Below are positions 1 through 64,000 of a stretch of DNA of 64,000 nucleotides, one piece after another (within the stretch, counting starts at the first letter, position 1; each line of letters opens with the position of its first letter). Below the pieces are notes generated by a model. That model searched no databases. It was not told the DNA's origin and saw nothing but the letters and a program-made list of their open reading frames with translations. Made by a program: the position numbers and the translations under genes. Origin of the DNA: Halomarina ordinaria (GTDB taxonomy: Archaea > Halobacteriota > Halobacteria > Halobacteriales > Haloarculaceae); NCBI RefSeq assembly GCF_030553305.1, contig NZ_JARRAH010000001.1, positions 496,001-560,000 on the forward strand, read 5' to 3'.

Positions 1-325
1 GGTCGACCCCGGGGAGGTGGTCGGCGTCGAGGTCGAAGACGAGGTCCGACTCGCGCCACCCCTTCTCCCCCATCGAGCGCGCGCCGGGGTCGGCGTAGCG
101 ACCCGCCGAGAAGTAGACGTGACGTGGACGCTCGCGGGCGAGAAACGTGTCGAGGTCGCCGAGGTCCATGTGCGAGTTGTGCCGGACCATCGTCGTCCCG
201 GACCCCGCCGTGAACGGGATGTACCCCCACTCGCGCGCCTCGTACGCGGGCGGTGGCGTCAGCGAGACCCGCCGGTAGTGGTCGCCGAACCGGCCCCGGA
301 GGTACTCGCGCGTCCGGTCGTTCAT
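1..325 (-). CDS. priS: DNA primase small (catalytic) subunit PriS, N-terminal part; gene runs off the left edge
   Basis: Reading leftwards from an ATG at 323-325 gives 108 uninterrupted residues starting [19 protein letters not shown], the usual N-terminus of haloarchaeal PriS. The acidic motif [11 protein letters not shown] near residues 97-106 matches the archaeo-eukaryotic primase metal-binding motif, with D98 and D100 as the expected catalytic aspartates. PriS makes the RNA/DNA primers for replication together with PriL. The frame stays open to base 1, so the rest of the catalytic domain and the C-terminus lie outside the window. The identification rests on the motif and the conserved N-terminus. 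The start is the first ATG of the conserved region. Confidence 0.93.
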
Positions 326-375
326 GCGTCTGTGGTACTCCGGGCGCTGGACCAAGAACCCGTCGGGTTCGGTCG

Positions 376-2229
376 TCAGATACCCTCGACGGCCCCCTCC
401 CGTCGCGGGTCGGCGACGCCGACGTACTCGCCGCTGTCGGGGTCGACGTAGATGACCTGCACGTTGCCGAGACGCGTCGCCTCGTCGGCGAACTCGAAGC
501 CGGCGCGCGAGAGCACGGTCCGGGTGCCGCGAGGGAGGCCCGCCTCGTACAGTATCGTGTCGCCGGCAGCCTTGTAGACGCGCGGTGCCGCGATGGCCTG
601 CCGGAGGCCGAGGCCGAACTCGACGACGTTGAGGAGGACCTGTGCCACCGTCGTGATGATGGTCGGGCCGCCGGGCGAGCCGACGGTCATCAGCGGCTTC
701 CCGTCACGGAACACGATGGTCGGGCTGGTCGAACTGAGCGGCCGCTTCCACGGCTGGACCTCGTTCGGCCCGCCGGGCACCGCGTCGAAGTCCGTTATCT
801 CGTTGTTCAGCATGAAGCCGTACTCCGGCACCATCAGCCCGGAGCCGAAGAACTGCTCGATGGTGCTGGTCCAGGAGACGAGGTTGCCCTCGCTGTCGGC
901 GGTGGTGAAGTGCGTCGTCTGCCCACTGTCCCGCGTCGGCCCGCGCTCCCCGGTGGGACCGACAGGGGTGACGCGGTAGGGTTCGCCGGGCTGGTAGTCC
1001 CACGGGTTCCCCGGTTCGAGCGTGTCGAGCGCGTGTCGGTCGGGGCTGATGTGGGCGCGTCGCGTCTCGAGGTACTCCTCGTCGAACAGTCCCTGCCACG
1101 GGGCGTCGACGAACGCCTTGTCGCCCATGTACGCACCGCGGTCGGCGAACGCGAGGCCGAACGCCTCCAGCAGTATCTCGTACGTCTCGGGCGAGTACCG
1201 CCCGCGCTCGCCCAGGTCGAACGGTTCGACCAGTTTGAGTATCTGTCCGATGGTCAGGCCGCCCGAACTGGGCAGCGACTGCGTTCTGACCGTGACGTCG
1301 CGGAACTCCGCGTACTCCGGGTGGTCGATGGTGACGTTGTAACGTGCGAGGTCGGCCGGCGTCATGGTGCCGCCCGCCTCCTGGACCGTCTCGGCGAGCG
1401 CCGTCGCGATGTCGCCCTTGTAGAACGGTCCGATGCCCTCGTCGCGGATGGTCCGGAAGGTGTGTGCGAGGTCGGGCTGGACGAGGGTGTCGCCCTCCTC
1501 GAGCGGGTGGCCGTCGGGGGCGAACACCTCGCTCGCGGCGTCGTTGAACACCTCCGCGTTGCCGGCGATGGCCTCGGCCAGCGGCGCGTCGACGTGCACG
1601 TCGGGGCCGTCCTCGCCCGCGAGGCCGATGGCCGGCTCGACGAGGGGCGCGAGGTCCATCGTCCCGTAGCGCTTGAGCGCCACGTCGGCCGCCCGGAGCG
1701 TCCCGGGGACCCCCACCGAGTTCCCGCTGGTGCGGCGCTCCTGGAAGGGGAGGGCCTCGCCGTCGTCGTCGAGGAACATCTCGGGGTCGGCGCCGAACGG
1801 CGCGCGCTCGCGGTTGTCGACCGCGTACAGTTCGTCCTCCTCGGCCACGTAGACGACCATGAACCCGCCGCCGCCGATGCCGCAGGTGTGCGGCTGGACG
1901 ACGTTCAGCGCGAACTGGACCGCCACGGCCGCGTCGATGGCGTTGCCGCCCGACCGGAGTACCTCCGCGCCGGCGGCCGTCGCCTGCGGGTGCAGCGACG
2001 AGACCATCCCCTCCTCGCTCCGGGCGACGGGTACGTCCGCCGGCGTCGGGCGGTCGCGTCCCGTCGCGGCCGCGGCGCCCGCCGGCAGGGCTGTCGCGCC
2101 GAGCGCTGCCGCCGACCCCTTGAGGAACGTCCGGCGCCGGGTCCCCCCGTCGGTTCGCGGTCCGTCCGCAGTCGGTTCGTCGGCCTGTCGCCGCTCGGAG
2201 CGCGCCTCGCTTTCGTCCTGCGTTGGCAT
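376..2229 (-). CDS. ggt: Gamma-glutamyltransferase, Tat-exported
   Basis: The 617-residue protein has the gamma-glutamyltranspeptidase layout. A twin-arginine signal ([17 protein letters not shown], residues 31-47) precedes a large-subunit region. The autoprocessing site is at T438 in [10 protein letters not shown], with the downstream small-subunit motifs [16 protein letters not shown] and GSPGG (518-522). The family cleaves gamma-glutamyl bonds of glutathione-like compounds and transfers the glutamyl group to water or an acceptor; after self-cleavage T438 would be the N-terminal nucleophile. Haloarchaea use gamma-glutamylcysteine, a likely but unproven substrate. The Tat signal predicts action outside the membrane, after folding in the cytoplasm. 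An AT-rich promoter lies just upstream, and the gene stands alone. Confidence 0.93.
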
Positions 2230-2254
2230 GACACGTTTCGAACAACGTCTCTCG

Positions 2255-2300
2255 GGATAATATTTTTTGAATAGATATTTATTATTTAAATCGAGAGTCA
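2255..2300 (-). promoter_or_regulatory. AT-rich promoter region of ggt
   Basis: This is a strikingly AT-rich stretch in an otherwise GC-rich window, upstream of the ggt start at 2229. On the minus strand it contains TTTAAATAATAAATAT-type sequence that can serve as an archaeal TATA box. The distance to the start codon (about 35-60 nt) suggests either a short leader or a second TATA element nearer the gene. The remaining sequence between it and the stop at 2466 holds no gene that I can see. Confidence 0.55.
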
Positions 2301-2465
2301 GAGTTGTTTGAGGCTACCGGGAACCGTTCAGTCGTCGGTGTGAGAGAGAGCAGGGGCGAACCGATGTGAGCAACTAGCGGCGAGGCGGAACGTCGAGGGG
2401 ACGTTACGGGGCCGGAGTACTCGCGGGGAGAACGTAGTCACTGACGACAGTGTCGGCCGGTCACG

Positions 2466-2957
2466 TCAGAACCCGATGAACCGCGAGAGTTTCTCCCGGA
2501 GGCTGGCGTCGTCGCCGAGGCGGAGGTAGTAGGCGTCGCCGCCGTCCTCGTAGTAGCCGTTGATGCGTCGCTGTATCTCGAACCCGAGGTGTTCGTAGAA
2601 GTCGAGGGCGTTGTGGTTCGTCGTCCGGGCGTGGCAGGTCACCGACTGGTGGTGTTCGGCGACCGTGGCGACGAGCCGTTTGCCGTAGCCGTCGCTTCGG
2701 AACTCGGGGGCGACCGCGAGAAAGAGGATGTAGCCGTCCCGGCGCGTTGAGGCGAAGGCGATGAGTTCCCCCTCCTCCGAGGGGCCCTGAGCGATGTAAC
2801 AGTAGACCGTCGAGCGTCGGTAGGCGTCGACGAAGAAGCCACGCTGTTGTTTCAGGACCCCTTCCGACCGTCGTATCCCCTCTTTGAGGTCCCACGCGGC
2901 ATCCACGTAGTCGTCGCTCCCCGGCGGGACGACGCGCGTGTCGACGTTGACGCTCAC
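2466..2957 (-). CDS. GNAT-family N-acetyltransferase
   Basis: I chose a GTG start at 2955-2957 (MSVNVDTRVV), because homologous sequence begins there and a TATA-like box sits about 26-33 nt upstream. The longer open frame towards 3227 would run through the divergent neighbour. The 163-residue protein carries a GNAT acetyl-CoA-binding core: a beta strand (FLAVAPEFR) followed by the pyrophosphate loop SDGYGKRLV, then NHNALDFYEHLGF, the usual C-terminal acetyltransferase motif. The acceptor substrate cannot be read from sequence. The gene shares a short divergent promoter region with the DUF502 membrane protein gene. Confidence 0.85.
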   Translation of the reverse strand: MSVNVDTRVVPPGSDDYVDAAWDLKEGIRRSEGVLKQQRGFFVDAYRRSTVYCYIAQGPSEEGELIAFASTRRDGYILFLAVAPEFRSDGYGKRLVATVAEHHQSVTCHARTTNHNALDFYEHLGFEIQRRINGYYEDGGDAYYLRLGDDASLREKLSRFIGF

Positions 2958-2982
2958 TACCACACCGTACGGCCCCTCACCG

Positions 2983-2990
2983 ATATAATT
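2983..2990 (-). promoter_or_regulatory. TATA-like box for the GNAT gene
   Basis: The minus-strand sequence AATTATAT lies 26-33 nt before the GTG at 2957. This is the spacing expected of a leaderless haloarchaeal transcript, and it supports the chosen GTG start. Confidence 0.6.
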
Positions 2991-3014
2991 CCACCGGGGG
3001 TGAATCCAACCGCA

Positions 3015-3021
3015 TTTATAT
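3015..3021 (+). promoter_or_regulatory. TATA-like box for the DUF502 gene
   Basis: TTTATAT lies 22-28 nt before the ATG at 3043. It fits leaderless transcription and forms the other half of a compact divergent promoter with the box at 2983-2990. Confidence 0.65.
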
Positions 3022-3042
3022 GACGGTCGTGTTTGCCGGGGT

Positions 3043-3825
3043 ATGGAATCGGGGAAGTTCTCGCACGAGAGCGAGGGCGCGGGACCGTCGTTTCGGAGCC
3101 TGCTGAAGCAGTGGTTCATCACGGGTGCCGCGCTGACGATACCGCTGTTCGCGACGTTGCTGGTCCTCGCGTTCGCGCTGGACTTCCTCTCGGGGTTGCT
3201 CGACCCGCTGGTGACCGTCGCGGTCATCGGGTTCGGCTACGTCGAGGAACAACCCGACGTCGCGGGGTGGGTCATCAAGGGTCTCGCGGTGGTAGCGTTC
3301 CTCGTCCTCCTGCTGGCGGTCGGTATCGTCGCGGAGACGCACCCGACGGGCGGGCGACTCACCGACGCCATCGACCGCAGCATCGAGCGCGTCCCCGGTA
3401 TCGGCTCGTTGTACACCGGCTTTCGACAGATGAGTGAGGTGGTCGTCGAGAGCGACGTCGAGAGCTTCCAGGACGTGAAGCTCGTCGAGTTCCCCACGGA
3501 AGGCTCCTACACGGTGGCGTTCGTCACCGCGGACACCCCCGAGAACGTCGAGACCATCGCGGGCCACGACGACATGGTGACGCTGTTCATGCCGATGGCG
3601 CCCAACCCGGTGATGGGCGGATTCGTGCTACACGTCTCGCGCGAGCGAGTGCTCGACGTCGACATGACCGTCGAGGAGGGCGTCCAGTCCATCGTCACCA
3701 GCGGCGTGACGGTCAACGGGGAGGAGAGCGACCGGAAACTGTCGCCCGAGCGCCTGCGCTCGCTCGACGTGCAGGACCCCCCCGGGACGGGGACCGACGG
3801 CGAGTCACCCCACGACGGGGAGTAG
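3043..3825 (+). CDS. DUF502 family membrane protein
   Basis: The 260-residue protein has two hydrophobic membrane segments (about residues 24-49 and 77-97) followed by a soluble domain. Typical DUF502 elements are visible: the PGIGSLYTGFRQM segment after the second helix, TVAFVTADTP, and PNPVMGGFVLHV. The family is widespread in bacteria and archaea and its function is not established. The C-terminal 40 residues are acidic and of low complexity. The start is fixed by the TATA box just upstream. The gene ends five bases before the convergent zinc-ribbon gene. Confidence 0.85.
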   Translation: MESGKFSHESEGAGPSFRSLLKQWFITGAALTIPLFATLLVLAFALDFLSGLLDPLVTVAVIGFGYVEEQPDVAGWVIKGLAVVAFLVLLLAVGIVAETHPTGGRLTDAIDRSIERVPGIGSLYTGFRQMSEVVVESDVESFQDVKLVEFPTEGSYTVAFVTADTPENVETIAGHDDMVTLFMPMAPNPVMGGFVLHVSRERVLDVDMTVEEGVQSIVTSGVTVNGEESDRKLSPERLRSLDVQDPPGTGTDGESPHDGE

Positions 3826-3830
3826 CGAGA

Positions 3831-4136
3831 CTACGGGCGGAACCGGAAGTTCGGCGCGTCCGCCGGGTCGAGCGGCCGCGCGGGGTCGAGTTCGCGCCCC
3901 GACTCGTACTTCACGAAACTGAGGTAGTAGAGCCGGCCGCAACCCTCGCCGTCGGTCTCCGCGGCACCGCACACCACCTCGACGCCGTCGGCGTCCTCGA
4001 AGTCGTCGTGGGCGGCGGCGTAGGTCCAGCCGTCGAGCGGGTCCGGCGTGACGCACTTGTCGGCCAGTCGCGCCGCGCGGTCGAGCGTGGCCACCGCGCC
4101 GCACCGGGGACAGACGTAGCGAACGGGTACGGTCAT
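3831..4136 (-). CDS. Small zinc-ribbon protein
   Basis: The 101-residue product (MTVPVRYVCPRCGAV at the N-terminus) has a CPRC knuckle near residues 9-12. Further cysteines occur in DKCVTP, VVCGA and GCGRLYY, so one or two metal sites are possible. The LYYLSFVKYESGREL segment suggests a folded beta-rich domain. I do not recognise a family with a defined function. The start at 4136 is the first ATG after a short leader; a longer frame to 4163 exists but lacks support. It is convergent with the DUF502 gene and divergent from the eIF-2B-like gene. Confidence 0.75.
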   Translation of the reverse strand: MTVPVRYVCPRCGAVATLDRAARLADKCVTPDPLDGWTYAAAHDDFEDADGVEVVCGAAETDGEGCGRLYYLSFVKYESGRELDPARPLDPADAPNFRFRP

Positions 4137-4226
4137 GGCTTCGAATAGGCCCTCCGGGGGCAAAACCCCGTCCGTCCGGTCCGCCCACCCAGAAGCTCTT
4201 TGCCCGAATGCGGCGACCGCTTACGT

Positions 4227-5060
4227 ATGATAGACGAGACGGTCGAGGAGATACGCGAGATGCAGACCCACAGCTCGTCGGTCGTCGCGGTGAAGGCCGC
4301 ACGTGCGCTCGCGTCGCTCACCGAACGCGACGTCGCCACCGTCGAGGAGTTCGTCCGCGACCTCGAACGCAACAGCAGCGCCCTCCGCCGGGCGAACCCC
4401 TCCCACGCCTCCCTCCACACCACCCAGCGTGACATCGTCAGCACCGTCACCGACGCCGACCCCGATACGGTCGAGGAGGCGAAGACGCTCACCCGCGAGG
4501 CCGCCGAACGCGTCGTCGAACAGGTCGAGACGGCGAAACACCGCGCCGCCGAGCGCGGCGCCGCCCTGCTTGAGGACGGCACGACGGTGCTCACGCACGA
4601 CTACTCCTCGACGGTGCTCGAGGCCATCGAACTCGCCGTCCAGGACGGCGTCCACCTCACGGTCTACGTCACCGAGGCGCGCCCGCGCTACCTCGGCCGG
4701 AAGACCGCGCGCACGCTCGCCGAACTGGACCGCGTCGACCCCCACCTGCTGGTCGACAGCGCCGTCGGCTGTGTCCTCCCCGAGTGCGACCGCGTCGTCA
4801 TCGGGATGGACTGCATCGTCGGCGACAGCCTCTACAACCGCGTCGGCACCTTTCCCATCGCGGCGGTGGCGAACGAACTCGACGTCCCCGTCACCGTCGT
4901 CGGATCGCGCGCGAAGCTCATCGAGAGCGGGTTCGTCTTCGAGAACGAGGTCCGGTCGCCGAGCGAGGTGATGCGCGAACCCGCCGAGGGGTTCCGCATC
5001 GAGAACCCCGCCTACGACGCCACGCCGATGCACCTCGTCGACGGGGTCGTCACCGACTGA
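4227..5060 (+). CDS. eIF-2B alpha/beta/delta-like protein (ribose-1,5-bisphosphate isomerase superfamily)
   Basis: The 277-residue protein starts at the ATG at 4227 (MIDETVEEIREMQTHSSSVV), the conserved N-terminus. A helical region (1-110) precedes a Rossmann-like domain with VLTHDYSSTVLEAI (121-134), GMDCIVGD (193-200, D195) and VPVTVVGSRAKL. These are hallmarks of the eIF-2B / R15P isomerase / methylthioribose-1-phosphate isomerase superfamily. True R15P isomerases have a catalytic Cys after the TH pair, but here it is Asp (D125), while the acid (D195) is kept. The motif is closer to the THxYS form of eIF-2B subunits. The role could therefore be regulatory or a variant isomerase. The 3' end overlaps the convergent HAD gene by 11 bp. 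Confidence 0.8.
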   Translation: MIDETVEEIREMQTHSSSVVAVKAARALASLTERDVATVEEFVRDLERNSSALRRANPSHASLHTTQRDIVSTVTDADPDTVEEAKTLTREAAERVVEQVETAKHRAAERGAALLEDGTTVLTHDYSSTVLEAIELAVQDGVHLTVYVTEARPRYLGRKTARTLAELDRVDPHLLVDSAVGCVLPECDRVVIGMDCIVGDSLYNRVGTFPIAAVANELDVPVTVVGSRAKLIESGFVFENEVRSPSEVMREPAEGFRIENPAYDATPMHLVDGVVTD

Positions 5061-5721
5061 GACCCTCCTCCACGCCTCCGTCTTCCACGCCGACGCCGTT
5101 CGCGAACAGCCGACGGAGGTCCCCGCCGTCGCTCGCCGTCGCGTCGGCGCTCTCGGGCGCGTGTTCGTACGCCCCGAACCCGACGACGGCCATTCCCGCC
5201 GCCCGGGCCGCCCGCGCCCCGTTGGCGGAGTCCTCGACGGCCACCGACCGGGTGGGGTCGACGTCGAGGTCGTCGGCCGCCCGCAGGTAGACCGCCGGGT
5301 CGGGCTTGCCGCGCTCGACGTCCTCCGCGCTCGCTACCGCGTCGAAGGTGTCCGCGAGGTCGAACCGGTCGAGGACCAGTCGAATCCACCGCCGGGGCGA
5401 CGACGAGACGAGGCCGACGGCCGCGTCGTGCTCGCGGGCGGCCGCGACGGCCTCGTCGAACCCCTCCATGAGTGCGGCGCGCTCGGTGTACACCTCTGTC
5501 GCCGTCTCGTCGTAGCGCGCGACGAACGCCTCGCGGTCGACGAGGACCGTGTACTCCTCGTCGAGGTGGTCGTAGAGGTCCTGGACGTTGAGGCCCGTGA
5601 CGTCGTGAGGGTCGACCGACTCCTCGACGGTGGCCGGGAAGATACGGTCGCGCTCGGCGGGAACCCAGTAACGTTCGGAGTCGACGACGACGCCGTCCAT
5701 GTCGAAGAACACCGCGTCCAT
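5050..5721 (-). CDS. HAD-superfamily phosphatase / phosphoglucomutase-like hydrolase
   Basis: This 223-residue protein shows all four HAD motifs. Motif I is FFDMDGVVVDS (D7 nucleophile, D9 acid/base), motif II is the SSSP serine near residue 107, motif III is the lysine of GKPDP, and motif IV is VEDSANG. The helical cap after motif I fits the beta-phosphoglucomutase / phosphoglycolate phosphatase subgroup. These cytoplasmic enzymes remove or move phosphate on small sugar phosphates; the substrate cannot be told here. The last codons overlap the end of the convergent eIF-2B-like gene. Confidence 0.88.
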   Translation of the reverse strand: MDAVFFDMDGVVVDSERYWVPAERDRIFPATVEESVDPHDVTGLNVQDLYDHLDEEYTVLVDREAFVARYDETATEVYTERAALMEGFDEAVAAAREHDAAVGLVSSSPRRWIRLVLDRFDLADTFDAVASAEDVERGKPDPAVYLRAADDLDVDPTRSVAVEDSANGARAARAAGMAVVGFGAYEHAPESADATASDGGDLRRLFANGVGVEDGGVEEGLSR

Positions 5722-5751
5722 GGCGGGCCGTCTCGTGGGGGGCGGAAGGGT

Positions 5752-5967
5752 CTACCGGCTCCAGGGGAGGACCCGGTGGGCGGCGACGACGCCCCCGCAG
5801 ACCGGGCACTCGTAGGCGATGCGTCGTTCCCCGCGGCCGTCGCGTTCGACGAGGTGCCAGTCGCCGTCGGCGCCCGCGCTGCCCTCGTGGCCGCACGTCG
5901 GACAGAACAGCGTCATCTTCGGCCGGCGCCCGTCACCCGCGCCGTGGTGTGCGTTCGTGGAACTCAT
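5752..5967 (-). CDS. Small CPxCG-type zinc-finger protein
   Basis: The 71-residue protein has two knuckles, CPTCGHEG near residue 22 and CPVCGGVV near residue 54, the pattern of haloarchaeal small CPxCG zinc-finger proteins. The first 17 residues are low in conserved features, so the true start may be the internal ATG giving MTLFCPTCG at 5916. Molecular function is unknown. It is the second of five small metal-knuckle proteins in this window. Confidence 0.7.
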   Translation of the reverse strand: MSSTNAHHGAGDGRRPKMTLFCPTCGHEGSAGADGDWHLVERDGRGERRIAYECPVCGGVVAAHRVLPWSR

Positions 5968-6027
5968 CGATTTCAGATAGGATGTGTGGCGGTAAATGCT
6001 TGGTGGGTCGAGCCGCCGAAAAGTGGC

Positions 6028-6064
6028 TAAAACAACCGTTATAGAATTTACCGCTGGTTGTTTA
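6028..6064. repeat. Inverted repeat AAACAACC / GGTTGTTT in an AT-rich intergenic island
   Basis: The arms at 6030-6037 and 6056-6063 are perfect complements separated by 18 nt (GTTATAGAATTTACCGCT). The spacer holds TATA-like sequence. The stretch 6020-6100 has far lower GC than its surroundings. It lies about 60-95 nt upstream of the zinc-finger gene that starts at 5967, so it could be an operator with an embedded promoter. No gene is visible from 5968 to 6241. Confidence 0.5.
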
Positions 6065-6182
6065 TCATGGTATTTCGCAGCTATTCCAAACGGATGTGCA
6101 CTGATACACCGTCCCGCGGGCCGCGTTCACGAGGTGAGGGTGGAGCGAGTCGGGGCAAGGTACATGGGGAAGGAGTCGAGCG

Positions 6183-6211
6183 GTGTCGAGGAGTGTCGAG
6201 GAGTGTCGAGG
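6183..6211. repeat. Three tandem copies of a 10-bp unit (GTGTCGAGGA)
   Basis: Units at 6183-6192, 6193-6202 and 6203-6211 (last one partial) are identical. They lie 30-60 bp beyond the stop codon of the PAC2 gene on the minus strand, in noncoding DNA. The array is short and its function is unknown. Confidence 0.7.
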
Positions 6212-6241
6212 CACGTCGCCGGCGGCGCGGGTCGGCGGACG

Positions 6242-6982
6242 CTACATGTACATCCGGTCTTCCGGCTGGCGGTGCTCCTCGGCCGACTGCATCCGGGCGG
6301 CGAGTTCCGCGTAGTGGTGTTTGACCTCGTCGGCGAACGACTCCAGCGGCCCGGTGTCGACGTCGAGACCGTAGACGCGTTCGACGGCGTCGAGGAGGCG
6401 GAGCGCGGCGGTCACGTCGGGTGTCTGTGCGTGGGCGGGCGTGGCGAAGACGGCGGCGCGCAGGTCGGCGTCGAGGCCCCGCTGCATCAGCGCGCCGTTG
6501 ACGCCCTCGAGGAACCCTCCGCCCATCGGTGGGAGGTCGACGCCCTCCAGCCGACGCTCGTGGTAGTCCTGGGTGGCGATGTAGAACGTCCGGTGTTCGT
6601 CGGGGCCGTGGGTGACGGGGATACCGGAGAGGACGGCCACCTCACCGACCGCGCCCTCGGCCCAGTCGAGGACGGCGTCGGCGAACGACGTCGCCATCGG
6701 GAGCGGGATGAACAGTTCGCCCACGAGGACCGTCAGGTCGAGGTCGTCGCGGGAGAACAGCCGCGTGTGGTGACGTGGTTTCCCGCCGCTGAACGGGGTG
6801 ATGGGTGGTAACTCGGCGGTAGTGACGTGGCCCGTCTCGGTCAGGTCGAGTTGCTTGACGAGGTAGTCGGCGGCGGTGAGGCCGGCCAGCCCGAACTCCG
6901 AGAAGCCACAGAGCAGCGTCTCCGTCGGGGCGCTGTCGTGTGTCACGTCGAAGCGAGCTCGGCCGGACGGGTCGAACGACAT
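6242..6982 (-). CDS. PAC2 family protein (proteasome assembly chaperone-like)
   Basis: The protein is 246 residues from MSFDPSGRARF. Features of the archaeal PAC2 fold include the LLCGFSEFGLAGLTAADYL start, the LFIPLPMATSFADAVLDW middle and GGGFLEGVNGALM near residue 165. PAC2 proteins in eukaryotes chaperone 20S proteasome assembly; the archaeal members are related by fold and their role is largely inferred. I placed the start at the ATG at 6982, where the conserved region begins, because the upstream extension overlaps the divergent mscS gene. It is a cytoplasmic protein. Confidence 0.8.
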   Translation of the reverse strand: MSFDPSGRARFDVTHDSAPTETLLCGFSEFGLAGLTAADYLVKQLDLTETGHVTTAELPPITPFSGGKPRHHTRLFSRDDLDLTVLVGELFIPLPMATSFADAVLDWAEGAVGEVAVLSGIPVTHGPDEHRTFYIATQDYHERRLEGVDLPPMGGGFLEGVNGALMQRGLDADLRAAVFATPAHAQTPDVTAALRLLDAVERVYGLDVDTGPLESFADEVKHHYAELAARMQSAEEHRQPEDRMYM

Positions 6983-7058
6983 GCGGTAGTGTGTGCCGTG
7001 TTGTGCCTTAGTCTCGCGGGTCGGAACCCTTTTTCCCGCGTCGCCAGAGACTCCGGTA

Positions 7059-8249
7059 ATGGCGGCACAGGACGGGACGAACGGGTCGAACGCGTCGGCG
7101 GACGGACCAGCCGACGCGACGAACGAGTCGGCCAACGGGACGACCGGTGGGGGCGGGGCGACGAACGAGTCGGCCAACGAGAGCACGTGGGGGCCGCGCA
7201 TCGACGGCGAGGCCGGCGCGACGACGCCGGAGAACAACACCGCCGCGGAGACGGCCAACGCCCTCGGGGAGTTCCTCGCGCAGTGGCTCCCCGTCGGGCT
7301 GGCCGACGCCGTCTCGAAGTTCGTCCTCGCGGTGGTCATCATGGTCCTGGCGTGGTACGCCTCGAAGGTCATCAACCGCCTGCTGGGCCGGCGCATCGCC
7401 CGGCGCTTCCGTCGCCCCAGCGTCTCCCGGACCGTCCTTCGGCTGATTCGCCTCGTGGTGATGTTCTTCGGGTTCACGACCGTGTTGACCGTCTACGAGG
7501 TCCAACTCGGCGACATCGTCCTCTCGGTGACGGTGTTCACGGCCGTGGTCGGTGTCATCCTCGCGCCCATCGTCGGCAGCTACATCAGCGGCATCTTCGT
7601 GCTCGCGGACCAGCCCTACGAGGTGGGCGACATGGTCGAGATCGTCGACCAGGACGTCCACGGGTTCGTCGAGGACGTCACGCTCCGCTACACGAAGATA
7701 TTCACCCTCGACAATACGTTCGTCACCATCCCGAACGGCTCGATACGCGACCGCGACGTGGTCAACTACTCCGCGGAGGACCCCCGCACGCGCCTGCGCC
7801 TCGACGTCACCGTCAGCTACGAGGACGACGTCGAGGCGGCCCGTCGTCTCCTCGAGAACGCCGCCCGGGACGTCGACGTCGTCATCGACGGCGGCCCCGA
7901 CATCCGCATCGGGAGCGCTCGCTACCCCGCCGCGCCGACGTGTTACGTCAACGACTTCGCCGACCACGGCGTCCTGTTGACGCTCCGGTTCTGGGTGAAA
8001 GAGCCCTACAAGTTGCTCACCGCCCGCTCGAAGATACTGGAGCGCGTCTGGGACCGACAGGACGACGTCGACATGACGTTCCCGTACCCCCACTCGCACC
8101 TCGTCTTCGACGAGACGAGCGGTCACCTCGACGTGGCGGTCGGCGAGGGAGGGCCGGGCGGTCGAGTGGCGGACGGCGACCGTCGGGGCACCTCGGACGC
8201 GAACCCCAACGGCCGGGGGGACGCCCGGAGCGACGACCCCTCGACCTAG
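7059..8249 (+). CDS. MscS-family mechanosensitive channel with sequon-rich N-terminus
   Basis: The 396-residue protein has about 75 residues of Asn/Ser/Thr/Gly-rich sequence, then membrane segments near 84-104, 127-147 and 152-185. A soluble beta domain follows, with the signature YEVGDMVEIVDQ and FVTIPNGSIRDRDVVNYS. These are typical of small-conductance mechanosensitive channels, which release solutes on osmotic downshift. The N-terminal stretch contains seven N-X-S/T sequons; in MscS the N-terminus faces outside, so glycosylation is plausible. The start at 7059 avoids an upstream extension that overlaps the divergent gene. The 3' end overlaps the convergent uspA-like gene by 4 bp. Confidence 0.9.
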   Translation: MAAQDGTNGSNASADGPADATNESANGTTGGGGATNESANESTWGPRIDGEAGATTPENNTAAETANALGEFLAQWLPVGLADAVSKFVLAVVIMVLAWYASKVINRLLGRRIARRFRRPSVSRTVLRLIRLVVMFFGFTTVLTVYEVQLGDIVLSVTVFTAVVGVILAPIVGSYISGIFVLADQPYEVGDMVEIVDQDVHGFVEDVTLRYTKIFTLDNTFVTIPNGSIRDRDVVNYSAEDPRTRLRLDVTVSYEDDVEAARRLLENAARDVDVVIDGGPDIRIGSARYPAAPTCYVNDFADHGVLLTLRFWVKEPYKLLTARSKILERVWDRQDDVDMTFPYPHSHLVFDETSGHLDVAVGEGGPGGRVADGDRRGTSDANPNGRGDARSDDPST

Positions 8250-8644
8250 CCGACCGTGACGACCTCGCAGTCGAGGCTCCGCCGGAGGTAGCGCTCGACG
8301 TCCGGGTCGTCCATCAGTTGTCGAATCATGCGCTGCCAGCGACTGGCCTGCTTGCGCCCGATGACGACCACGTCCGCGTTCTCGGCCGCCACCTCGTCGA
8401 GGATGGTCTCCTCGACCAGGAACCCCGAGCGGACGAGGTAGCGCGCGCTTGGCAGGGGACCGAGCAGCGACTCCACGTCGCGCTTGAGTTCCCGCCGCGT
8501 CACCGTCCCGCCGTTCTGGTAGAGGTTGACGTGGAGGATGGTGAGGTCGGCGTCCCGGTCGCGGGCGACGTTGACCCCCTCACGGAGCGTCGCCTCGGAG
8601 TGCTCCGACAGCGGATAGCGGACGGGAACGACGACCTGCGTCAT
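8246..8644 (-). CDS. UspA-family universal stress protein
   Basis: The 132-residue single-domain protein has the Usp alpha/beta fold pattern: VVVPVRYPLSEHSEATL at the N-terminus, DLTILHVNLY in strand 2, and DVVVIGRKQAS before the last helix. The usual ATP-binding motif G-x2-G-x9-G-S/T is not present (it reads IGRKQASRWQRMI), so it probably belongs to the non-ATP-binding class. A GAAAAAG stretch about 25-30 nt upstream may be its promoter element. It is convergent with, and overlaps, the mscS gene. Confidence 0.85.
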   Translation of the reverse strand: MTQVVVPVRYPLSEHSEATLREGVNVARDRDADLTILHVNLYQNGGTVTRRELKRDVESLLGPLPSARYLVRSGFLVEETILDEVAAENADVVVIGRKQASRWQRMIRQLMDDPDVERYLRRSLDCEVVTVG

Positions 8645-8678
8645 GCGTTCGCTTCTCCGTGCACCCCTCTCAACTTTT

Positions 8679-10019
8679 TCATCGGAGTTCGACGCGTCCC
8701 TCGCGTTCGGGGTCGATACCGGTCGCGCGGGCGTAGTCCGCGAGTACCTCGTACTGGACCGCCGCCGACCCGACGCAGTGGGCGGGCGTGAGCGTCGGGA
8801 ACTCGTGGGCCGCCACCGTGAGATAGGCGTTCGTCGCCAGCCGGTAGGTGCGGTCGTCGTCCACCAACTCGCCGCCGACTCGCAGGTCGAGCACCTCGCT
8901 CGCGTCGCGGTCGTAGCGCACGCGCAACCCGCTGACGTGCGCCAGCCAGCGCGACTCCCCGTGGGCGTGGCTGTGCGCCTCGCGACAGAGCGCCCGGAGT
9001 TCCGCGCCCGTCACCCGCGCCAGCGCGACGGGTCCGTCGAAGGGGACGACGCTCGCCAGGTCGGCCACCGTGACGTCGCCGGCGAGCGGCGGTCCCTCGC
9101 GGATGCCGCCGCTGTTGTGGAGCGCGCAGTCGGCGTCCGTCGCCCAGCGGTAGGCGTCGGCGACGAAGTTCCCGATGCGACTCTCCCCGTCGTAGCGGTG
9201 CGACCGCGTGCGCTCGATGGGTCGCTCGACGTGTCCGACCACCTGCGAGAGCCCCGCCTCGCGCCGTCGGGTCTCGAAGTACTCGCGGAGGTCGGCGTCG
9301 GGCGTCGCGCCGTCGACGGCGTGGCGGGTGGCCGTCCCGGCGGCGAGGTCCACCTCGACGACGGCGTGGCCGTTCGCTCCCGGACGCGTACAGACGGTGC
9401 CCGCGACGCGCTCGAGACGCGGGACGTGGAGGTGGCCCCCGAGGACGGCGTCGACGTCGACGCGCTCCGCGAGGGCGTCGTCCATCCCCCCGAGGTGCGA
9501 GAGGACGACGAGGTAGTCCGCGCCCGCTCCCCGGAGTGCGGCGAGTTCGCGCTCGACGGCCGCGAGGGGGTCCTCGAACGTCAGGCCGTTGGCGCGCGGA
9601 CTCATCTCGCGGGTCAGCGGGTCGGTGACGCCGACGAGGCCGACGCGCGCGTCGGCCGTCTCGAGGACCGTCGAGGCGGTGACGCCCTCCTCGTGGCCGA
9701 AGGGACGGTCGCCGTCGCGGACGTTGGCGCTCAGCCAGCGCTGGGGCGACGCCCGGACGACCGCGCGCGTGGCGTCGAGGCCGTAGTCGAAGTCGTGGTT
9801 GCCGAAGGTCTCCGCGTCCGGACGGACCGCCTCGAAGAACGCGACCGACTGGCGCCCCCGCGCGACCAGCGGGAGGACCCCGGGAGCGGTGTCGTCGCCG
9901 GTCCCGACGACGAGCGCGTCCGGTCCGCGCAGGTCCTCGATACGCCCGGCGAGGCGGGCGAGGCGGTCGGGGTCGTCGTAGACCCCCTCGATGTCCGAGT
10001 AGTGGAGTAGCCGCGGCAT
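8679..10019 (-). CDS. Bifunctional metallophosphatase / 5'-nucleotidase family protein
   Basis: The 446-residue protein begins MPRLLHYSDIEGVYDD and has the calcineurin-like metallophosphatase motifs in order: GTGDDTAP, GNHDFDYGLDA, LSHLGG and GGHLHVPR. The C-terminal 5'-nucleotidase domain follows, with NFVADAYRW, HNSGGIREG and NPV-like substrate-loop residues. UshA-type relatives hydrolyse nucleotides or cyclic nucleotides using two metal ions. There is no signal peptide or anchor, unlike most of the family, so it should act in the cytoplasm. The start was set at the conserved methionine; the open frame extends upstream but runs into the divergent zinc-ribbon gene region. Confidence 0.87.
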   Translation of the reverse strand: MPRLLHYSDIEGVYDDPDRLARLAGRIEDLRGPDALVVGTGDDTAPGVLPLVARGRQSVAFFEAVRPDAETFGNHDFDYGLDATRAVVRASPQRWLSANVRDGDRPFGHEEGVTASTVLETADARVGLVGVTDPLTREMSPRANGLTFEDPLAAVERELAALRGAGADYLVVLSHLGGMDDALAERVDVDAVLGGHLHVPRLERVAGTVCTRPGANGHAVVEVDLAAGTATRHAVDGATPDADLREYFETRRREAGLSQVVGHVERPIERTRSHRYDGESRIGNFVADAYRWATDADCALHNSGGIREGPPLAGDVTVADLASVVPFDGPVALARVTGAELRALCREAHSHAHGESRWLAHVSGLRVRYDRDASEVLDLRVGGELVDDDRTYRLATNAYLTVAAHEFPTLTPAHCVGSAAVQYEVLADYARATGIDPEREGRVELR

Positions 10020-10111
10020 CGTCGGAGGCGCGCGGCGCCGGCACAAAGCCGTGTCGACCACACGTCGACCCGACCGTCGGAGTATTAGGGCCGGCGCGTG
10101 GAGGGGAGGGC

Positions 10112-10351
10112 ATGGAGGCACGTACGCACCCCGACGGGACGACGCTCTACGTCGACCGGACGGAACCGGAGCGCGGGTCGAAAGCGCCCTTCCTCGCCGT
10201 CTACCGCACCGAGGACGGCGAGCGCCGCTGGGGGTTCTTCTGTACGAACTGCGAGACGTTCGACAACGCCGTCGACGCGATGGGCCGCATCCAGTGCAAC
10301 CAGTGTCGCAACTTCCACAAGGCCGAGGAGTGGGACGCGGCCCACGAGTAG
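10112..10351 (+). CDS. Small zinc-ribbon protein of haloarchaea
   Basis: This is a 79-residue protein with CTNC near residue 44 and CNQC near residue 62, spaced as one zinc ribbon. It contains the aromatic segment RRWGFFCTNCETFDNAVDAMGRIQCNQC only in part listed here: the two knuckles flank a short helix. It resembles a small haloarchaea-specific family (I think DUF5816) with no known function. Similar ribbons bind nucleic acid or protein. It has its own start after a short intergenic gap and is divergent from the nucleotidase gene. Confidence 0.75.
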   Translation: MEARTHPDGTTLYVDRTEPERGSKAPFLAVYRTEDGERRWGFFCTNCETFDNAVDAMGRIQCNQCRNFHKAEEWDAAHE

Positions 10352-10438
10352 TTTCCCGCAGTCGGTACGTCTCTCCGCGGTGAGTTCGTGCCAATTCGTG
10401 ACAAAGATTAAGAGCCGTCGCATACAACCCGCAAACGA

Positions 10439-10756
10439 ATGGGGGTCGTTAACAAGCCGCTACTCGAGGAAGCGCGCGAGATATTCACCGGTCTCGGCTA
10501 CACGGTGACCGACCTCGGGTCGGAACTGAGAGCCGAGCGCAAGTGGCGCATCGTCTACGTCACGACCGACGACCCGTCGGAGGTCACCGAGGACGTCGAC
10601 CTCCGCTGTTTCGTCGCGAGCGAGGACCGCGCGTCACGACTGCGCGAACGGTTGCTCGACCGCGGCCCGGACTACGACTGGGCCGTCGTGAGCGTCGCCG
10701 AGGACGGAGCCTACGACGTCCTCCACCCACAGAGCAGTCAGGCGCTCCCGTCCTGA
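10439..10756 (+). CDS. Conserved haloarchaeal protein, unrecognised
   Basis: The 105-residue soluble protein (MGVVNKPLLEEAREIF) has alternating strands and helices: an N-terminal helix, GYTVTDLGSELRAERKWRIVYVT, and DYDWAVVSVAEDGAYDVLHP. I recall similar short haloarchaeal proteins annotated only as domains of unknown function. It has no cysteine pairs, membrane segment or recognisable catalytic motif. A GATTAAGA box about 30 nt before the ATG suggests its own leaderless promoter. Confidence 0.75.
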   Translation: MGVVNKPLLEEAREIFTGLGYTVTDLGSELRAERKWRIVYVTTDDPSEVTEDVDLRCFVASEDRASRLRERLLDRGPDYDWAVVSVAEDGAYDVLHPQSSQALPS

Positions 10757-10875
10757 GACCGGTCCCGTAGGAGAGACCGCTCCACTCCACGCGCCCCACG
10801 CGCGCCCGCCGCCCACGGACGCGCGTCAGCGGGTGCCACGAACGCCTTTTGTCCCTGCACGCGATAGACGACGGT

Positions 10876-11802
10876 ATGTTCGTGGGGCACGGTCTCGTGG
10901 CGTTCGCCCTCGTCGCCCTCGCCGCCCGCCGCGTCGGGTGGTCGCGCGAGCGCGCGCTCGCCGTCGGTCTCCTCGCCGCCGGGTTCGGCTTCCTCCCGGA
11001 CGTCGACATGCTCTACGCACCGGTCGGTCTCCTCGCCGGCGCCGACTCGCTGGTCGGGCTCGCGCAGGGGTTCTGGGACGCCAGCGCCGTCGTCCACCGC
11101 TCGATGACCCACTCGCTGGTCGTGGGGAGCGTCGCCGCCGTCGGCTTCGCGGCGTGGCGCTCGACGGACCGCGCCCGGCGCGCGCTCGGTTCGACGCTCC
11201 TCGTCGCGCTCGTCGCCGTCGGCGCCGCGGAGAGCGGCGGCCTCGGGGCGCTCGTGATGGGGGCGTTCGTCGCCGGCGGCGTCCTCCTCGTCGCAGGTGC
11301 CCGGCACCTCGACCTCTCGCCGAGCGCGGTGCTCGCCGCGGCGCTCGCCGGCCTGCTGACCCACCCGTTCGGCGACCTCTTCACCGGCGGGCCCCCGGCG
11401 CTGTTCTACCCGCTCGACGTACCTGTCTTCGACGGCTACGTGGCGCTGGCGGGCGACCCGACGCTCCACCTGCTCGGGGCGATGGGCGTCGAGTTGCTGG
11501 CGCTGTGGGCGGGCGTGGTCGCGTACCTCCACCTGACCGAGCGCCGGACCCGCGACGCGGTCCACCCGTGGGCGGCGTTCGGCCTCGCCTACGCGGGGGC
11601 GGTGCTCGCGGTGCCCGCGCCGACGCTCGACCTCTCGTACCCGTTCGTCTTCGGCATCCTCGGGGTCGGCGTCGTCGGCTGCGCGCCGCACGTGGTCCGT
11701 CGGGGCCGGCGTGAGCGCCTCGTCGCCACCGTCGTGACGGCGCTGGCCACCGTCTCGCTCGGCGCGCTCGCCTACACCGCGAGCTACCTCGCCGTCCTGT
11801 AA
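10876..11802 (+). CDS. Membrane-bound metal-dependent hydrolase, YdjM/DUF457 family
   Basis: This is a 308-residue integral membrane protein starting MFVGHGLVAFALVALAARR. Two family motifs are visible: FLPDVDMLYAP in the first loop and VVHRSMTHSLVVG, the HxxxTH pair expected to bind metal. Hydrophobic helices follow to the end, with a second His/Asp site in LLTHPFGDLFTGG. YdjM (LexA-regulated in Escherichia coli) and its relatives are predicted phospholipase-C-like or zinc-dependent hydrolases, but substrates are unknown. The start at 10876 was preferred over an upstream in-frame codon because it begins the conserved helix. Confidence 0.82.
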   Translation: MFVGHGLVAFALVALAARRVGWSRERALAVGLLAAGFGFLPDVDMLYAPVGLLAGADSLVGLAQGFWDASAVVHRSMTHSLVVGSVAAVGFAAWRSTDRARRALGSTLLVALVAVGAAESGGLGALVMGAFVAGGVLLVAGARHLDLSPSAVLAAALAGLLTHPFGDLFTGGPPALFYPLDVPVFDGYVALAGDPTLHLLGAMGVELLALWAGVVAYLHLTERRTRDAVHPWAAFGLAYAGAVLAVPAPTLDLSYPFVFGILGVGVVGCAPHVVRRGRRERLVATVVTALATVSLGALAYTASYLAVL

Positions 11803-11861
11803 ACCGGACGACGGGACGCACTGGGGAAAGCTTCTATCCTTTCGGTGTTTCTGTCCCGGAC

Positions 11862-12449
11862 ATGGAAACGAGCGACATCGGACGCGTCCTGCGGGACGCC
11901 CGCCTGAACGCCGGGTTGGCGTGGGCGCTCGTCGTCGTGGTCGCCCTCGTCGCGGTGCGAAACGCCCTCGACGGCGACCCGCTGTGGGCGGGGTTCGCGG
12001 CGCTCGTCGCGCTCGTGGCGGTGCTCCCGGCGGTGCGCCTGCGCTCGGTGCGCGCCATGCTCCCCTGGGAGGTCGTACTGCTCGCGGCGCTCCCACTGCT
12101 GGCCCGTCCCTTCGGGCCGGCGAGCCTCGGGGGGGTCGCGACCTACCTCTCGGTGGCGGCCATCGCGCTCATCATCGCCGTCGAACTGCACGTGTTCACG
12201 CCCGTCGAGATGAGCCACTCGTTCGCGGTGTTCTTCGTCGTCGTGGTGACGATGGCCACCGCCGGCGTCTGGGCCGTCACGCGCTGGAGCGCCGACATCT
12301 ACCTCGGCACCGGCTTCGACCTCGACGAGCGCGCGCTCATGTTCGAGTTCATCGCCTCGACCGCCGCGGGGGTCATCGCGGGCGTCGTCTTCGACGGGTA
12401 CTTCCGCCGGTACGCCAGGGCGTCCGACCGACTGGAGGTGCAGCCGTGA
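11862..12449 (+). CDS. Haloarchaeal integral membrane protein, first gene of a pair
   Basis: The 195-residue protein has five or so hydrophobic segments and ends in a cytoplasmic tail (GYFRRYARASDRLEVQP). The segment HVFTPVEMSHSFAVFFVV and the following acidic LGTGFDLDER loop look conserved, but I recognise no defined family. Its stop codon overlaps the GTG of the next gene in a GTGA motif at 12446-12449, so the two are almost certainly co-transcribed and translationally coupled. Together they may form a membrane complex. Confidence 0.8.
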   Translation: METSDIGRVLRDARLNAGLAWALVVVVALVAVRNALDGDPLWAGFAALVALVAVLPAVRLRSVRAMLPWEVVLLAALPLLARPFGPASLGGVATYLSVAAIALIIAVELHVFTPVEMSHSFAVFFVVVVTMATAGVWAVTRWSADIYLGTGFDLDERALMFEFIASTAAGVIAGVVFDGYFRRYARASDRLEVQP

Positions 12450-13108
12450 GGCTGCGCGACGTCCTCGATATCAGCGAGCGGCGCCAGCGCCAGCTGGTGC
12501 GGCTGATGGAACTCGGTCTCATCGGCATGTTCTTCATCGGTCTCGAACGCGGGAAGACCGGCATCGTCGTCAACACGACCGTCGCACTCGCGGTGACGCG
12601 CCTGCCGTCGCTGCTCGAACGGGACCTCCGCCTCCCGATGGACGCGGGCCTGACCCTGTGGATAACCACGGCGGTGTTCCTGCACGCGTTCGGTACCGTC
12701 GGTCTCCCCGGGACGGCGTCGACGCCCTACCAGTCGGTGTGGTGGTGGGACCACCTCACGCACACGCTGTCGTCGTCGGTCGTCGCCGCCGCCGGCTACT
12801 CGACGGCCCGGGCGCTCGAACTCCACTCCGACAGCAACCACTTCCCCGGCCCGTTCATGTTCGTGTACCTCCTCCTGTTCGTCATCGCCTTCGGCGTCCT
12901 CTGGGAGGTGGTCGAGTTCCTCATCGCGGAGGCGGCTGCCATGCTCGGCGGTGACCCCGTCCTCACGCAGTACGGTCTCGAAGACACCATGCTCGACCTC
13001 GTGTTCAACACCATCGGCGGGGTCATCGTCGCGCTCTGGGGAACCGCCCACCTCACCGACGTCGCCGACGCGCTGAGCCTCCGGCTGACGGCCCGCGAGG
13101 CGGAGTAG
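12446..13108 (+). CDS. YjdF/DUF2238-like integral membrane protein
   Basis: The protein is 220 residues from a GTG start coupled to the previous stop. It has about six hydrophobic segments, with the polar motifs WWDHLTHTLSSSVVAAAGY and GVLWEVVEFL embedded. The D-H-x2-H plus WE pattern resembles the DUF2238 (YjdF) membrane family, whose activity is unknown. A conserved aspartate near LTQYGLEDTMLDLVFNT follows before the last helix. The embedded His, Asp and Glu residues suggest a metal or proton site within the membrane, but that is inference. Confidence 0.75.
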   Translation: MRLRDVLDISERRQRQLVRLMELGLIGMFFIGLERGKTGIVVNTTVALAVTRLPSLLERDLRLPMDAGLTLWITTAVFLHAFGTVGLPGTASTPYQSVWWWDHLTHTLSSSVVAAAGYSTARALELHSDSNHFPGPFMFVYLLLFVIAFGVLWEVVEFLIAEAAAMLGGDPVLTQYGLEDTMLDLVFNTIGGVIVALWGTAHLTDVADALSLRLTAREAE

Positions 13109-13176
13109 GCCGGAGACGGCAGGACCTGCTGGCGCGTGCACACTTATGCCCGCGCCGGGAGTAGGAACCCGCCGCG

Positions 13177-13374
13177 ATGGTATACAAGAAGATAACCCTC
13201 ATCGGGAGCAGCGACGAGAGCTTCGACGACGCCGTCGACGACGCCATCGAGCGCGCCGACGAGACCCTCGACAACGTCCACTGGGTCGAGGTCAAGGAGT
13301 TCGGCGTCGAGATAGCGAGCGTCGACGACCGCGAGTATCAGGCCGAAGTCGAAGTCGCGTTCAAGATAGAGTAA
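13177..13374 (+). CDS. Dodecin, flavin-storage protein
   Basis: The 65-residue protein MVYKKITLIGSSDESF aligns end to end with Halobacterium dodecin. The isoalloxazine-stacking W36 (VHWVEV), Q55 (EYQAEV) and E45 are all present. Dodecins form hollow dodecamers that bind riboflavin or lumichrome pairs between tryptophans and buffer free flavin. It is monocistronic and convergent with the next gene. The length is usual for the family. Confidence 0.95.
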   Translation: MVYKKITLIGSSDESFDDAVDDAIERADETLDNVHWVEVKEFGVEIASVDDREYQAEVEVAFKIE

Positions 13375-13380
13375 GGCCGG

Positions 13381-14145
13381 TCAGTCGTCGGCCCCGGAGG
13401 TCGGTTCGTCGCTCATCCGCGGCGACCCCTCCCGAGCGCGTCGGAACCACCGGTCGACGTTGTCGGCGACGTAGTCGCGCCCGCCGAGGCCGAGCGCGAG
13501 GCCGACACCGATGGCGATGGCCGCGCCGAAGCCGTAGGCGACCGCGCGCGCCAGGATGTAGAGGATTCTCACGTCGACGCCCATCGTACTCAGCGCGATG
13601 ACGAGGACGGTGAAGTAGAGGAACAGGCGCACCCCCGTGGCGAACGCCCGCGCGTACGCCGTCTCCGCGACGCCCTCGGCGCGTTGGATGACGTCCGCGA
13701 CGAAGTCGGCCACGATGAACCCGAGGACGAGGATGACGAGCCCGGCGATGAACGCGGGCAGGTACGTCGCGGCCTCGCTGACGTACGCCGAGAGCACGTC
13801 GATGGCCAGCGCGTCGGCCGCCGCGAGGACCGCGAGGAAGTAGACGTAGTACGCGCCGATCTTCCCCAGCGCGCGGTCGACGCCGCCCGGCCCCGCCATC
13901 GAGGCGACCGGGGTGTCCCGGGCGCGGTCGTCGATGTCGACGGCGTCGGCCAGCCGGCGGATGACGGCGGCGACGACCCGGCCGACGACCCAGCCGACAA
14001 GGAGGATGAGTATCGCTCCCACGAGCCGCGGGAGGAACGCGAGCACCTGCGAGACCGTCTCCTGGAGGAACTCCGGGACGGTCTGTGCCTGAAACGCGAC
14101 GCTCCGTGAGGAGCGTGCGATTGCTGTCGAGAGTGTTTGGAACAT
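13381..14145 (-). CDS. Mechanosensitive-channel-like membrane protein (conserved TM helix family)
   Basis: The 254-residue protein has repeated membrane segments: FLPRLVGAILILLVGWVVG, VYFLAVLAAADAL, FIAGLVILVLGFIVADFV and AVAYGFGAAIAIGVGLALG. These match the 'conserved TM helix' repeat found in MscS-like relatives. The MscS beta domain is absent, and the protein ends in a basic then acidic tail. It may be a small-ion channel or an accessory subunit. A GTTTTTACA box about 25 nt upstream on the minus strand supports the start at 14145. Confidence 0.82.
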   Translation of the reverse strand: MFQTLSTAIARSSRSVAFQAQTVPEFLQETVSQVLAFLPRLVGAILILLVGWVVGRVVAAVIRRLADAVDIDDRARDTPVASMAGPGGVDRALGKIGAYYVYFLAVLAAADALAIDVLSAYVSEAATYLPAFIAGLVILVLGFIVADFVADVIQRAEGVAETAYARAFATGVRLFLYFTVLVIALSTMGVDVRILYILARAVAYGFGAAIAIGVGLALGLGGRDYVADNVDRWFRRAREGSPRMSDEPTSGADD

Positions 14146-14353
14146 CGCACCCGACGTTCGACACTTAGCTGTAAAAACTGCCGGCAGACATCTGCAAGTG
14201 GTGCCTGAAACGTACTATGACACTACGAATGTCGATTTCTTCGGAGTGACACGCGACCGGGAGTGCGACGACGCCGGGACCGTACTCTGGCCGTGGGAGC
14301 GAGACGGCCGTGGGTCGAGGAACGGAGGAGAACGGGCGGTGGGCGGTGGGCGA

Positions 14354-14713
14354 CTACGTCCGGAAGGACTCGCCGCATCCGCACTCGCTGACGGTGTTCG
14401 GGTTCTCGACGTGGAAGCCCGCGCCCTGCAGGCCGCCCTCGAAGTCGAGGACGCTCCCGTCGATGTAGCGCATGCTCGCCGGGTCGACGAACACGCGCAG
14501 GCCGTGGTGTTCGGAGATGGTGTCGTCCGGTTCCGGTGTGTCGTCGAAGCGCATCCCGTAGGAGAGTCCCGCACAGCCGCCCTGCTGGACGAACAGGCGG
14601 AGTCCAGCCTCGTCGGTGTCGAGCCCCTCCTGTTCGAGCAACGAGAGCGCCTGCTCTGCGGCCCCCGTCGTCACCTCCACGGACGCGTCCGCGTGTGCGG
14701 TCGTGCTACTCAT
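14354..14713 (-). CDS. A-type iron-sulfur carrier (HesB/IscA/ErpA family)
   Basis: The 119-residue protein holds the three conserved cysteines of A-type carriers: C47 in QGGCAGLSYGM and the C-terminal pair C111 and C113 in ECGCGESF. These proteins receive a nascent Fe-S cluster and pass it to target enzymes. The first ten residues are a variable tail. The gene is alone, and the roughly 200 bp up to the MscS-like gene hold nothing I can identify. A NifU-type protein elsewhere in the window (43613-43918) could be a partner. Confidence 0.92.
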   Translation of the reverse strand: MSSTTAHADASVEVTTGAAEQALSLLEQEGLDTDEAGLRLFVQQGGCAGLSYGMRFDDTPEPDDTISEHHGLRVFVDPASMRYIDGSVLDFEGGLQGAGFHVENPNTVSECGCGESFRT

Positions 14714-14835
14714 ACCTCACAGTCTCGCCCCGAGGAGGTTAACCCTGACGCCGATGCGACGTCCGCCCCCCGACCGATTCGACACGACGGTCGCGTCATC
14801 GACGCGTGCTTGTCCCGCGACGTCGAAGCTCACCC

Positions 14836-15252
14836 GTGACGACGACCACCCGCGAACTGACCGCCGAGAGCGACCGTCGCGCGGCGTGCTCGCTCCTCGC
14901 ACAGCTCTTCTCAGACGTCGAGGAGGACCGCATCCGCGGGTTCCTCGACGACGACGCCTACCACCTCTTCGGCCGGTTCGCCGACGGGACGCTCGTCGGC
15001 GTCGCCGGCGCCTCCGTGCGCCCGGTGCTCCACCACGAGCGCCACGTCTGGCTCTCCGACCTCGTGGTCGACGCCGACCGCCGGGGGGAGGGTCACGGCG
15101 CGCGCCTGCTCGGGTTCGTCGAGGAGTGGGCCCGCGAGCGGGACTGCGACCTCGTCGCGTTCGCGGTCCGCGCGGGAAACGACGGCGCGGAGCGGTTCTA
15201 CGAGGCCCACGGCTACGAGGCGTGGGGCAGCGTGTACGAGCGGCGGCTGTGA
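14836..15252 (+). CDS. GNAT-family N-acetyltransferase
   Basis: This is a 138-residue single GNAT domain. The VWLSDLVVDADRR strand and GEGHGARLLGFVEEWA pyrophosphate loop and helix are clear, and GNDGAERFYEAHGYE gives the C-terminal motif. I set the start at the GTG at 14836 (MTTTTRELTAES) because the codons before it lack conserved sequence. The substrate is unknown. It is convergent with hisD, seven bases apart. Confidence 0.83.
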   Translation: MTTTTRELTAESDRRAACSLLAQLFSDVEEDRIRGFLDDDAYHLFGRFADGTLVGVAGASVRPVLHHERHVWLSDLVVDADRRGEGHGARLLGFVEEWARERDCDLVAFAVRAGNDGAERFYEAHGYEAWGSVYERRL

Positions 15253-15258
15253 ACGGGC

Positions 15259-16536
15259 CTACTCCTCCTCGAAGCGCACCTCGACGCTCGCGGCGTGGGC
15301 TTCGAGGCCCTCGGCGCGCGCGAGCGTCGTGACGGTGTTCCGGAGGTCCGCGAGGCCGGACTCCGAGAGGCGCTGGACGGTCGTCGAGCGCAGGAACGTC
15401 TCGACGGAGAGGCCGCCGAACACCCGCGCGCCCCCGTTGGTCGGGAGGACGTGGTTCGTCCCGCTGGCGTAGTCGCCGGCCGCGACGGGGGTGTGTGGCC
15501 CGAGGAAGACGCTCCCGGCGTTGCTGATGCGGTCGAGGAGCGCCTCGTCGTCGTCCGCCAGGACGACCAGGTGCTCGGCGGCGTACTCCTCGGCGAACAG
15601 CACGGCCTCGGGCATCGACCGGGCGTGGAAGACGCCGCTCGCCTCGTTCGAGAGCGCCTCGCGGACGACGTCGCTGCGCTCGCGCTCCCCGGCCTGTCGG
15701 TCGACTTCCTCGCGGACGGCCTCGGCCAGGTCCTCGTCGTCGGTGACGGCGACGACGGAGGCGTTCGCGTCGTGTTCGGCCTGCGCGACGAGTTCGGCCG
15801 CCACGTACCGGGGGTTCGCGTCCCCGTCGGCGAGGACGAGCACCTCGCTCGGCCCCGCGAGGAAGTCGATGGCGACGTCGCCGCGCACCTCGGCCTTCGC
15901 GGCGGTGACGAAGCGGTTGCCCGGCCCGACCACCTTCTCGACGCTCGAGACGGTCTCGGTGCCGTAGGCGAGCGCGGCGATGGCCTGCGCGCCGCCGACC
16001 TGGTAGACGGCGTCCGCGCCGGCGAGGTTGATGGCGGCGAGCGTCGCGTCGTTCAGTTCCTCGGCCGGCGGAGTGACGACGGCGACGTGTTCGACGCCCG
16101 CGACGACGGCGGGGACGACGCCCATCAGCGCGCTGGAGGGGTAGGCGGCCGCCCCGCCGGGGACGTACACGCCGACGCGCTCGATGGGGCGGAACCGCCG
16201 CCCGAGTTCCCGGCCGGGGGAGAACTCGCGGCGCCAGTCATCGGGCAGTTGCGCCTCGTGGAACTCGCGGACGTTCGCCGCGGCCGTCTCGATGTGGTCG
16301 CGCAGGTCGGGGTCCACCGTCTCGGCGGCGCGTTCGGCCTCGTCGGTGATGTCGAGGTTCCCCACCTCGACGCCGTCGAACTCGCTCGTGTACTCCCGGA
16401 GGGCGACGTCCCCTTCCGTCCGGACGCGCTCGACGATGTCGCGGGCGGTTTCGCTGGCCGCGTCGACCCCCGCGTCGCGCTCGAAGAGCGCGCGACGGTC
16501 GGCCGGACCGAGGTCCGCGACGCGTCTGACGTTCAT
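15259..16536 (-). CDS. hisD: Histidinol dehydrogenase
   Basis: The 425-residue enzyme oxidises L-histidinol to L-histidine in two NAD-dependent steps, the last reactions of histidine synthesis. Family signatures are complete: VGVYVPGGAAAYPSS, VVGPGNRFVTAAK, the zinc ligands in AELVAQAEHDANA, the catalytic Glu-His pair in YAAEHLVVL, GPHTPVAAGDYASGTNHVLPT, and the late histidine in LEAHAASV. The length is normal. No other his gene is nearby, as is common in haloarchaea, where the pathway genes are scattered. Confidence 0.97.
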   Translation of the reverse strand: MNVRRVADLGPADRRALFERDAGVDAASETARDIVERVRTEGDVALREYTSEFDGVEVGNLDITDEAERAAETVDPDLRDHIETAAANVREFHEAQLPDDWRREFSPGRELGRRFRPIERVGVYVPGGAAAYPSSALMGVVPAVVAGVEHVAVVTPPAEELNDATLAAINLAGADAVYQVGGAQAIAALAYGTETVSSVEKVVGPGNRFVTAAKAEVRGDVAIDFLAGPSEVLVLADGDANPRYVAAELVAQAEHDANASVVAVTDDEDLAEAVREEVDRQAGERERSDVVREALSNEASGVFHARSMPEAVLFAEEYAAEHLVVLADDDEALLDRISNAGSVFLGPHTPVAAGDYASGTNHVLPTNGGARVFGGLSVETFLRSTTVQRLSESGLADLRNTVTTLARAEGLEAHAASVEVRFEEE

Positions 16537-16581
16537 ACCCGCGGCTTCGGAAGGGGTGCGGAAAACGGTTGCTGACCCGCG

Positions 16582-17244
16582 TCAGCGCGTCGCGTACCAG
16601 AGGACGCCGACGACGGCGAGGGCGAACAGTCCCCCGAGGAAGAACGCGAGCGCCGGGTCGAGGGCGGCCGCGGCCTCCGCCGTGGTCTGGGCGGCGTCGG
16701 CCGACCCGGTGGCGCCGCCCCCGCTGTCGGTCGCGACACCGGGGCCGCCCCCACCTCCGGCCTCGGACTCGGGCGCCGTCGCGTCGCCGCCGGTCCCGTC
16801 GGGGAGTATCGCGCCGTAGAGGAACTGTCGCAGGAGGAGCGTGGCGACGCCGAGCGCGAGGACGACGCCGAACAGGCGTGCGAGCAGCGAGCGCAGACGC
16901 GACCCGTCCTCGTCCCGGCCGGCGAAGAGGACGACGGCCTCGCTGGTCGGCGCGTAGACCGTCATCTCGGTGCCGCGCTCGGAGTAGCCGACGCCGGCCG
17001 CCTCGATGAGGCCGGCGTCGTCGAGTTTCCCCAGGTGGTAGTGGACGTTCTGGAGGGAGGTGCCGGTCGCGTCGCGGAGGTCGGCCGGCGTCGCCGGCTG
17101 GTCGTAGAGCCGCGAGAGGACCTCTCGCGTCGTCGCCGAGGAGAGCACGTCGAACAGCTCGTCCGCCCGCTCGCCGTCCAGGCCGACCATCCGTGGCTCG
17201 CCCGGTTCGCGCGTCGGGGACTCGCGGAGCGGCAACAGGCTCAT
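16582..17244 (-). CDS. Winged-helix regulator with C-terminal membrane anchor
   Basis: The first 110 residues form an ArsR-like winged helix: DVLSSATTREVLSRLYDQPATP, then the recognition region TSLQNVHYHLGKLDDAGLIE. A hydrophobic helix (LFGVVLALGVATLLLRQF), a long Gly/Ser/Ala-rich acidic linker, and a final hydrophobic helix (AFFLGGLFALAVVGVLWYA) follow. The protein should be a membrane-tethered DNA-binding regulator, a type found in haloarchaea. Its targets are unknown. The linker between the two helices would lie outside the cell. Confidence 0.8.
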   Translation of the reverse strand: MSLLPLRESPTREPGEPRMVGLDGERADELFDVLSSATTREVLSRLYDQPATPADLRDATGTSLQNVHYHLGKLDDAGLIEAAGVGYSERGTEMTVYAPTSEAVVLFAGRDEDGSRLRSLLARLFGVVLALGVATLLLRQFLYGAILPDGTGGDATAPESEAGGGGGPGVATDSGGGATGSADAAQTTAEAAAALDPALAFFLGGLFALAVVGVLWYATR

Positions 17245-17304
17245 CGTCTCCCCGTCTCTCCGTCGTGGCTAAGGCTTTTCTGATGTATCAAACCCACCTT
17301 TGAC

Positions 17305-17514
17305 TCACTCCAGTCGGGCGAGACCGAGGTACGAGAGGACGGCGCGCACGAAGAGAAAGCAAACGAGGACGAACGCGAGGAGCGTCGTCGGCGCCGCGAG
17401 CAGGCGCGCCGTCCGGAAGCCGACGAACCCGCGCGTGAACCCGAGGATGACGAAGCTCACGAGGACCAGCGCGAACGCCAGCGCCGCGAGTCGCCCGTAG
17501 GTCTGGTACCGCAC
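17305..17514 (-). CDS. Small membrane protein, two predicted helices
   Basis: A 69-residue protein from a GTG at 17514 (MRYQTYGRLAALAFALVLV). It consists of two hydrophobic helices joined by the short loop GFTRGFVGFRTARLL. The longer open frame upstream begins with Arg/Pro-rich sequence and is unlikely to be coding. I recognise no family. It follows the membrane-tethered regulator on the same strand at the other side, so a functional link is possible but not shown. Confidence 0.6.
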   Translation of the reverse strand: MRYQTYGRLAALAFALVLVSFVILGFTRGFVGFRTARLLAAPTTLLAFVLVCFLFVRAVLSYLGLARLE

Positions 17515-17645
17515 GCACGGGAGTCGGTCGCCGGAGTACAAACGTCCAGCGACCCGCGGCGCTCTGTACGCGACGACCCGTCGCGTCACCTCGGGGCCCG
17601 CGAGACGTCACCCACCGTTATGTTCCGCCCGCCGTACCGGAGCGC

Positions 17646-18071
17646 ATGGTCGGAACCGACGGGGAGGGAGGGAGTCTCGGGACGCGACGACGCTTCGTCG
17701 CGCTGGTGGGCGTCGGCCTCGGAGCCGCGCTGGCCGGCTGTACCGGCGACGGCAACTCGTCCCCCGAAGAGGCGACGGTCACCGTCCGGCTGCGAAACCG
17801 CGACGACACCGAGCGCGCCTACCGCGTCGTGGTCCGTCGGGGCGAGAGCGCGACGAACGAGTTCTCCGGGCGACTGCCCGCCCGCTCGAACGACGACGTC
17901 GAGATGGTGGCGACCTTCCGCCCGGCGGGGGACCGGGCCGAGGTGAGCGTGGAGACGGACGCCGCACAGCGCGGCCAGACGTGGGACCCGACCGAGTGCC
18001 GGGACTACCTCGTCGAGGCGTTCGTCGAGGACGGCGAACCGGAACTGGACGGCGGCTGTCGCGACGACTAG
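17646..18071 (+). CDS. Tat-exported lipoprotein
   Basis: The 141-residue protein has a twin-arginine signal (TRRRFVALVGVGLGAALAGC) ending in a lipobox with C32, the expected lipidation site. The mature part is about 110 residues with alternating strands (EATVTVRLRNRDDTERAYRV, AEVSVETDA) and a cysteine pair at CRDYL and GGCRDD that could form a disulfide. Tat-dependent lipoproteins are common in haloarchaea. Function is unknown. It is followed by the OYE gene, which has its own promoter-like CTACTTTTCC. Confidence 0.82.
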   Translation: MVGTDGEGGSLGTRRRFVALVGVGLGAALAGCTGDGNSSPEEATVTVRLRNRDDTERAYRVVVRRGESATNEFSGRLPARSNDDVEMVATFRPAGDRAEVSVETDAAQRGQTWDPTECRDYLVEAFVEDGEPELDGGCRDD

Positions 18072-18165
18072 GCCCGTTTCCCGTGTCGATTGGTACCGCC
18101 CCGGACGTGTGACCCCGCGGTCAACCCGCCGGGGCTACTTTTCCGTCAGGGCCCCAGTTCCAGTC

Positions 18166-19294
18166 ATGACCGACACCGACGTGCTGTTCGACCGGACGGC
18201 GCTCGACGGACTGACGCTCGACAACCGGGTCGGACTCGCGCCGATGACGCGGGTGAGCGCCACCGACGACGGGCGCGCGACCGAGGAGATGGCGCGCTAC
18301 TACCGGAAGTTCGCCGAGGGCGGCTTCTCCTTCCTGCTCACGGAGGGCGTCTACACCGACGACGAGTACAGCCAGGGCTACCTGAACCAGCCCGGTCTCG
18401 TCACCGACGAGCAGGTCCGGGCGTGGGAGCCGGTCACCGCGGCCGTCCACGACGCCGACACACCCGTGTTCGCCCAGTTGATGCACGCCGGCGCGCAGGC
18501 CCAGGGCAACCCCCACGTCGACGACGGCGAGACGCTCGCGCCCTCGTCGATTCGCCCGGCCGGAGAGATGGCCGAGGCTTACGGCGGCAGCGGCGCGTTC
18601 CCCGTCCCGAACGAGGCCACGACCGAGGACCTCGACGCGGCCCGCGAGGGGTTCGTCGACGCCGCACTGAACGCCCACGAGGCCGGCTTCGACGGCGTCG
18701 AACTCCACGCCGCCAACGGCTACCTCCTCAACGAGTTCCTCGCGAGCGACGCCAACCGGCGCGACGACGAGTACGGCGGCGACCCCGAGGACCGGGTGCG
18801 CTACCCGGCCGAGGTGCTGGCCGCCGTCGCAGACGCCGTCCCCGAGGACTTCGTCGTCGGCGTCCGCGTCTCCCAGACGAAGGTGACCGACGACGACTAC
18901 CGGTGGGTGGAGGGCGAGCGCGCCGCGGAGGTCTTCTTCGAGGCGCTCTCGGCCGACGCGGACTACCTCCACGTCACCGAACCCGCGATAACGGAACCGG
19001 CGTTCGGCGACGAGGGACCGACGCTCGCGGAGGCGGCGGCCGCGGCCGTCGAGGGGGGGGACCGTCGTCGTCGCCAACGGCGGCCTCGGCGACCCGCAGG
19101 CCGCCCGTGCGACCGTCGAGGCCGGCGCCGACCTCCTCACGCTCGGGACGAGCGCGCTCGCCAACCCCGACTGGCCCGCCCGCGTTCGGGCGGGCGACGA
19201 CCTCGAGGCGTTCGACCCCGCCTCGTTCCTCGCACCGAGCGCGGCGCTCTCCGACCACGAGGTTCCGGCGGACGCCGCGCCGGCCGACGACTGA
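18166..19294 (+). pseudogene. NADH:flavin oxidoreductase / old yellow enzyme, frameshifted by one extra G
   Basis: The first frame encodes 298 residues of an OYE/2,4-dienoyl-CoA reductase barrel: RVGLAPMTRVSATDDGR, FAQLMHAGAQAQGN and FDGVELHAANGYLLNEFLA. At a run of eight G (19053-19060) the frame is lost. Reading on in the +1 frame restores the expected FMN-phosphate-binding end (GTVVVANGGLGDPQAARA, GADLLTLGTSALANPDW) to a stop at 19292-19294. Removing one G gives an intact protein of about 375 residues. This may be a sequencing error in a homopolymer or a real inactivation. The intact enzyme would reduce activated C=C bonds using FMN. Confidence 0.85.
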
Positions 19295-19367
19295 GCGACC
19301 CCCTTGGGTCGCCCGGTCCGGCCCGATTCGGGGCCGGATCTCACCGCCGAACCGGGCGTCGACGCGT

Positions 19368-19541
19368 TCAGACTACCTGCAGGTGTTCCTCGCGGAGTTC
19401 CTCGTCGGTGTACTCCTGACCGTGGACATCTTTCATGTGTCGCTTGGCCAGAGCTATCGCCTCCTCCTCGTCCTCCGACTGGATGATGAACCGGCAGTCG
19501 GCCACTGCCGACTCGCAGTCGAGTTTCCGTGCTTCGGTCAT
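19368..19541 (-). CDS. DUF1059 family small protein
   Basis: A 57-residue protein (MTEARKLDCESAVADCRFII) with the DUF1059 pattern: a C-x6-C pair, the SEDEEEAIALAKRHMKDVHG helix with its histidine, and TDEELREEHLQ. DUF1059 proteins are short, widespread in archaea and bacteria, and of unknown function. The longer open frame upstream has no conserved sequence. It is convergent with the broken OYE gene. Confidence 0.82.
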   Translation of the reverse strand: MTEARKLDCESAVADCRFIIQSEDEEEAIALAKRHMKDVHGQEYTDEELREEHLQVV

Positions 19542-20056
19542 GGTGGGCTCACCCCCGTCGAGGTACGTGGTCGAGGAGTAGATAGGCATCCGATGACGCC
19601 ACGGCACCCGTCGACGCGCGTGCAGTGGGTGACCGCCGGGCACCACCTGCACGCCGGCGCGCTCGCGGCGGTGGCTCCGGGTCGGGAGTACCGAGCGAGC
19701 GGCCGGTCGCTTCGAGGGGCGACTGTCGTCTCTGGTCGGTGAGTGTGGTACCCGTGAAACGTGTCGCCCGGAACACTAACGTCCGACCTCATCCCGTGGC
19801 GGCGTGCCGCGTCGGCCGGGAAACCCTCGTGCCGGGCGTGTGCGTCGTGCGGCTGCACGACGACTTTCGGAGCCGGCGTCAGCCGGCGTGTGCGTCGTCC
19901 AGAGGACGACGACGTTCGGTGGCGGCGTGAACCGCCGGTGTGTCGCGTGCCCGGGTTCTCCGCGCTGTCATCGCATCCGCGTGAGATGAACTCGGGCGGG
20001 GACTAGAGGCACGCAGTGGGGGTAGTCGCGTCGGCGGGTTAAGCCCTTCTCTCCGT
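19542..20056. other. 515-bp noncoding interval with structured repeats
   Basis: No reading frame in this interval has credible coding character on either strand. The right-hand half carries the tandem hairpin modules annotated at 19831-19950. The left half (19542-19830) shows nothing I can name. The flanking genes, DUF1059 and the flavoprotein gene, both read on the minus strand. The interval is therefore upstream of DUF1059 and downstream of the flavoprotein gene. Confidence 0.6.
19831..19950. repeat. Two tandem ~50-bp modules, each with two hairpins, plus a partial third
   Basis: Module 1 is 19831-19881, module 2 is 19882-19931, and a fragment continues to about 19950. Each begins GCCGG(G)CGTGTGCGTCGT and contains ACGACGAC(T/G)TTCGG. 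Hairpin 1a pairs 19843-19850 with 19855-19862 and hairpin 2a pairs 19893-19900 with 19904-19911, both 8 bp. One pair changes from G:C to C:G between copies, keeping the stem. The second hairpins (19872-19877 with 19882-19887, and 19921-19925 with 19932-19936) also stay paired although their sequences differ. Confidence 0.65.
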
Positions 20057-21424
20057 TCAGACGGCGTAGTCGCGCTCGCGTATCTGGACGTAGCGGTCGT
20101 CGCGGTAGCAGTGCTTGAGGAGTTTGTACCGCCCGTACAGTTTCACGCCGGCGACCCCCGCACCGACGGCGTCGCGGGTCCCGAAGCCGTAGGCGCCGCC
20201 GCGGTTGACGATGGCGTCCGCGGTCCGGAAGGTACGGTCCCAGTCCGCCGGCCGGTGCCCGCGGACGAGGTCGGCGAACGCGACGTTGCGCCGCACCTCG
20301 CTCCCGATGGCGCGCTTCCACTCGCTGTTGTACGCCCGCATCGCGTCGAGGGCGGCCAGTCGCCCCGCTATCTTCCCCGTCCGGACGGCGACGTGGTCGC
20401 CGCCCTCGTGGAAGGCGCTGGTCGCGCCCATCGCGCCCCCGACGACGGCGACGTTGGCGGCCGTCGGCGAGTCGATGGGGCGCGTCGAGGAGATGGGGTA
20501 CGTCTCGGTGCCCGCGCGCTTGCCGCGGTCCTCGACGAGCGGGAAGTCCTCCTCGATATCGAAGCGGCCGCCGTACTCGTACTCGAGGAGGCGCCGGACG
20601 TACTCCGTCCCCGTCGGGATGCGCTCGTCCTCCGGACGCAGGAGGGCGTACTCCTCGCGGCCCTCGACCGCGTCGAGGTCCATCCCGATGGGCATGGTGA
20701 GGCCGACGCGGGCGACGGTGCCGTCGTTGGGGAACACCCACGGGTAGGCGGTGTGCCCGGGCATGAGCCCCCACCAGAACTTGATGACGTCGTCCTCGAA
20801 GACCTCCTCCGGGAACTCGCGGTACTCCTGGTAGGCGATGTGGTTCGCCCGCCGGGAGGCGAGGTTCTCGAGGGAGCCGTCGGGGAGGAGCGGGTCGAGC
20901 ACCTGACTCGTGACGGTGCGCTGGGGGCCGTCGGCGAGGACGAGGTGGTCGGCGTGGACCTCCTCACCGGAGCGCAGTATCAGGGTGTGCGAGCGCTCGC
21001 GGTGGTCCGTCTCGACCGACCGGACCGACGCCCCGACGCGGTACTCCGCGCCGGCGTCCTCGGCGCGCTCCCTGAGCCAGTCGTCGAACCGGGCGCGGTG
21101 CATGGTGAACCCGAAGTTCGGATACGAGGACTCGATACCGGTCGACTGGAGGAGCATGGAGGCGTTCGGGCCGGCGAACTCGGCGCCCCGCAGTTCCCGG
21201 CACTTCACCCACTCGGGAATCTCGTCGGGGGTGAACTCCATGATGTCGACCCAGTAATCGAGGATACCGGCGGCGTCGGTCGAGTCGGGACCGAGGCCGT
21301 CCCGGTCGGCGCGGGGGACACCCTTCTCCAGGACGACGGCCTCGGCTCCCTCCTCGGCGGCGGCCCGCGCGGCCGAGGACCCTGCGGGGCCACCGCCGAC
21401 GATGGCCACGTCTACCTCGTGCAT
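20057..21424 (-). CDS. FAD-dependent oxidoreductase, geranylgeranyl reductase-like
   Basis: The 455-residue flavoprotein opens with the dinucleotide-binding motif VDVAIVGGGPAGSSAARAA and has the second FAD motif VAVVGGAMGATSAFHEGG near residue 335. Substrate-domain elements FTMHRARFDDWLRERA and PYTSS-like ETYPISSTRP resemble archaeal geranylgeranyl reductases, which saturate isoprenoid chains of ether lipids. It diverges from true digeranylgeranylglycerophospholipid reductase in several places, so another isoprenoid or quinone substrate is possible. The gene is monocistronic and divergent from the 21587 gene. Confidence 0.8.
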   Translation of the reverse strand: MHEVDVAIVGGGPAGSSAARAAAEEGAEAVVLEKGVPRADRDGLGPDSTDAAGILDYWVDIMEFTPDEIPEWVKCRELRGAEFAGPNASMLLQSTGIESSYPNFGFTMHRARFDDWLRERAEDAGAEYRVGASVRSVETDHRERSHTLILRSGEEVHADHLVLADGPQRTVTSQVLDPLLPDGSLENLASRRANHIAYQEYREFPEEVFEDDVIKFWWGLMPGHTAYPWVFPNDGTVARVGLTMPIGMDLDAVEGREEYALLRPEDERIPTGTEYVRRLLEYEYGGRFDIEEDFPLVEDRGKRAGTETYPISSTRPIDSPTAANVAVVGGAMGATSAFHEGGDHVAVRTGKIAGRLAALDAMRAYNSEWKRAIGSEVRRNVAFADLVRGHRPADWDRTFRTADAIVNRGGAYGFGTRDAVGAGVAGVKLYGRYKLLKHCYRDDRYVQIRERDYAV

Positions 21425-21586
21425 ATCCCTACCCCCTCGCGTAGTGACTTAAGCGACGTGACTCGTACGTCACCCGTGAAAGACACGACCACGTGCGTGT
21501 CGCCGCCGTCGGTGCCTTTCAGCCCGTCTCGCGCGTCGAGGGGCACGTTTTTGTCCGCTCGACGCCGCGCTCTCTCCACGCCCGTT

Positions 21587-21961
21587 ATGCTCGACGCGCT
21601 CGTGACACACCGCCTGGCCGTCTACGCCGGAGGCCTCCTCCTCGCCGCCCTCCCGACCCTCCTCGACCGGGGGTTCGACGTGGTCCTCGCCGGTCCCCTC
21701 CGGACGGTCCTCGTGGCGCTCGCGCTCGGGACGATGCTCCTCACCTACGCCGGCGAGCGACGCGCGCGCGGGACGACCGACCCCCGGGACGCGACACCCG
21801 ACTACGCGCTCGGCACGCGCGTCGCCGCCGTCGGTGCCGTCGCGGGGGTCGCACTCGGCGGCTACCTCGCGGCGACGGCCGACCTCCTCGTCGGCGTCCT
21901 GTTCGTCGGCGGCGGCGTCCTGTTCGCCCGACTCGCCGTCGGCGGGGGGCGCGGACGGTGA
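21587..21961 (+). CDS. Small membrane protein, first gene of a coupled pair
   Basis: The 124-residue protein (MLDALVTHRLAVYAGGLLL) has three or four hydrophobic helices with short polar loops, including RARGTTDPRDATPDYALGTR between the second and third. I recognise no family. A GTTTTTG element about 30 nt upstream may be its promoter. Its TGA overlaps the GTG of the next gene at 21958-21961, implying translational coupling. Confidence 0.7.
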   Translation: MLDALVTHRLAVYAGGLLLAALPTLLDRGFDVVLAGPLRTVLVALALGTMLLTYAGERRARGTTDPRDATPDYALGTRVAAVGAVAGVALGGYLAATADLLVGVLFVGGGVLFARLAVGGGRGR

Positions 21962-22488
21962 CCCGGACGCCGGCTGACGGCGGTGCGACGCGGGACGCCG
22001 GCGGACGCGACGACCCGGTCGAGGTGGTCCGTCACGTCCACTTCGCGATGACGGGCTCGTTCCCCCTGCGCCTCGCGGACCTCTTCTTCGCCGACGACGC
22101 CCTCTACGTCGCGGAGTACGGTCATCTGACGCCCCTGTTCGGCCTCGGGACCGGCGAACACCGCCGGGCGGCGGCGGACGCCCGCCGCACCTACGAGGAG
22201 GGCGGGGCCGAGGCGGTGCTCCGACGGGCCGACACCGTCCGGCGGTACGCCCCCGAGGCGCTCGACCGCGTCACCCTCCACGATGGGGGGTGGCTCGGTC
22301 GCCCCCGCGTCGCCGTCTCCCCCGCGACGGGACGGGGCCACGCCTATCGACTCCACGAGGTTCCCGAGTTCGACGCGCTCGCCGACGCCGTGTCCGAGTG
22401 GGGCGTCGGTCGAGGGGTGACCGTCGAGTGTGGGTCGGGCATCGGCGGCGGGCCGGTCGAGCGTCTCGCCCGGCTACTCCCCGAGTGA
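21958..22488 (+). CDS. Haloarchaeal soluble protein, unrecognised
   Basis: A 176-residue protein from a GTG start coupled to the upstream stop. After a disordered start (MTRTPADGGATRDAGGRDD) it has a compact domain: VVRHVHFAMTGSFPLRLADL, ALYVAEYGHLTPLFGLG, and a beta-rich end (VTLHDGGWLGRPRVAVS, GHAYRLHEVPEF). The last part resembles PH-like beta sandwiches in pattern, but I cannot assign a family. The partner gene encodes a membrane protein, so a membrane-associated role is possible. Confidence 0.65.
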   Translation: MTRTPADGGATRDAGGRDDPVEVVRHVHFAMTGSFPLRLADLFFADDALYVAEYGHLTPLFGLGTGEHRRAAADARRTYEEGGAEAVLRRADTVRRYAPEALDRVTLHDGGWLGRPRVAVSPATGRGHAYRLHEVPEFDALADAVSEWGVGRGVTVECGSGIGGGPVERLARLLPE

Positions 22489-22538
22489 CGTCGTCGAGAA
22501 GGGGGCGACTCAAGAGGCCGGACGGTGACGGTAGCCGC

Positions 22539-23555
<1,017 letters not shown>

Positions 23556-23654
23556 GTCCCGCCGCCGTCCTCGGACGACGACACTCACGACTGACAGTCA
23601 CTCTCCGTTCCTTGAGATACGGTTTTGTCGCGTTCGTCCCTGGCTTGTGACGAC

Positions 23655-25175
23655 ATGCCATATACGCCACCGAACGTGCGAGCGCCGACGCCCGAGGACC
23701 TCCACGAGATGGCCGACCGCCACCACATGAGCCTCACCGACGACGAGGTGGAGGACTTCCTCGCGGTCATCGAGGGGACGCTGGGCGGCTACGAGCGACT
23801 GGACGAACTGGTCGAACCGACGCCGACCGTCGAGTTCACCGACCGCGACCCGGGCTACCGGCCGGACCGCGAGGAGGACCCCCTCAACGCCTTCGTCACG
23901 AAGTGCGAGGTACGGGGTGCCGACGACGGCCCGCTCGCGGGACTCACCGTCGGCCTGAAGGACAACATCGCCGTCGCGGGCGTCGAGATGACCTGCGGGT
24001 CGAAGCTCTTCGAGGGGTACGTTCCGCGAACGGACGCGACCATCGTGACGCGCCTGCTCGGCGCCGGCGCCACCATCACCGGGAAGACGAACATGGAGGA
24101 CATGGCGTTCTCGGGGAGCGGCGAACTCTCGGCGACCGGTCCCGTGCTCAACCCGCAGAGCGAGGACCACATCGCCGGCGGCTCCTCCAGCGGCTCCATC
24201 GCGGCCGTCGTCTCCGGCGAGGTGGACGTCGCCATCGGCGGCGACCAGGGTGGGTCGGTGCGCATCCCCGCGTCGTGGAGCGGCGGCGTCGGCCACAAGC
24301 CGACGCACGGGCTCGTCCCCTACACGGGCATCGTCGGCCTCGGCCACTCCTTCGACCACACGGGGCCGATGTGCCGCACGACCGAGGACTGCGCGCGCGT
24401 CCTCGACGTCGTCGCTGGCCCGGACCCGCTCGACCCGAGACAGAAACGGGACGTCGCGGTCGAGGACTACGAGGAGGCGCTCGACGGCCGGGCGGAGGAG
24501 GTCACCGTCGGCGTCGTCACCGAGGGGTTCGGTCACGAGGAGAGCGAACCGGGCGTCGACGAGACGGTGCGGGAGGCGCTCGACGCCTTCGAGGCCGCAG
24601 GTGCGACCGTCGAGGAGGTGTCGATTCCGATGCACCTCGACGGCCTCCCCATCTGGAACGCCATCGTGATGGAGGAGACGGCGGCGCTCGTGCGTGACGA
24701 CGGCGTGGGACGCTACGGTCTCGGCTACTACGACACGGCGTTCGCCGACGCCTTCGGCCGCGCGCGGCGCGCGCAGGCCGACGACTACCTCACCACGGTG
24801 AAACTGACGCTCCTCCTCGGCGAGTACCTCTCGGACCGCTACCGCGGTCACTACTACGCGAAGGCCCAGAACCTCCGGCGGTCGCTGGCCGACGACTACG
24901 ACGCCGAACTCGCGGACGTGGACGTGCTGGCGATGCCGACGACGCCCCAGACCGCCCACGAGGTGCGCGAGGACCTCACCCGCGTCGAGGCCATCGAGCG
25001 GGCGCTGAACATGCTCGCGAACACGGCCCCGTTCGACGTCACCGGCCACCCGGCCATCTCCGTCCCGGCGGGGACGAGCGACGGCCTCCCGGTCGGGCTG
25101 ATGTTCGTCGGCGAGCGCTTCGACGACGCGACGGTGCTCCGTGCGGGCGACGCCTTCGAACGGTCGGTGTCCTAG
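23655..25175 (+). CDS. Amidase-signature hydrolase
   Basis: The 506-residue protein has the Ser-cisSer-Lys catalytic arrangement of amidase-signature enzymes: K102 in GLKDNIAVAG, the cis-serine in GGSSSGS (175-181), and the nucleophile S201 in GGDQGGSVRIP. Such enzymes hydrolyse carboxamides to acid and ammonia. The full length and the lone position argue for a free amidase rather than GatA, whose partners are absent here. The start at 23655 (MPYTPPNVRAP) begins the conserved sequence. An upstream in-frame codon at 23625 is less likely. Confidence 0.88.
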   Translation: MPYTPPNVRAPTPEDLHEMADRHHMSLTDDEVEDFLAVIEGTLGGYERLDELVEPTPTVEFTDRDPGYRPDREEDPLNAFVTKCEVRGADDGPLAGLTVGLKDNIAVAGVEMTCGSKLFEGYVPRTDATIVTRLLGAGATITGKTNMEDMAFSGSGELSATGPVLNPQSEDHIAGGSSSGSIAAVVSGEVDVAIGGDQGGSVRIPASWSGGVGHKPTHGLVPYTGIVGLGHSFDHTGPMCRTTEDCARVLDVVAGPDPLDPRQKRDVAVEDYEEALDGRAEEVTVGVVTEGFGHEESEPGVDETVREALDAFEAAGATVEEVSIPMHLDGLPIWNAIVMEETAALVRDDGVGRYGLGYYDTAFADAFGRARRAQADDYLTTVKLTLLLGEYLSDRYRGHYYAKAQNLRRSLADDYDAELADVDVLAMPTTPQTAHEVREDLTRVEAIERALNMLANTAPFDVTGHPAISVPAGTSDGLPVGLMFVGERFDDATVLRAGDAFERSVS

Positions 25176-25293
25176 TCGGGAAGAAGCGGGGAGGACTCCG
25201 ACCGGGAGGAGTCGGAGCGGCGTCCGCATCGCAGGGGGCCGAAAGTGCGGGGACCTGTGGTGTGGACGCGGGTGTACATGGGGAACAGAACGG

Positions 25294-25334
25294 TTTATAC
25301 GCATCCCCTGTCGGGTGTCTCACCGAGTGAGACA
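25294..25334. promoter_or_regulatory. TATA-like box next to a perfect 8-bp inverted repeat
   Basis: TTTATAC at 25294-25300 is followed by TGTCTCAC (25316-25323) and GTGAGACA (25327-25334), a perfect stem of 8 bp with a 3-nt loop. It sits between the convergent ends of the amidase gene (25175) and the regulator gene (25345). The stem could be a terminator for the regulator. The TATA box in front of it instead suggests a plus-strand promoter for an antisense or small RNA. Confidence 0.45.
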
Positions 25335-25344
25335 TCGTGCACCG

Positions 25345-26115
25345 TCAGGCGATTTCGACGGGGCGTGCGGCGTCGCGGTGGCGCGCGAAGAGGGTCGAAC
25401 ACCACTCGACGAACGCCTCGTCCGTCCCGTCGAGCGACGCCCGGAAGCGGCCGTGGTCGTCGTAGGCGCCGACGACGGCACGGTCGCCGAACAGCGAGAG
25501 TCCGACGTCGATGGGGTCCGGGTGGACGTACAGCGTGAACGGGGCGTCCTCCGGGAGCGGGGCGTCGTCGCGCTGTCGGTTCGCGGCGCGGAACGTCTCC
25601 TCGTCGACGACGAGTTCGATGGGACAGCCCCCCTCGACCAGCGGTCGGTGGACCTCGTCGAACACGGGGCTGACGACGGGACTGACGCCACGAAACGAGT
25701 CGAACTCCGTCTCGGCCAGGAGGCGGGCGTAGCGCTCGATGGGGGCGTGGGGCGTCTTGGCGGTGGCGCGGGTCACCGTCACTGTCCGGACGGCCTCCGG
25801 AGGGACGTCGACGCTCGCGGCGTCGAGCAGCGCGAGCGTCTCGCCGGCGTCGTCGACGGCGGCGACGAGGTCCAGAAGGTCGTCGTACGCCCGCAACACG
25901 AGCGCGCCGGCGGCCGTCAGCCGGTAGGTACCGCGCTCCTTGTGAATCCATCCCCGGTCCGTGAGCCCCGTGAGCGCCCGCTGGACGGTCGCCCGGGAGG
26001 CGTCGAGGGCCGTCTCCAGCTCGCACGGCCGCGAGGGTCGGTCGCGAAGCGTCTCCAGCACCGCCACCCGGTGTTCCGACCCGGCGAGGAACTCCACGTG
26101 CTCGCGTACGCTCAT
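25345..26115 (-). CDS. Winged-helix transcriptional regulator with FilR1/DUF1724-like C-terminal domain
   Basis: The N-terminal winged helix (EHRVAVLETLRDRPSRPCELE, SRATVQRALTGLTDRGWI) precedes a wing and then a 170-residue C-terminal domain. That domain carries SPVFDEVHRPLVEGGCPIELVV and FTLYVHPDPIDVGLSLF. This layout matches archaeal HTH proteins with the FilR1 middle domain, thought to sense a ligand. I chose the ATG at 26115 (MSVREHVEFLAG, 256 residues). A GTG at 26139 would add eight residues. It is divergent from the large FAD/Fe-S protein gene and may regulate it. Confidence 0.8.
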   Translation of the reverse strand: MSVREHVEFLAGSEHRVAVLETLRDRPSRPCELETALDASRATVQRALTGLTDRGWIHKERGTYRLTAAGALVLRAYDDLLDLVAAVDDAGETLALLDAASVDVPPEAVRTVTVTRATAKTPHAPIERYARLLAETEFDSFRGVSPVVSPVFDEVHRPLVEGGCPIELVVDEETFRAANRQRDDAPLPEDAPFTLYVHPDPIDVGLSLFGDRAVVGAYDDHGRFRASLDGTDEAFVEWCSTLFARHRDAARPVEIA

Positions 26116-26259
26116 CGGCACGTGCTGTGGTGCGGTCACGTATCACGCTTGCGACTGCCGGGCGCGACGGTCGCACCCGGTCGTCGTATTATGGGTTGGG
26201 ATAGTCCGTATAGTTACCAGCCACCACAGGTTTAACCCGCAGCCGTCGTACTGCAACGC

Positions 26260-29200
26260 ATGGCTGTCGAGGACAGATATTACGACCCAAGCGATCTCGA
26301 TACCTCCGTCTCGTCTCTCGGTTTCGAGCACTCGGACGTCGCGGAGTATCGGGAACTCGCACGGGACCTCAGGGGGGCGCTCGACGGTGGCGTCGCCTTC
26401 GACGAGTACGCACAGATTCTCTACGCGACCGACGGAAGCATCTACCAGGCCAGACCGGCGGGCGTCGTCTACCCGAAACACGCCGCCGACGTCCGGGCGG
26501 CGGTCCAGACCGCCACCGACCACGGGGTCCCCGTGATGCCGCGCGGTGCCGGGTCGTCGCTCGCCGGGCAGGCGGTCGGCCCCGGCTGCGTCGTCCTCGA
26601 CTGCTCGCGTCACATGGACAACGTCGTCGACATCGACCCCGACGGCCAGCTGGCGCGGGTCCAGCCGGGCGTCCCCCAGGACCACCTCGACGACGAACTC
26701 GCCCCCCACGGTCTGAAGTTCGCCCCCGACCCCGCCTCCTCGAACCGGGCGACCGTCGGCGGCGGCATCGGGAACAACTCCACGGGCGCGCACTCGGTCC
26801 GCTACGGCATCACCGACGCCTACACCGAGGAACTGGAGGTCGTCCTCGCGGACGGCTCGCAGATACACACCCGCGAGGTCGTCCTCGACAGCGACGAGTG
26901 GGACGACATCCTCGCACAGGACGACCTCGAAGCCCACATCTACCGCGAGGCGCGGCGACTGGTCGAGGAGAACGAAGCGGAGATCGAGGAGCGCTACCCG
27001 ACGCTCAAGCGCTCGGTGTCGGGGTACAACCTCCACAAGGTCATCTACGAGAACGACGACGGCGAGGAGGTCATCAACCTCTCGAAGCTGTTCGTCGGCG
27101 CCGAGGGGACGCTCGGCGTCATCGTCGAGGCGACGGTGAGCCTCGTCACCCTCCCCGGCGAGACGGCGCTCGCGCTCTACTGCTTCGAGAACCTCGTCGA
27201 CGCGATGGAGGCCGTCCCGGAGGCCCTGGAGTTCGACGCCGGCGCGGTCGAACTGATGGACGACGAGGTGTTCCGCCTCGCGCGGGAGTCCCAGGAGTTC
27301 GCGCAGTACGCCGAACCCATCCCGGAGGGGACGGCCGCCGCACTCATGCTCGAGTTCGACGACGAACTCCACGACGACTTCGAGGAGGCCATCGCCGAGA
27401 CGAACGCCCACTTCGTCCACTCGGGGAAGGCCTTCGACGTCATCGAGGCCTACACCGAGGAGGACCAGGGGAAGCTCTGGAAGCTCCGGAAGGCGGCGAT
27501 TCCGCTCCTGATGAGCCTCGACGGTGACCCGAAGCCCTACCCGTTCATCGAGGACGCGACGGTCCCGCCCGAGGAACTCGCGGAGTACGTCATGGAGTTC
27601 GAGCAGGTGCTCGACGACCACGACACCTCGGCGGCCTACTTCGCCCACGCCGGCAGCGGGACGCTCCACATCCGGCCCATCCTCAACCTCAAACAGGAGG
27701 GCGGCATCGAGGCGATGCACTCCATCACCGAGGACGTCACCGACCTCGTGCTCAAGCACCACGGCGCGTTCTCCGGCGAGCACGGCGACGGGATGGCTCG
27801 CACCGAGTTCAACCCGAAGATGTACGGCGACCAGCTCTGGACGGCGTTCAAGGAGCTGAAGACCGCCTTCGACCCCGACTGGCTGCTCCACCCGGGCAAC
27901 GTCGTCTACCGTGACGGACCCGACGACGTCGGCCCCTCGGGCGAGCGCGGCGTGGGCGCCGACATGCGCGAGAACCTCCGCTACGGCGCCACCTACCAGT
28001 CCATCTCCCCGCAGACCGCGATGGACTTCTCCGAGGAGGGGAGCTTCTCGGAACTCGTCGAACTGTGTAACGGCTGTGGTACCTGCCGGCAGACGACGAC
28101 GGACACGATGTGTCCGACCTACCGCGCCTCACAGGAGGAAATCCAGACCACGCGCGGTCGGGCGAACATGCTCCGGGCGGCCATCAGCGGCGAACTCTCG
28201 GAGGAGGAGATGTACTCCGAGCGCTTCCAGTCGGAGGTGCTCGACCTCTGCGTCGGCTGCAAGGGCTGCATGAGCGACTGCCCGACGGGGGTTGACCTGG
28301 CGAAGCTGAAGGCCGAGACGAAACACCAGTACCACGAGCGCGAAGGTGCCGGCCTCCGCGAGCGCCTGTTCGCCGACATCGACCGCCTCTCGCGCGTCGG
28401 GAGCGCGCTCGCCCCCCTCTCGAACGTCGCGCCCCACCTCCCCTACGCCCGCGAGGCGATGGAGCGCACGCTCGGTATCGCCGCCGACCGCGAACTCCCC
28501 CACTTCACGCGCACCACGCTCCGTGACTGGTTCGAGGCCCGCGGCGGGGCGCAGGTTCCCCAGGAGGAGGCGACGCAGAAGGTGCTGCTGTTCCCGGACA
28601 CCTACACCAACTACAGCTACCCCGAACCGGGGAAGGCCGCGGTCAGAGTGCTGGAAGCGGCGGGCTGTCACGTCGAACTCGCCCAGGGCGTCGGCGACAG
28701 CGGTCGGCCGCCCTACTCGAAGGGGTTCCTCGACCTGGCGCGCGAGCGCGCCCGTCACAACGTCGACGCGCTCGCACCGAAGGTCCGCGACGGCTGGGAG
28801 GTCGTCTTCGTCGAACCGTCCGACGCCGTCATGTTCCAGGACGAGTACCTCGACCTGCTGACGGGCGAGGCGGTGCGCGAGGTGGCCGCGAGCGCCTACG
28901 GCGTCCTCGAGTTCCTCGACACCTACCGCCTCGACGAGGCCATCGAGTTCGGCGACGTCGGTGACTCGCTCACCTACCACGGCCACTGCAACCAGAAGGC
29001 GATGAACAAGGACCACCACGCGGTGGGCGTCCTCCGGAGAGCGGGCTACGAGGTCGACCCCCTCGACTCCGGGTGCTGTGGGATGGCGGGCAGTTTCGGC
29101 TACGAGGCCGAACACTACGACATCTCGCAGGCCATCGGCCGCATCCTCTTCCGACAGGTCGAGACGAGCCCCGGCGACGAGGTCACCGCCCCCGGTGCCT

Positions 29201-29379
29201 CCTGCCGGTCGCAACTCGGCGACCGCCCCGGTGCGGCGATGCCGCCCCACCCCATCGAGCGGGTGGCCGACGCCGTCGGCGAACGGCCGTGGGACGGCGC
29301 GCGCGCCGACGTCGACAGGCAGTCGCCCGCCCGCGCTATCGCGGGGCTGTTCGGCTCGCTGGTCGGCCGGTTCCGGTAG
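26260..29379 (+). CDS. FAD-linked oxidase / Fe-S protein fusion, D-lactate dehydrogenase-like
   Basis: The 1039-residue protein joins three parts. Residues about 50-570 are a PCMH-type FAD-linked oxidase (PRGAGSSLAGQAVG, GGGIGNNSTGAHSVRYG, GEHGDGMAR). Residues 603-680 hold two 4Fe-4S ferredoxin motifs (C603-x2-C606-x2-C609 with C618, and C664-x2-C667-x2-C670 with C674). The C-terminal part has a cysteine-rich CCG domain (SGCCGMAGSFG, C939-C940). This is the GlcD-GlcF fusion architecture of D-lactate or D-2-hydroxyglutarate dehydrogenases, which feed electrons to the respiratory chain. The D-2-hydroxyacid dehydrogenase 3 kb away could supply substrate. The start codon is supported by conserved N-terminal sequence. 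Confidence 0.9.
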   Translation: MAVEDRYYDPSDLDTSVSSLGFEHSDVAEYRELARDLRGALDGGVAFDEYAQILYATDGSIYQARPAGVVYPKHAADVRAAVQTATDHGVPVMPRGAGSSLAGQAVGPGCVVLDCSRHMDNVVDIDPDGQLARVQPGVPQDHLDDELAPHGLKFAPDPASSNRATVGGGIGNNSTGAHSVRYGITDAYTEELEVVLADGSQIHTREVVLDSDEWDDILAQDDLEAHIYREARRLVEENEAEIEERYPTLKRSVSGYNLHKVIYENDDGEEVINLSKLFVGAEGTLGVIVEATVSLVTLPGETALALYCFENLVDAMEAVPEALEFDAGAVELMDDEVFRLARESQEFAQYAEPIPEGTAAALMLEFDDELHDDFEEAIAETNAHFVHSGKAFDVIEAYTEEDQGKLWKLRKAAIPLLMSLDGDPKPYPFIEDATVPPEELAEYVMEFEQVLDDHDTSAAYFAHAGSGTLHIRPILNLKQEGGIEAMHSITEDVTDLVLKHHGAFSGEHGDGMARTEFNPKMYGDQLWTAFKELKTAFDPDWLLHPGNVVYRDGPDDVGPSGERGVGADMRENLRYGATYQSISPQTAMDFSEEGSFSELVELCNGCGTCRQTTTDTMCPTYRASQEEIQTTRGRANMLRAAISGELSEEEMYSERFQSEVLDLCVGCKGCMSDCPTGVDLAKLKAETKHQYHEREGAGLRERLFADIDRLSRVGSALAPLSNVAPHLPYAREAMERTLGIAADRELPHFTRTTLRDWFEARGGAQVPQEEATQKVLLFPDTYTNYSYPEPGKAAVRVLEAAGCHVELAQGVGDSGRPPYSKGFLDLARERARHNVDALAPKVRDGWEVVFVEPSDAVMFQDEYLDLLTGEAVREVAASAYGVLEFLDTYRLDEAIEFGDVGDSLTYHGHCNQKAMNKDHHAVGVLRRAGYEVDPLDSGCCGMAGSFGYEAEHYDISQAIGRILFRQVETSPGDEVTAPGASCRSQLGDRPGAAMPPHPIERVADAVGERPWDGARADVDRQSPARAIAGLFGSLVGRFR

Positions 29380-29464
29380 ACGGGACCGGTTTCGACGCAC
29401 GGCATCGCCGCGGTTCGAACGCCCACCCCGAACGTTCTTGCCAACAGTCACGTACTGTCGAGTG

Positions 29465-29647
29465 ATGGACTACAAGGACCTCGTGGTCGTCGCACTCACG
29501 TTCCTCGTGGGGAACGTCGGTGCGACGTACGGCGCGGCCGGCGCGGTGGCGGGTATCGTCGTCGGCGCCGGCGTGGGGGCGAAGTGGGCGAGCGAGTCCG
29601 ACCGCGTGCGCTCTCTGGAGCGGCGAGTCGAAGAACTGGAGCGCTAG
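29465..29647 (+). CDS. Small membrane protein with glycine-rich helices and coiled C-terminus
   Basis: A 60-residue protein: MDYKDLVVVALTFLVGNVG, a second glycine/alanine-rich helix (AVAGIVVGAGVGAKWA), then the charged tail SDRVRSLERRVEELER, a likely short coiled coil. Proteins of this plan occur in haloarchaea but have no assigned role. A GTG one codon upstream is an alternative start. Its stop abuts the convergent VOC gene stop. Confidence 0.7.
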   Translation: MDYKDLVVVALTFLVGNVGATYGAAGAVAGIVVGAGVGAKWASESDRVRSLERRVEELER

Positions 29648-30019
29648 TTACTCGAGGGGCTGGACCAGTTCGACGACGTGCCCGTCGGGGTCGTTCAGGA
29701 ACGCCGTGCGCGCGCCCGCCTCGGGCTGGTCGCCGGGTTCCTTCACGACGCCGTGGTTCTCTATCTCCTCGAAGGCGGCGTCCACGTCGTCGACGCCGAG
29801 GGCGACGTGGTCGAACTGGTCGGCCTCCGCGACGACGTCCTCGCCCTCCGCGTCGGTGAGCTGGAGCTCGAAGCCGTTGCCGTCGGCGACGTAGACGTGC
29901 CGGGCGCTCCCGTCCTCGGTCGTGAACTCCCAGGAGCGCTCGAAGCCGAGCTGTTCGACGTACCAGTCCGCGCTCTCGTCTGCGTCGGCGACGTGCAGCC
30001 TGACGTGGATGAGGTCCAT
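29648..30019 (-). CDS. VOC/glyoxalase-family protein (lactoylglutathione lyase-like)
   Basis: The 123-residue protein has the two beta-alpha-beta-beta-beta repeats of the vicinal-oxygen-chelate fold: MDLIHVRLHVADADESADWY and FDHVALGVDDVDAAFEEI. Metal-site residues H6 and the glutamate near NGFELQLTD in repeat one match H72 and the C-terminal glutamate near DGHVVELVQP in repeat two. This is the glyoxalase I pattern, so it probably isomerises a thiol adduct of a ketoaldehyde. The ATG at 30019 was chosen because a TATA box is correctly spaced; a GTG two codons upstream is possible. Confidence 0.85.
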   Translation of the reverse strand: MDLIHVRLHVADADESADWYVEQLGFERSWEFTTEDGSARHVYVADGNGFELQLTDAEGEDVVAEADQFDHVALGVDDVDAAFEEIENHGVVKEPGDQPEAGARTAFLNDPDGHVVELVQPLE

Positions 30020-30043
30020 ACGCACACCCGTGCAGGGCGAGAG

Positions 30044-30050
30044 GTTAAAA
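30044..30050 (-). promoter_or_regulatory. TATA-like box of the VOC gene, overlapping the asd terminator
   Basis: Minus-strand TTTTAAC lies 25-31 nt before the ATG at 30019. The same T-run directly follows the asd terminator hairpin. Confidence 0.6.
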
Positions 30051-30067
30051 GACCGCCTCCCGGCGGT
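30047..30067 (-). terminator. Hairpin plus T-run downstream of asd
   Basis: ACCGCC (30052-30057) and GGCGGT (30062-30067) form a 6-bp GC stem with a 4-nt loop. On the minus strand, reading away from the asd stop at 30080, it is followed after one base by TTTT (30050-30047). This is a good candidate for termination of the asd transcript. Confidence 0.6.
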
Positions 30068-30079
30068 TCTTACGTTCCC

Positions 30080-31117
30080 CTACAGCCAGCCCTCGTTGAG
30101 CAGGAGTTCGCCGTTGAGTACCGACGCGCCGGCCGCGCCGCGGATGGTGTTGTGCGCGAGGCAGTTGTACTGGACGCCGCCCTCCGTCTCGCGGAAGCCC
30201 CCGGCGGTGACGGCCATGCCGTCGCCGCGCATGCGGTCGAGACGGGGCTGTGGGCGGTCCGGCTCCTCGAAGACGTGGATGAGCGGGTCGGGTGAGGAGT
30301 GGAGGTCGAGACTGGGGTAGTCACGCATCGCGTCGGCCGCGTCCTCGGTCGTGACCTCCTCGTCCGTCTCGGCCCAGACGTTCTCCAGGTGGCCGTCGAG
30401 CGTCGGGATGCGGTTGCAGGAGGCGGCGACGGCCGCGCCGTGCCACTGTACCTCCGCGCCGTCGAACGACCCGAGGAGCTTCCGCGCCTCGCTCTCCATC
30501 TTCTGCTCCTCGCCGCCGATGTGGGGGATGGCGTTGTCGAGTATCTCCATCGACGTGACGCCGTCGTAGCCCGCCCCGGAGACGGCCTGGAGGGTCGCGA
30601 CGTGGACGGTGTCGAGGCCGAACGCGCGGTCGAGCGCCGCGAGCGTCGGGACCATGGTGATGGTCGAGCAGTTGGGGTTCTTCACGAGCGCGCCGTCCCA
30701 CCCTCGCGAGTCGCGCTGGACCTCGAGCAGGTCGATGTGGTCGGCGTTCACCTCGGGGATGGTGAGCGGGACGTCGTCCGCGGTCCGGTCGTTCGAGGAG
30801 TTCGAGGAGACGACGTAGCCCGCCTCGCAGAACTCGGGTTCGACGCGCTCGCCCACGCTGGAGGGGAGCGAGGAGAACAGCAGGTCGACGTCGTCGGGGA
30901 CGGCGTCGGCCGCGGTGCGCGTCACCGTCATCTCCGCGACGTCCGAGGGGATGGGCGTGTCGACGCGCCACTTCGCCGCCTCCCGGTAGGACCTGCCCGC
31001 GCTGTCGTCGCTCGCGGTGAGCGACACCAGGTCGAAGTCGGGATGGGGGTCGAGCAACTGGATGAGTCGTTGACCGACGGCGCCGGTCGCGCCGAGGACG
31101 CCTACGTTGACACTCAT
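30080..31117 (-). CDS. asd: Aspartate-semialdehyde dehydrogenase
   Basis: The 345-residue protein has the NADP-binding start VNVGVLGATGAVGQRLIQLL, the nucleophile C150 in NPNCSTIT, and the late histidine region in CNRIPTLDGHLENVW. The enzyme reduces aspartyl phosphate to aspartate semialdehyde, the branch point to threonine, methionine and lysine. The length is usual for the archaeal type. A 14-bp palindrome lies just upstream, and a hairpin terminator follows the gene. Confidence 0.96.
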   Translation of the reverse strand: MSVNVGVLGATGAVGQRLIQLLDPHPDFDLVSLTASDDSAGRSYREAAKWRVDTPIPSDVAEMTVTRTAADAVPDDVDLLFSSLPSSVGERVEPEFCEAGYVVSSNSSNDRTADDVPLTIPEVNADHIDLLEVQRDSRGWDGALVKNPNCSTITMVPTLAALDRAFGLDTVHVATLQAVSGAGYDGVTSMEILDNAIPHIGGEEQKMESEARKLLGSFDGAEVQWHGAAVAASCNRIPTLDGHLENVWAETDEEVTTEDAADAMRDYPSLDLHSSPDPLIHVFEEPDRPQPRLDRMRGDGMAVTAGGFRETEGGVQYNCLAHNTIRGAAGASVLNGELLLNEGWL

Positions 31118-31128
31118 TACCGAGGCTC

Positions 31129-31142
31129 CGTTCGAGCGAACG
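31129..31142. promoter_or_regulatory. Perfect palindrome upstream of asd
   Basis: CGTTCG-AG-CGAACG lies 12-25 nt before the asd start, in the TATA-to-start interval. A bound protein there could block transcription, so it may be an operator. No regulator is identifiable. Confidence 0.4.
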
Positions 31143-31252
31143 AAAACGGTTGTGGTCGACGCAAGCGCCTCCCCTGTCGGAACCCCCCTACCGGGCGATT
31201 CGCGCGGCTCTCCGTCCGGGAACTCGCGCGACGCCGCGACGTCAGAAGTGTG

Positions 31253-31441
31253 TTACTCGACCGTGCCGCCCTTCTTGCGGGTGATGTAGCCCGCGATGCG
31301 GTTGCGGACCTCCTTGGACTCGATGTTGGTGAACTCCGTCACGAGGTCCTTGTTTCGCTCGAAGTCCGCGTTGAACGCGTCCGAGTACTTCTCGAGCAGC
31401 ACGTTCCCCGTGTTCTTGACGTAGGCGGGTTTGATGGCCAT
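31253..31441 (-). CDS. rps17e: 30S ribosomal protein S17e
   Basis: The 62-residue protein MAIKPAYVKNTGNVLLEKY matches archaeal S17e over its whole length, including FNADFERNKDLVTEFTNIES and the basic end IAGYITRKKGG. It is a component of the small ribosomal subunit found in archaea and eukaryotes only. A CCTTTTAG box about 25 nt upstream on the minus strand supports the start. It lies next to asd on the same strand. Confidence 0.96.
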   Translation of the reverse strand: MAIKPAYVKNTGNVLLEKYSDAFNADFERNKDLVTEFTNIESKEVRNRIAGYITRKKGGTVE

Positions 31442-31810
31442 ACCCTATCCTGCCGACGCCGCGGCTAAAAGGATTCGTCTTCGAGTCGTCGAGGTACGGA
31501 CGCACGCCGTCGGAGGCGAACGCACCGCGGGAGTGCCGCCGCTCGGGGCGTCTGAGAAGCGGCACCCGGTCACCGGTGTCGATGGAGAATCACGCAGGAG
31601 CTCATTCGGCGGTCCCCACCTGTGTTCGAGCTGTCAGAGGCACGATTCCGGTGACGTGGTGCCACTAGCAGGGGCTATGGAGCGAGGATGTAAATAATTT
31701 ATTAAGATGTGGTGGGCCTCGCCGAGACGCGCGAACGCACAGCACGATTGTGGCATCCGGGGGAATGTATTTATCTGTGTACAGTATAGAATGGCGACAC
31801 CAAAGCGACT
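31442..31810. other. 369-bp noncoding interval with an AT-rich island
   Basis: No convincing gene is visible. The interval holds the S17e promoter at its left end, an AT-rich patch at about 31686-31712 (TGTAAATAATTTATTAAGA), and promoter-like TATTTAT (31768-31774) and GTATAG sequences before the small zinc-finger gene. Lower GC here compared with the flanks marks it as regulatory or recently acquired DNA. Confidence 0.5.
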
Positions 31811-31942
31811 ATGGAGACGTGTAATCGCTGCGGGGTGCAACTCCCCGGCCGCTTCGTCGACGCCAGCCACCACGGACACGACCCGACCTGCCCGAGTTGC
31901 CGGCCACTGCCGGACGACGCCCCGGACGCGAGCGTCGACTGA
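31811..31942 (+). CDS. 43-residue double-CxxC zinc-finger microprotein
   Basis: An ATG at 31811 opens a 43-codon frame: METCNRCGVQLPGRF, then a His-rich turn (SHHGHDPT) and CPSCRPLP, ending in an acidic tail. The pairs CNRC and CPSC are spaced like a minimal zinc ribbon. A TATA-like GTATAG lies about 22-27 nt upstream. Codon use is GC-rich at third positions, as in real genes here. It is convergent with gvpM, 11 bp away. Function is unknown, and its position invites a link to the gas vesicle cluster, but this is not shown. Confidence 0.65.
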   Translation: METCNRCGVQLPGRFVDASHHGHDPTCPSCRPLPDDAPDASVD

Positions 31943-31953
31943 CGGGCCCCACC

Positions 31954-32229
31954 TCAGGAGCGGCGACCCTCCCCGTTTCGCTCGCCTTCGAGCGCCGTGG
32001 CGTCCTCACCGTCCGCGAGCGCACGCTCGCGGATACGCTCGTCCCACTCGACGAACATCCCGTACTCGGCCATCGTCTCGATACCGGCGAGGGCCGCCCG
32101 GAGCTTCACTCCCAGCAGCGGCACGTCCGCCACGCTGATGATGACGTCCGCCTGCAGGACCGCCCCGTCGCGAAGGAGGACGTCCACGAGGTCGACGAGG
32201 GCGTCGTCGGTGTCCCTACGCGGCTCCAT
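31954..32229 (-). CDS. gvpM: Gas vesicle protein GvpM
   Basis: The 91-residue protein is a GvpA/J/M paralogue: ALVDLVDVLLRDGAVLQADV, then VPLLGVKLRAALAGIETM. The GvpA-like core sits at residues 9-62, with a charged C-terminal tail. GvpM is an essential accessory protein thought to help nucleate vesicle assembly and to interact with GvpL. I set the start at the ATG at 32229. The first codons overlap the end of gvpL by 14 bp. It is the last gene of the operon. Confidence 0.9.
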   Translation of the reverse strand: MEPRRDTDDALVDLVDVLLRDGAVLQADVIISVADVPLLGVKLRAALAGIETMAEYGMFVEWDERIRERALADGEDATALEGERNGEGRRS

Positions 32230-33073
32230 CCGGGTCCCCCCGTTCGGTGTCGCCCTCCGACTCCTCGCCCTCCTCACCCTCCTCGCCGATGGCCGGCGCG
32301 AAGGTGTACGGCGGCCACGGGCCGGTGTAGCGCACCTCGACGCCGGGGTCGGCGGCCACCTCGTCGAGTTCCTCGCCCGCCGCGGACGCGCCGTCCTCGG
32401 TGGCGAGCATCGCGAGGCGCGCGAGCGTCACGGCGTCGCTCTCGCGCTCGACCAGCCCGCCGGTCTGGGGTCGTCGCGAGAGCGCCCGCACCTCCCGCGC
32501 GTGCGGCCGGACGCGGTCGAGGAGTTCTTCGGTCCGGTCGTCGCCGTGGGCCCGCTTCGCCTCGCGGAGTTTCCCCTCGTACTGCTTCTCCAGGAGGTGG
32601 GCCGTCCCGCCGCCGGCCGACTCCACGCGCTCGTGGAGGGCTGCGAGCTCCGGGTCCGCCTCGACGATGGCCGCCTCGAACGCCTCCGGGTCACGGCGCA
32701 CCTCGATGCGGTACTCCCAGTGGTCGGCGAGGTCCGCGAGGTGTTCGGCCAGCGTCTCGCGCTCGTCGGCCAGCCACGCGAAGACGTCGTCGTCGTCGCC
32801 CGCGAGCAGGGTGTCGAACCGGAAGGGCAGCGGCGTCCCGAACTCCTGGCCGACGGCGTCGATGACGCGCTGGTGGGCGAGCAGCCAGCGCTGGACGGCG
32901 ACGGCGTCCTCGGAGTCGTACTGTTCGGCGCGCTCGTGGACGACGACGCCGACGCCGTCGTCCGCGAGGAGCGAGACCGGGTCGCCGTCGATGCCCTCCA
33001 CGTCGAGGGTCCGGCGGGCGGGGCCGTCGGGGACGGCCACCGCACAGTAGAGGTACCGCCCCTCCTCACTCAT
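32216..33073 (-). CDS. gvpL: Gas vesicle protein GvpL (GvpF/L family)
   Basis: The 285-residue protein starts MSEEGRYLYCAVAV and has the two-domain GvpF/L pattern: GVGVVVHERAEQYD, LPFRFDTLLAGDDD and the C-terminal YTGPWPPYTFAP, matching YTGPYAPYNF in its paralogue GvpF. In Halobacterium, GvpL binds several accessory Gvp proteins and is required for vesicle formation. The acidic tail (EEGEEGEESEGDTE) is unusually long. It overlaps gvpK by 8 bp and gvpM by 14 bp. Confidence 0.93.
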   Translation of the reverse strand: MSEEGRYLYCAVAVPDGPARRTLDVEGIDGDPVSLLADDGVGVVVHERAEQYDSEDAVAVQRWLLAHQRVIDAVGQEFGTPLPFRFDTLLAGDDDDVFAWLADERETLAEHLADLADHWEYRIEVRRDPEAFEAAIVEADPELAALHERVESAGGGTAHLLEKQYEGKLREAKRAHGDDRTEELLDRVRPHAREVRALSRRPQTGGLVERESDAVTLARLAMLATEDGASAAGEELDEVAADPGVEVRYTGPWPPYTFAPAIGEEGEEGEESEGDTERGDPDGAA

Positions 33074-33380
33074 CGCCGACCGCCTCCCAGCCGCCGTCGT
33101 CGACGCGGTCGAGGAAGTCGCCGACGAGGCCGTCGAGGTCGCGCCGGAGGTCGTCGACCGGTTGCTCCAGGTCCTGACTGGTCTTCAGGTGCTCCAGTTC
33201 CTCCTCCAGCGCGGCCAGTTGCGTGCCGAGGCGCTCTATCTCCTCGTCGGAGAGCGCCCCCGACTCCATCCGGCGAACCGCCTCGCGTTCGAGCGCCTCG
33301 ACGACCACCTCCACGACGGCGATGACCAGCGAGAGCAGCCCGTCGCTCGCCCGGTCGCCGTCGACGTCAATTCTCGTCAT
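33066..33380 (-). CDS. gvpK: Gas vesicle protein GvpK
   Basis: The 104-residue protein begins MTRIDVDGDRASDGLLSLVI and continues with the GvpK helical region VVEVVVEALEREAVRRMESG and LSDEEIERLGTQLAALEEEL. GvpK is one of the accessory proteins indispensable for vesicle formation; its biochemical role is uncertain. The start is the ATG at 33380, inside the end of gvpJ (14-bp overlap). A longer frame upstream is the shadow of gvpJ. Confidence 0.93.
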   Translation of the reverse strand: MTRIDVDGDRASDGLLSLVIAVVEVVVEALEREAVRRMESGALSDEEIERLGTQLAALEEELEHLKTSQDLEQPVDDLRRDLDGLVGDFLDRVDDGGWEAVGDE

Positions 33381-33864
33381 CTCCCCCCTCGGTGTCCCCG
33401 TCGCCGTTCGTCTCACCACCCGTCTCGGCGTCGGTCGCGTCGGACCCGTCCGTGTCCGTCTCGTCCCCATCGTCCGTCTCGCCGGAGGCGTCGCCCTCGT
33501 CGGAAGCGTCGCCCTCGCCGCCGGTCGCTCCCCCGGCGGCCGTCTCCCCCAGTTCCTCGACCGGCGCGGACATGTCGATGGGTTTCTCGGACTCGATGTC
33601 CTCCAGGCTCTCCCGTCCGGAGGCGTGTTCGACCCGGCGCAGGTCGGTCCCCTCGGGGAACTCGAGGCCGTACTCGGCGGCCGTCTCGAACGAGGCCAGC
33701 GCCGCCCGGAGGCGAATGCCGAGCAGTTCCGTCTCGCCGATGCTGACGACGATGTCGGCGTTGATGACGACCCCCTTGTCGAGGAGCATCTCGACGACGT
33801 CCGCGAGGCTGTCGCTCCGGGGGCGTACCGACCCGTCGGCGTCGTAGCGTTCGGGTTCAGCCAT
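33367..33864 (-). CDS. gvpJ: Gas vesicle protein GvpJ with long acidic tail
   Basis: The 165-residue protein has a GvpA-like core (LADVVEMLLDKGVVINADIV, then ELLGIRLRAALASFETAAEY). It then runs on for about 80 residues of Gly/Asp/Glu/Thr-rich acidic low-complexity sequence. GvpJ is a minor wall or accessory protein needed for vesicle assembly. The usual haloarchaeal GvpJ is shorter, so the acidic tail is noteworthy. The start at 33864 overlaps the end of the upstream gene by 8 bp. Confidence 0.9.
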   Translation of the reverse strand: MAEPERYDADGSVRPRSDSLADVVEMLLDKGVVINADIVVSIGETELLGIRLRAALASFETAAEYGLEFPEGTDLRRVEHASGRESLEDIESEKPIDMSAPVEELGETAAGGATGGEGDASDEGDASGETDDGDETDTDGSDATDAETGGETNGDGDTEGGDDEN

Positions 33865-34696
33865 CGTCCTCACCCTCGTCCTCGCTTCGCTGGCGGAGGC
33901 GGCGTCCGACCAGTCGTTCGGTGTTCGGTGCCTCCGAGTGGCGCGTCTCGCGGGGGACCGTCGAGGCGCGTCCCGCGAGCCCCGCGTCCCGGCGCGCCGA
34001 CGGGACCAGCGAGACGGCCGTCGGGTTGCGCGAGGACGACTGCTGGTGCTCGGGCATTCTCTCCTGGGCCTTCTCGGTCGCCGCCTCCAGTTCGTCGCGC
34101 GCGTCGAGCGCCACCTCGCGGAACTCCGACAGCGACTCGGCCAACTGCTGCTGGACGCCCGCCTGGATGGCCTCGACGGGGATGCGGTCGTCGTCACCGT
34201 CGCCATCGCTCCCGCCACCGTCCCCGCCGCCGAACCCGACGTCGCCCGTGTCGAGGCCGAACCCGCCGCCGTCGTCGCCCTCGTCCTCGCTCTCCTCGTC
34301 GACCAGGCCGACCTCGGCGAGCGCCGCCTCCAGTTCCTGCTTGTTGCGCCAGAACTCCCGCACGTCGACGCTCGACCAGAGTTCGCCGAGGTCGACGAGG
34401 CGGTGGAGTCGCGAGAGGGCGACCCCGTCGTCGAGGTCACCGGTCGCGAGTTCCCCCACGTCGATCACCTCCGGGAGTTCCGACGGCTCGGCCGACGCCG
34501 CGGCGTCGTCGACGTCGACGGTCTCCAGTAGCTCTTCGGCCTCGCGGGCGACCGCGAGCAGGTCGTCGACGGCGTCGACGGCGTCCTCGACGGCCCCGTC
34601 CCCCAGCGCGAGGGAGACGAGGTCGGCGAGGTCGTCGCGCGCGCGTTCGACGAGGGCGGTCACGGACGGTTCGGTCTGTGTGGATTCTTGAGACAT
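33857..34696 (-). CDS. Unrecognised acidic protein in the gvpH/gvpI position of the gas vesicle operon
   Basis: This 279-residue protein lies between gvpG and gvpJ, where haloarchaea usually carry gvpH and gvpI. The N-terminal half is acidic and helical (VTALVERARDDLADLVSLAL, AVAREAEELLETVDVDD) and includes WSSVDVREFWRNKQELEAAL. A Gly/Asp linker follows, then a helix (QQQLAESLSEFREVALDARD) and a basic, Arg-rich C-terminus of about 60 residues. I see no Hsp20-like GvpH domain. The basic tail recalls GvpI in charge only. It starts two bases after the gvpG stop and is surely co-translated with the operon. Confidence 0.7.
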   Translation of the reverse strand: MSQESTQTEPSVTALVERARDDLADLVSLALGDGAVEDAVDAVDDLLAVAREAEELLETVDVDDAAASAEPSELPEVIDVGELATGDLDDGVALSRLHRLVDLGELWSSVDVREFWRNKQELEAALAEVGLVDEESEDEGDDGGGFGLDTGDVGFGGGDGGGSDGDGDDDRIPVEAIQAGVQQQLAESLSEFREVALDARDELEAATEKAQERMPEHQQSSSRNPTAVSLVPSARRDAGLAGRASTVPRETRHSEAPNTERLVGRRLRQRSEDEGEDDG

Positions 34697-34698
34697 GG

Positions 34699-34950
34699 TC
34701 AGCGTTTCACCTCGACCCGGCCGCTCAGGTGTTCGCGCGCCTCCTCCGCGAGCGCGATACGGTCGCGGACGTCGTCCTGGCGCAGTTCGTACTCCTCGCG
34801 GGAGAGCTCCCCCAGTTCGAACAGCAGCCGGTTCTCCTTCAGTTCGTCGCGGAGTGCCCCGACGTCGTACAGCTCCTCGATGGCCATCGAGTGGAGGACG
34901 TTCCCGATGGCGACCAGCGGGCGCAACAGGAGGTCGTCGAGGATGAACAT
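34699..34950 (-). CDS. gvpG: Gas vesicle protein GvpG
   Basis: The 83-residue protein MFILDDLLLRPLVAIGNVLH fits the GvpG family: a short N-terminal hydrophobic stretch, then a charged helix (LKENRLLFELGELSREEYEL) predicted to be coiled. GvpG is an essential accessory protein. The start overlaps the gvpF stop in a TGATG arrangement, indicating coupled translation. Confidence 0.93.
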   Translation of the reverse strand: MFILDDLLLRPLVAIGNVLHSMAIEELYDVGALRDELKENRLLFELGELSREEYELRQDDVRDRIALAEEAREHLSGRVEVKR

Positions 34951-35582
34951 CAGCGCTGGGCCCCGATCTCGATGTCGACGAAGTTGTACGGCGCGTACGG
35001 ACCGGTGTACTGGACCGTCACCTCCTCGTCGTAGTCGGCCTCCAGTTCCTCCACCGCGATGTCGAACGCCTCGCGGTCGGCGCGCTCGACGAGGTACGAG
35101 CGGTTGAACGCGAGGCGGTCGCTGAACAGGCCGTTGTCGACCTCCCCCTCGCTCACCGCCGACAGGCGCTCGGAGGCGTCCTCGGCGAGCGCTTCCCGGT
35201 CGACCGTCGAGTCCTCCGGGACGATGCACTTCACCCCCAGTTCGACGGTGCCGTCGAGGTCGCGGAGCGCGCGCGTGAACGCCGGGCGCGCCTCGCGCAG
35301 GACGCTCTTCAGCGTCCGGCCGTTCTTGAACACCATCCCGAAGCGCATCGGGACGAGCGTGAGCGGGTCCTCGCCGGTGATGACGTCGCGGATGACGTCG
35401 TCGTGCGCGCGCGTGTTCTCGTCGGTCTCCTCGGGTTCGAGGTCGTCGACGTCGGTCACCACCGCCGAGAGCGGGCCGTAGTCGACCGTGTAGAGGCGCT
35501 CGCCGCCGTCGACCCCCTCGACGCTCCGTTCGAGGTCGGTCTCGTGGGTGACGCCGTAGACGTAGAGGTGGGCGTCGCTCAT
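34950..35582 (-). CDS. gvpF: Gas vesicle protein GvpF
   Basis: The 210-residue protein MSDAHLYVYGVTHETDLERS is a GvpF/L family member with LVPMRFGMVFKNGRTLKSVL and the terminal VQYTGPYAPYNFVDIEIGAQ. GvpF binds GvpA and is thought to prevent its premature aggregation and to sit at the wall's gas-facing side during assembly. I chose the ATG at 35582 because upstream codons are Arg/Pro-rich and unconserved. It is the first gene of the minus-strand gvp operon, divergent from gvpA. Confidence 0.94.
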   Translation of the reverse strand: MSDAHLYVYGVTHETDLERSVEGVDGGERLYTVDYGPLSAVVTDVDDLEPEETDENTRAHDDVIRDVITGEDPLTLVPMRFGMVFKNGRTLKSVLREARPAFTRALRDLDGTVELGVKCIVPEDSTVDREALAEDASERLSAVSEGEVDNGLFSDRLAFNRSYLVERADREAFDIAVEELEADYDEEVTVQYTGPYAPYNFVDIEIGAQR

Positions 35583-35753
35583 CGCCGTCGACCCCTGCGC
35601 CCCCCGGCGCGTACGCGTGGGACGGTAGGCGAGCGGGGCGGGGACCACGACCGAGAGAGAAAGTAGCGACTCATGTGGGGTCTCTCACTCGCTATTGCGT
35701 CTTAACTCTGGGGGCAGAAAGGATAAGTAGCGCAGTGGAGTGGGGACTACACG
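35583..35753. promoter_or_regulatory. Divergent promoter region between gvpF and gvpA
   Basis: This 171-bp region must carry both gvp promoters. For gvpA, GATAAGTA at 35722-35729 lies 25-32 nt before the ATG. Two short inverted pairs interlock: GAGAGA (35653-35658) with TCTCTC (35681-35686), and TAGCGA (35664-35669) with TCGCTA (35689-35694). The activator GvpE and repressor GvpD that act on such promoters elsewhere are not encoded in the window. Confidence 0.5.
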
Positions 35754-36032
35754 ATGTCCAGCCAACGACCGGGTACATCTAGTCTGGCAGACGTGCTCGA
35801 CCGTATCCTCGACAAAGGTGTCGTCATCGACATCTGGGCGCGGGTCTCCATCATCGGTATCGAGATCCTCACCGTCGAGGCGCGCGTCGTCGTCGCGTCC
35901 GTCGACACGTTCCTCCACTACGCGAGGGAGATGTCGAAGATAGAGATAGCGAGTCAGTCCGGCGAGCTAGAGGACCTGCAGGACCTCGACCGCTCGACGA
36001 CCCCGCTGGTCGAACCGGCCGGCTCGTCGTAA
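35754..36032 (+). CDS. gvpA: Major gas vesicle structural protein GvpA
   Basis: The 92-residue protein carries the nearly invariant GvpA core [20 protein letters not shown] followed by [20 protein letters not shown] and [14 protein letters not shown]. GvpA forms the ribbed wall of the gas vesicle. The core ends near residue 62, and the remaining tail is acidic and variable. It is the first gene of the plus-strand pair gvpA-gvpO. Confidence 0.97.
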
Positions 36033-36058
36033 CCCCGACTGACACCCCTTATTGACCA

Positions 36059-36541
36059 ATGAGCGAGGCAGAATCGACCGACGACGGCGCCGGTCAGTGT
36101 CGAGCACTGACGGGCGACGGAAGCCGCTGTGAGCGCCCCGCCCGAGAGGACGGGTTCTGCTACCAGCACGACGAGGAGGACCCAACAGTGAGCGAGGCCG
36201 ACACGGACGACGAGGAATCGAGCGGCGAGAACGCCGAGAGCGACGAGGACGAGTCGGACGGCGAGAGCGCCGCCGCCAGCATCCTCGAGGTCCGCGAGTC
36301 GGTCATCGAGGTGGCCCCCGACCTCATCGGGCGGCCGCTCGACGGCGTCTCCGCGGTCGAACAGCCCGGAGACGGCGACGGCTGGCGCGCGAGCGTCGAG
36401 GTCATCGAGCGCCGGGCCGTCCCGGACTCCTCGGACATCCTCGGGGAGTACCACGTCGACCTCGACGGCGACGGCACCGTCACGGGCTACCGTCGCGTGC
36501 GGCGCTTCCGCCGCGGCGACACCGACGACGAGGAGTTCTAA
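36059..36541 (+). CDS. gvpO: Gas vesicle protein GvpO with N-terminal Cys/His motif
   Basis: The C-terminal ~90 residues (ILEVRESVIEVAPDLIGRPL, WRASVEVIERRAVPDSSDIL, GEYHVDLDGDGTVTGYRR) match GvpO, required for vesicle formation in Halobacterium. The N-terminus carries CRALTGDGSRCERPAREDGF followed by CYQHDEE. This is a C-x8-C-x9-C-x2-H motif like those of small metal-binding domains (DUF5763-like). An acidic linker joins the two parts. The gene follows gvpA by 26 bp in the same operon. The added motif is the unusual feature. Confidence 0.9.
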   Translation: MSEAESTDDGAGQCRALTGDGSRCERPAREDGFCYQHDEEDPTVSEADTDDEESSGENAESDEDESDGESAAASILEVRESVIEVAPDLIGRPLDGVSAVEQPGDGDGWRASVEVIERRAVPDSSDILGEYHVDLDGDGTVTGYRRVRRFRRGDTDDEEF

Positions 36542-36556
36542 CCCTCGTCGGTGCCC

Positions 36557-37153
36557 TCACGGGCGCCACGCGACCAGTTCTTCGAAACGCTCCCAGGCGG
36601 CGCGCTCGCGTGCGCCGGCGCAGGCGTCGACGACCGACTCGAAGTAGCGGATGCGCTCGCGCAGCACCTCGTCGTCGTACCCCGCGACGCCGAGGCGGGA
36701 GGCGGCCACCGTCGCCTCCACCACGGCGGCGCGCGCGCGGTTCGTCGTCGGGACGACCCGGCGTTCGACGGCCGCCTCGACGGGCACGAGTTCCCACTCC
36801 GTCCACTCGGTGTCGCTCTCCTCACCCGCGTCGACGACTGCGACGGTGACGTGCGCCCACGCGTCCGCGCCGTCGAGGACCGGGGCGTCCTCCTCGCGCA
36901 CCGAGCAGGCCGCCTCGACGAAGTCGACGGGGTCGCGCGTGAACTGGACGTACCCCTCGCCACGCTCGCGGAAGTTCCGCCACGTCCGGGTTCGCCCCCA
37001 CGTCCGGGCGGTCACCGGGCCGCCGTCCTCGGGTGCGAACAGGCCGAGCGCGGCGACGTTCCAGCGCTCGTTCGGGCCGAGCGTCGTCACCACCGACTCG
37101 GTGACGCCCGCGAGCGCGACGGGCCACCCGGCGAGGTCGTCGGACCCGTTCAT
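36557..37153 (-). CDS. DUF447 family protein
   Basis: The 198-residue protein starts MNGSDDLAGWPVALAGVTES and continues with the DUF447 features RWNVAALGLFAPEDGGPVTA, TWRNFRERGEGYVQFTRDPV and the C-terminal helical part VEATVAASRLGVAGYDDEVL. The fold is a flavin-reductase-like split barrel, so FMN binding is plausible. The family occurs in methanogens, haloarchaea and methylotrophic bacteria, and its biochemical role is not settled. Its start overlaps the stop of the CitG-like gene by 4 bp (last gene of the cofD operon). Confidence 0.85.
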   Translation of the reverse strand: MNGSDDLAGWPVALAGVTESVVTTLGPNERWNVAALGLFAPEDGGPVTARTWGRTRTWRNFRERGEGYVQFTRDPVDFVEAACSVREEDAPVLDGADAWAHVTVAVVDAGEESDTEWTEWELVPVEAAVERRVVPTTNRARAAVVEATVAASRLGVAGYDDEVLRERIRYFESVVDACAGARERAAWERFEELVAWRP

Positions 37154-37989
37154 ACGGGGAGGCCCCGTTCCAGCGCGACGAACAGCGCGCCGGCGGTGAG
37201 GTCGGCCGTCGTCCCCGGGTTGATACCCTCGGCGACGAACGCCTCCGCCAGCGCCTCGGGGTCCGTCTCGCCGTCGAGCGCCGCCCGTGCCCGCGCGCTC
37301 GCCTCGCGCGCCGCTTCGGGTCCGCGTCGCTTCACGACGAACGTGTCGGGTTCGGCCGCCAGCAGTTCGAGGAAGACCCGCGCGGCGCGGTCCGGGGCCG
37401 GCCCCTCGCTCGCGGTGATGCGCTCGGCCGCTCCGAACGTCCGGGGGAACCCCTCGACCCACTCGCGGGCCACGCCGTCGACGCTCGCGCTGCGCTCCAG
37501 CACGTCGAACAGCGTCAGCCCCCGCTCGCGGATGGCGGGTTCGGCCGCGCTCCCCCGGCGGACGTCGAGCGGTTCCAGCCCGGCGGGGGGGTCAGGGACG
37601 CCCACGTCGACGTGTTCGAACGCGCGGTAGAACGTGCAGGCGTCGTCGACGGTCGTCGCCTCGCAGACGCGACGGACGCCCCCCTTCGAGAGGGCCCCCT
37701 CGCTCGCCGCGCGGACGAGCGGAACGAGCACCAGCAGCGCGCCGAACTGCGTGTTCCCGCCGCGCTGTTCGGCCATCCCGGCGACGGCCCGTTCGAAGGC
37801 CTCGCCTATCGGCCCGTCGCCCCCCGCGAGGCGGAGGCCGGGCGCGCTCCCGACCGCCCCCGCGAGGAAGTGTTCGAACCGGAGGTCGTCGTGGTCGCGC
37901 CGGCGGTCGACGTTGCCCGGCTTCGGCGTCCCGGCCACCTCCAGCAGGAGCGCGAGTTCCGCGTTCCGCGCGTGGTCGCGCCTCACCAT
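37150..37989 (-). CDS. CitG/MdcB-like triphosphoribosyl-dephospho-CoA synthase family protein
   Basis: The 279-residue protein has the family signatures EVAGTPKPGNVDRRRDHDDL near the N-terminus, MAEQRGGNTQFGALLVLVPL and the C-terminal EGINPGTTADLTAGALFVA. Bacterial CitG and MdcB join ATP and dephospho-CoA to make a prosthetic-group precursor for citrate lyase or malonate decarboxylase. Neither enzyme is evident here, and archaeal members probably act on another substrate. The genes on both sides overlap it by a few bases, tying it to cofD, the Dus-like gene and DUF447. Confidence 0.85.
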   Translation of the reverse strand: MVRRDHARNAELALLLEVAGTPKPGNVDRRRDHDDLRFEHFLAGAVGSAPGLRLAGGDGPIGEAFERAVAGMAEQRGGNTQFGALLVLVPLVRAASEGALSKGGVRRVCEATTVDDACTFYRAFEHVDVGVPDPPAGLEPLDVRRGSAAEPAIRERGLTLFDVLERSASVDGVAREWVEGFPRTFGAAERITASEGPAPDRAARVFLELLAAEPDTFVVKRRGPEAAREASARARAALDGETDPEALAEAFVAEGINPGTTADLTAGALFVALERGLPV

Positions 37990-38759
37990 CGGCCGTCGAC
38001 CCTCCCCGGGCGGCGCGCGTCGGCGTCGAACCACTCGTCGGCGGCCGCCCGGACGCGCGCGAGCACGCGCGGGTCGTCGCTCGGCCGCCCGACGCTCACC
38101 GCGTCGGCGCCGTGCCCGAGGTACTCCCGGACGGTCGCCCGGTCGCGGACGCCGTTGTTGGCGACGAGGAAGCAGTCGCACGCGTTTCGAACGTCGGCGA
38201 CGACCGACTCCGCGTCCATCGCGTCGACGTGTAGCACGCCCGCGCCGGCGCGCTCGACCCGACGGGCGAGGTCGGGGAGGTCGACGCCCTCGACCTCGGC
38301 GCGGACCTTCACGCTCACCGTCGCGCCGGCGTCGCTCGCCGCCCGGACCTGGGCGGCGAGGCGTTCGGGACGTCGAAGCAGCGACTCGCCGGCGCCCGCG
38401 GCGCACATCTCCGCCTGCCGGCAGTGGGCGTTCACCTCCAGTATCGCGTCGTGTGCACGACAGACTGCGCCCACGCGCCGGAGCGGCGCAAGTGTCGCGC
38501 TCCGGACGTTCACCGCCGGGCGGAGCGGGACGCCGTCGAGCGCTTCGAACTGGCGCTCGACGAACGCGACGGGGTCGGGGGGGAGGAACTCCTCCCGGTC
38601 GCGGTCGACCATGGCGCGGGCGGCGTCGCGCGTCGCGTCGTCGAGTGCGATACCGCCGAGGAACGCACACCCGGCGTACCGACTCCCCCGGCGCGCCCAC
38701 CCGGCGTCCGCGGCCCCGCTGAGGCTGGCGAGCGCCACGCGGGGGGCGAACTGACTCAT
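37983..38759 (-). CDS. Dus-like TIM-barrel flavoprotein (archaeal tRNA-dihydrouridine synthase family)
   Basis: The 258-residue protein resembles the catalytic barrel of dihydrouridine synthases: [18 protein letters not shown] at the N-terminus, [34 protein letters not shown] and the FMN-phosphate end [20 protein letters not shown]. The Dus active-site segment NxxCP is altered ([11 protein letters not shown]), and the RNA-binding C-terminal domain is missing. It may therefore act on a small molecule rather than tRNA. It overlaps cofD by 4 bp and the CitG-like gene by 7 bp. Confidence 0.78.
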
Positions 38760-39748
38760 CGGACGGCCTCCAGCGCCTCGCGGACGGCGCGCGCGACCCG
38801 CTCGCTGTCGGCGTCCGTGTCGAGGGTCGTGTCCGTCCGGACGACCGGGCGTCCCAGGTCGGTGGGGTCCGCCTCGTCGAGGACGAACGCGTCGGCGAAG
38901 GGGTAGGCCTCGGCGACGCCGGCGGTCGAGGGGTCGTAGCCGACGGCGGCCATGAGCGTCGCCGCCGGGCCGGAGAACACCCGGTCGCCGACGAACGGCG
39001 AGACGACGACGACCGGCGTCGCCGCCAGCGCGCGGCCGACGGCGTCCATCGCCAGCATCGGCCCGAGGCTCGTCACCGGGTTCGATGGCCCGACCACGAC
39101 GGGGTCCGCGAGGGCGGAGCGGACGGCCGCCGTCGGCTCTGCGGTCTCGGCCCCGCGGAACTCCACCTCCGTGACGGTCGGCGCGCCGCCCTCCGCGACC
39201 CACCACTCCTGGAAGTGCATCGGCCCGTCGGGGGTGTGGACGAGCGTCGCCACCGGGTCGTCGCTCATCGGGAGGAGGTCGCGGTCGAGGCCGAAGGCGT
39301 CGGCGAGGAGTCGCGTCGCCTCCGTGAGCGTCCGCCCCTCGTCGAGGAGGCTCGTGCGCGTCAGGTGGACGGCCCGGTCGCGGTCGCCGATGTACATGAA
39401 CTCACCGACGCCGGAGAAGCGCCGCCAGCGCGCGATGTCCCGCCCCGCGGTCTGGCGGGCGGCGGGGAGGTAACGCGCGCCCGCGTCGAGGCCCGCCCGC
39501 TCCGCGATGGCGCCCAGTTCCTCGTGGGTCGTCCCCTCGTCGTCGTCGATACCCCACCACGTCTCCCGGTCGAGGACGCCGCCGTCGAGGAAGAGGACGG
39601 TGTCGAGGTCCGGCGAGACGAACAGGCCGCCGAGTTCCACGTCGTCGCCCGTGTTGCCGACGACGGTCGTCCCCCCCGGCGGGAAGACGTCGGCAGCCCC
39701 CGCGAGCAACTTCGGCGTGCCCGTACCGCCTGCGAGGAAGGTCGTCAT
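38756..39748 (-). CDS. cofD: CofD, phospholactate-type transferase of coenzyme F420 synthesis
   Basis: The 330-residue protein starts [20 protein letters not shown], the CofD nucleotide-binding start, and continues [48 protein letters not shown] and [17 protein letters not shown]. CofD transfers the phospholactyl (or related) group from a GDP-linked donor to the deazaflavin Fo to give F420-0. F420 serves as a hydride carrier in haloarchaea. The gene leads the four-gene overlapping operon. The ATG at 39748 was preferred over one three codons upstream. Confidence 0.95.
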
Positions 39749-39842
39749 ACCCGCCACTCCCGCACGGTGACGCTAAACCGTTGCGCCTGTTCGGCTCGCC
39801 GCGGCCCCTAGACATACCTCGGTGCGTCGAGTGGCGTCGCAC

Positions 39843-40148
39843 ATGGCGCTCGAAACGTACCGACTGGTCGTCGAAGAGACCGACAACCGCGAGGGAATCA
39901 CCGCGGACGTCTACGGCGAGAGCGACACCATCGTCGAGACGACGCGCCTCCCCTACGAGGACTACGGCCTGACGGCGGGCGAGGAGGCCCCCGACGCGAG
40001 AGAACAGGAGTTCACGGCGGACGTGCTCACCCTCACGCTCCAGCACGGACGGGGGGACGGCACCTTCGAGGTGCGCGTCCTCGGCGACGGCGACGAACTC
40101 GCCGTCGAACGCATCGCGGACGACGACTGGGGCCTCGCCGCCGAGTAA
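39843..40148 (+). CDS. Conserved haloarchaeal protein, unrecognised
   Basis: A 101-residue acidic protein beginning MALETYRLVVEETDNREGIT. It looks like a single beta-rich domain: TIVETTRLPYEDYGLT, FTADVLTLTLQHGRGDG, then TFEVRVLGDGDELAVERI. No cysteine pair, membrane segment or catalytic motif is visible. Similar haloarchaeal proteins are known only as uncharacterised families. It is divergent from cofD and precedes the HD hydrolase gene, which has its own promoter-like TTTTTACG at about 40206-40213. Confidence 0.75.
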   Translation: MALETYRLVVEETDNREGITADVYGESDTIVETTRLPYEDYGLTAGEEAPDAREQEFTADVLTLTLQHGRGDGTFEVRVLGDGDELAVERIADDDWGLAAE

Positions 40149-40237
40149 TCGGACCGGTCGCCGAGGGAGCCCCCGTACCGTCCGCGAGGTGCCGCCGCCG
40201 GCCGATTGTTTTTACGTGAACGCGACGAACCCGGCGT

Positions 40238-41464
40238 ATGACGACCATCAAGGACAGCGTCCACGACCACATCGAGGTCACGGGCGTGGCGGAGGCCCTC
40301 CTCGACACCCCGATGGTCCAGCGGCTCCGACGCATCCGACAACTCGGGACCGTGGGGCTCGTCTACCCCTCGGCGAACCACACCCGCTTCGAGCACAGCC
40401 TCGGCGTCTACCACTTGGCCGAGGGGGCGCTCGCCCACCTCGACATCGACGGGACGACGGCGGAACGCGTCCGGGCGGCCGCGCTCCTCCACGACGTGGG
40501 CCACGGCCCCTACAGCCACAACGTCGAGGGCGTCATCCACCGCCACACGGGCAAGTATCACGACGACGTCGACGACCTGCTCCGGACCGGCGAGGTGGCG
40601 GCCGTCCTCGCCGACTACGACCTCGACCCGGCGCGTATCGCCGCCCTCGTCCGGGGCGACGGGGAACTCGGACAGCTCGTCTCGGGCGAACTCGACGTCG
40701 ACCGCATGGACTACCTGGTCAGGGACGCCCACCACACCGGCGTCCCCTACGGCACCATCGACCACCAGCGCCTCGTCCGCGAACTCCGGTTCGTCGGCGA
40801 GGAACTCGTGCTCGCGGAGGGGAACGTCCAGACCGCCGAGAGCCTCCTGCTCGCGCGCGCGTTGATGACGCCGACGGTGTACAACCACCACGTCGCGCGC
40901 ATCGGGAAGGCGATGCTCCGCCGGGCGACCGAGCGCCTGCTCGCCGAGGGCGACGTCGCCGCCGAGGACCTCCGGCGCTTCGACGACCACTCGCTGCTCG
41001 TCGCCCTCCGGGAGTGCGAGGCGACGGCGGCAATCGCGAGCCGACTCGACCGCCGCGCGCTCTACAAGCGGGCGGTGTGGGCGGAGTTCGACGACGTCTC
41101 CGACGCGCTGCTCGACGCCACCCACGGGGAGGTGACGGACCTCGAACGCGAGGTGGCCGACGCCGCCGGCGTCGCCGCCGAGTACGTCGTCCTCGACGTC
41201 CCGGCTCGGCCGTCGATACCGGAGTCGACGAGCCGGGTCGTCGTCAACGGGAACGTCCGGCGACTGGAGGGGCAATCGACGCTCGTCCAGGCGCTCGTGC
41301 GCGTCCAGCGCGAGCAGTGGCGCCTCGGCGTCTACGCGCCCGACGAACACACGGCGGCCGTCGGGCGCGCCGTCGAGCGGGTGCTCGGCCTCGACCTCGA
41401 CGCGCTCGTCAGCGACGTCCGGACGGGCCGCCACCGGACGCTCGACGAGTTCAGCGAGAACTAA
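40238..41464 (+). CDS. HD-domain phosphohydrolase (SAMHD1/dGTPase-like)
   Basis: The 408-residue protein has the HD signature split as in dNTP triphosphohydrolases: NHTRFEHSLGVYHLAEGAL (first His), AALLHDVGHGPYSHNVEGVI (HD pair) and ELDVDRMDYLVRDAHHTG (late Asp). The N-terminal DTPMVQRLRRIRQLGTVGLV matches the SAMHD1-type family. It may cleave dNTPs or other nucleoside phosphates; the substrate is not fixed by sequence. The ATG at 40238 is supported by a T-rich promoter element about 25-30 nt upstream. Confidence 0.9.
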   Translation: MTTIKDSVHDHIEVTGVAEALLDTPMVQRLRRIRQLGTVGLVYPSANHTRFEHSLGVYHLAEGALAHLDIDGTTAERVRAAALLHDVGHGPYSHNVEGVIHRHTGKYHDDVDDLLRTGEVAAVLADYDLDPARIAALVRGDGELGQLVSGELDVDRMDYLVRDAHHTGVPYGTIDHQRLVRELRFVGEELVLAEGNVQTAESLLLARALMTPTVYNHHVARIGKAMLRRATERLLAEGDVAAEDLRRFDDHSLLVALRECEATAAIASRLDRRALYKRAVWAEFDDVSDALLDATHGEVTDLEREVADAAGVAAEYVVLDVPARPSIPESTSRVVVNGNVRRLEGQSTLVQALVRVQREQWRLGVYAPDEHTAAVGRAVERVLGLDLDALVSDVRTGRHRTLDEFSEN

Positions 41465-41488
41465 GGGGGCGTACCGTGGCTATCGACC

Positions 41489-42505
41489 ATGGACATCGAG
41501 GGGACGATACTGACGGGTCGCGACTTCGACCCGGTCCGGGGCCGGGTCGTCGTCGAGGACGGTCGTATCACGGCGATAGAAGAGGAGCGCGTCGAGTCGA
41601 CGGACGTGGTGCTCCCGGCGTTCGTCAACGCCCACACCCACGTCGGCGACTCCATCGCGAAGGAGGCCGGCGCGGGCCTCTCGCTCGACGACCTGGTCGC
41701 GCCGCCGGACGGGTTGAAACACCGCCTGCTGCGCGCCGCGAGCGACGACGACCTCGTGGCGGCGATGCGCCGCTCGCTCCAGTATATGCAGCGCGGCGGG
41801 ACCGGGACGTTCCTCGAGTTCCGCGAGGGCGACGTCGCGGGTGTGCGCCTGCTCGACCGGGCCGCCGAGGGCCTCGACGTCGACCCGGTCGTCCTCGGGC
41901 GCGGGTCGGCCGACGTCGTCGACGTGGCGGACGGCTACGGCGCCAGCGGCGCGCGCGACGCCGACTTCGAACGCGAGCGGGCGGCCACCCGCGAGGCCGG
42001 GAAACTGTTCGGTATCCACGCCGGCGAGCGCGACGACGAGGACATCCACCCGGCGCTCGACTACGACCCGGACTTCCTCGTCCACCTCGTTCACGCCGGC
42101 GAGGACCACCTCGACCGCATCGAGCGCGAGGGCGTCCCCGCGGTGGTCTGTCCCCGCTCGAACCTCGTGACGGGCGTCGGCTTCCCGCCCATCGAGACGC
42201 TCGCGGAACGGACCACCGTCGCCCTCGGGACGGACAACGTGATGATGAACGCCCCGTCCATGTTCCGCGAGATGGAGTTCGCGGCGAAACTGACCGACCT
42301 CGACGCGCCGGCCGTCCTCCGCATGGCGACGGTCGCCGGCGCGGACATCGCGGGGCTGAACCGCGGCTGCGTCGAACCGGGCCGTGAGGCCCACCTGCTG
42401 GTCCTCGACGGCGACTCCGACAACCTCGCGGGGGTGCAGGACGTCGTGCGGGCGGTCGTCCGCCGCGCCGGCGTGAGCGACGTGAAACGGGTCGTGCTGC
42501 CGTAG
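41489..42505 (+). CDS. Amidohydrolase-superfamily protein
   Basis: The 338-residue protein has the metal-dependent amidohydrolase layout: a small beta sandwich, then H49-T-H51 in VNAHTHVGDS, a histidine in FGIHAGERDDE and the catalytic aspartate region LGTDNVMMNAPSMFREMEFA. The C-terminal ending (REAHLLVLDGDSDNL) completes the sandwich. Relatives deaminate or hydrolyse nucleobases, atrazine-like compounds or imidazolonepropionate; the substrate is unknown. It follows the HD hydrolase by 24 bp, so co-transcription with a nucleotide-metabolism enzyme is possible. Confidence 0.87.
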   Translation: MDIEGTILTGRDFDPVRGRVVVEDGRITAIEEERVESTDVVLPAFVNAHTHVGDSIAKEAGAGLSLDDLVAPPDGLKHRLLRAASDDDLVAAMRRSLQYMQRGGTGTFLEFREGDVAGVRLLDRAAEGLDVDPVVLGRGSADVVDVADGYGASGARDADFERERAATREAGKLFGIHAGERDDEDIHPALDYDPDFLVHLVHAGEDHLDRIEREGVPAVVCPRSNLVTGVGFPPIETLAERTTVALGTDNVMMNAPSMFREMEFAAKLTDLDAPAVLRMATVAGADIAGLNRGCVEPGREAHLLVLDGDSDNLAGVQDVVRAVVRRAGVSDVKRVVLP

Positions 42506-42510
42506 CGCGC

Positions 42511-43437
42511 TCAGACCGGCCGGAGGTGTTCGCAGTCGCCCGCGCTGACTCGCACGACGCCCTCGCCGGTGTCGACGAGGAGCGTCCCCGGTTCCTCGAC
42601 GTCGACGGCCTCGCCGACCACCTCGCCGCCGGGCGTCTCGACGCGCACCCGCTGGCCGAGCGTGAGCGCGAGGTCGCGCCACGCAGGGAGGACGACGTCC
42701 GGGTTCCCCCGGAGCTCGTCGAAGGTCTCGAGGAGTCGCTGGACGAACACGCGCCGCGAGACGGTCGCCCCCTCGGCGCGGAGGCTCGTCGCGCCCTCGG
42801 GGAGGTCCTCGCGGGTCGCGTCGGCGTTCACCCCGATGCCGCAGACGAGCCACGCCACGCGGTCGGTCTCGCCCTGCACCTCGGTCCGGATACCGGCGAG
42901 TTTCCGACGCTCCTCGCCCGCGAGGACGTCGTTGGGCCACTTGATGCGCGCGTCGACGCCCGCCTCGCGGGTGGTGCGGGCGATGGCGACGCTCGCCGCG
43001 AGCGTGTAGAGCGGTGCGCGGGTCATCGAGAGGTCGGGCCGACAGACGACGCTCAGGTAGACGCCGCCGGGCGGCGACTCCCAGGTCCGGTCGAGGCGCC
43101 CTCTGCCGCCGGTCTGTTCGTCGGCGACGACGACCACGTCCGTCGCGCCCGACTCCGCGAGGACGCGAGCGCGCCGGTTCGTGCTGTCGAGGCTGTCGTG
43201 GTGTTCGACCGTAAAGGGGGCGTCGAGGCCGAACTCGAGGGCTTCGAGCCCCTCGTCGGGGACCGAGACGAGCGCGTAGCCCGCCTCCCCGCTCTCGACC
43301 TCGAAGCCCGCCTCGCGCAGCGCCTCGACGTGCTTCCACACCGCGGCCCGGGAGACGTCGAGTTCCTCGGCCAGCGCCGGTCCCGGGACCGGACCGTCGG
43401 CGAGCGCGGCGAGCACCCGCCGTCGCGTCTCGTTCAT
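42511..43437 (-). CDS. birA: Biotin-[acetyl-CoA-carboxylase] ligase with HTH domain (BirA)
   Basis: The 308-residue protein joins an N-terminal winged helix (RVLAALADGPVPGPALAEEL, VSRAAVWKHVEAL) to the biotin-ligase core. The core has GGRGRLDRTW (110-119) for biotinyl-AMP binding, ARIKWPNDVLAGEERRKLAG, and the C-terminal SH3-like cap. It activates biotin with ATP and attaches it to the carrier lysine of carboxylases, and the HTH may also repress biotin-related genes. The biotin-accepting subunit PccA (K569) is encoded about 2 kb to the right. Confidence 0.95.
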   Translation of the reverse strand: MNETRRRVLAALADGPVPGPALAEELDVSRAAVWKHVEALREAGFEVESGEAGYALVSVPDEGLEALEFGLDAPFTVEHHDSLDSTNRRARVLAESGATDVVVVADEQTGGRGRLDRTWESPPGGVYLSVVCRPDLSMTRAPLYTLAASVAIARTTREAGVDARIKWPNDVLAGEERRKLAGIRTEVQGETDRVAWLVCGIGVNADATREDLPEGATSLRAEGATVSRRVFVQRLLETFDELRGNPDVVLPAWRDLALTLGQRVRVETPGGEVVGEAVDVEEPGTLLVDTGEGVVRVSAGDCEHLRPV

Positions 43438-43612
43438 GCCCGCGGTTGCGTCCGCCGACCCTTCTACCTGCCTCTATCGGTCGACCGACCGGTCCACCGC
43501 CCGGTCGTACCACGCCGGCCGCGAGAGGCGCGCCGACCCGCTGGAACCTCCGCGGGCGTCGCGTACGCCGAGATGTCACTCGGGGAGTATCGCTGTCGAG
43601 CGGGTGCGTCGC

Positions 43613-43918
43613 TCAGAAGGGAACGTCGTCGGGGTCGTAGCCGACCGGCGTCTCCGCCCCGAAGCCGGTGTCGGCGTGGACGACGTCGATTTCGGGTATC
43701 TCCTGGACGAGGCGCGTCTTCAGCGCCTGTATCGTCATCGGGGAGATGCCACAGCCGCTGCAGGCGCCCCCGAGCGCGACGGTGACGCTCCGCTTCTCGA
43801 CGTCCAGGTCGCGGATGGCGTGGCTCCCGCCGTGCATCTGTATCTGCGGGAAGTTGCGCATCACGAACCGCGAGACGCGCTCCCTGAGTTCCTCCTCGTC
43901 TACCCCTTCGAGGCTCAT
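43613..43918 (-). CDS. NifU-like C-terminal-domain Fe-S scaffold protein
   Basis: The 101-residue protein has the NifU C-terminal domain: VSRFVMRNFPQIQMHGGSHA, RSVTVALGGACSGCGISPMT with the CxxC pair (C-S-G-C), and TRLVQEIPEIDVVHADTG. Such domains carry a labile Fe-S cluster between two subunits. The longer open frame upstream overlaps the next gene and has no conserved sequence, so I set the start at 43918. It may work with the A-type carrier encoded at 14354-14713. Confidence 0.9.
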   Translation of the reverse strand: MSLEGVDEEELRERVSRFVMRNFPQIQMHGGSHAIRDLDVEKRSVTVALGGACSGCGISPMTIQALKTRLVQEIPEIDVVHADTGFGAETPVGYDPDDVPF

Positions 43919-43986
43919 CGGTGGAGAAACGCGCCGACGCGACTTAGCGCCGTCGCTCGTGCGCGCCGTGCTCGCTCCCGCCGTCC

Positions 43987-44262
43987 TCAGTCCGTCTCCG
44001 CGAGTATCTCCTCGACGGTCTCCCAGTTGGTCCGGACCCGGTCGCTCGGGAGGTAGACCGTGCCGTAGCCGCCGCCGCTGTCCCGGACGAGGCCGTTCGT
44101 CTGGAGTACCTCCAGGTGGTGGCGGACCGTCTTGTAGTCGAGGCCCAGTTCGCTCGCCAGCTGGTTCGCGTTGCGCGGGCGCTCCGCGACCGCCTGGAGT
44201 AGCCGGGCACGGTTCGGGCCGCCGCGCGTCCCTCCCAGGACGTACCAGAGTTCCCCCTCCAT
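43987..44262 (-). CDS. Small winged-helix transcriptional regulator
   Basis: The 91-residue protein MEGELWYVLGGTRGGPNRAR is almost entirely one winged helix: LLQAVAERPRNANQLASELG, LDYKTVRHHLEVLQTNGLVR and the wing GGGYGTVYLPSD. It belongs to the ArsR-like haloarchaeal group. No ligand or metal-sensing cysteines are present. It lies between the NifU-like gene and the divergent DUF4397 gene, either of which it could regulate. Confidence 0.83.
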   Translation of the reverse strand: MEGELWYVLGGTRGGPNRARLLQAVAERPRNANQLASELGLDYKTVRHHLEVLQTNGLVRDSGGGYGTVYLPSDRVRTNWETVEEILAETD

Positions 44263-44603
44263 CACACGGTTCCTCGGGCGTCGAAAGCACGGGCTCTCGG
44301 CCGTGCGAGTTGTGGTTGTCCCTGCATCGGTTGTCACTCGCCGCGACGGTGGCCCGGCACGCGAGCGGCGATGCGCTCACCCCTCACAACGGCCGGGACG
44401 CGCTTATCCCCTGCGGCTAGCCCCCATACCGCTAGAGTTCCCCTCTCGGGGAGACTCCGTGGACGGTGAGCCACACGAACCGGTGAATATATTGAAGAAT
44501 TGAAGCAGATAACCGGAAACGAGATTGTTTTTCTGTCGATTTTGGGCCTAAATTGGGAAAACCGATAACAATTCTCTCGACCGACGTTTATACCGAGGCA
44601 CCC
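44263..44603. promoter_or_regulatory. 341-bp divergent intergenic region with AT-rich core
   Basis: No gene is visible. The stretch at about 44484-44575 is AT-rich and repeats A/T tracts (GAATATATTGAAGAATTG; ATTGTTTTTCTG; CCTAAATTGGGAAAAC). Short outer arms ATTGTT and AACAAT flank the core and could form an operator. The TTTATA at 44587-44592 is only 12 nt from the ATG of the DUF4397 gene, too close for a normal TATA box, so the real promoter is probably in the core. Confidence 0.45.
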
Positions 44604-45743
44604 ATGACAGACACAGATAGACGGACGGTTCTCAAGTTGCTCGGCGTCGCGGGGGCGGCGAGCGCACTCGGCGGCGTCGGCTTCGTCAGCGCGAACGAAC
44701 ACGAGTCGAACGAGACGGCCAACGAAACCGACGGCGAGGAGATGGTACCCGGGGCCGCAGGGGGGCTCGCGACCGGTGGCGTTCGCGTCGGCCACCTCTC
44801 TCCCGACACCCCGCCGGTCGACGTCTACGTCGGCGTCGACGCGGAGTTCGACCCGGCCGACACCTCCCCCGCGCTGGCCGGCCTCGAGTACGGCACCTTC
44901 GCGCCGGGCGCGACGGGCCGGTACTTCGAGGTCCCCGAGGGGACGTACGCGCTGAAGGTCACGCCCGCCGGCGACCCCGAGACGGTGGCCATCGACGTCC
45001 CCGAGTTCGAGGTGGTCGAGGGCCAGGACGCGACGGTCCTCGCGGTCGGCGAACTCGACCCCGAGTCCGACGAACCGGCGCTCGAACCGCTCGTCATCAC
45101 CGACACCGAGGGCGAGGACCTGCCCGACCCCTCGGCGGGCGAGGCCGCCATCCGGTTCGTCCACGCCTCCCCGGACGCCGGGGCGGTCGACATCGCCGTC
45201 GCCGACCGGACGGTCGCCGAGGACGTCGAGTTCGGCGGCGTGAGCGACTACGTCCCGAGCGAGGACTGTACGCAGGTGCTCCAGGTCATCGCCGGCGGCG
45301 TCCCGGCGCTCGTCCTCCAGGCGTACCTCCCCGGCGGGACGAAGTCGACGGCGTACGTCGTCGGGAGTGTCTCGCCTGACGGTGGCGGCGACGACAGCGC
45401 GAACGCGACCACCGCGACGAACGAGACCGCGAACGACACCACCGGCAACGAGACCGACGCCGCGGACACCGGGTCGCTCGCGACCGAGGACCAGCCGCTC
45501 GGCGCCGTGGCGACCATCGACGCCGTCGCGCCGCTCGACGTGACGCCCATCGACCTCGGCGGCGAGGCACCGGCTGACGACGAGGACGAGGTGGCAGACG
45601 ACAACGTCACCGACGACAACGCGACGGACGACGCCAACGAGACGGTCGGTAACGCGACGGCCAACGAGACGGCCGACAACGCGACCGTCAACGAGACCGT
45701 CGACAACGCGACGGCCAACGAGACGAACGACACCGGTTACTGA
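44604..45743 (+). CDS. Tat-exported DUF4397 protein with sequon-rich C-terminus
   Basis: The 379-residue protein has a twin-arginine signal (TDRRTVLKLLGVAGAASALG) with likely cleavage near A30. Two DUF4397 beta domains follow (VRVGHLSPDTPPVDVYVG, AAIRFVHASPDAGAVDIAVA). The tail is low-complexity Asn/Thr/Asp/Glu. I count 16 N-X-S/T sequons, 10 of them in the last ~55 residues, so heavy glycosylation is plausible. DUF4397 proteins are cell-surface proteins of unknown function. The ATG at 44604 fits the signal peptide better than an upstream one. A T5 run at 45777-45781 may end the transcript. Confidence 0.85.
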   Translation: MTDTDRRTVLKLLGVAGAASALGGVGFVSANEHESNETANETDGEEMVPGAAGGLATGGVRVGHLSPDTPPVDVYVGVDAEFDPADTSPALAGLEYGTFAPGATGRYFEVPEGTYALKVTPAGDPETVAIDVPEFEVVEGQDATVLAVGELDPESDEPALEPLVITDTEGEDLPDPSAGEAAIRFVHASPDAGAVDIAVADRTVAEDVEFGGVSDYVPSEDCTQVLQVIAGGVPALVLQAYLPGGTKSTAYVVGSVSPDGGGDDSANATTATNETANDTTGNETDAADTGSLATEDQPLGAVATIDAVAPLDVTPIDLGGEAPADDEDEVADDNVTDDNATDDANETVGNATANETADNATVNETVDNATANETNDTGY

Positions 45744-45776
45744 GCGGGTCGACCGGTCGTCGCGGTCCACGTTCCG

Positions 45777-45781
45777 TTTTT
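45777..45781 (+). terminator. T5 run downstream of the DUF4397 gene
   Basis: TTTTT lies 34 bp beyond the stop codon, between the convergent ends of the DUF4397 gene and pccA. Archaeal transcription commonly ends at such T tracts. There is no strong hairpin before it. Confidence 0.4.
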
Positions 45782-45837
45782 CATCGTTCGAGCCGCTCGG
45801 TCGAGACCGTGGACGGTCGACGACGGACGGAGAGGAT

Positions 45838-47649
45838 TCAGTCGAGCGACATCAGCGCATCGCCCATGTCGACGCTCTGGCCCTCCTCGACGGCGACGGC
45901 CGTGACCGTCCCGCCGCGCTCGGCGACGACGTCGTTCTCCATCTTCATCGCCTCCAGCACGCAGAGCACGTCGCCCGCCTCCACCTCGTCGCCCTCGGCG
46001 ACGTTCACCGAGAGGATGGTCCCCTGCATCTCCGCCTCTATCTGCTCGCCCTCGGCGCTCGCGGCGTCACTACTGCTACCGCCGCCGTCACCGCCGGAGC
46101 GCGAGCGACGCGGTGCCTGGCGCCTGGACTGCCCGCCACCGCCGCCGCCCGACTGCGGGAGGGCGATGCCGCCGCGTTCCTCCAGGTTCACCTCGAAGCG
46201 CTTGCCGTTGACCTCGACGGTGAACTCCCGCTCGGTGACCTCCCCGTCCTCGTCGTCGCCCTCGCTCTCGCCGGGGCCCCACCGCTCCTGGGCGGCCTCT
46301 ATCTCGCTCGTGTCGAGTTCGTTGTCGAGGTAGTTGGTCGTGTGCGTGCCCGCGACGAACGCGTCGTCGGTGAGCATCAGCCGGTGGAACGGGATGACCG
46401 TCACCAGCCCCTCTATCTCGAACTCCGCAAGCGCGCGCTGCGAGCGGACGAGACACTCCTCGCGGTCCTCCCCCCAGACGATGAGTTTGGCGACCATCGA
46501 GTCGTAGTCGCCGCCGATTTTGTCGCCCTGCCGGAGGGCGTCGTCGAGGCGGACCCCGATGCCGCCCGGCGGGTCGTACGTCGAGAGCTTCCCCGTCGCG
46601 GGGGCGAACCCGTTGGCCGCGTTCTCGGCGTTGATGCGGAACTCCATCGCGTGGCCGTCGACCGCGACGTCGTCCTGTGCGAAGCCGAGTTCCGCGCCCG
46701 CGGCCACCCGCAGTTGCCACTTCACGATGTCGATACCCGTTATCTCCTCGGTGACGGTGTGTTCGACCTGGATGCGGGTGTTCACCTCCAGGAAGTAGAA
46801 CTCGCCGTCCTCGACGAGGAACTCGACGGTCCCCGCGTTGACGTAGTCGGAGGCGGCGACGCCCTCGCGGGCGGACTCGCCGATGCGCTCGCGGAGGTCG
46901 TCCGAGAGCGCTGGCGACGGCGCCTCCTCGATGATCTTCTGGTGACGGCGCTGGAGCGAGCAGTCGCGCTCGCCGAGGTGCCGGACGTTCCCGTGGTGGT
47001 CGGCGATGATCTGGACCTCGATGTGGCGGGGCGCCTCGAGGTAGCGTTCGAGGTAGACCGAGGCGTTGTCGAAGTACGCCTCGCCCTCGCGCTTCGCGCT
47101 CTCGAGTTGCTCCTCGGCCTCGTCGGCGTCGTGGACGACCTTCATCCCGCGGCCGCCGCCGCCGCCCTCCGCCTTGATGGCGATGGGGTAGCCGTTCTCC
47201 TCTCCGAAGGCGTGGACCTCCTCGACGGACTCGACGGGGTCCGTGGTACCGGGCACGATGGGGACGCCCGCCTCGCGCATCACCTTCCGGGCTTTCGTCT
47301 TCTCGCCCAGTTGCTCCATCGACTCGCTGGAGGGGCCGACCCACGTGATGCCCTCCTCGCTCTCGACGAGGGCGGCGAAGTCGGCGTTCTCCGCGAGGAA
47401 GCCGTAGCCGGGGTGGACGGCGTCGGCGTCCGCCTTCCGGGCGGCCTCGACGATGGCCTCCTGGTCGAGGTAGGAGTCCGCGGCCCGCGCGGGGCCGACG
47501 TTGTACGCCTCGTCGGCGTACCGGACGTGACCGGCGTTCTTGTCCGCCTCGCTGTAGACGGCGACCGTCGAGACGCCGAGTTCCTCACAGGCGCGCATGA
47601 CGCGCACCGCGATTTCACCCCGGTTCGCGACGAGAACCTTCTCGAACAT
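45838..47649 (-). CDS. pccA: Acyl-CoA (acetyl/propionyl-CoA) carboxylase, fused biotin carboxylase and biotin carrier
   Basis: The 603-residue protein starts [20 protein letters not shown] (biotin carboxylase). It has the ATP-grasp lid [11 protein letters not shown], the catalytic [20 protein letters not shown] and [20 protein letters not shown] Gly/Ser/Arg-rich linker leads to a biotinyl domain with the AMKM motif, biotin on K569. It carboxylates biotin with bicarbonate and ATP for transfer by PccB to propionyl- or acetyl-CoA. It has its own promoter (see 47674-47680), because a glycerophosphodiesterase gene on the other strand separates it from pccX and pccB. Confidence 0.95.
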
Positions 47650-47673
47650 GCTGTCCTGTATCAGTAGTCGTCA

Positions 47674-47680
47674 GATAAAT
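47674..47680 (-). promoter_or_regulatory. TATA-like box of pccA
   Basis: Minus-strand ATTTATC lies 25-31 nt before the pccA ATG at 47649, fitting leaderless transcription. It shows that pccA has its own promoter. Confidence 0.65.
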
Positions 47681-47812
47681 GTGCAGGTAACGGGAGCGGG
47701 ACGTCGGTTCCACCGACCCCGGTTCCCGTCGGGTGTCGCGTCGACGCGACCGCCCGACGCGACCGCTCCGCGCCGGGAGGGTTCATCATCCCCCGCCCCG
47801 AACCGGCGCGAC

Positions 47813-48493
47813 ATGCGCTGTATCGGCCATCGCGGCTGTCCCGCCCACGCCCCCGAGAACACCCTGCTCGCCGTCGAGACGGCCGCCCCCCACGTCGACA
47901 TGGTCGAGGTCGACGTGAGGCGCTGCGGGTCGGGCGAACTCGTCGTCTTCCACGACGAGCGTCTCGACCGCCTCACCGACGGGACGGGCCGCCTCGACCG
48001 CACCGACTGGCGGACCCTCCGCGAGTTGCGCGTCGACGGGAGCGAGGAGGGCATCCCCCTGCTGGCGGACGTCGTCGACGCCGTCCCCGCCGAGGTGGGT
48101 CTCAACGCCGAGTTGAAACACGACGGGCTGGCTCGCGAGGCCGTGTCCCTCCTCGAGGGGTTCGCCGGCGAGGTCGTCGTCTCCTCGTTCGAGGCGAGCG
48201 CGCTCGAACAGGTGCGCGCCCGGAGCGACCTGCCGCTCGCGTACCTGTTTCACCGGCGGTTCGACACCAGACGACGGACGTGGCGACGCGGGGTGCGCCG
48301 CGCGCGCGAACTCGGCTGTACCTACCTCCACCCGGAGTACCGCCTCTGTCTCGACGACGACCGGCGCGTCGTCCGGGCGACGAAGGCGGGCCTGCGCGTC
48401 AACGCCTGGACCGTCCCGGACCGGCGTTCGGTCCGGCGGTTGCGCCGCGCGGGCGTCGACGGGGTCATCGTCGACGACTGGCGCCTCGTCTAG
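47813..48493 (+). CDS. Glycerophosphodiester phosphodiesterase
   Basis: The 226-residue protein begins [20 protein letters not shown], the GDPD signature with the catalytic histidine and the HAPENT metal site. It has [20 protein letters not shown] (metal Glu/Asp and the second catalytic His), LNAELKHDG, and the late Trp in VNAWTVPD. GDPDs hydrolyse glycerophosphodiesters to glycerol-3-phosphate (or glycerol-1-phosphate in archaea) and an alcohol. There is no signal peptide. Its stop overlaps the pccX stop by 4 bp. Confidence 0.93.
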
Positions 48494-48744
48494 AAGCGCT
48501 CGGCGCGGCCGGCGGCCGCCCACGGGTCGGTCGGCGCGAACCGGGGGACCCGGCGGGTCCGGTCGCGGACGCCCTCGACCCGCCCGGCGAAGCGCCAGCG
48601 CCGACCGCCCGACTCCCAGGGGTTCTCCGGGCCGTCACCGGCGGCCGCGAGTGCCGCCGCCTGCTCGCGCACGAGCGCCTCCACCGCCGCCGCGATGGCC
48701 GCCGCCTCGTCCGCGTCGACGTCCTCGGGGAGCCCGATCCTCAT
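48490..48744 (-). CDS. pccX: PccX-like small subunit of propionyl/acetyl-CoA carboxylase
   Basis: The 84-residue protein [20 protein letters not shown] is the third, small subunit found only in haloarchaeal carboxylases. The conserved C-terminal part reads [14 protein letters not shown] and [15 protein letters not shown]. In Haloferax mediterranei PccX is needed for full propionyl-CoA carboxylase activity. Its ATG overlaps the pccB stop by 4 bp, so the two are coupled. The short Ala/Glu-rich helix at the N-terminus is variable. Confidence 0.85.
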
Positions 48745-50291
48745 AGCGGGATGTTGCCGTGCTTGCGACTTGGTTGTTGCTTACGCTTGCTCCGGAGCAT
48801 CTCCAGGTCGTGAACGAGTCGGCGACGGGTGTCCGTCGGTTCGATGACGTCGTCGACGAACCCGCGGTCGGCCGCCGTGTAGGGGTTGGCGAACGTCTCG
48901 CGGTACTCGCCGATGAGTTCCTCCCTTCGCGAGTCGGTGTCCTCGGCCTCGTCCAGTTCGTCGCGGTAGAGGATGTTGACGGCGCCCTGGGGGCCCATGA
49001 CGGCGATTTCGGCCGTCGGCCAGGCGTAGTTCACGTCCGCGCCGATGTGTTTCGAGGCCATGACGTCGTAGGCGCCGCCGTAGGCCTTCCGGGTGATGAC
49101 CGTCGCCAGCGGGACGGTCGCCTCCGAGTAGGCGTACAGCAGTTTCGCGCCGTGCTTGATGATGCCCCCGTGTTCCTGGTCGGTACCGGGCATGAACCCC
49201 GGCACGTCGACGAAGGTGACGATGGGGATGTTGAAGGCGTCACAGAAGCGCACGAAGCGCGCGCCCTTCAGCGAGGCGTCGATGTCGAGGGTGCCGGCGT
49301 TCACCCGGGGCTGGTTGGCGACGACGCCGACGCTGTGGCCGTCGAGGCGGGCGAAGCCGACGACGAGGTTGCGGGCGTACCCCTCCTGGACCTCGAAGAA
49401 CGAGTCGACGTCGACCACGCCGTCGACGACGTCGACGATGTCGTACGGTTTCTGGGGTTGGTCCGGGACGATGTCGAGGAGGTCCTCGTCGGCGCGGTCG
49501 GGCTCGTCCCAGGGCTCGACCTGTGGCGGGTCCTCGACGTTGTTCGCCGGGAGGTACGAGAGGAGGTGGCGGATGTCGTCGAGCGCCGCCTCCTCGCCGG
49601 ACTCCGCGAAGTGCGAGACGCCGCTCGTGTTCATGTGGGTCTTCGCGCCGCCCAGTTCGTCGAACCCGACCTCCTCGCCCGTGACGGTCTTGATGACCTC
49701 GGGGCCGGTGATGAACATGTGGCTCGTCTCCTGGACCATGAAGATGAAGTCCGTGATGGCGGGCGAGTAGACGGCCCCGCCGGCACACGGCCCCATGATG
49801 GCTGATATCTGCGGGACGACGCCCGAGGCCTGCTGGTTGCGGTGGAAGATGTCGGCGTACCCCGCCAGCGAGTCGATGCCCTCCTGGATGCGCGCGCCCG
49901 CGGAGTCGTTCAGGCCGACGATGGGAGCGCCGACCTCCAGCGCGCGGTCCATCACCTTGCACACCTTCTCGGCGAACACCTCGCCGAGGCTGCCGCCGAA
50001 GACGGTGAAGTCGTGGGCGAAGACGAACACCGTCCGGCCGTCCACCTCGCCGTAACCCGTCACGACGCCGTCGCCGGGAATCTGTTTCTCCTCCATCCCG
50101 AAGTTGTGACTCCGGTGGGTGCGCAACTGGTCGAACTCCTCGAAGGTCCCCTCGTCGAGGAAGTAGTCGATGCGCTCTCGGGCGGTCAGTTTCCCCTTCT
50201 CGTGCTGGGACTCGATGCGGTCCTCGCCGCCGCCCTTCTCGGCCTCGGCCTTGCGCTCGCGCAACTCCTCGATTCGCTCGTCCATCGTCAT
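48741..50291 (-). CDS. pccB: Acyl-CoA carboxylase carboxyltransferase subunit
   Basis: The 516-residue protein has the two-domain crotonase fold of propionyl-CoA carboxylase beta: [80 protein letters not shown] and the C-terminal [20 protein letters not shown]. The terminal [10 protein letters not shown] is the usual PccB ending. It transfers carboxyl from biotin to acyl-CoA, giving methylmalonyl-CoA or malonyl-CoA. A second ATG two codons in (50285) is an alternative start. It leads pccB-pccX. Confidence 0.96.
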
Positions 50292-50488
50292 GGTTGATTA
50301 TCGGAAGTCCGCGCAGGCGGGCCAAAAGAATACCGGGATGGGACAACAGCTATCGGAGTCACGCGTAACGCGGCGCACGGCGCGGGAACGCGACCTGCCG
50401 CCGGTCCTGGCCGCCGGCGAGACGCTCGAGCCGACGTGGACGCCGAGGGCGTCGAAGCCGACGAACAGCGTCGCTCCGAACCGTACGA

Positions 50489-50495
50489 GCTTTTT
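50489..50495 (+). promoter_or_regulatory. TATA-like element of the UDG-like gene
   Basis: GCTTTTT lies 23-29 nt before the GTG at 50518, supporting that start. Confidence 0.5.
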
Positions 50496-50517
50496 CGTCC
50501 CCTCGCATACGCCCGCC

Positions 50518-51144
50518 GTGAAGAACGTCACCGACCGCACGACCAACCCCTTCGGGATGCGTCCGCCGTGTGAGCGCTACGTCGCCGGGTACGGCGACGC
50601 CAACGCCGACTTCCACGTCGTCGGCGACCACCCCGGCGTCCACGGCGGGGTGACCTCGGGCGTCCCCTTCACCAACGAGGCCGGCCGTCGCCTCCTGCGG
50701 GCGCTCGCCGACGCCGACCTGCTCGAGAGCGCCGGCGAGGGCCCCGTCGTGAACCGGACGTTCCTCTCGTACCTGCACATGTGCGTCGTCGAGGGGACGC
50801 CGACCGAGGCCGAGTACGTGGAGATGGAGCGCTTCTTCGACGCCGAGTTGCGCGCCATCGCCGCTCACGTCCTCCTGCCGGTCGGCGAGCGGGCGATTCG
50901 CCACGTCCTCGGGCAGTACACGGCCCGGCGCGTCACCCCCGACCTCGACGCGGCCACGCTCCACGCGACGGAGATACGCGGCAGCGGCTTCCTCGTCTAC
51001 CCCATCCGCGACCCGAGCGAGTGGGGAGAAGGGGACGAGGAGACGCTCGTCGAGTCGCTACAGCGGCTCCAGGCGGGCGATTTCTACCGAGAAGTCGACC
51101 TCGGACGGTTCATGCCGGGGGACGAACCCTACCGGGTCCGGTGA
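50518..51144 (+). CDS. Uracil-DNA glycosylase superfamily protein
   Basis: The 208-residue protein starts from a GTG (MKNVTDRTTNPFGMRPPCER) and follows UDG-fold spacing. The first motif is FHVVGDHPGVHGGVTSGVPF with NEAGRRLLRAL, the middle strand is VVNRTFLSYLHMCV, and LLPVGERAIRHVLGQY leads to the last motif in VYPIRDPSEWG. It would remove uracil or another damaged base. The residues differ from family 4 enzymes at several points, including the lack of the four Fe-S cysteines, so it is a divergent haloarchaeal member. It is divergent from pccB. Confidence 0.8.
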   Translation: MKNVTDRTTNPFGMRPPCERYVAGYGDANADFHVVGDHPGVHGGVTSGVPFTNEAGRRLLRALADADLLESAGEGPVVNRTFLSYLHMCVVEGTPTEAEYVEMERFFDAELRAIAAHVLLPVGERAIRHVLGQYTARRVTPDLDAATLHATEIRGSGFLVYPIRDPSEWGEGDEETLVESLQRLQAGDFYREVDLGRFMPGDEPYRVR

Positions 51145-52503
51145 TCAGAGCGGCGGGACGAAGTACGTCCCCTCGTCCGGGACGAGGAAGAGGTCGTAGA
51201 GGTTGAGCGCGACGACGCCGATGACTGCCACCAGAACGACGGTCCGGAGCGCCCACAGCCACACCGTCGCGATGCCGGGCGAGTTCGACCCCTCGCGCAG
51301 TTCCGCGACGGCGTCCGCGCCGAGGACCCACCCGACGAACAGCACGACGAACAGCACCGCCAGCGGGAGGAACAGCGCGACGGAGATGTTGTCGAACCAG
51401 GTGAGCCAGGCGGTGTCCCACGCCGAGGGGACGCCGAGCAGGAAGATGCCGGCGCCGAGGCCCACCGCCGTCGGGAGGCGGGCGAAGCCGTAGTTGTCGA
51501 CGAGGTAGGCGACGACGGTCTCGAGGAGGCTGATGGCCGATGAGAGCGCCGCCACGAGGACGACGGCGAAGAAGACGAAGCCGACCGCCTGGCCGACGAC
51601 GCTCCCGCCGGGGAGTTCCGCCAGCGCAGTCGGGATAGCGACGAAGACGGCGCCGGGACCGCCCTCGGCGCTTATCTCGCCGCCGGACTGGATGGCGAGC
51701 AGCGGCAGGACGACGAGGCCGGCGAGGATGCCGACGCCGGTGTTGGCTACCGCGACGGTGAGGCCGTCCGAGAGGAGGCTGTCGTCCTTGCCGAGGTAGG
51801 AGGCGTACGTTATCATCACGCTGTAGCCGAGCGAGAGCGAGAACAGCGCCTGACCGACCGCGGCGGGGATGACCGTCCCGGCGTTGTCGACGATGGCGCC
51901 GAAGTCGGCGGTGAACAGGAAGTCGTAGCCCGCGCCGGCCCCCTCCAGCGTGAAGGCGTACACGGCCAGACCGAGCAGGAGGACGACGATACTCGGAACC
52001 ATGAACTTCGTCGCCAGTTCGATGCCGTCCTCGATCCCGAAGGCGACGATACCGACGGTGAGGAGCATGAACAGCGCGTGGACGACGACCGACTCGATGC
52101 CCACCGAGACGGTGCCGAAGTAGGTGCCGGGGTCGGCGAGCGCCGCGCCCGTCGTCGCGCCGACGATGTACCGTATCACCCACCCGCCGATGACGCTGTA
52201 GTACGAGAGCGTCCACCCGGCGGCGACGACGCCGATGGCGCCGACGAACCACCACCGCGGTCGGCCGAGTTTCGAGAACGCCCCGATGGCACTCGTCTTC
52301 GCCCGACGACCGATGACGAACTCCGCGAGGATGGCCGGAATCCCGATGACGAGGACGGCGGCGAGGTAGACGGTGAGGAACGCCGCCCCCCCGTTCGCCG
52401 ACGCCTGGAACGGGAAGCGCCAGATGTTTCCGAGGCCGACCGCACTCCCGATGGCCGCGAGGATGAACCCGATTCTCGTGGCCCACATCTCTCGTTCTGC
52501 CAT
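51145..52503 (-). CDS. Sodium-dependent transporter, NSS (SNF) family
   Basis: The 452-residue protein has the NSS start REMWATRIGFILAAIGSAVG followed by LGNIWRFPFQASANGGAAFL, the conserved unwound helix 1 that binds sodium and substrate. Eleven or twelve membrane segments follow, with ALFSLSLGYSVMITYASYLG (helix 6 region). Relatives import amino acids or amines driven by sodium. The substrate cannot be predicted. The ATG at 52503 fits the conserved N-terminus. It ends one base beyond the convergent UDG-like gene. Confidence 0.93.
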   Translation of the reverse strand: MAEREMWATRIGFILAAIGSAVGLGNIWRFPFQASANGGAAFLTVYLAAVLVIGIPAILAEFVIGRRAKTSAIGAFSKLGRPRWWFVGAIGVVAAGWTLSYYSVIGGWVIRYIVGATTGAALADPGTYFGTVSVGIESVVVHALFMLLTVGIVAFGIEDGIELATKFMVPSIVVLLLGLAVYAFTLEGAGAGYDFLFTADFGAIVDNAGTVIPAAVGQALFSLSLGYSVMITYASYLGKDDSLLSDGLTVAVANTGVGILAGLVVLPLLAIQSGGEISAEGGPGAVFVAIPTALAELPGGSVVGQAVGFVFFAVVLVAALSSAISLLETVVAYLVDNYGFARLPTAVGLGAGIFLLGVPSAWDTAWLTWFDNISVALFLPLAVLFVVLFVGWVLGADAVAELREGSNSPGIATVWLWALRTVVLVAVIGVVALNLYDLFLVPDEGTYFVPPL

Positions 52504-52695
52504 GTTTGACACGTACAATCACGAGCACGGGGATAAACCGTGCGAAATCACGTCGAACGGCGCACACGCCGTTCGCGCCCTCGACCACTCCTCCATCTCT
52601 CGACTCCGCTTCCTCCCGACCGATTCGACTCGCAGACACGCACGGGCCGTTGCAAGCGGAGCACCTTTCCCCGCGGCCGGTGCAGCCACGGGGAT

Positions 52696-53694
52696 ATGAG
52701 TCAGTCCCACTCGGGGGAACGGCAGGCGATGAGTGAACTCGGGACCGAAGGGAAGGGCGGCAGTCGGGTCGGACGGTGGTTCCTCCTCGGCGGGGACCGG
52801 CGGCTCATCGCCGCGGGTATCTCGCTGGCCATCGGCCTCGTCGTCTACGGTCTCATCTGGCAGGACCTCCTGATAATCGGCGGCGGGTCGATGCTCCCGA
52901 CGCTCCTCGGGAGCGGTATCACCTCCGGGCTGTTGACGCTCATCACCGTCGCGCTGTCCATCAATCAGCTCATCCTCTCGCGGGTGTTCGACACGCCGGA
53001 CGCCCTCGTGGACACGCTGGAGGGCACCCTCGACATGCGGTCGAACGTCGAGGACATCGCGGATGCCGCGTCGAGCCCGAACCAGCCGGCACACTTCCTC
53101 GGGTTCCTCGGCGACGCACTCGGTGAGCGCGTCGACGCCCTGCGCCGGGAACTGGACACGAGCGACGAGGGCGTCGACGCCTACCTCGACGCGATGACGG
53201 GGTACGCCGCGGCGCTGTCGGCGGCTTCCGACGAGGACGAGGAGACGACCGACCTGCTCTCCTCGCTGTTCGGGCCGGGGTACGCCCGGAACCTCACCGC
53301 GACCCACCACCTCCGGCGTTCGCGCGAGGCGGACCTCTCGGAGACGGCGACCGACCACCTCGACGCCGTCTCCGAACTGATGAAGGCCGTCGCCGTGATG
53401 CGCCAGTTCTTCAAGACCATCGCCATCCAGCAGGACCTCGCGCACCTCTCGCGGCTCATCATCTACTCCGGACTGACGGCGCTGACGGTGACCATCGCGC
53501 TGACGCTCTCGTACACGTCGTCGAGCCTCGCGCTCCCCGCCGTCGGCTCCGCCGAGATAATCTCGTTCGGCATGGCCGTCATCGTGCTCCCGCTCGCGCT
53601 GCTCAGTTCGTACATGATTCGCGTGGCGACGGTGTCGATGTACAGCGTCTCGGTCGGTCCGTTCGTCCCGCCGGAGAGCAGCGCGTCCGAGTGA
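52696..53694 (+). CDS. Haloarchaeal membrane protein, four hydrophobic segments around a soluble core
   Basis: The 332-residue protein has two N-terminal hydrophobic segments (LIAAGISLAIGLVVYGLIWQ and LLGSGITSGLLTLITVALSI) and a long acidic soluble domain with helices. Two C-terminal hydrophobic segments follow (IIYSGLTALTVTIALTLSYT and MAVIVLPLALLSSYMIRVAT). The arrangement is symmetric. I do not recognise a family with a function. The start at 52696 is the first ATG that excludes an Arg-rich, unlikely extension. It is convergent with the SDR gene, ending one base before that gene's stop. Confidence 0.75.
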   Translation: MSQSHSGERQAMSELGTEGKGGSRVGRWFLLGGDRRLIAAGISLAIGLVVYGLIWQDLLIIGGGSMLPTLLGSGITSGLLTLITVALSINQLILSRVFDTPDALVDTLEGTLDMRSNVEDIADAASSPNQPAHFLGFLGDALGERVDALRRELDTSDEGVDAYLDAMTGYAAALSAASDEDEETTDLLSSLFGPGYARNLTATHHLRRSREADLSETATDHLDAVSELMKAVAVMRQFFKTIAIQQDLAHLSRLIIYSGLTALTVTIALTLSYTSSSLALPAVGSAEIISFGMAVIVLPLALLSSYMIRVATVSMYSVSVGPFVPPESSASE

Positions 53695-53695
53695 G

Positions 53696-54406
53696 CTACG
53701 CCTCGCCGTAGACCGGGACGGCCGCGCCGCTCGTGACGCTCGCGGCGTCCGAACAGAGGAAGAGGAACACCGCCGCGATGTCGGCGGGGTCGACCCACGC
53801 GTCGTGGTCCGCGTCGGGCATCATCTCGCGGTTCGCCGGCGTGTCGATGACGCTCGGCATGACGGCGTTCGCCCGCACCGTCCCTCTCTCCTCCTCGGCG
53901 ATGGTCTCGGTGAGCAGGCGGACGCCCGCCTTCGACGCCCGGTAGGGACCGTCGCCCTCGCCGCCCTCGAGCGACGACCGGGCCGACACCGAGACGACGG
54001 CCCCCTCGCGTTCCCGCAGGTGGGGGACGGCGTGCTTCGACGCGAGGAACATCGTCTTCAGGTTCACGTCGAAGAGGAAGTCGAACGTCTCGGCGTCGGT
54101 CTCGGCGATGGGGTCGCCGCCGCGCCACGTCCCCGCGACGTTACAGAGCGCGTCGAGGCCGCCGTGGTCGTCGACGACCCGGCTCACGACCTCCTCTACC
54201 GCCCCCTCGTCGGTGAAATCACCCTGGTAGAACTGGATGCCCTCGCCGGTGTCGAGTTGCGCGTCCTCGTCGTCCGGTTCGACCACGTCCGCGGCGGCGA
54301 CCGTCGCGCCGGCGTCGGCGAACGCCTCGCAGACCGCGCTGCCGAGCGCCCCGCTCGCGCCCGTCACGAGGACCACTTGTCCGTCGAAGTCGAAGCTGTG
54401 CGACAT
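53696..54406 (-). CDS. Short-chain dehydrogenase/reductase (SDR)
   Basis: The 236-residue protein is a classical SDR with the nucleotide-binding motif VVLVTGASGALGSAVCEAFA, the NAG-like CNVAGTWRGGD, a catalytic serine in VVSVSARSSL, and the YRASKAG motif (Tyr and Lys of YxxxK). The acidic residue after strand 2 (AADVVEPDD) suggests NAD rather than NADP. The substrate is unknown. It is a soluble enzyme. Confidence 0.92.
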   Translation of the reverse strand: MSHSFDFDGQVVLVTGASGALGSAVCEAFADAGATVAAADVVEPDDEDAQLDTGEGIQFYQGDFTDEGAVEEVVSRVVDDHGGLDALCNVAGTWRGGDPIAETDAETFDFLFDVNLKTMFLASKHAVPHLREREGAVVSVSARSSLEGGEGDGPYRASKAGVRLLTETIAEEERGTVRANAVMPSVIDTPANREMMPDADHDAWVDPADIAAVFLFLCSDAASVTSGAAVPVYGEA

Positions 54407-54448
54407 GGTGACGTGAACGCACCGGGTGTGGATAAAACTACAGTTCGC

Positions 54449-55402
54449 TCAGGGTTCGAGCAGGAGTTTTCCGAGGAAGCTCTCGTCCAGCACGTCGCGC
54501 TGGGCCTGTGCGGCCTCCGCCAGCGGGTAGGTGCGCGCGATCTCTGGGACGACCGACCCCGCCGCCATCAGTTGTGCCAGCCGCGAGAGGACCGCCCCCG
54601 TGTCGTCGGTGTTGAACATGGTCATCAGCTGGAAGCGGAGGTCCTTCTGCTTCGCGTAGCCCATGGGAATCGGGGCCGTGGAATCGGTGTTGCCGATGCC
54701 GACGATGCGGGCGCGTTTCGCCGCCACCTCCGCGTCGAACGGGAAGTACTCGTTCATGATGGTGTCGAGGACGACGTTCGGCCTCCCGACCTCGCGCACG
54801 GCGTCCGCGAGGTCGTCGCGCCGGTAGTCGAGCACCGTGTGCGCGCCGAGGTCGCGCAGGTGGTCGTGGTAGCGCTCGCTCGCCGTCGTGACGACGCGCG
54901 CGCCCGTCGCGGCCGCCAACTGGACGGCGACGTGACCGACGCCGCCGCTCCCACTGTGGACGAGGCAGACCTCCGCGGGTTCGAGGCGGGCGTGGAAGAC
55001 GAGCGCCTGCCAGGCGGTGACGCCGACGAGCGCCATCGCCGCGCCCTCCGCGAACGTGACTGCCTCGGGGAGGTGTGCGACGCGGTCCGTCGGCGCCAGC
55101 ACCGCCTCGGCGTACGTCCCCTGCCGGTCGTTCCCGAGGCCGGTCGCGTAGACGCGGTCACCCACCTCGTACCCTTCGACCCCCGCGCCGACGGCGTCGA
55201 CGACGCCCGCGACGTCGGAGCCGGGTATCTTCGGGAGGTCGCCGGGCGGGTACTCGCCGGTCCGGAAGTAGGTGTCGACGGGGTTGACGCCGGCCGCCCG
55301 CGTCTCGATGCGGACCTCGCCGTGTCCCGGGTCGGGCGTCTCTACGTCGTCCACTTGGAGCACGTCGGGACCGCCGGTCTCGTGGTAGCGAATCGCGCGC
55401 AT
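54449..55402 (-). CDS. NAD(P)H:quinone reductase-like, zinc-independent MDR-family dehydrogenase
   Basis: The 317-residue protein starts MRAIRYHETGGPDVLQVDDV and has the MDR layout: GVNPVDTYFRTGEYPPGDLP, IPGSDVAGVVDAVGAGVEGY and the nucleotide motif SGSGGVGHVAVQLAAATGAR. The zinc-binding cysteines of alcohol dehydrogenases are absent, so it fits the quinone oxidoreductase group. It may reduce quinones or enones. I used the ATG at 55402, three codons inside the open frame. It is divergent from the zinc-finger gene at 55529. Confidence 0.9.
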   Translation of the reverse strand: MRAIRYHETGGPDVLQVDDVETPDPGHGEVRIETRAAGVNPVDTYFRTGEYPPGDLPKIPGSDVAGVVDAVGAGVEGYEVGDRVYATGLGNDRQGTYAEAVLAPTDRVAHLPEAVTFAEGAAMALVGVTAWQALVFHARLEPAEVCLVHSGSGGVGHVAVQLAAATGARVVTTASERYHDHLRDLGAHTVLDYRRDDLADAVREVGRPNVVLDTIMNEYFPFDAEVAAKRARIVGIGNTDSTAPIPMGYAKQKDLRFQLMTMFNTDDTGAVLSRLAQLMAAGSVVPEIARTYPLAEAAQAQRDVLDESFLGKLLLEP

Positions 55403-55528
55403 GGTCGCCACGAGGGAGGCGGGAGCGATAAAGCCCCCCGACCCCGTCGTCGCGGCGTACCGTCACGCCGAGGGACCCGTCAGTTCGCCCGCGCATAGCG
55501 ATTTGAACCCCCGCGCTCTACTCCCCGC

Positions 55529-55729
55529 ATGAGCCAGACCGCAACGTGTCCCGACTGTGACGTCGAGATGCTCCGCTCGGAGCCGGTCACCTCGATGGAG
55601 GGGGACCGCCTGACGCTCGTCACGGACCGCTCGCGGTCCGAGGCCGTGGGCGTCGTCTCGATGCTGGCGGTCGAAGCGTACGTCTGTCCGCGGTGTCACC
55701 TCGTGCGCTGGTACGCCGACCGCACCTGA
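55529..55729 (+). CDS. Small zinc-finger protein
   Basis: The 66-residue protein MSQTATCPDCDVEMLRSEPV has knuckles CPDC (residues 7-10) and CPRC in AYVCPRCHLVRWY. Between them is a short strand-helix segment (LVTDRSRSEAVGVVSMLAVE). The spacing suits a zinc ribbon. GATTTGAA about 25-30 nt upstream may be the promoter. Function is unknown. Confidence 0.75.
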   Translation: MSQTATCPDCDVEMLRSEPVTSMEGDRLTLVTDRSRSEAVGVVSMLAVEAYVCPRCHLVRWYADRT

Positions 55730-55789
55730 CCGCCCTGCCGACCGTCGCGCGACGAAAGGGGTTTGTCGGCCGCTTTCGATGCGGGTGAC

Positions 55790-56116
55790 ATGGGGTTACA
55801 ACGCGCCGGCTGGTCGCTGTTCGGGTTCGGACTGTTCGTCGGGAGCGTCGCCGCCGTCACCGGCGGCCTCGTGAGCGGCCGGACCGACGTGGGCTGTCCC
55901 GCCGACTTCGAGCCACGGTACGGCGTCGAACGCGTCGCGTTCGAGACCGTCTCCGCCCTCCAGGGGACGCCGCTGGCCGGCCTCTCGCTGCCGGAACTGT
56001 ACCTGACCGACGGCTGTAACGTCTTCACCGTCGGGGGCGTGGTGCAGGCGGCGCTGCTGTTCATGCTCCTCGGCCTGCTCGTGGGGACGCTCGGCGTGCT
56101 CCTGGGACGGGCCTGA
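55790..56116 (+). CDS. Small two-helix membrane protein with extracellular cysteines
   Basis: The 108-residue protein has an N-terminal hydrophobic segment ([20 protein letters not shown]), a roughly 50-residue polar loop with two cysteines (VGCPADF and DGCNVFT), and a C-terminal hydrophobic segment ([20 protein letters not shown]). The loop probably lies outside and the cysteines could pair. I recognise no family. The ATG at 55790 begins the first helix. Confidence 0.7.
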
Positions 56117-56183
56117 GTTCGTCGGCCGTCGGCCGTCGACCGCCGGAACCTCAAGCGTTATGTCGCTGTGTCGAGTCGCGTCT

Positions 56184-56219
56184 GACACCCGATGTCGCAG
56201 GTCACTGCCGTCGGGTGTC
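56184..56219. repeat. Perfect 9-bp inverted repeat with nested short stem
   Basis: GACACCCGA (56184-56192) and TCGGGTGTC (56211-56219) are exact complements around an 18-nt centre. The centre holds GCAG-GTCA-CTGC, a further 4-bp stem. The complete structure would be a two-part hairpin. It could be a small RNA or a terminator for the preceding plus-strand gene, whose stop is 68 bp upstream. Confidence 0.55.
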
Positions 56220-56488
56220 GTGCGAGCGCGTCGTCCGTCCCGCAACGCGGCTCTCACCCGGCCGTTTGGCATCCTCTCAGCGGGCCCGGCGGCGTCGACC
56301 GCACCTCGTGACGTTCCTTTCGACCTCACCGCCGAGCGACGCCGAGGGACGACCGCCGGCGAGTCCGGGACCCCGTGCCCGGCGATGGAGGTTCGTTGGG
56401 ACCTCCACTCGACGAGCTTGACGACCATGACTCGCGCGCGCGTGTGGCCCTTCTCGCCGGACCGGCGTGCTCTCACCGAACCGGCGGG

Positions 56489-56495
56489 ATTTATG
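56489..56495 (+). promoter_or_regulatory. TATA-like box of sucCD
   Basis: ATTTATG lies 26-32 nt before the sucC ATG, the usual spacing for a leaderless transcript. Confidence 0.6.
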
Positions 56496-56520
56496 CGCCC
56501 GCCAGTCCCCGGTTCGCCTG

Positions 56521-57669
56521 ATGAAGCTTCACGAATACCAGGCGAAAGGCGTGTTCGCCGAGGCGGGCATCCCGACCCCCGAGTCGGAACTCGCCGAGAC
56601 CGTCGACGAGGTCGTCGACGCCGCCGAGCGCATCGGCTACCCCGTCGCCATCAAGGCGCAGGTGCAGGTCGGCGGCCGCGGGAAGGCCGGCGGTATCGAA
56701 CTCGTCGACGACGAGGCCGAGGCCCGCGAGGCGGCCGACGCCATCCTCGGGATGGACCTGAAGGGCCTGCACGTCGGGAGCGTCCTCGTCGAGGCGGCCG
56801 TCGACTTCACCGACGAACTCTACGTCGGCGTCACGATGGACCGCACCGAGGGCCGCCCCGTGGCGATGGTCTCGACGAAGGGGGGCGTGAACATCGAGGA
56901 GGTCGCCGAGGAGGACCCGGACGCCATCGCGCGCGTCCACGTCGACCCCTCGTTCGGGATGCACCCCTACCAGGCGCGCAACGCCGTCTTCGAGGCCGGC
57001 GTCGACCGCGACGTCGCCACGTCCGTGGCGCGCGTACTGACGACGCTGTACGACCTCTGGGACGACAAGGACGCGACCGACATCGAGGTCAACCCGCTGA
57101 TGGTCACGGCCGACGACGAGGTCGTCGCGGCCGACGCCGTCATGAACGTCGACGACGACGCGCTGTTCCGCCACTCCGACCTCCAGGAGATGGAAGAGGA
57201 GGGCGACACCGACCAGGACGACCTGGAGGCGAAGGCCGACGAGTACGGCTTCGACTACGTCCGCCTCGAGGGGAACGTCGGCATCATCGGCAACGGCGCG
57301 GGCCTCGTGATGACGACGCTCGACCTCGTCGACTACTTCGGCGGGGCGCCGGCGAACTTCCTCGACATCGGGGGCGGCGCGAAGGCCGAGCGGGTGACCA
57401 ACGCCCTCGACATGGTCTTCTCGGACCCCAACGTCGACAGCGTCGTCTTCAACATCTTCGGCGGCATCACCCGCGGCGACGAGGTGGCGAAGGGCATCAA
57501 CGAGGCGCTGGAGAACTTCGACGAGATACCCAAGCGCGTCGTCGTCCGCCTCGCGGGGACGAACGCCGAGGAGGGCATGGAGATTCTGAACACCGACCTC
57601 GTGACGGTCGAGGAGACGCTGGAGGACGCCGTCCAGCGGGCCGTCGAGTACGCGGAGGAGGACCAATGA
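56521..57669 (+). CDS. sucC: Succinyl-CoA synthetase (ADP-forming) beta subunit
   Basis: The 382-residue protein has the ATP-grasp start [40 protein letters not shown] (nucleotide lysine and glycine loop), [20 protein letters not shown], and the C-terminal CoA-ligase part [20 protein letters not shown] and [17 protein letters not shown]. The enzyme converts succinyl-CoA to succinate with nucleoside triphosphate formation in the citric acid cycle. Its stop overlaps the sucD start by ATGA. Confidence 0.97.
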
Positions 57670-58535
57670 GCATCTTCGTCGACAACGACACGCGCGTCGT
57701 GGTACAGGGCATCACCGGCGGTGAGGGGAAGTTCCACACCGGCCAGATGGTCGATTACGGGACGAACGTCGTCGCCGGCGCCGTCCCCGGACGGGGCGGT
57801 CAGGAGGTCGACGGCATCCCCGTCTACGACACCGTCGAGGGGGCCGTCGAGGAGGAGGACGCGAACGCGAGCGTCGTCTTCGTCCCGCCGGCGTTCGCCG
57901 GCGACGCCGTCTTCGAGGCGCTCGACACCGACCTCGACCTCGTCGTCGCCATCACCGAGGGCGTCCCCCAGCAGGACATGGCGCGCGTCTACAAGCGCCT
58001 CTCGGAGGTCGACACCCGCCTCGTCGGCCCGAACTGCCCCGGTCTCATCACCCCCGGCGAGGCCAAACTCGGCATCCTGCCGGGCAACATCTTCGCGGAG
58101 GGGAACGTCGGCCTCGTCTCGCGCTCGGGCACCCTGACCTATCAGGTCGTCGACAACCTCACCCAGCGCGGCATCGGCCAGTCGACCGCCATCGGCATCG
58201 GCGGCGACCCCATCATCGGGACGGACTTCGTCGACGCGCTGGCCGCGTTCGAGGACGACCCCGACACCGACGCCGTCGTCATGTGCGGTGAGATCGGCGG
58301 CGAGGACGAGGAGGAGGCCGCCGCCTTCATCGGCGAGCACATGGACACGCCCGTCGCGGGCTTCATCGCCGGGCGGACCGCCCCGCCGGGCAAGCGCATG
58401 GGCCACGCCGGCGCCATCGTCTCCGGGTCGGGCACGGGCACCGCCGAGTCGAAGATCTCGGCGCTCAACGACGCGGGCGTCCCCGTCGGCGACACCCCCA
58501 ACGAGGTCGCCGACAACGTCGAAGAGTTCCTCTGA
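57666..58535 (+). CDS. sucD: Succinyl-CoA synthetase alpha subunit
   Basis: The 289-residue protein has the CoA-binding start [60 protein letters not shown], and the phosphorylated histidine H247 in [15 protein letters not shown]. It pairs with SucC. The two are translationally coupled, and together they link the methylmalonyl-CoA route from the carboxylase at 45.8-50.3 kb to the citric acid cycle. Confidence 0.97.
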
Positions 58536-58616
58536 GCGTCCGGTACGCGACCCTCTCGAATCTACGGAAGACCTCCCGGAACGAACGCTTTAGTCCGTTC
58601 CACCCGTTATTCAGGT

Positions 58617-59942
58617 ATGCGAGCCCAGCCGCCCGGCCCCGCCGGCTACCCCGTCGTGGGGAACACCTACCACTACGCTCGTGACCCGTTCTCGTTCATG
58701 GACGCCGTCCGCCGCGCCTACGGCGACGTGGCGCGGTTCCAGCTCGGCCCGGTCGACACCTACATGGTGTCGAACCCGGACGACGTCGAACGCGTGCTCG
58801 TCACCGAGGAGTCGACGTTCCGGAAGGCCGACTTCGAGGACGACGCGGTCAACGCCCTCCTCGGGAAGGGCCTGCTGATGAGCGAGGGAGCGTTCTGGGA
58901 GAAACAGCGCCGCCTCGCTCAGCCGGCGTTCAACATGGGGCGCATCAGCGGCCTGGTCGACACCATGGCCGAGAAGACGAGCGCGATGCTCGACGGCTGG
59001 AGCGACGGCGACACCGTCAACCTCCAGTTGCCCATCGCCCGCCTCACGGTCGAGATAATCGTCGACGCGATGTTCGGCGTCAGCGTCGACGAGGAGACGG
59101 TCCGTCGGGTTCAGGACAACCTCGAACCGCTCGGCGCGCGCTTCGAACCCGACCCCGTGCGCTTCCTCACGCCGTCGTGGGTGCCGAGCGAGGGCAACCG
59201 CGAGTACTACGACGCGCTGGCGACGCTGGAGGACATCGTCGACGACCTCGTCGAGCGCCGGCGCGCGTCGGGCGACGAGGGGACGGACTTCCTCTCGCTG
59301 CTCCTTCGCGCGCAGGCGGTCGGCGACCAGACCGACCGGCAGGTCCGCGACGAGATGATGACGATGCTGCTGGCGGGCCACGACACGACGGCGCTGACGC
59401 TCACCTACGCGTTCCACCAGCTGGGCTGTCACCCGCACGTCGAGGAGCGGTTCCACGAGGAAGTCGACTCGGTCCTCGGGGGGGAGGCGCCGACGATGGG
59501 CGACCTGCGCCACCTCGAGTACACCGAGCGCGTCCTGAAGGAGACGATGCGCGTGCTCCCGCCGGTGTACACCCTGTTCCGGCAGGCGAACGCGGACGTC
59601 AAACTCGGCGGCTACCGCGTCCCCGCGGACTCGCTGGTGATGGTTCCCCAGTGGGTCGTCCACCGCGACCCGGCGTACTGGGACGACCCCGGGGCGTTCG
59701 ACCCGGAGCGCTGGCGACCCGAGCGCGCGCGCGAACGCCACCGCTACGCGTACTTCCCGTTCGGCGCCGGGCCGCGCCACTGCATCGGCAAGCAGTTCTC
59801 GCTGGTCGAGGCGAAGGTCATCGCCAGCATGGTCGCGAACCGGTTCTCGCTCGAACTCCGCTCTGCGGCGGACCTGTCGCTTCGTCCCTCGCTGACGATG
59901 CACCCGCGAGAGCCGGTCGAGGTACGCCTCCACGCCCGCTGA
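58617..59942 (+). CDS. Cytochrome P450 (soluble, haloarchaeal; possibly CYP174-like)
   Basis: The 441-residue protein has all P450 landmarks: the I-helix AGHDTTALTLTYA (oxygen activation), the ExxR pair in LKETMRVLPP, and the heme loop FPFGAGPRHCIGKQF with C389 as iron ligand. There is no membrane anchor. Haloarchaeal P450s of the CYP174 type are known but their substrates are uncertain. The 2Fe-2S ferredoxin encoded at 62061 is a possible electron donor. A GCTTTAGTC element about 25-32 nt upstream may be the promoter. Confidence 0.94.
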   Translation: MRAQPPGPAGYPVVGNTYHYARDPFSFMDAVRRAYGDVARFQLGPVDTYMVSNPDDVERVLVTEESTFRKADFEDDAVNALLGKGLLMSEGAFWEKQRRLAQPAFNMGRISGLVDTMAEKTSAMLDGWSDGDTVNLQLPIARLTVEIIVDAMFGVSVDEETVRRVQDNLEPLGARFEPDPVRFLTPSWVPSEGNREYYDALATLEDIVDDLVERRRASGDEGTDFLSLLLRAQAVGDQTDRQVRDEMMTMLLAGHDTTALTLTYAFHQLGCHPHVEERFHEEVDSVLGGEAPTMGDLRHLEYTERVLKETMRVLPPVYTLFRQANADVKLGGYRVPADSLVMVPQWVVHRDPAYWDDPGAFDPERWRPERARERHRYAYFPFGAGPRHCIGKQFSLVEAKVIASMVANRFSLELRSAADLSLRPSLTMHPREPVEVRLHAR

Positions 59943-60030
59943 CCGCGAGCGCACCCAGTGGCCGCTCGCGGGTATTCTTGCCGGCAATTCAGCGGCTAAG
60001 TAGTCGGGAGGAGAAGCCTGCGACCTGCCA

Positions 60031-60447
60031 ATGGACGAAACAGACATCGCGGAAGACTACGACGTGGACGTGGGTGAGGGAGGCGGGAAAGTGAAGCGAG
60101 CCGTCGGCGTCATCGGGGTGCTCGCCGTCCTCATCGTCCTCCTCAAACTCAAGCGCCGTGGCGGGTCCTCGTCGGGGTCGTCGGAGTCGTCCGACTCGGC
60201 CGACGACGACTACGTCGAACTCGACGAGCGGGACGAACGCGACGGCGTCGATACCGTGTCGACCGCGTCTGACGACGGGGAGGAGACGACCGATTCCGAC
60301 TCCGACGACGGCCGATTGGACGTCGACGTCGACGGTCGACGCATCGCGAACGGCCGCCTCGAGGAACTGGACGTCGTCGACTACCTGGCCATCCTCGCCG
60401 CGGCGCTCCAGGCCGCCCGCGACGAGTACCGCATCCGGACCCAGTAA
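60031..60447 (+). CDS. Single-span membrane protein with acidic low-complexity region
   Basis: The 138-residue protein has an acidic N-terminus, one hydrophobic segment (AVGVIGVLAVLIVLLKL, about residues 24-40), a Ser/Asp/Glu-rich linker and a C-terminal helical part (VDVDGRRIANGRLEELDVVD, YLAILAAALQAARDEYRI). Charge distribution (KLKRRGG after the helix) places the C-terminal part inside. I recognise no family. It is an isolated gene between the P450 and an SDR gene. Confidence 0.7.
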   Translation: MDETDIAEDYDVDVGEGGGKVKRAVGVIGVLAVLIVLLKLKRRGGSSSGSSESSDSADDDYVELDERDERDGVDTVSTASDDGEETTDSDSDDGRLDVDVDGRRIANGRLEELDVVDYLAILAAALQAARDEYRIRTQ

Positions 60448-60515
60448 CGCGCTTCTCGCCGTTCTTTTCGCGCTCACCGGTAGAGTGATAGCGCCGGGCG
60501 CCGCCCGTGTACCCG

Positions 60516-61310
60516 ATGCACACACCCGAGTTCAGTGTCGCGGGACTGTCGGTCGTCGTCACCGGTGCGAGTCAGGGCATCGGGCGAGCTATCGCGGAGA
60601 CGTTCGCCGCCAGCGGCGCCGACGTCACCGTCTGCTCCCGGTCGATGGACCGCGTCGGTCCCGTCGCCGAGGGCATAAACGACGCCGACGGCGGCCGCGC
60701 GCTCGCCGTCGAGTGTAACGTCCGCGAGCGCGAGGACGTCGAGGACCTGTTCGCGGCGGCCGCCGAGGAGTTCGGTGGTATCGACGTCCTCGTCAGCAAC
60801 GCCGGCGGGGAGTTCGTCGCCGCGTTCGAGGACATCTCCGAGAACGGCTGGGACGCCGTCACCGACCTCAACCTCGGGGGGACCTACCGCTGCGCACAGG
60901 TCGCCGGTGAGTACATGCGCGAGGGTGACGGCGGAACCATCGTCAACCTCGCCAGCGTCAACGGCCAGCACCCCGCGCCGGGCGAGAGCCACTACGGCGC
61001 GGCGAAGGCGGCCATCATCCGCCTCACCGAGACGCTCGCCGTCGAGTGGGCCGACGAGGGGGTCCGCGTCAACTGCATCGCACCCGGCCTCGTCCAGACG
61101 CCGGGGGTCGCGGAGACGCTCGGCATCGACGAGTCGGACATGCCACCGCGAGAACAGGTCGACCGCCGTATCGGTCACCCCGAGGAGATCGCCGACCTCG
61201 CGGTGTTCCTCTGTTCGCCCGCCGGGTCGTTCCTGAACGGCGAGACGGTCACCGCGAAGGGCGTCCCCCGCGCCGGCAACGCGATGAACGTCGACCTCGG
61301 CCTGCAGTAG
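60516..61310 (+). CDS. Short-chain dehydrogenase/reductase (SDR)
   Basis: The 264-residue protein is a classical SDR: VVVTGASQGIGRAIAETFAA, VLVSNAGGEFVA, the catalytic serine in IVNLASVNGQH, and the YGAAKAA motif. It ends in FLCSPAGSFLNGETVTAKGV, a usual FabG-like ending. Arginine after strand 2 (VCSRSMDRVG) hints at NADP. The product is unknown; it may be an acyl or sugar reductase. I used the ATG at 60516; a GTG three codons upstream is possible. Confidence 0.92.
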   Translation: MHTPEFSVAGLSVVVTGASQGIGRAIAETFAASGADVTVCSRSMDRVGPVAEGINDADGGRALAVECNVREREDVEDLFAAAAEEFGGIDVLVSNAGGEFVAAFEDISENGWDAVTDLNLGGTYRCAQVAGEYMREGDGGTIVNLASVNGQHPAPGESHYGAAKAAIIRLTETLAVEWADEGVRVNCIAPGLVQTPGVAETLGIDESDMPPREQVDRRIGHPEEIADLAVFLCSPAGSFLNGETVTAKGVPRAGNAMNVDLGLQ

Positions 61311-61534
61311 CCGCGCCGGCGGCGGCGCCTCCTCCGTTCTTCATCTCGCGCCGTGTACTGGTCGGTCTCCGTGGACTCGTCGTGGCGATGCGCTCGATGC
61401 GAGCAGCGAGCTTAGACGTCTTGGAGCGCATAGCGAGGATAACTCGTTGTGTCGGGAGAGCGTTCTTCGCGAAGTGATACCCTGCTCGAAGGGGCGTCGC
61501 CGTGGAGTGCGTGCTCGCCGACGACCGACCGGCG

Positions 61535-61981
61535 TCAGAGGTCTTTCGCCATCGAGAGGTGGGGGATGCCCGCGTCGAGGAACTCCTCCTCGCTGGTGAC
61601 GACGTAGTCGAGGCGCTCGTAGAAGCCGACGGCGTGAGTCTGGGCGTCGAGGACGAGTCGCGTGTAGCCGACGTCGCGGGCGGCCGCCTCGACGGCGTCC
61701 ATGACACAGCGGCCCCACCCCTCGCCGCGGACGGTCTCGCTGACGGCGACGCGCTGGACCTTTCCGGTGTCGTCACTCCCCTCGTACGGGACGAGTCGCG
61801 CCGCGCCCACGGGACGCTCGTCGACGTAGGCGACGAAGTGGACCGTCTCGGGGGCCTCGTCCCGGTCGTCGTACTCCAGTTCCTCGGGGACGTCCTGTCC
61901 CTCGACGAAGACCTCCTGACGGACGGAGAGCGCGTCGGAGAGCTGTTTGTCACTCGTCACGCGCGTGATGCGGTCGACCAT
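61535..61981 (-). CDS. GNAT-family acetyltransferase, ElaA-like
   Basis: The 148-residue protein starts MVDRITRVTSDKQLSDALSV and carries the ElaA-type motif RQEVFVEGQDVPEELEYDDR, then the GNAT core VQRVAVSETVRGEGWGRCVM with the CoA loop, and AVGFYERLDYVV. ElaA-like proteins acetylate small molecules or protein amino groups; the target is unknown. The interval between its stop and the SDR gene (61311-61534) holds no certain gene. Confidence 0.88.
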   Translation of the reverse strand: MVDRITRVTSDKQLSDALSVRQEVFVEGQDVPEELEYDDRDEAPETVHFVAYVDERPVGAARLVPYEGSDDTGKVQRVAVSETVRGEGWGRCVMDAVEAAARDVGYTRLVLDAQTHAVGFYERLDYVVTSEEEFLDAGIPHLSMAKDL

Positions 61982-62060
61982 CCGGTACCGGTTCGCTCCC
62001 CGGGGACGAAACGGCATCGGTCGGCGAGAACGTCTTGCACCGCCCGCCCCTACCCCGGTC

Positions 62061-62498
62061 GTGACCGACGACACAGGGAGAGGCGGGAACGCACGGGGAG
62101 ACGACGGTGAGGCCCGCCGAGAGAGGGGGCAAACGGACCGCGACGAGGACGCAGTCGAAACCGACGGCGACCCGGTCGCCGTGACCGTCGAACACGACGG
62201 CGGGCGCACACGACTCCTCGCGGCGTCCGGGACGAACCTCCGAGACGCTCTCCTCGAGGCCGGTCTGTCACCGTACACGTCGCTGACCCGACGGGCGAAC
62301 TGTGGCGGGCGTGGGCTCTGTGCGACCTGTGGCGTTCGCCTCCTGACGCCGCACGCACCCGAACACTGGCACGACCGACTGGCCGCGCACTTCGGCTATC
62401 CCCGACTCTCGTGTCAGGTGGCCGTCGAGCGCGACCTGCGCGTCGCACTGGTCGAGGACAAACGGGTCTGGGGTAGCAGGGAGCGACCGAGGGAGTGA
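62061..62498 (+). CDS. 2Fe-2S ferredoxin
   Basis: The protein is 145 residues from a GTG at 62061. A charged, disordered first 45 residues precede a ferredoxin domain: VAVTVEHDGGRTRLLAASGT, then ANCGGRGLCATCGVRLL with C-x5-C-x2-C spacing, and the fourth cysteine in LSCQVAVERDLRV. C-x5-C-x2-C is the adrenodoxin-like spacing rather than the plant-like C-x4-C-x2-C. It may deliver electrons to the P450 or another oxygenase. The open frame extends 38 codons upstream but overlaps the divergent acetyltransferase gene. Confidence 0.87.
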   Translation: MTDDTGRGGNARGDDGEARRERGQTDRDEDAVETDGDPVAVTVEHDGGRTRLLAASGTNLRDALLEAGLSPYTSLTRRANCGGRGLCATCGVRLLTPHAPEHWHDRLAAHFGYPRLSCQVAVERDLRVALVEDKRVWGSRERPRE

Positions 62499-62605
62499 GC
62501 GGGTGACGGTCCGCGACCACAACGCACATACTCCCTCGGCGGGTCTCTCCGCCGTGGTGGCGGATAGGGTCGAGGCCGCCTCGTGACACCGCGCGCACCG
62601 CGTAC

Positions 62606-62652
62606 CGAGGGGTGTTCGTCGCACCCCTCGTGTCCTGATAAACGAGCTTTTT
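62606..62652 (+). terminator. Hairpin and T5 run between the convergent ferredoxin and orc genes
   Basis: CGAGGGGTG (62606-62614) and CACCCCTCG (62622-62630) form a perfect 9-bp stem with a 7-nt loop, followed 17 nt later by TTTTT (62648-62652). It lies 108 bp beyond the ferredoxin stop on the plus strand. It can end that transcript, and may also mark the boundary of the orc transcript from the other side. Confidence 0.5.
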
Positions 62653-62692
62653 GTCGCACGTACGTGGATGTTTGGTCGTTTCTGGTGGTGTA

Positions 62693-63922
62693 TCAGAGCA
62701 TTCCTTTCATCTCCGCGATGGCGCGGAGGTCCTCCGCTACTTCGTGCATCGCCTCGTCCACCTCCGAGAGCACCGTGATGGTGGCCTCGAGGTCCGTGTT
62801 GAGTTCCGCGACGTAGTACGTCCCGCCTTTGACCCCACCGCTCTGGCTCGTGAGCGCTATCTGTCCGTGCAGCGAGAGTTCCTGCAGGTGGTCGCGCATC
62901 CGTCGTCGGACGAGGGGTTCGCTCCCGACGCTCTCCGCGATCTCCCGGTAGACGGGGTACACCTCGCCGGTCCGGGCGGGTGTCTCCTCGCGTACTTCGA
63001 GGAGCGTCACCGCAGTGAGGACGTACTTGTTCTGCGGTGTGAGCCCGCGGATGCCCTCCATGACGTGGTTCCGCTTGAGGATGTCGTGAGCGGTCTCGAC
63101 GTGGTCGGTCGTCACCACGTCGTCACCGTCGGTCTGGGCCATCTTGCTCGCCTTGTAGAGGTGGTTGATGGCCTGTCGCGCGGAGCCCTCGTCCTTCGCG
63201 GCGTAGGCCGAGCAGAGTTCGATGACGCCGTCGTCGAGGACGTCCTCCGCGAGGGCGATGTCGGCGCGGCGGGTGAGGATGTCGCAGAGCTGTTCGGAGT
63301 CGTAGGAGGGGAAGTCGATGACGTAGTCGTAGAGGGTGTCCTTGACCTTCGGCGAGAGGTTGTCCCGGAAGGAGAAGTCGTTCGAGATGCCGATGAACGA
63401 CACCTTCGCCTCCTCGAGTTTGCCGTTCGAGTGCGCGCGCGGGATCTGGTAGAGTATCTGGTCGTCGTCGCCGATGGCGTCTATCTCGTCGAAGACGATG
63501 ACGATGGTCCCGCCGATCTCGTCGAGCCGACCGAACAGCCGCGAGTAGAGGATGTCGGGTGCGTGCCCGTTCGGCCGCTCGGTCACGTCCTCGTTCAGTT
63601 CGACGAGCAACTGCCCGGTGACCTGGTACGACGAGGAGAGTTCGTTACACGAGACGTAGACGGGCGTCAGTTCCTCGGGCATCTCGTCCTCGAAGAAGTG
63701 CTTGAGGTCGTTGAGGGCGGACCGGGTCGCCGCGGTCTTCCCCTGTCCGGCCTTCCCGTAGAGGAACATGTTGTCCGGAGTGAACCCCCGCGTCGCTGGC
63801 GACAGCGCCTCGTACATCTGGGAGAGCTCGGTTTCGCGTTCAGGGAGTTCCTTCGGCACCCAGTCCTCGCCGAGGACCATATCGTTCTCGATGATGTCGG
63901 TCTGCTTCCGGAACGAGGGCAT
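62693..63922 (-). CDS. Orc1/Cdc6 family replication initiator
   Basis: The 409-residue protein has the AAA+ core (Walker A GKAGQGKTA, residues 56-64; Walker B VIVFDEIDAIG; sensor region FIGISNDFSF) and a C-terminal winged helix (EVYPVYREIAESVGSEPLVR). These proteins bind origin recognition boxes and load the MCM helicase; haloarchaea carry several paralogues. The gene often lies beside the origin it controls. The 78 bases upstream in the window hold the promoter (minus-strand TTCTTAACC about 25 nt from the ATG) but no recognisable origin box. Confidence 0.95.
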   Translation of the reverse strand: MPSFRKQTDIIENDMVLGEDWVPKELPERETELSQMYEALSPATRGFTPDNMFLYGKAGQGKTAATRSALNDLKHFFEDEMPEELTPVYVSCNELSSSYQVTGQLLVELNEDVTERPNGHAPDILYSRLFGRLDEIGGTIVIVFDEIDAIGDDDQILYQIPRAHSNGKLEEAKVSFIGISNDFSFRDNLSPKVKDTLYDYVIDFPSYDSEQLCDILTRRADIALAEDVLDDGVIELCSAYAAKDEGSARQAINHLYKASKMAQTDGDDVVTTDHVETAHDILKRNHVMEGIRGLTPQNKYVLTAVTLLEVREETPARTGEVYPVYREIAESVGSEPLVRRRMRDHLQELSLHGQIALTSQSGGVKGGTYYVAELNTDLEATITVLSEVDEAMHEVAEDLRAIAEMKGML

Positions 63923-64000
63923 ACTCGAACCCGCGACGCACGCGGTTAAGAACCTCGCGTCTTCATTGTCCGCATCGACCGCAAATCCCTCTATGACTTA

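Follow-up and report, generated by a model that had tools for sequence, protein, structure and literature searches.

The 64,000-nucleotide stretch of Halomarina ordinaria DNA analysed here (G000:C1:496001-560000; hereafter the window) carries a tightly packed run of four genes, all on the minus strand:

38756-39748, minus strand: cofD, phosphoenolpyruvate/2-phospho-L-lactate transferase of F420 biosynthesis (TIGR01819, PF01933)
37983-38759, minus strand: Dus-like FMN TIM-barrel protein, 258 aa (PF01207, TIGR00736, predicted structure)
37150-37989, minus strand: CitG-like protein (PF01874, motifs, solved relative 3h9p)
36557-37153, minus strand: DUF447 FMN-binding split-barrel protein (PF04289 and PF20766, predicted structure)

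Consecutive genes in this order overlap by 4, 7 and 4 bp, in agreement with the end-to-start overlaps described in the initial annotation. DUF447 is the last gene, with gvpO (36059-36541) convergent at the 3' border, and cofD is preceded by a divergently transcribed gene. Two further gas-vesicle genes, GvpL/F (34950-35648) and a GvpA-type gene (35754-36032), lie with gvpO directly downstream of the operon and are likewise convergent with it. The four overlapping genes are real, and their arrangement is not due to chance, because, of 80 named haloarchaeal loci, 78 have CitG adjoining DUF447 and 45 have the full set of four side by side (some of these counts being limited by contig ends or split loci). 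Among the best 30 DUF447 loci, CitG neighbours DUF447 in 27.

CofD, already recognized as an F420 enzyme, scored 356.6 bits against TIGR01819 in a family scan (cut-off 257; E = 8.8e-107), which places it within F420 synthesis. Across 148 genomes of the phylum, cofD was found in 142, CitG in 141, DUF447 in 140 and the Dus-like family in 93. The cofD–Dus-like pair was separated from the CitG–DUF447 pair in 13 of the 80 named haloarchaeal loci, and in Natrialbaceae and Halarchaeum the CitG–DUF447 pair is separate from cofD. Taken with the loci in which all four genes are contiguous, these split loci identify the operon as two modules, cofD with the Dus-like gene and CitG-like with DUF447, and this reads better than the single pathway that had been proposed for it.

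The initial annotation had placed CitG and DUF447 families beside tetrahydromethanopterin (H4MPT) genes, a link upheld by methylotroph clusters, methanogen neighbourhoods and a published gene list. Bacterial H4MPT clusters contain genes for beta-RFAP synthase (RFAPS), mch, CitG, fae, DUF447 and MfnB, and cofD is absent from them. In methylotroph clusters carried on plasmids by Azoarcus sp. KH32C and Phyllobacterium zundukense, CitG adjoins fae and is near mch, DUF447 adjoins a DUF6513 (MfnF-type) gene, and RFAPS and MfnB are encoded in the same cluster; no cofD was found in these cluster regions. DUF447 appears alongside MfnB, dihydroneopterin aldolase and formylmethanofuran dehydrogenase B in the published listing of a Burkholderiaceae symbiosis region (PMC9088363). 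The known methylotroph H4MPT/methylofuran cluster comprises mptG/orf4, mch, orf5, orf7, fae, afpA, orf9, orf21 and orf22; its gene order mch-orf5-orf7-fae (PMC3615186) suggests that orf7 is the CitG gene, and all genes of the orf7-containing cluster have been reported as essential for growth on methanol (PMC8141765). Haloarchaea resemble this system in having RFAPS, CitG-like and DUF447 genes together with H4MPT one-carbon (C1) enzymes, but differ in that their CitG–DUF447 pair lies outside any formaldehyde-oxidation cluster and adjoins cofD–Dus or Mer–MetE genes instead.

In methanogens, an archaeoflavoprotein of the AfpA type often follows CitG–DUF447; AfpA/DmrX is a dihydromethanopterin reductase. 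The haloarchaeal pair shares its gene order, its adjacency and the FMN split barrel with this methanogen neighbourhood (MM1853); unlike there, no AfpA neighbour was seen in the halophile loci, none of the 80 giving a match to an Afp/DmrX relative. Given methylotroph H4MPT clusters without cofD, and a dihydromethanopterin-reductase-type flavoprotein as the methanogen neighbour, CitG and DUF447 are not F420 genes. That all four genes of the operon act in F420 synthesis or modification is very improbable: it would account for the contiguity with cofD in 45 of the 80 loci, and several further families of the phylum have CitG/DUF447 close to cofD, but cofD is missing from the bacterial clusters that contain both genes, the pair stands apart from cofD in Natrialbaceae and Halarchaeum, and three halophile genomes considered below (G008, G060 and G119) keep cofD in the absence of CitG and DUF447. 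The same clusters and losses speak against the F420 modification once suggested for CitG and DUF447, while the broader suggestion of a cofactor pathway is supported.

The CitG-like protein matched PF01874 with E = 3e-69 in the family scan but scored only 39 and 31 bits against the CitG and MdcB equivalog models (cut-offs 282 and 272). It has conserved PGN, NT.FG and NPG..AD motifs that are common to the methylotroph homologues and largely to E. coli CitG. The archaeal and methylotroph proteins belong to the same fold family as the E. coli CitG/MdcB triphosphoribosyl-dephospho-CoA synthases and have the KPG, NT.xG and PG..AD motifs in common with E. coli CitG; they differ in falling far under the equivalog cut-offs, in the replacement of the HKG motif of E. 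coli CitG, and in having neither a citrate lyase nor a malonate decarboxylase partner encoded nearby. In the CitG reaction, ATP donates its ribosyl group, which is attached as an alpha-riboside, and H4MPT carries an alpha-ribofuranosyl phosphate on its ribitol; a transferase of this kind therefore fits H4MPT, and we tentatively suggest that the CitG-like protein may be an ATP-dependent alpha-ribosyl(phosphate) transferase of a methanopterin-type cofactor.

DUF447 was modelled as an FMN split barrel (pLDDT 94.7), the best matches being the FMN-bound DUF447 structures 2iml, 2nr4 (MM1853) and 2ptf. Synthesis of H4MPT needs a reductive opening of the RFAP furanose to a deoxyribitol, a step for which we know of no enzyme; more speculatively, DUF447 might be the FMN flavin reductase that opens RFAP in this way. 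The proposal that DUF447 proteins form cannulae (PMC13140500) is an annotation guess to which fold and neighbourhood give no support.

The halophile genomes were surveyed for the H4MPT-synthesis genes RFAPS, CitG and DUF447. RFAPS catalyses the first committed step of H4MPT synthesis, and its family (TIGR00144) was detected above cut-off in 151 of 165 halophile genomes, including H. ordinaria, and also in H. volcanii. The H. ordinaria protein (C1:262640-263590) scored 161 bits against TIGR00144 (cut-off 113.5) and 176 against the NF040726 equivalog, below the cut-off of 328. Haloarchaeal RFAPS keep the pABA-binding Arg26 and the PRPP-loop (phosphate-loop) region and have Asn in place of Asp19, a substitution with which the Methanothermobacter enzyme remains partly active (sites and activity from PMC6787355). 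In a tree they group in a clade of their own (100/99), distinct from those of bacteria and methanogens; their motifs are RSG and SSWGP, as in bacteria, against TSG and SSFGP/SSTGP in methanogens. RFAPS relatives include ForT, a C-nucleoside synthase that combines PRPP with an acceptor other than pABA; the acceptor of RFAPS could therefore be another aromatic acid. RFAPS and DUF447 matches in 14 control genomes were confined to M. jannaschii, M. acetivorans, S. acidocaldarius and H. volcanii. For Sulfolobus, the title of a work cited in PMC3261824 (ref. B34) describes a modified folate that contains an aminophenyl-tetrahydroxypentane unit.

A 2021 review concluded that haloarchaea use tetrahydrofolate and lack methanopterin-specific enzymes (PMC8305020); it noted that HVO_2628 is about 30% identical to RFAP synthase, yet discounted it, and assigned Mer and Mch of H. 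volcanii to folate. The H. volcanii folate system and ours are alike in their Mch and Mer homologues and FolP-type enzyme, but where the review gave Mer to folate and HVO_2628 an undefined role, both are here tied to CitG and DUF447. Gene content contradicts the statement of the initial annotation that methanopterin is not made by haloarchaea, as the RFAPS family is near-universal and is linked to, and lost with, CitG, DUF447 and Mer. A FolP-type pterin-binding family gene (PF00809) was present in all good genomes (137 of the 165), which indicates that folate is made as well; for the same reason this gene was uninformative as a switch between carriers. Contig C3 of H. ordinaria (240,923 bases) has another FolP-type gene, separated by about 13 kb from a MetF-family gene (C3:63731-78230); the two may mark a separate folate-based C1 island.

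Mer is the F420-dependent methylene-H4MPT reductase, and in several haloarchaea its gene shares an operon with the module. Halarchaeum rubridurum (L133; two copies, L037 and L038) and H. nitratireducens (L150, Halarchaeum) have Mer-CitG-DUF447-RFAPS with divergent MetE1-MetE2; Halobellus limi (L033) has Mer-DUF447-RFAPS-MetE1-MetE2 next to npdG, H. clavatus (L079, Halobellus) has Mer-DUF447-RFAPS, and a Halobacteriales MAG (L123) has Mer-DUF447-RFAPS-MetE1-MetE2. Most of the Halarchaeum and Halobellus operons adjoin genes for methionine synthase. One of them is on a plasmid, and that of H. rubridurum is duplicated; Mer-(CitG)-DUF447-RFAPS operons may be mobile. The Halarchaeum operons link the CitG-like and DUF447 genes to C1 enzymes, as does the pattern of gene loss.

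In the 137 good genomes used for loss statistics, DUF447 and Mer were missing from exactly the same three (G008, G060 and G119), and RFAPS from these three and one fragmented assembly (Fisher P for co-absence, 2.4e-6 for DUF447/Mer and 9.5e-6 for RFAPS, values that ignore relatedness). All three are also without CitG but retain cofD, the Dus-like gene and Mch; G119 has only a weak Mer-like match (7.8e-27). Assembly gaps were rejected as the cause of absence: the three genomes are complete, the genes belong at separate loci, and in G060 and G119 the cofD–Dus locus is sequenced through to asd, which is the next gene in G060 and one ORF further in G119, with CitG–DUF447 missing. G008 and G060 belong to one genus and G119 to another, whose other sampled members keep the genes; in family f35, two incomplete genomes scored for DUF447, RFAPS and Mer lack all three. 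By genus and family labels the losing genomes fall into three separate lineages, and an honest count is two or three loss events in few lineages.

MetF (PF02219) was found in 44 of the 165 halophile genomes, yet in four of the five losers (G008, G060 and both f35 genomes; Fisher P = 0.018, kinship ignored). G008 and G060 each have a short MetF and a long MetF with a C-terminal MTHFR domain (PF12225). The long forms (L055 1465-3021 in G060, 518 aa; L057 in G008) are the only matches in the 165 halophiles that reach the MetF N-terminus (model positions 7/8-211). MetE-family genes number at least two in most halophiles; G008, G060 and both f35 genomes have one weaker, diverged copy, and G119, which also lacks MetF and Mer, is the only good genome without MetE. 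Wherever CitG/DUF447 is lost, the methionine enzymes that would use the carrier have likewise disappeared or been replaced. On the simplest interpretation, the module provides a methyl carrier for methionine and either gave way to a MetF/MetE route or disappeared together with methionine synthesis. In H. volcanii, a non-saturating transposon screen of 4,100 mutants yielded zero methionine auxotrophs (PMC4300041).

Mch is not supported as a user of the carrier and is not tied to the module, because it is kept in the losers and missing from f31 and f26 genomes that keep RFAPS and Mer. The small f26 genomes (G148, G160, G170 and G177; about 1 Mb), perhaps Hikarchaeia, and those of f31 are without Mch, and most have Mer, RFAPS or DUF447; this content is in line with a Hikarchaeia ancestor inferred to have had only mer (PMC7599335).

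The Dus-like protein matched PF01207 with 27 bits and the MJ0144 family TIGR00736 with 103 bits, below the cut-off of 218.7; its model (pLDDT 95.5) shows an entire FMN-type barrel whose nearest matches are DusC, DHOD B and DPD. A C-terminal helical tRNA-binding domain is absent from the 258-residue protein, whose model stops with the barrel, as the initial annotation had it; the altered active site that it described holds in part, since NAHCRQ replaces NxGCP but the catalytic Cys113 and Lys151 of Dus enzymes remain. The substrate motifs (NAHCRQ, HVDAM and NN) are altered; the MJ0144 and marker 9 relatives likewise keep the Cys and Lys and differ in their substrate motifs. Methanogen Dus-like proteins can bear a methanogenesis marker 9 domain, which the halophile proteins lack. 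In G079, a strongly diverged Dus-like gene with its catalytic-site motif replaced lies directly upstream of CitG (L051 6427-7380). An ordinary tRNA dihydrouridine synthase would explain the retained Cys and Lys, the best fold match to DusC and the NCBIfam family name, RNA dihydrouridine synthase-like, but is a decidedly improbable identity for a barrel without a tRNA-binding domain, with altered substrate motifs, encoded by a gene tied to cofD, given also that dihydrouridine is absent from H. volcanii tRNA (PMC2584109).

Because its gene stays with cofD, the Dus-like protein is a candidate, albeit a somewhat unlikely one, for the archaeal dehydro-F420-0 reductase (CofX), as an FMN barrel that would reduce the enolpyruvyl double bond arising from CofC/CofD. 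The Dus-like gene still adjoins cofD in the three loser genomes and in split loci, DHOD B and DPD both act on activated C=C bonds, and the absence of dihydrouridine from H. volcanii tRNA fits this role too. CofC of archaea can use PEP, and a dehydro-F420-0 reductase has been postulated for archaea with no enzyme yet assigned to it (PMC6450877). Our estimate is kept low by the many F420 makers without a detectable Dus-like copy: the gene is absent from G018, and no copy was detected in many F420-making methanogens. In other methanogens the protein has the marker 9 domain and its gene adjoins CitG–DUF447 instead of cofD, and the real substrate in Euryarchaeota may be 2-phospho-lactate (PMC8498797).

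From the gene families, operons, neighbourhoods, co-loss and replacement we infer a product and a chemistry for each enzyme. CofD, probably with the Dus-like enzyme, would serve F420 synthesis, and the CitG-like protein and DUF447 would carry out two steps towards a methanopterin-type C1 carrier. The RFAPS-family enzyme, encoded elsewhere in the genome, would join pABA and PRPP; DUF447, with FMN, would reduce the ribofuranosyl-aminobenzene to an open-chain deoxyribitol; and the CitG-like enzyme would attach alpha-ribosyl phosphate from ATP. The finished carrier would accept C1 units, Mer and F420H2 would reduce them to methyl, and MetE1/MetE2 would hand the methyl group to homocysteine. We consider it reasonably probable that haloarchaea make such a methyl carrier for methionine alongside folate, with the operon coupling it to F420 synthesis; that C1 units travel on two carriers, with folate serving purines and thymidylate and a methanopterin-type carrier dedicated to F420-dependent methyl supply to methionine, we judge an even proposition.

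This reading is weighed down by the published folate account (PMC8305020) and the FolP-type gene in all good genomes, and by the Asn at RFAPS position 19, the ForT relatives, the independence of Mch from the module, the lack of Afp/DmrX in the halophile loci and the small number of losing lineages. The module could instead serve methionine through a product that is not methanopterin-like, RFAPS, CitG and DUF447 decorating tetrahydrofolate or making another C-riboside cofactor for Mer/MetE. The same co-loss and operon evidence fits such a product, as do folate synthesis by these cells, the Asp19 replacement and the place of ForT in the RFAPS family; we nevertheless regard it as unlikely, because organisms of both domains that make H4MPT repeatedly carry RFAPS, CitG and DUF447, and because the pABA-binding Arg is conserved.

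If correct, the methanopterin-type carrier would overturn the view that haloarchaea swapped methanopterin for folate and would explain why they retain Mer, whose role was called unclear in PMC7599335. For the dehydro-F420-0 reductase postulated in PMC6450877, the cofD-linked Dus-like protein provides a candidate that can be tested. Two uncharacterized H4MPT genes, CitG-like and DUF447, would come within reach in an aerobic host amenable to genetics, where a simple phenotype, methionine auxotrophy, is predicted.
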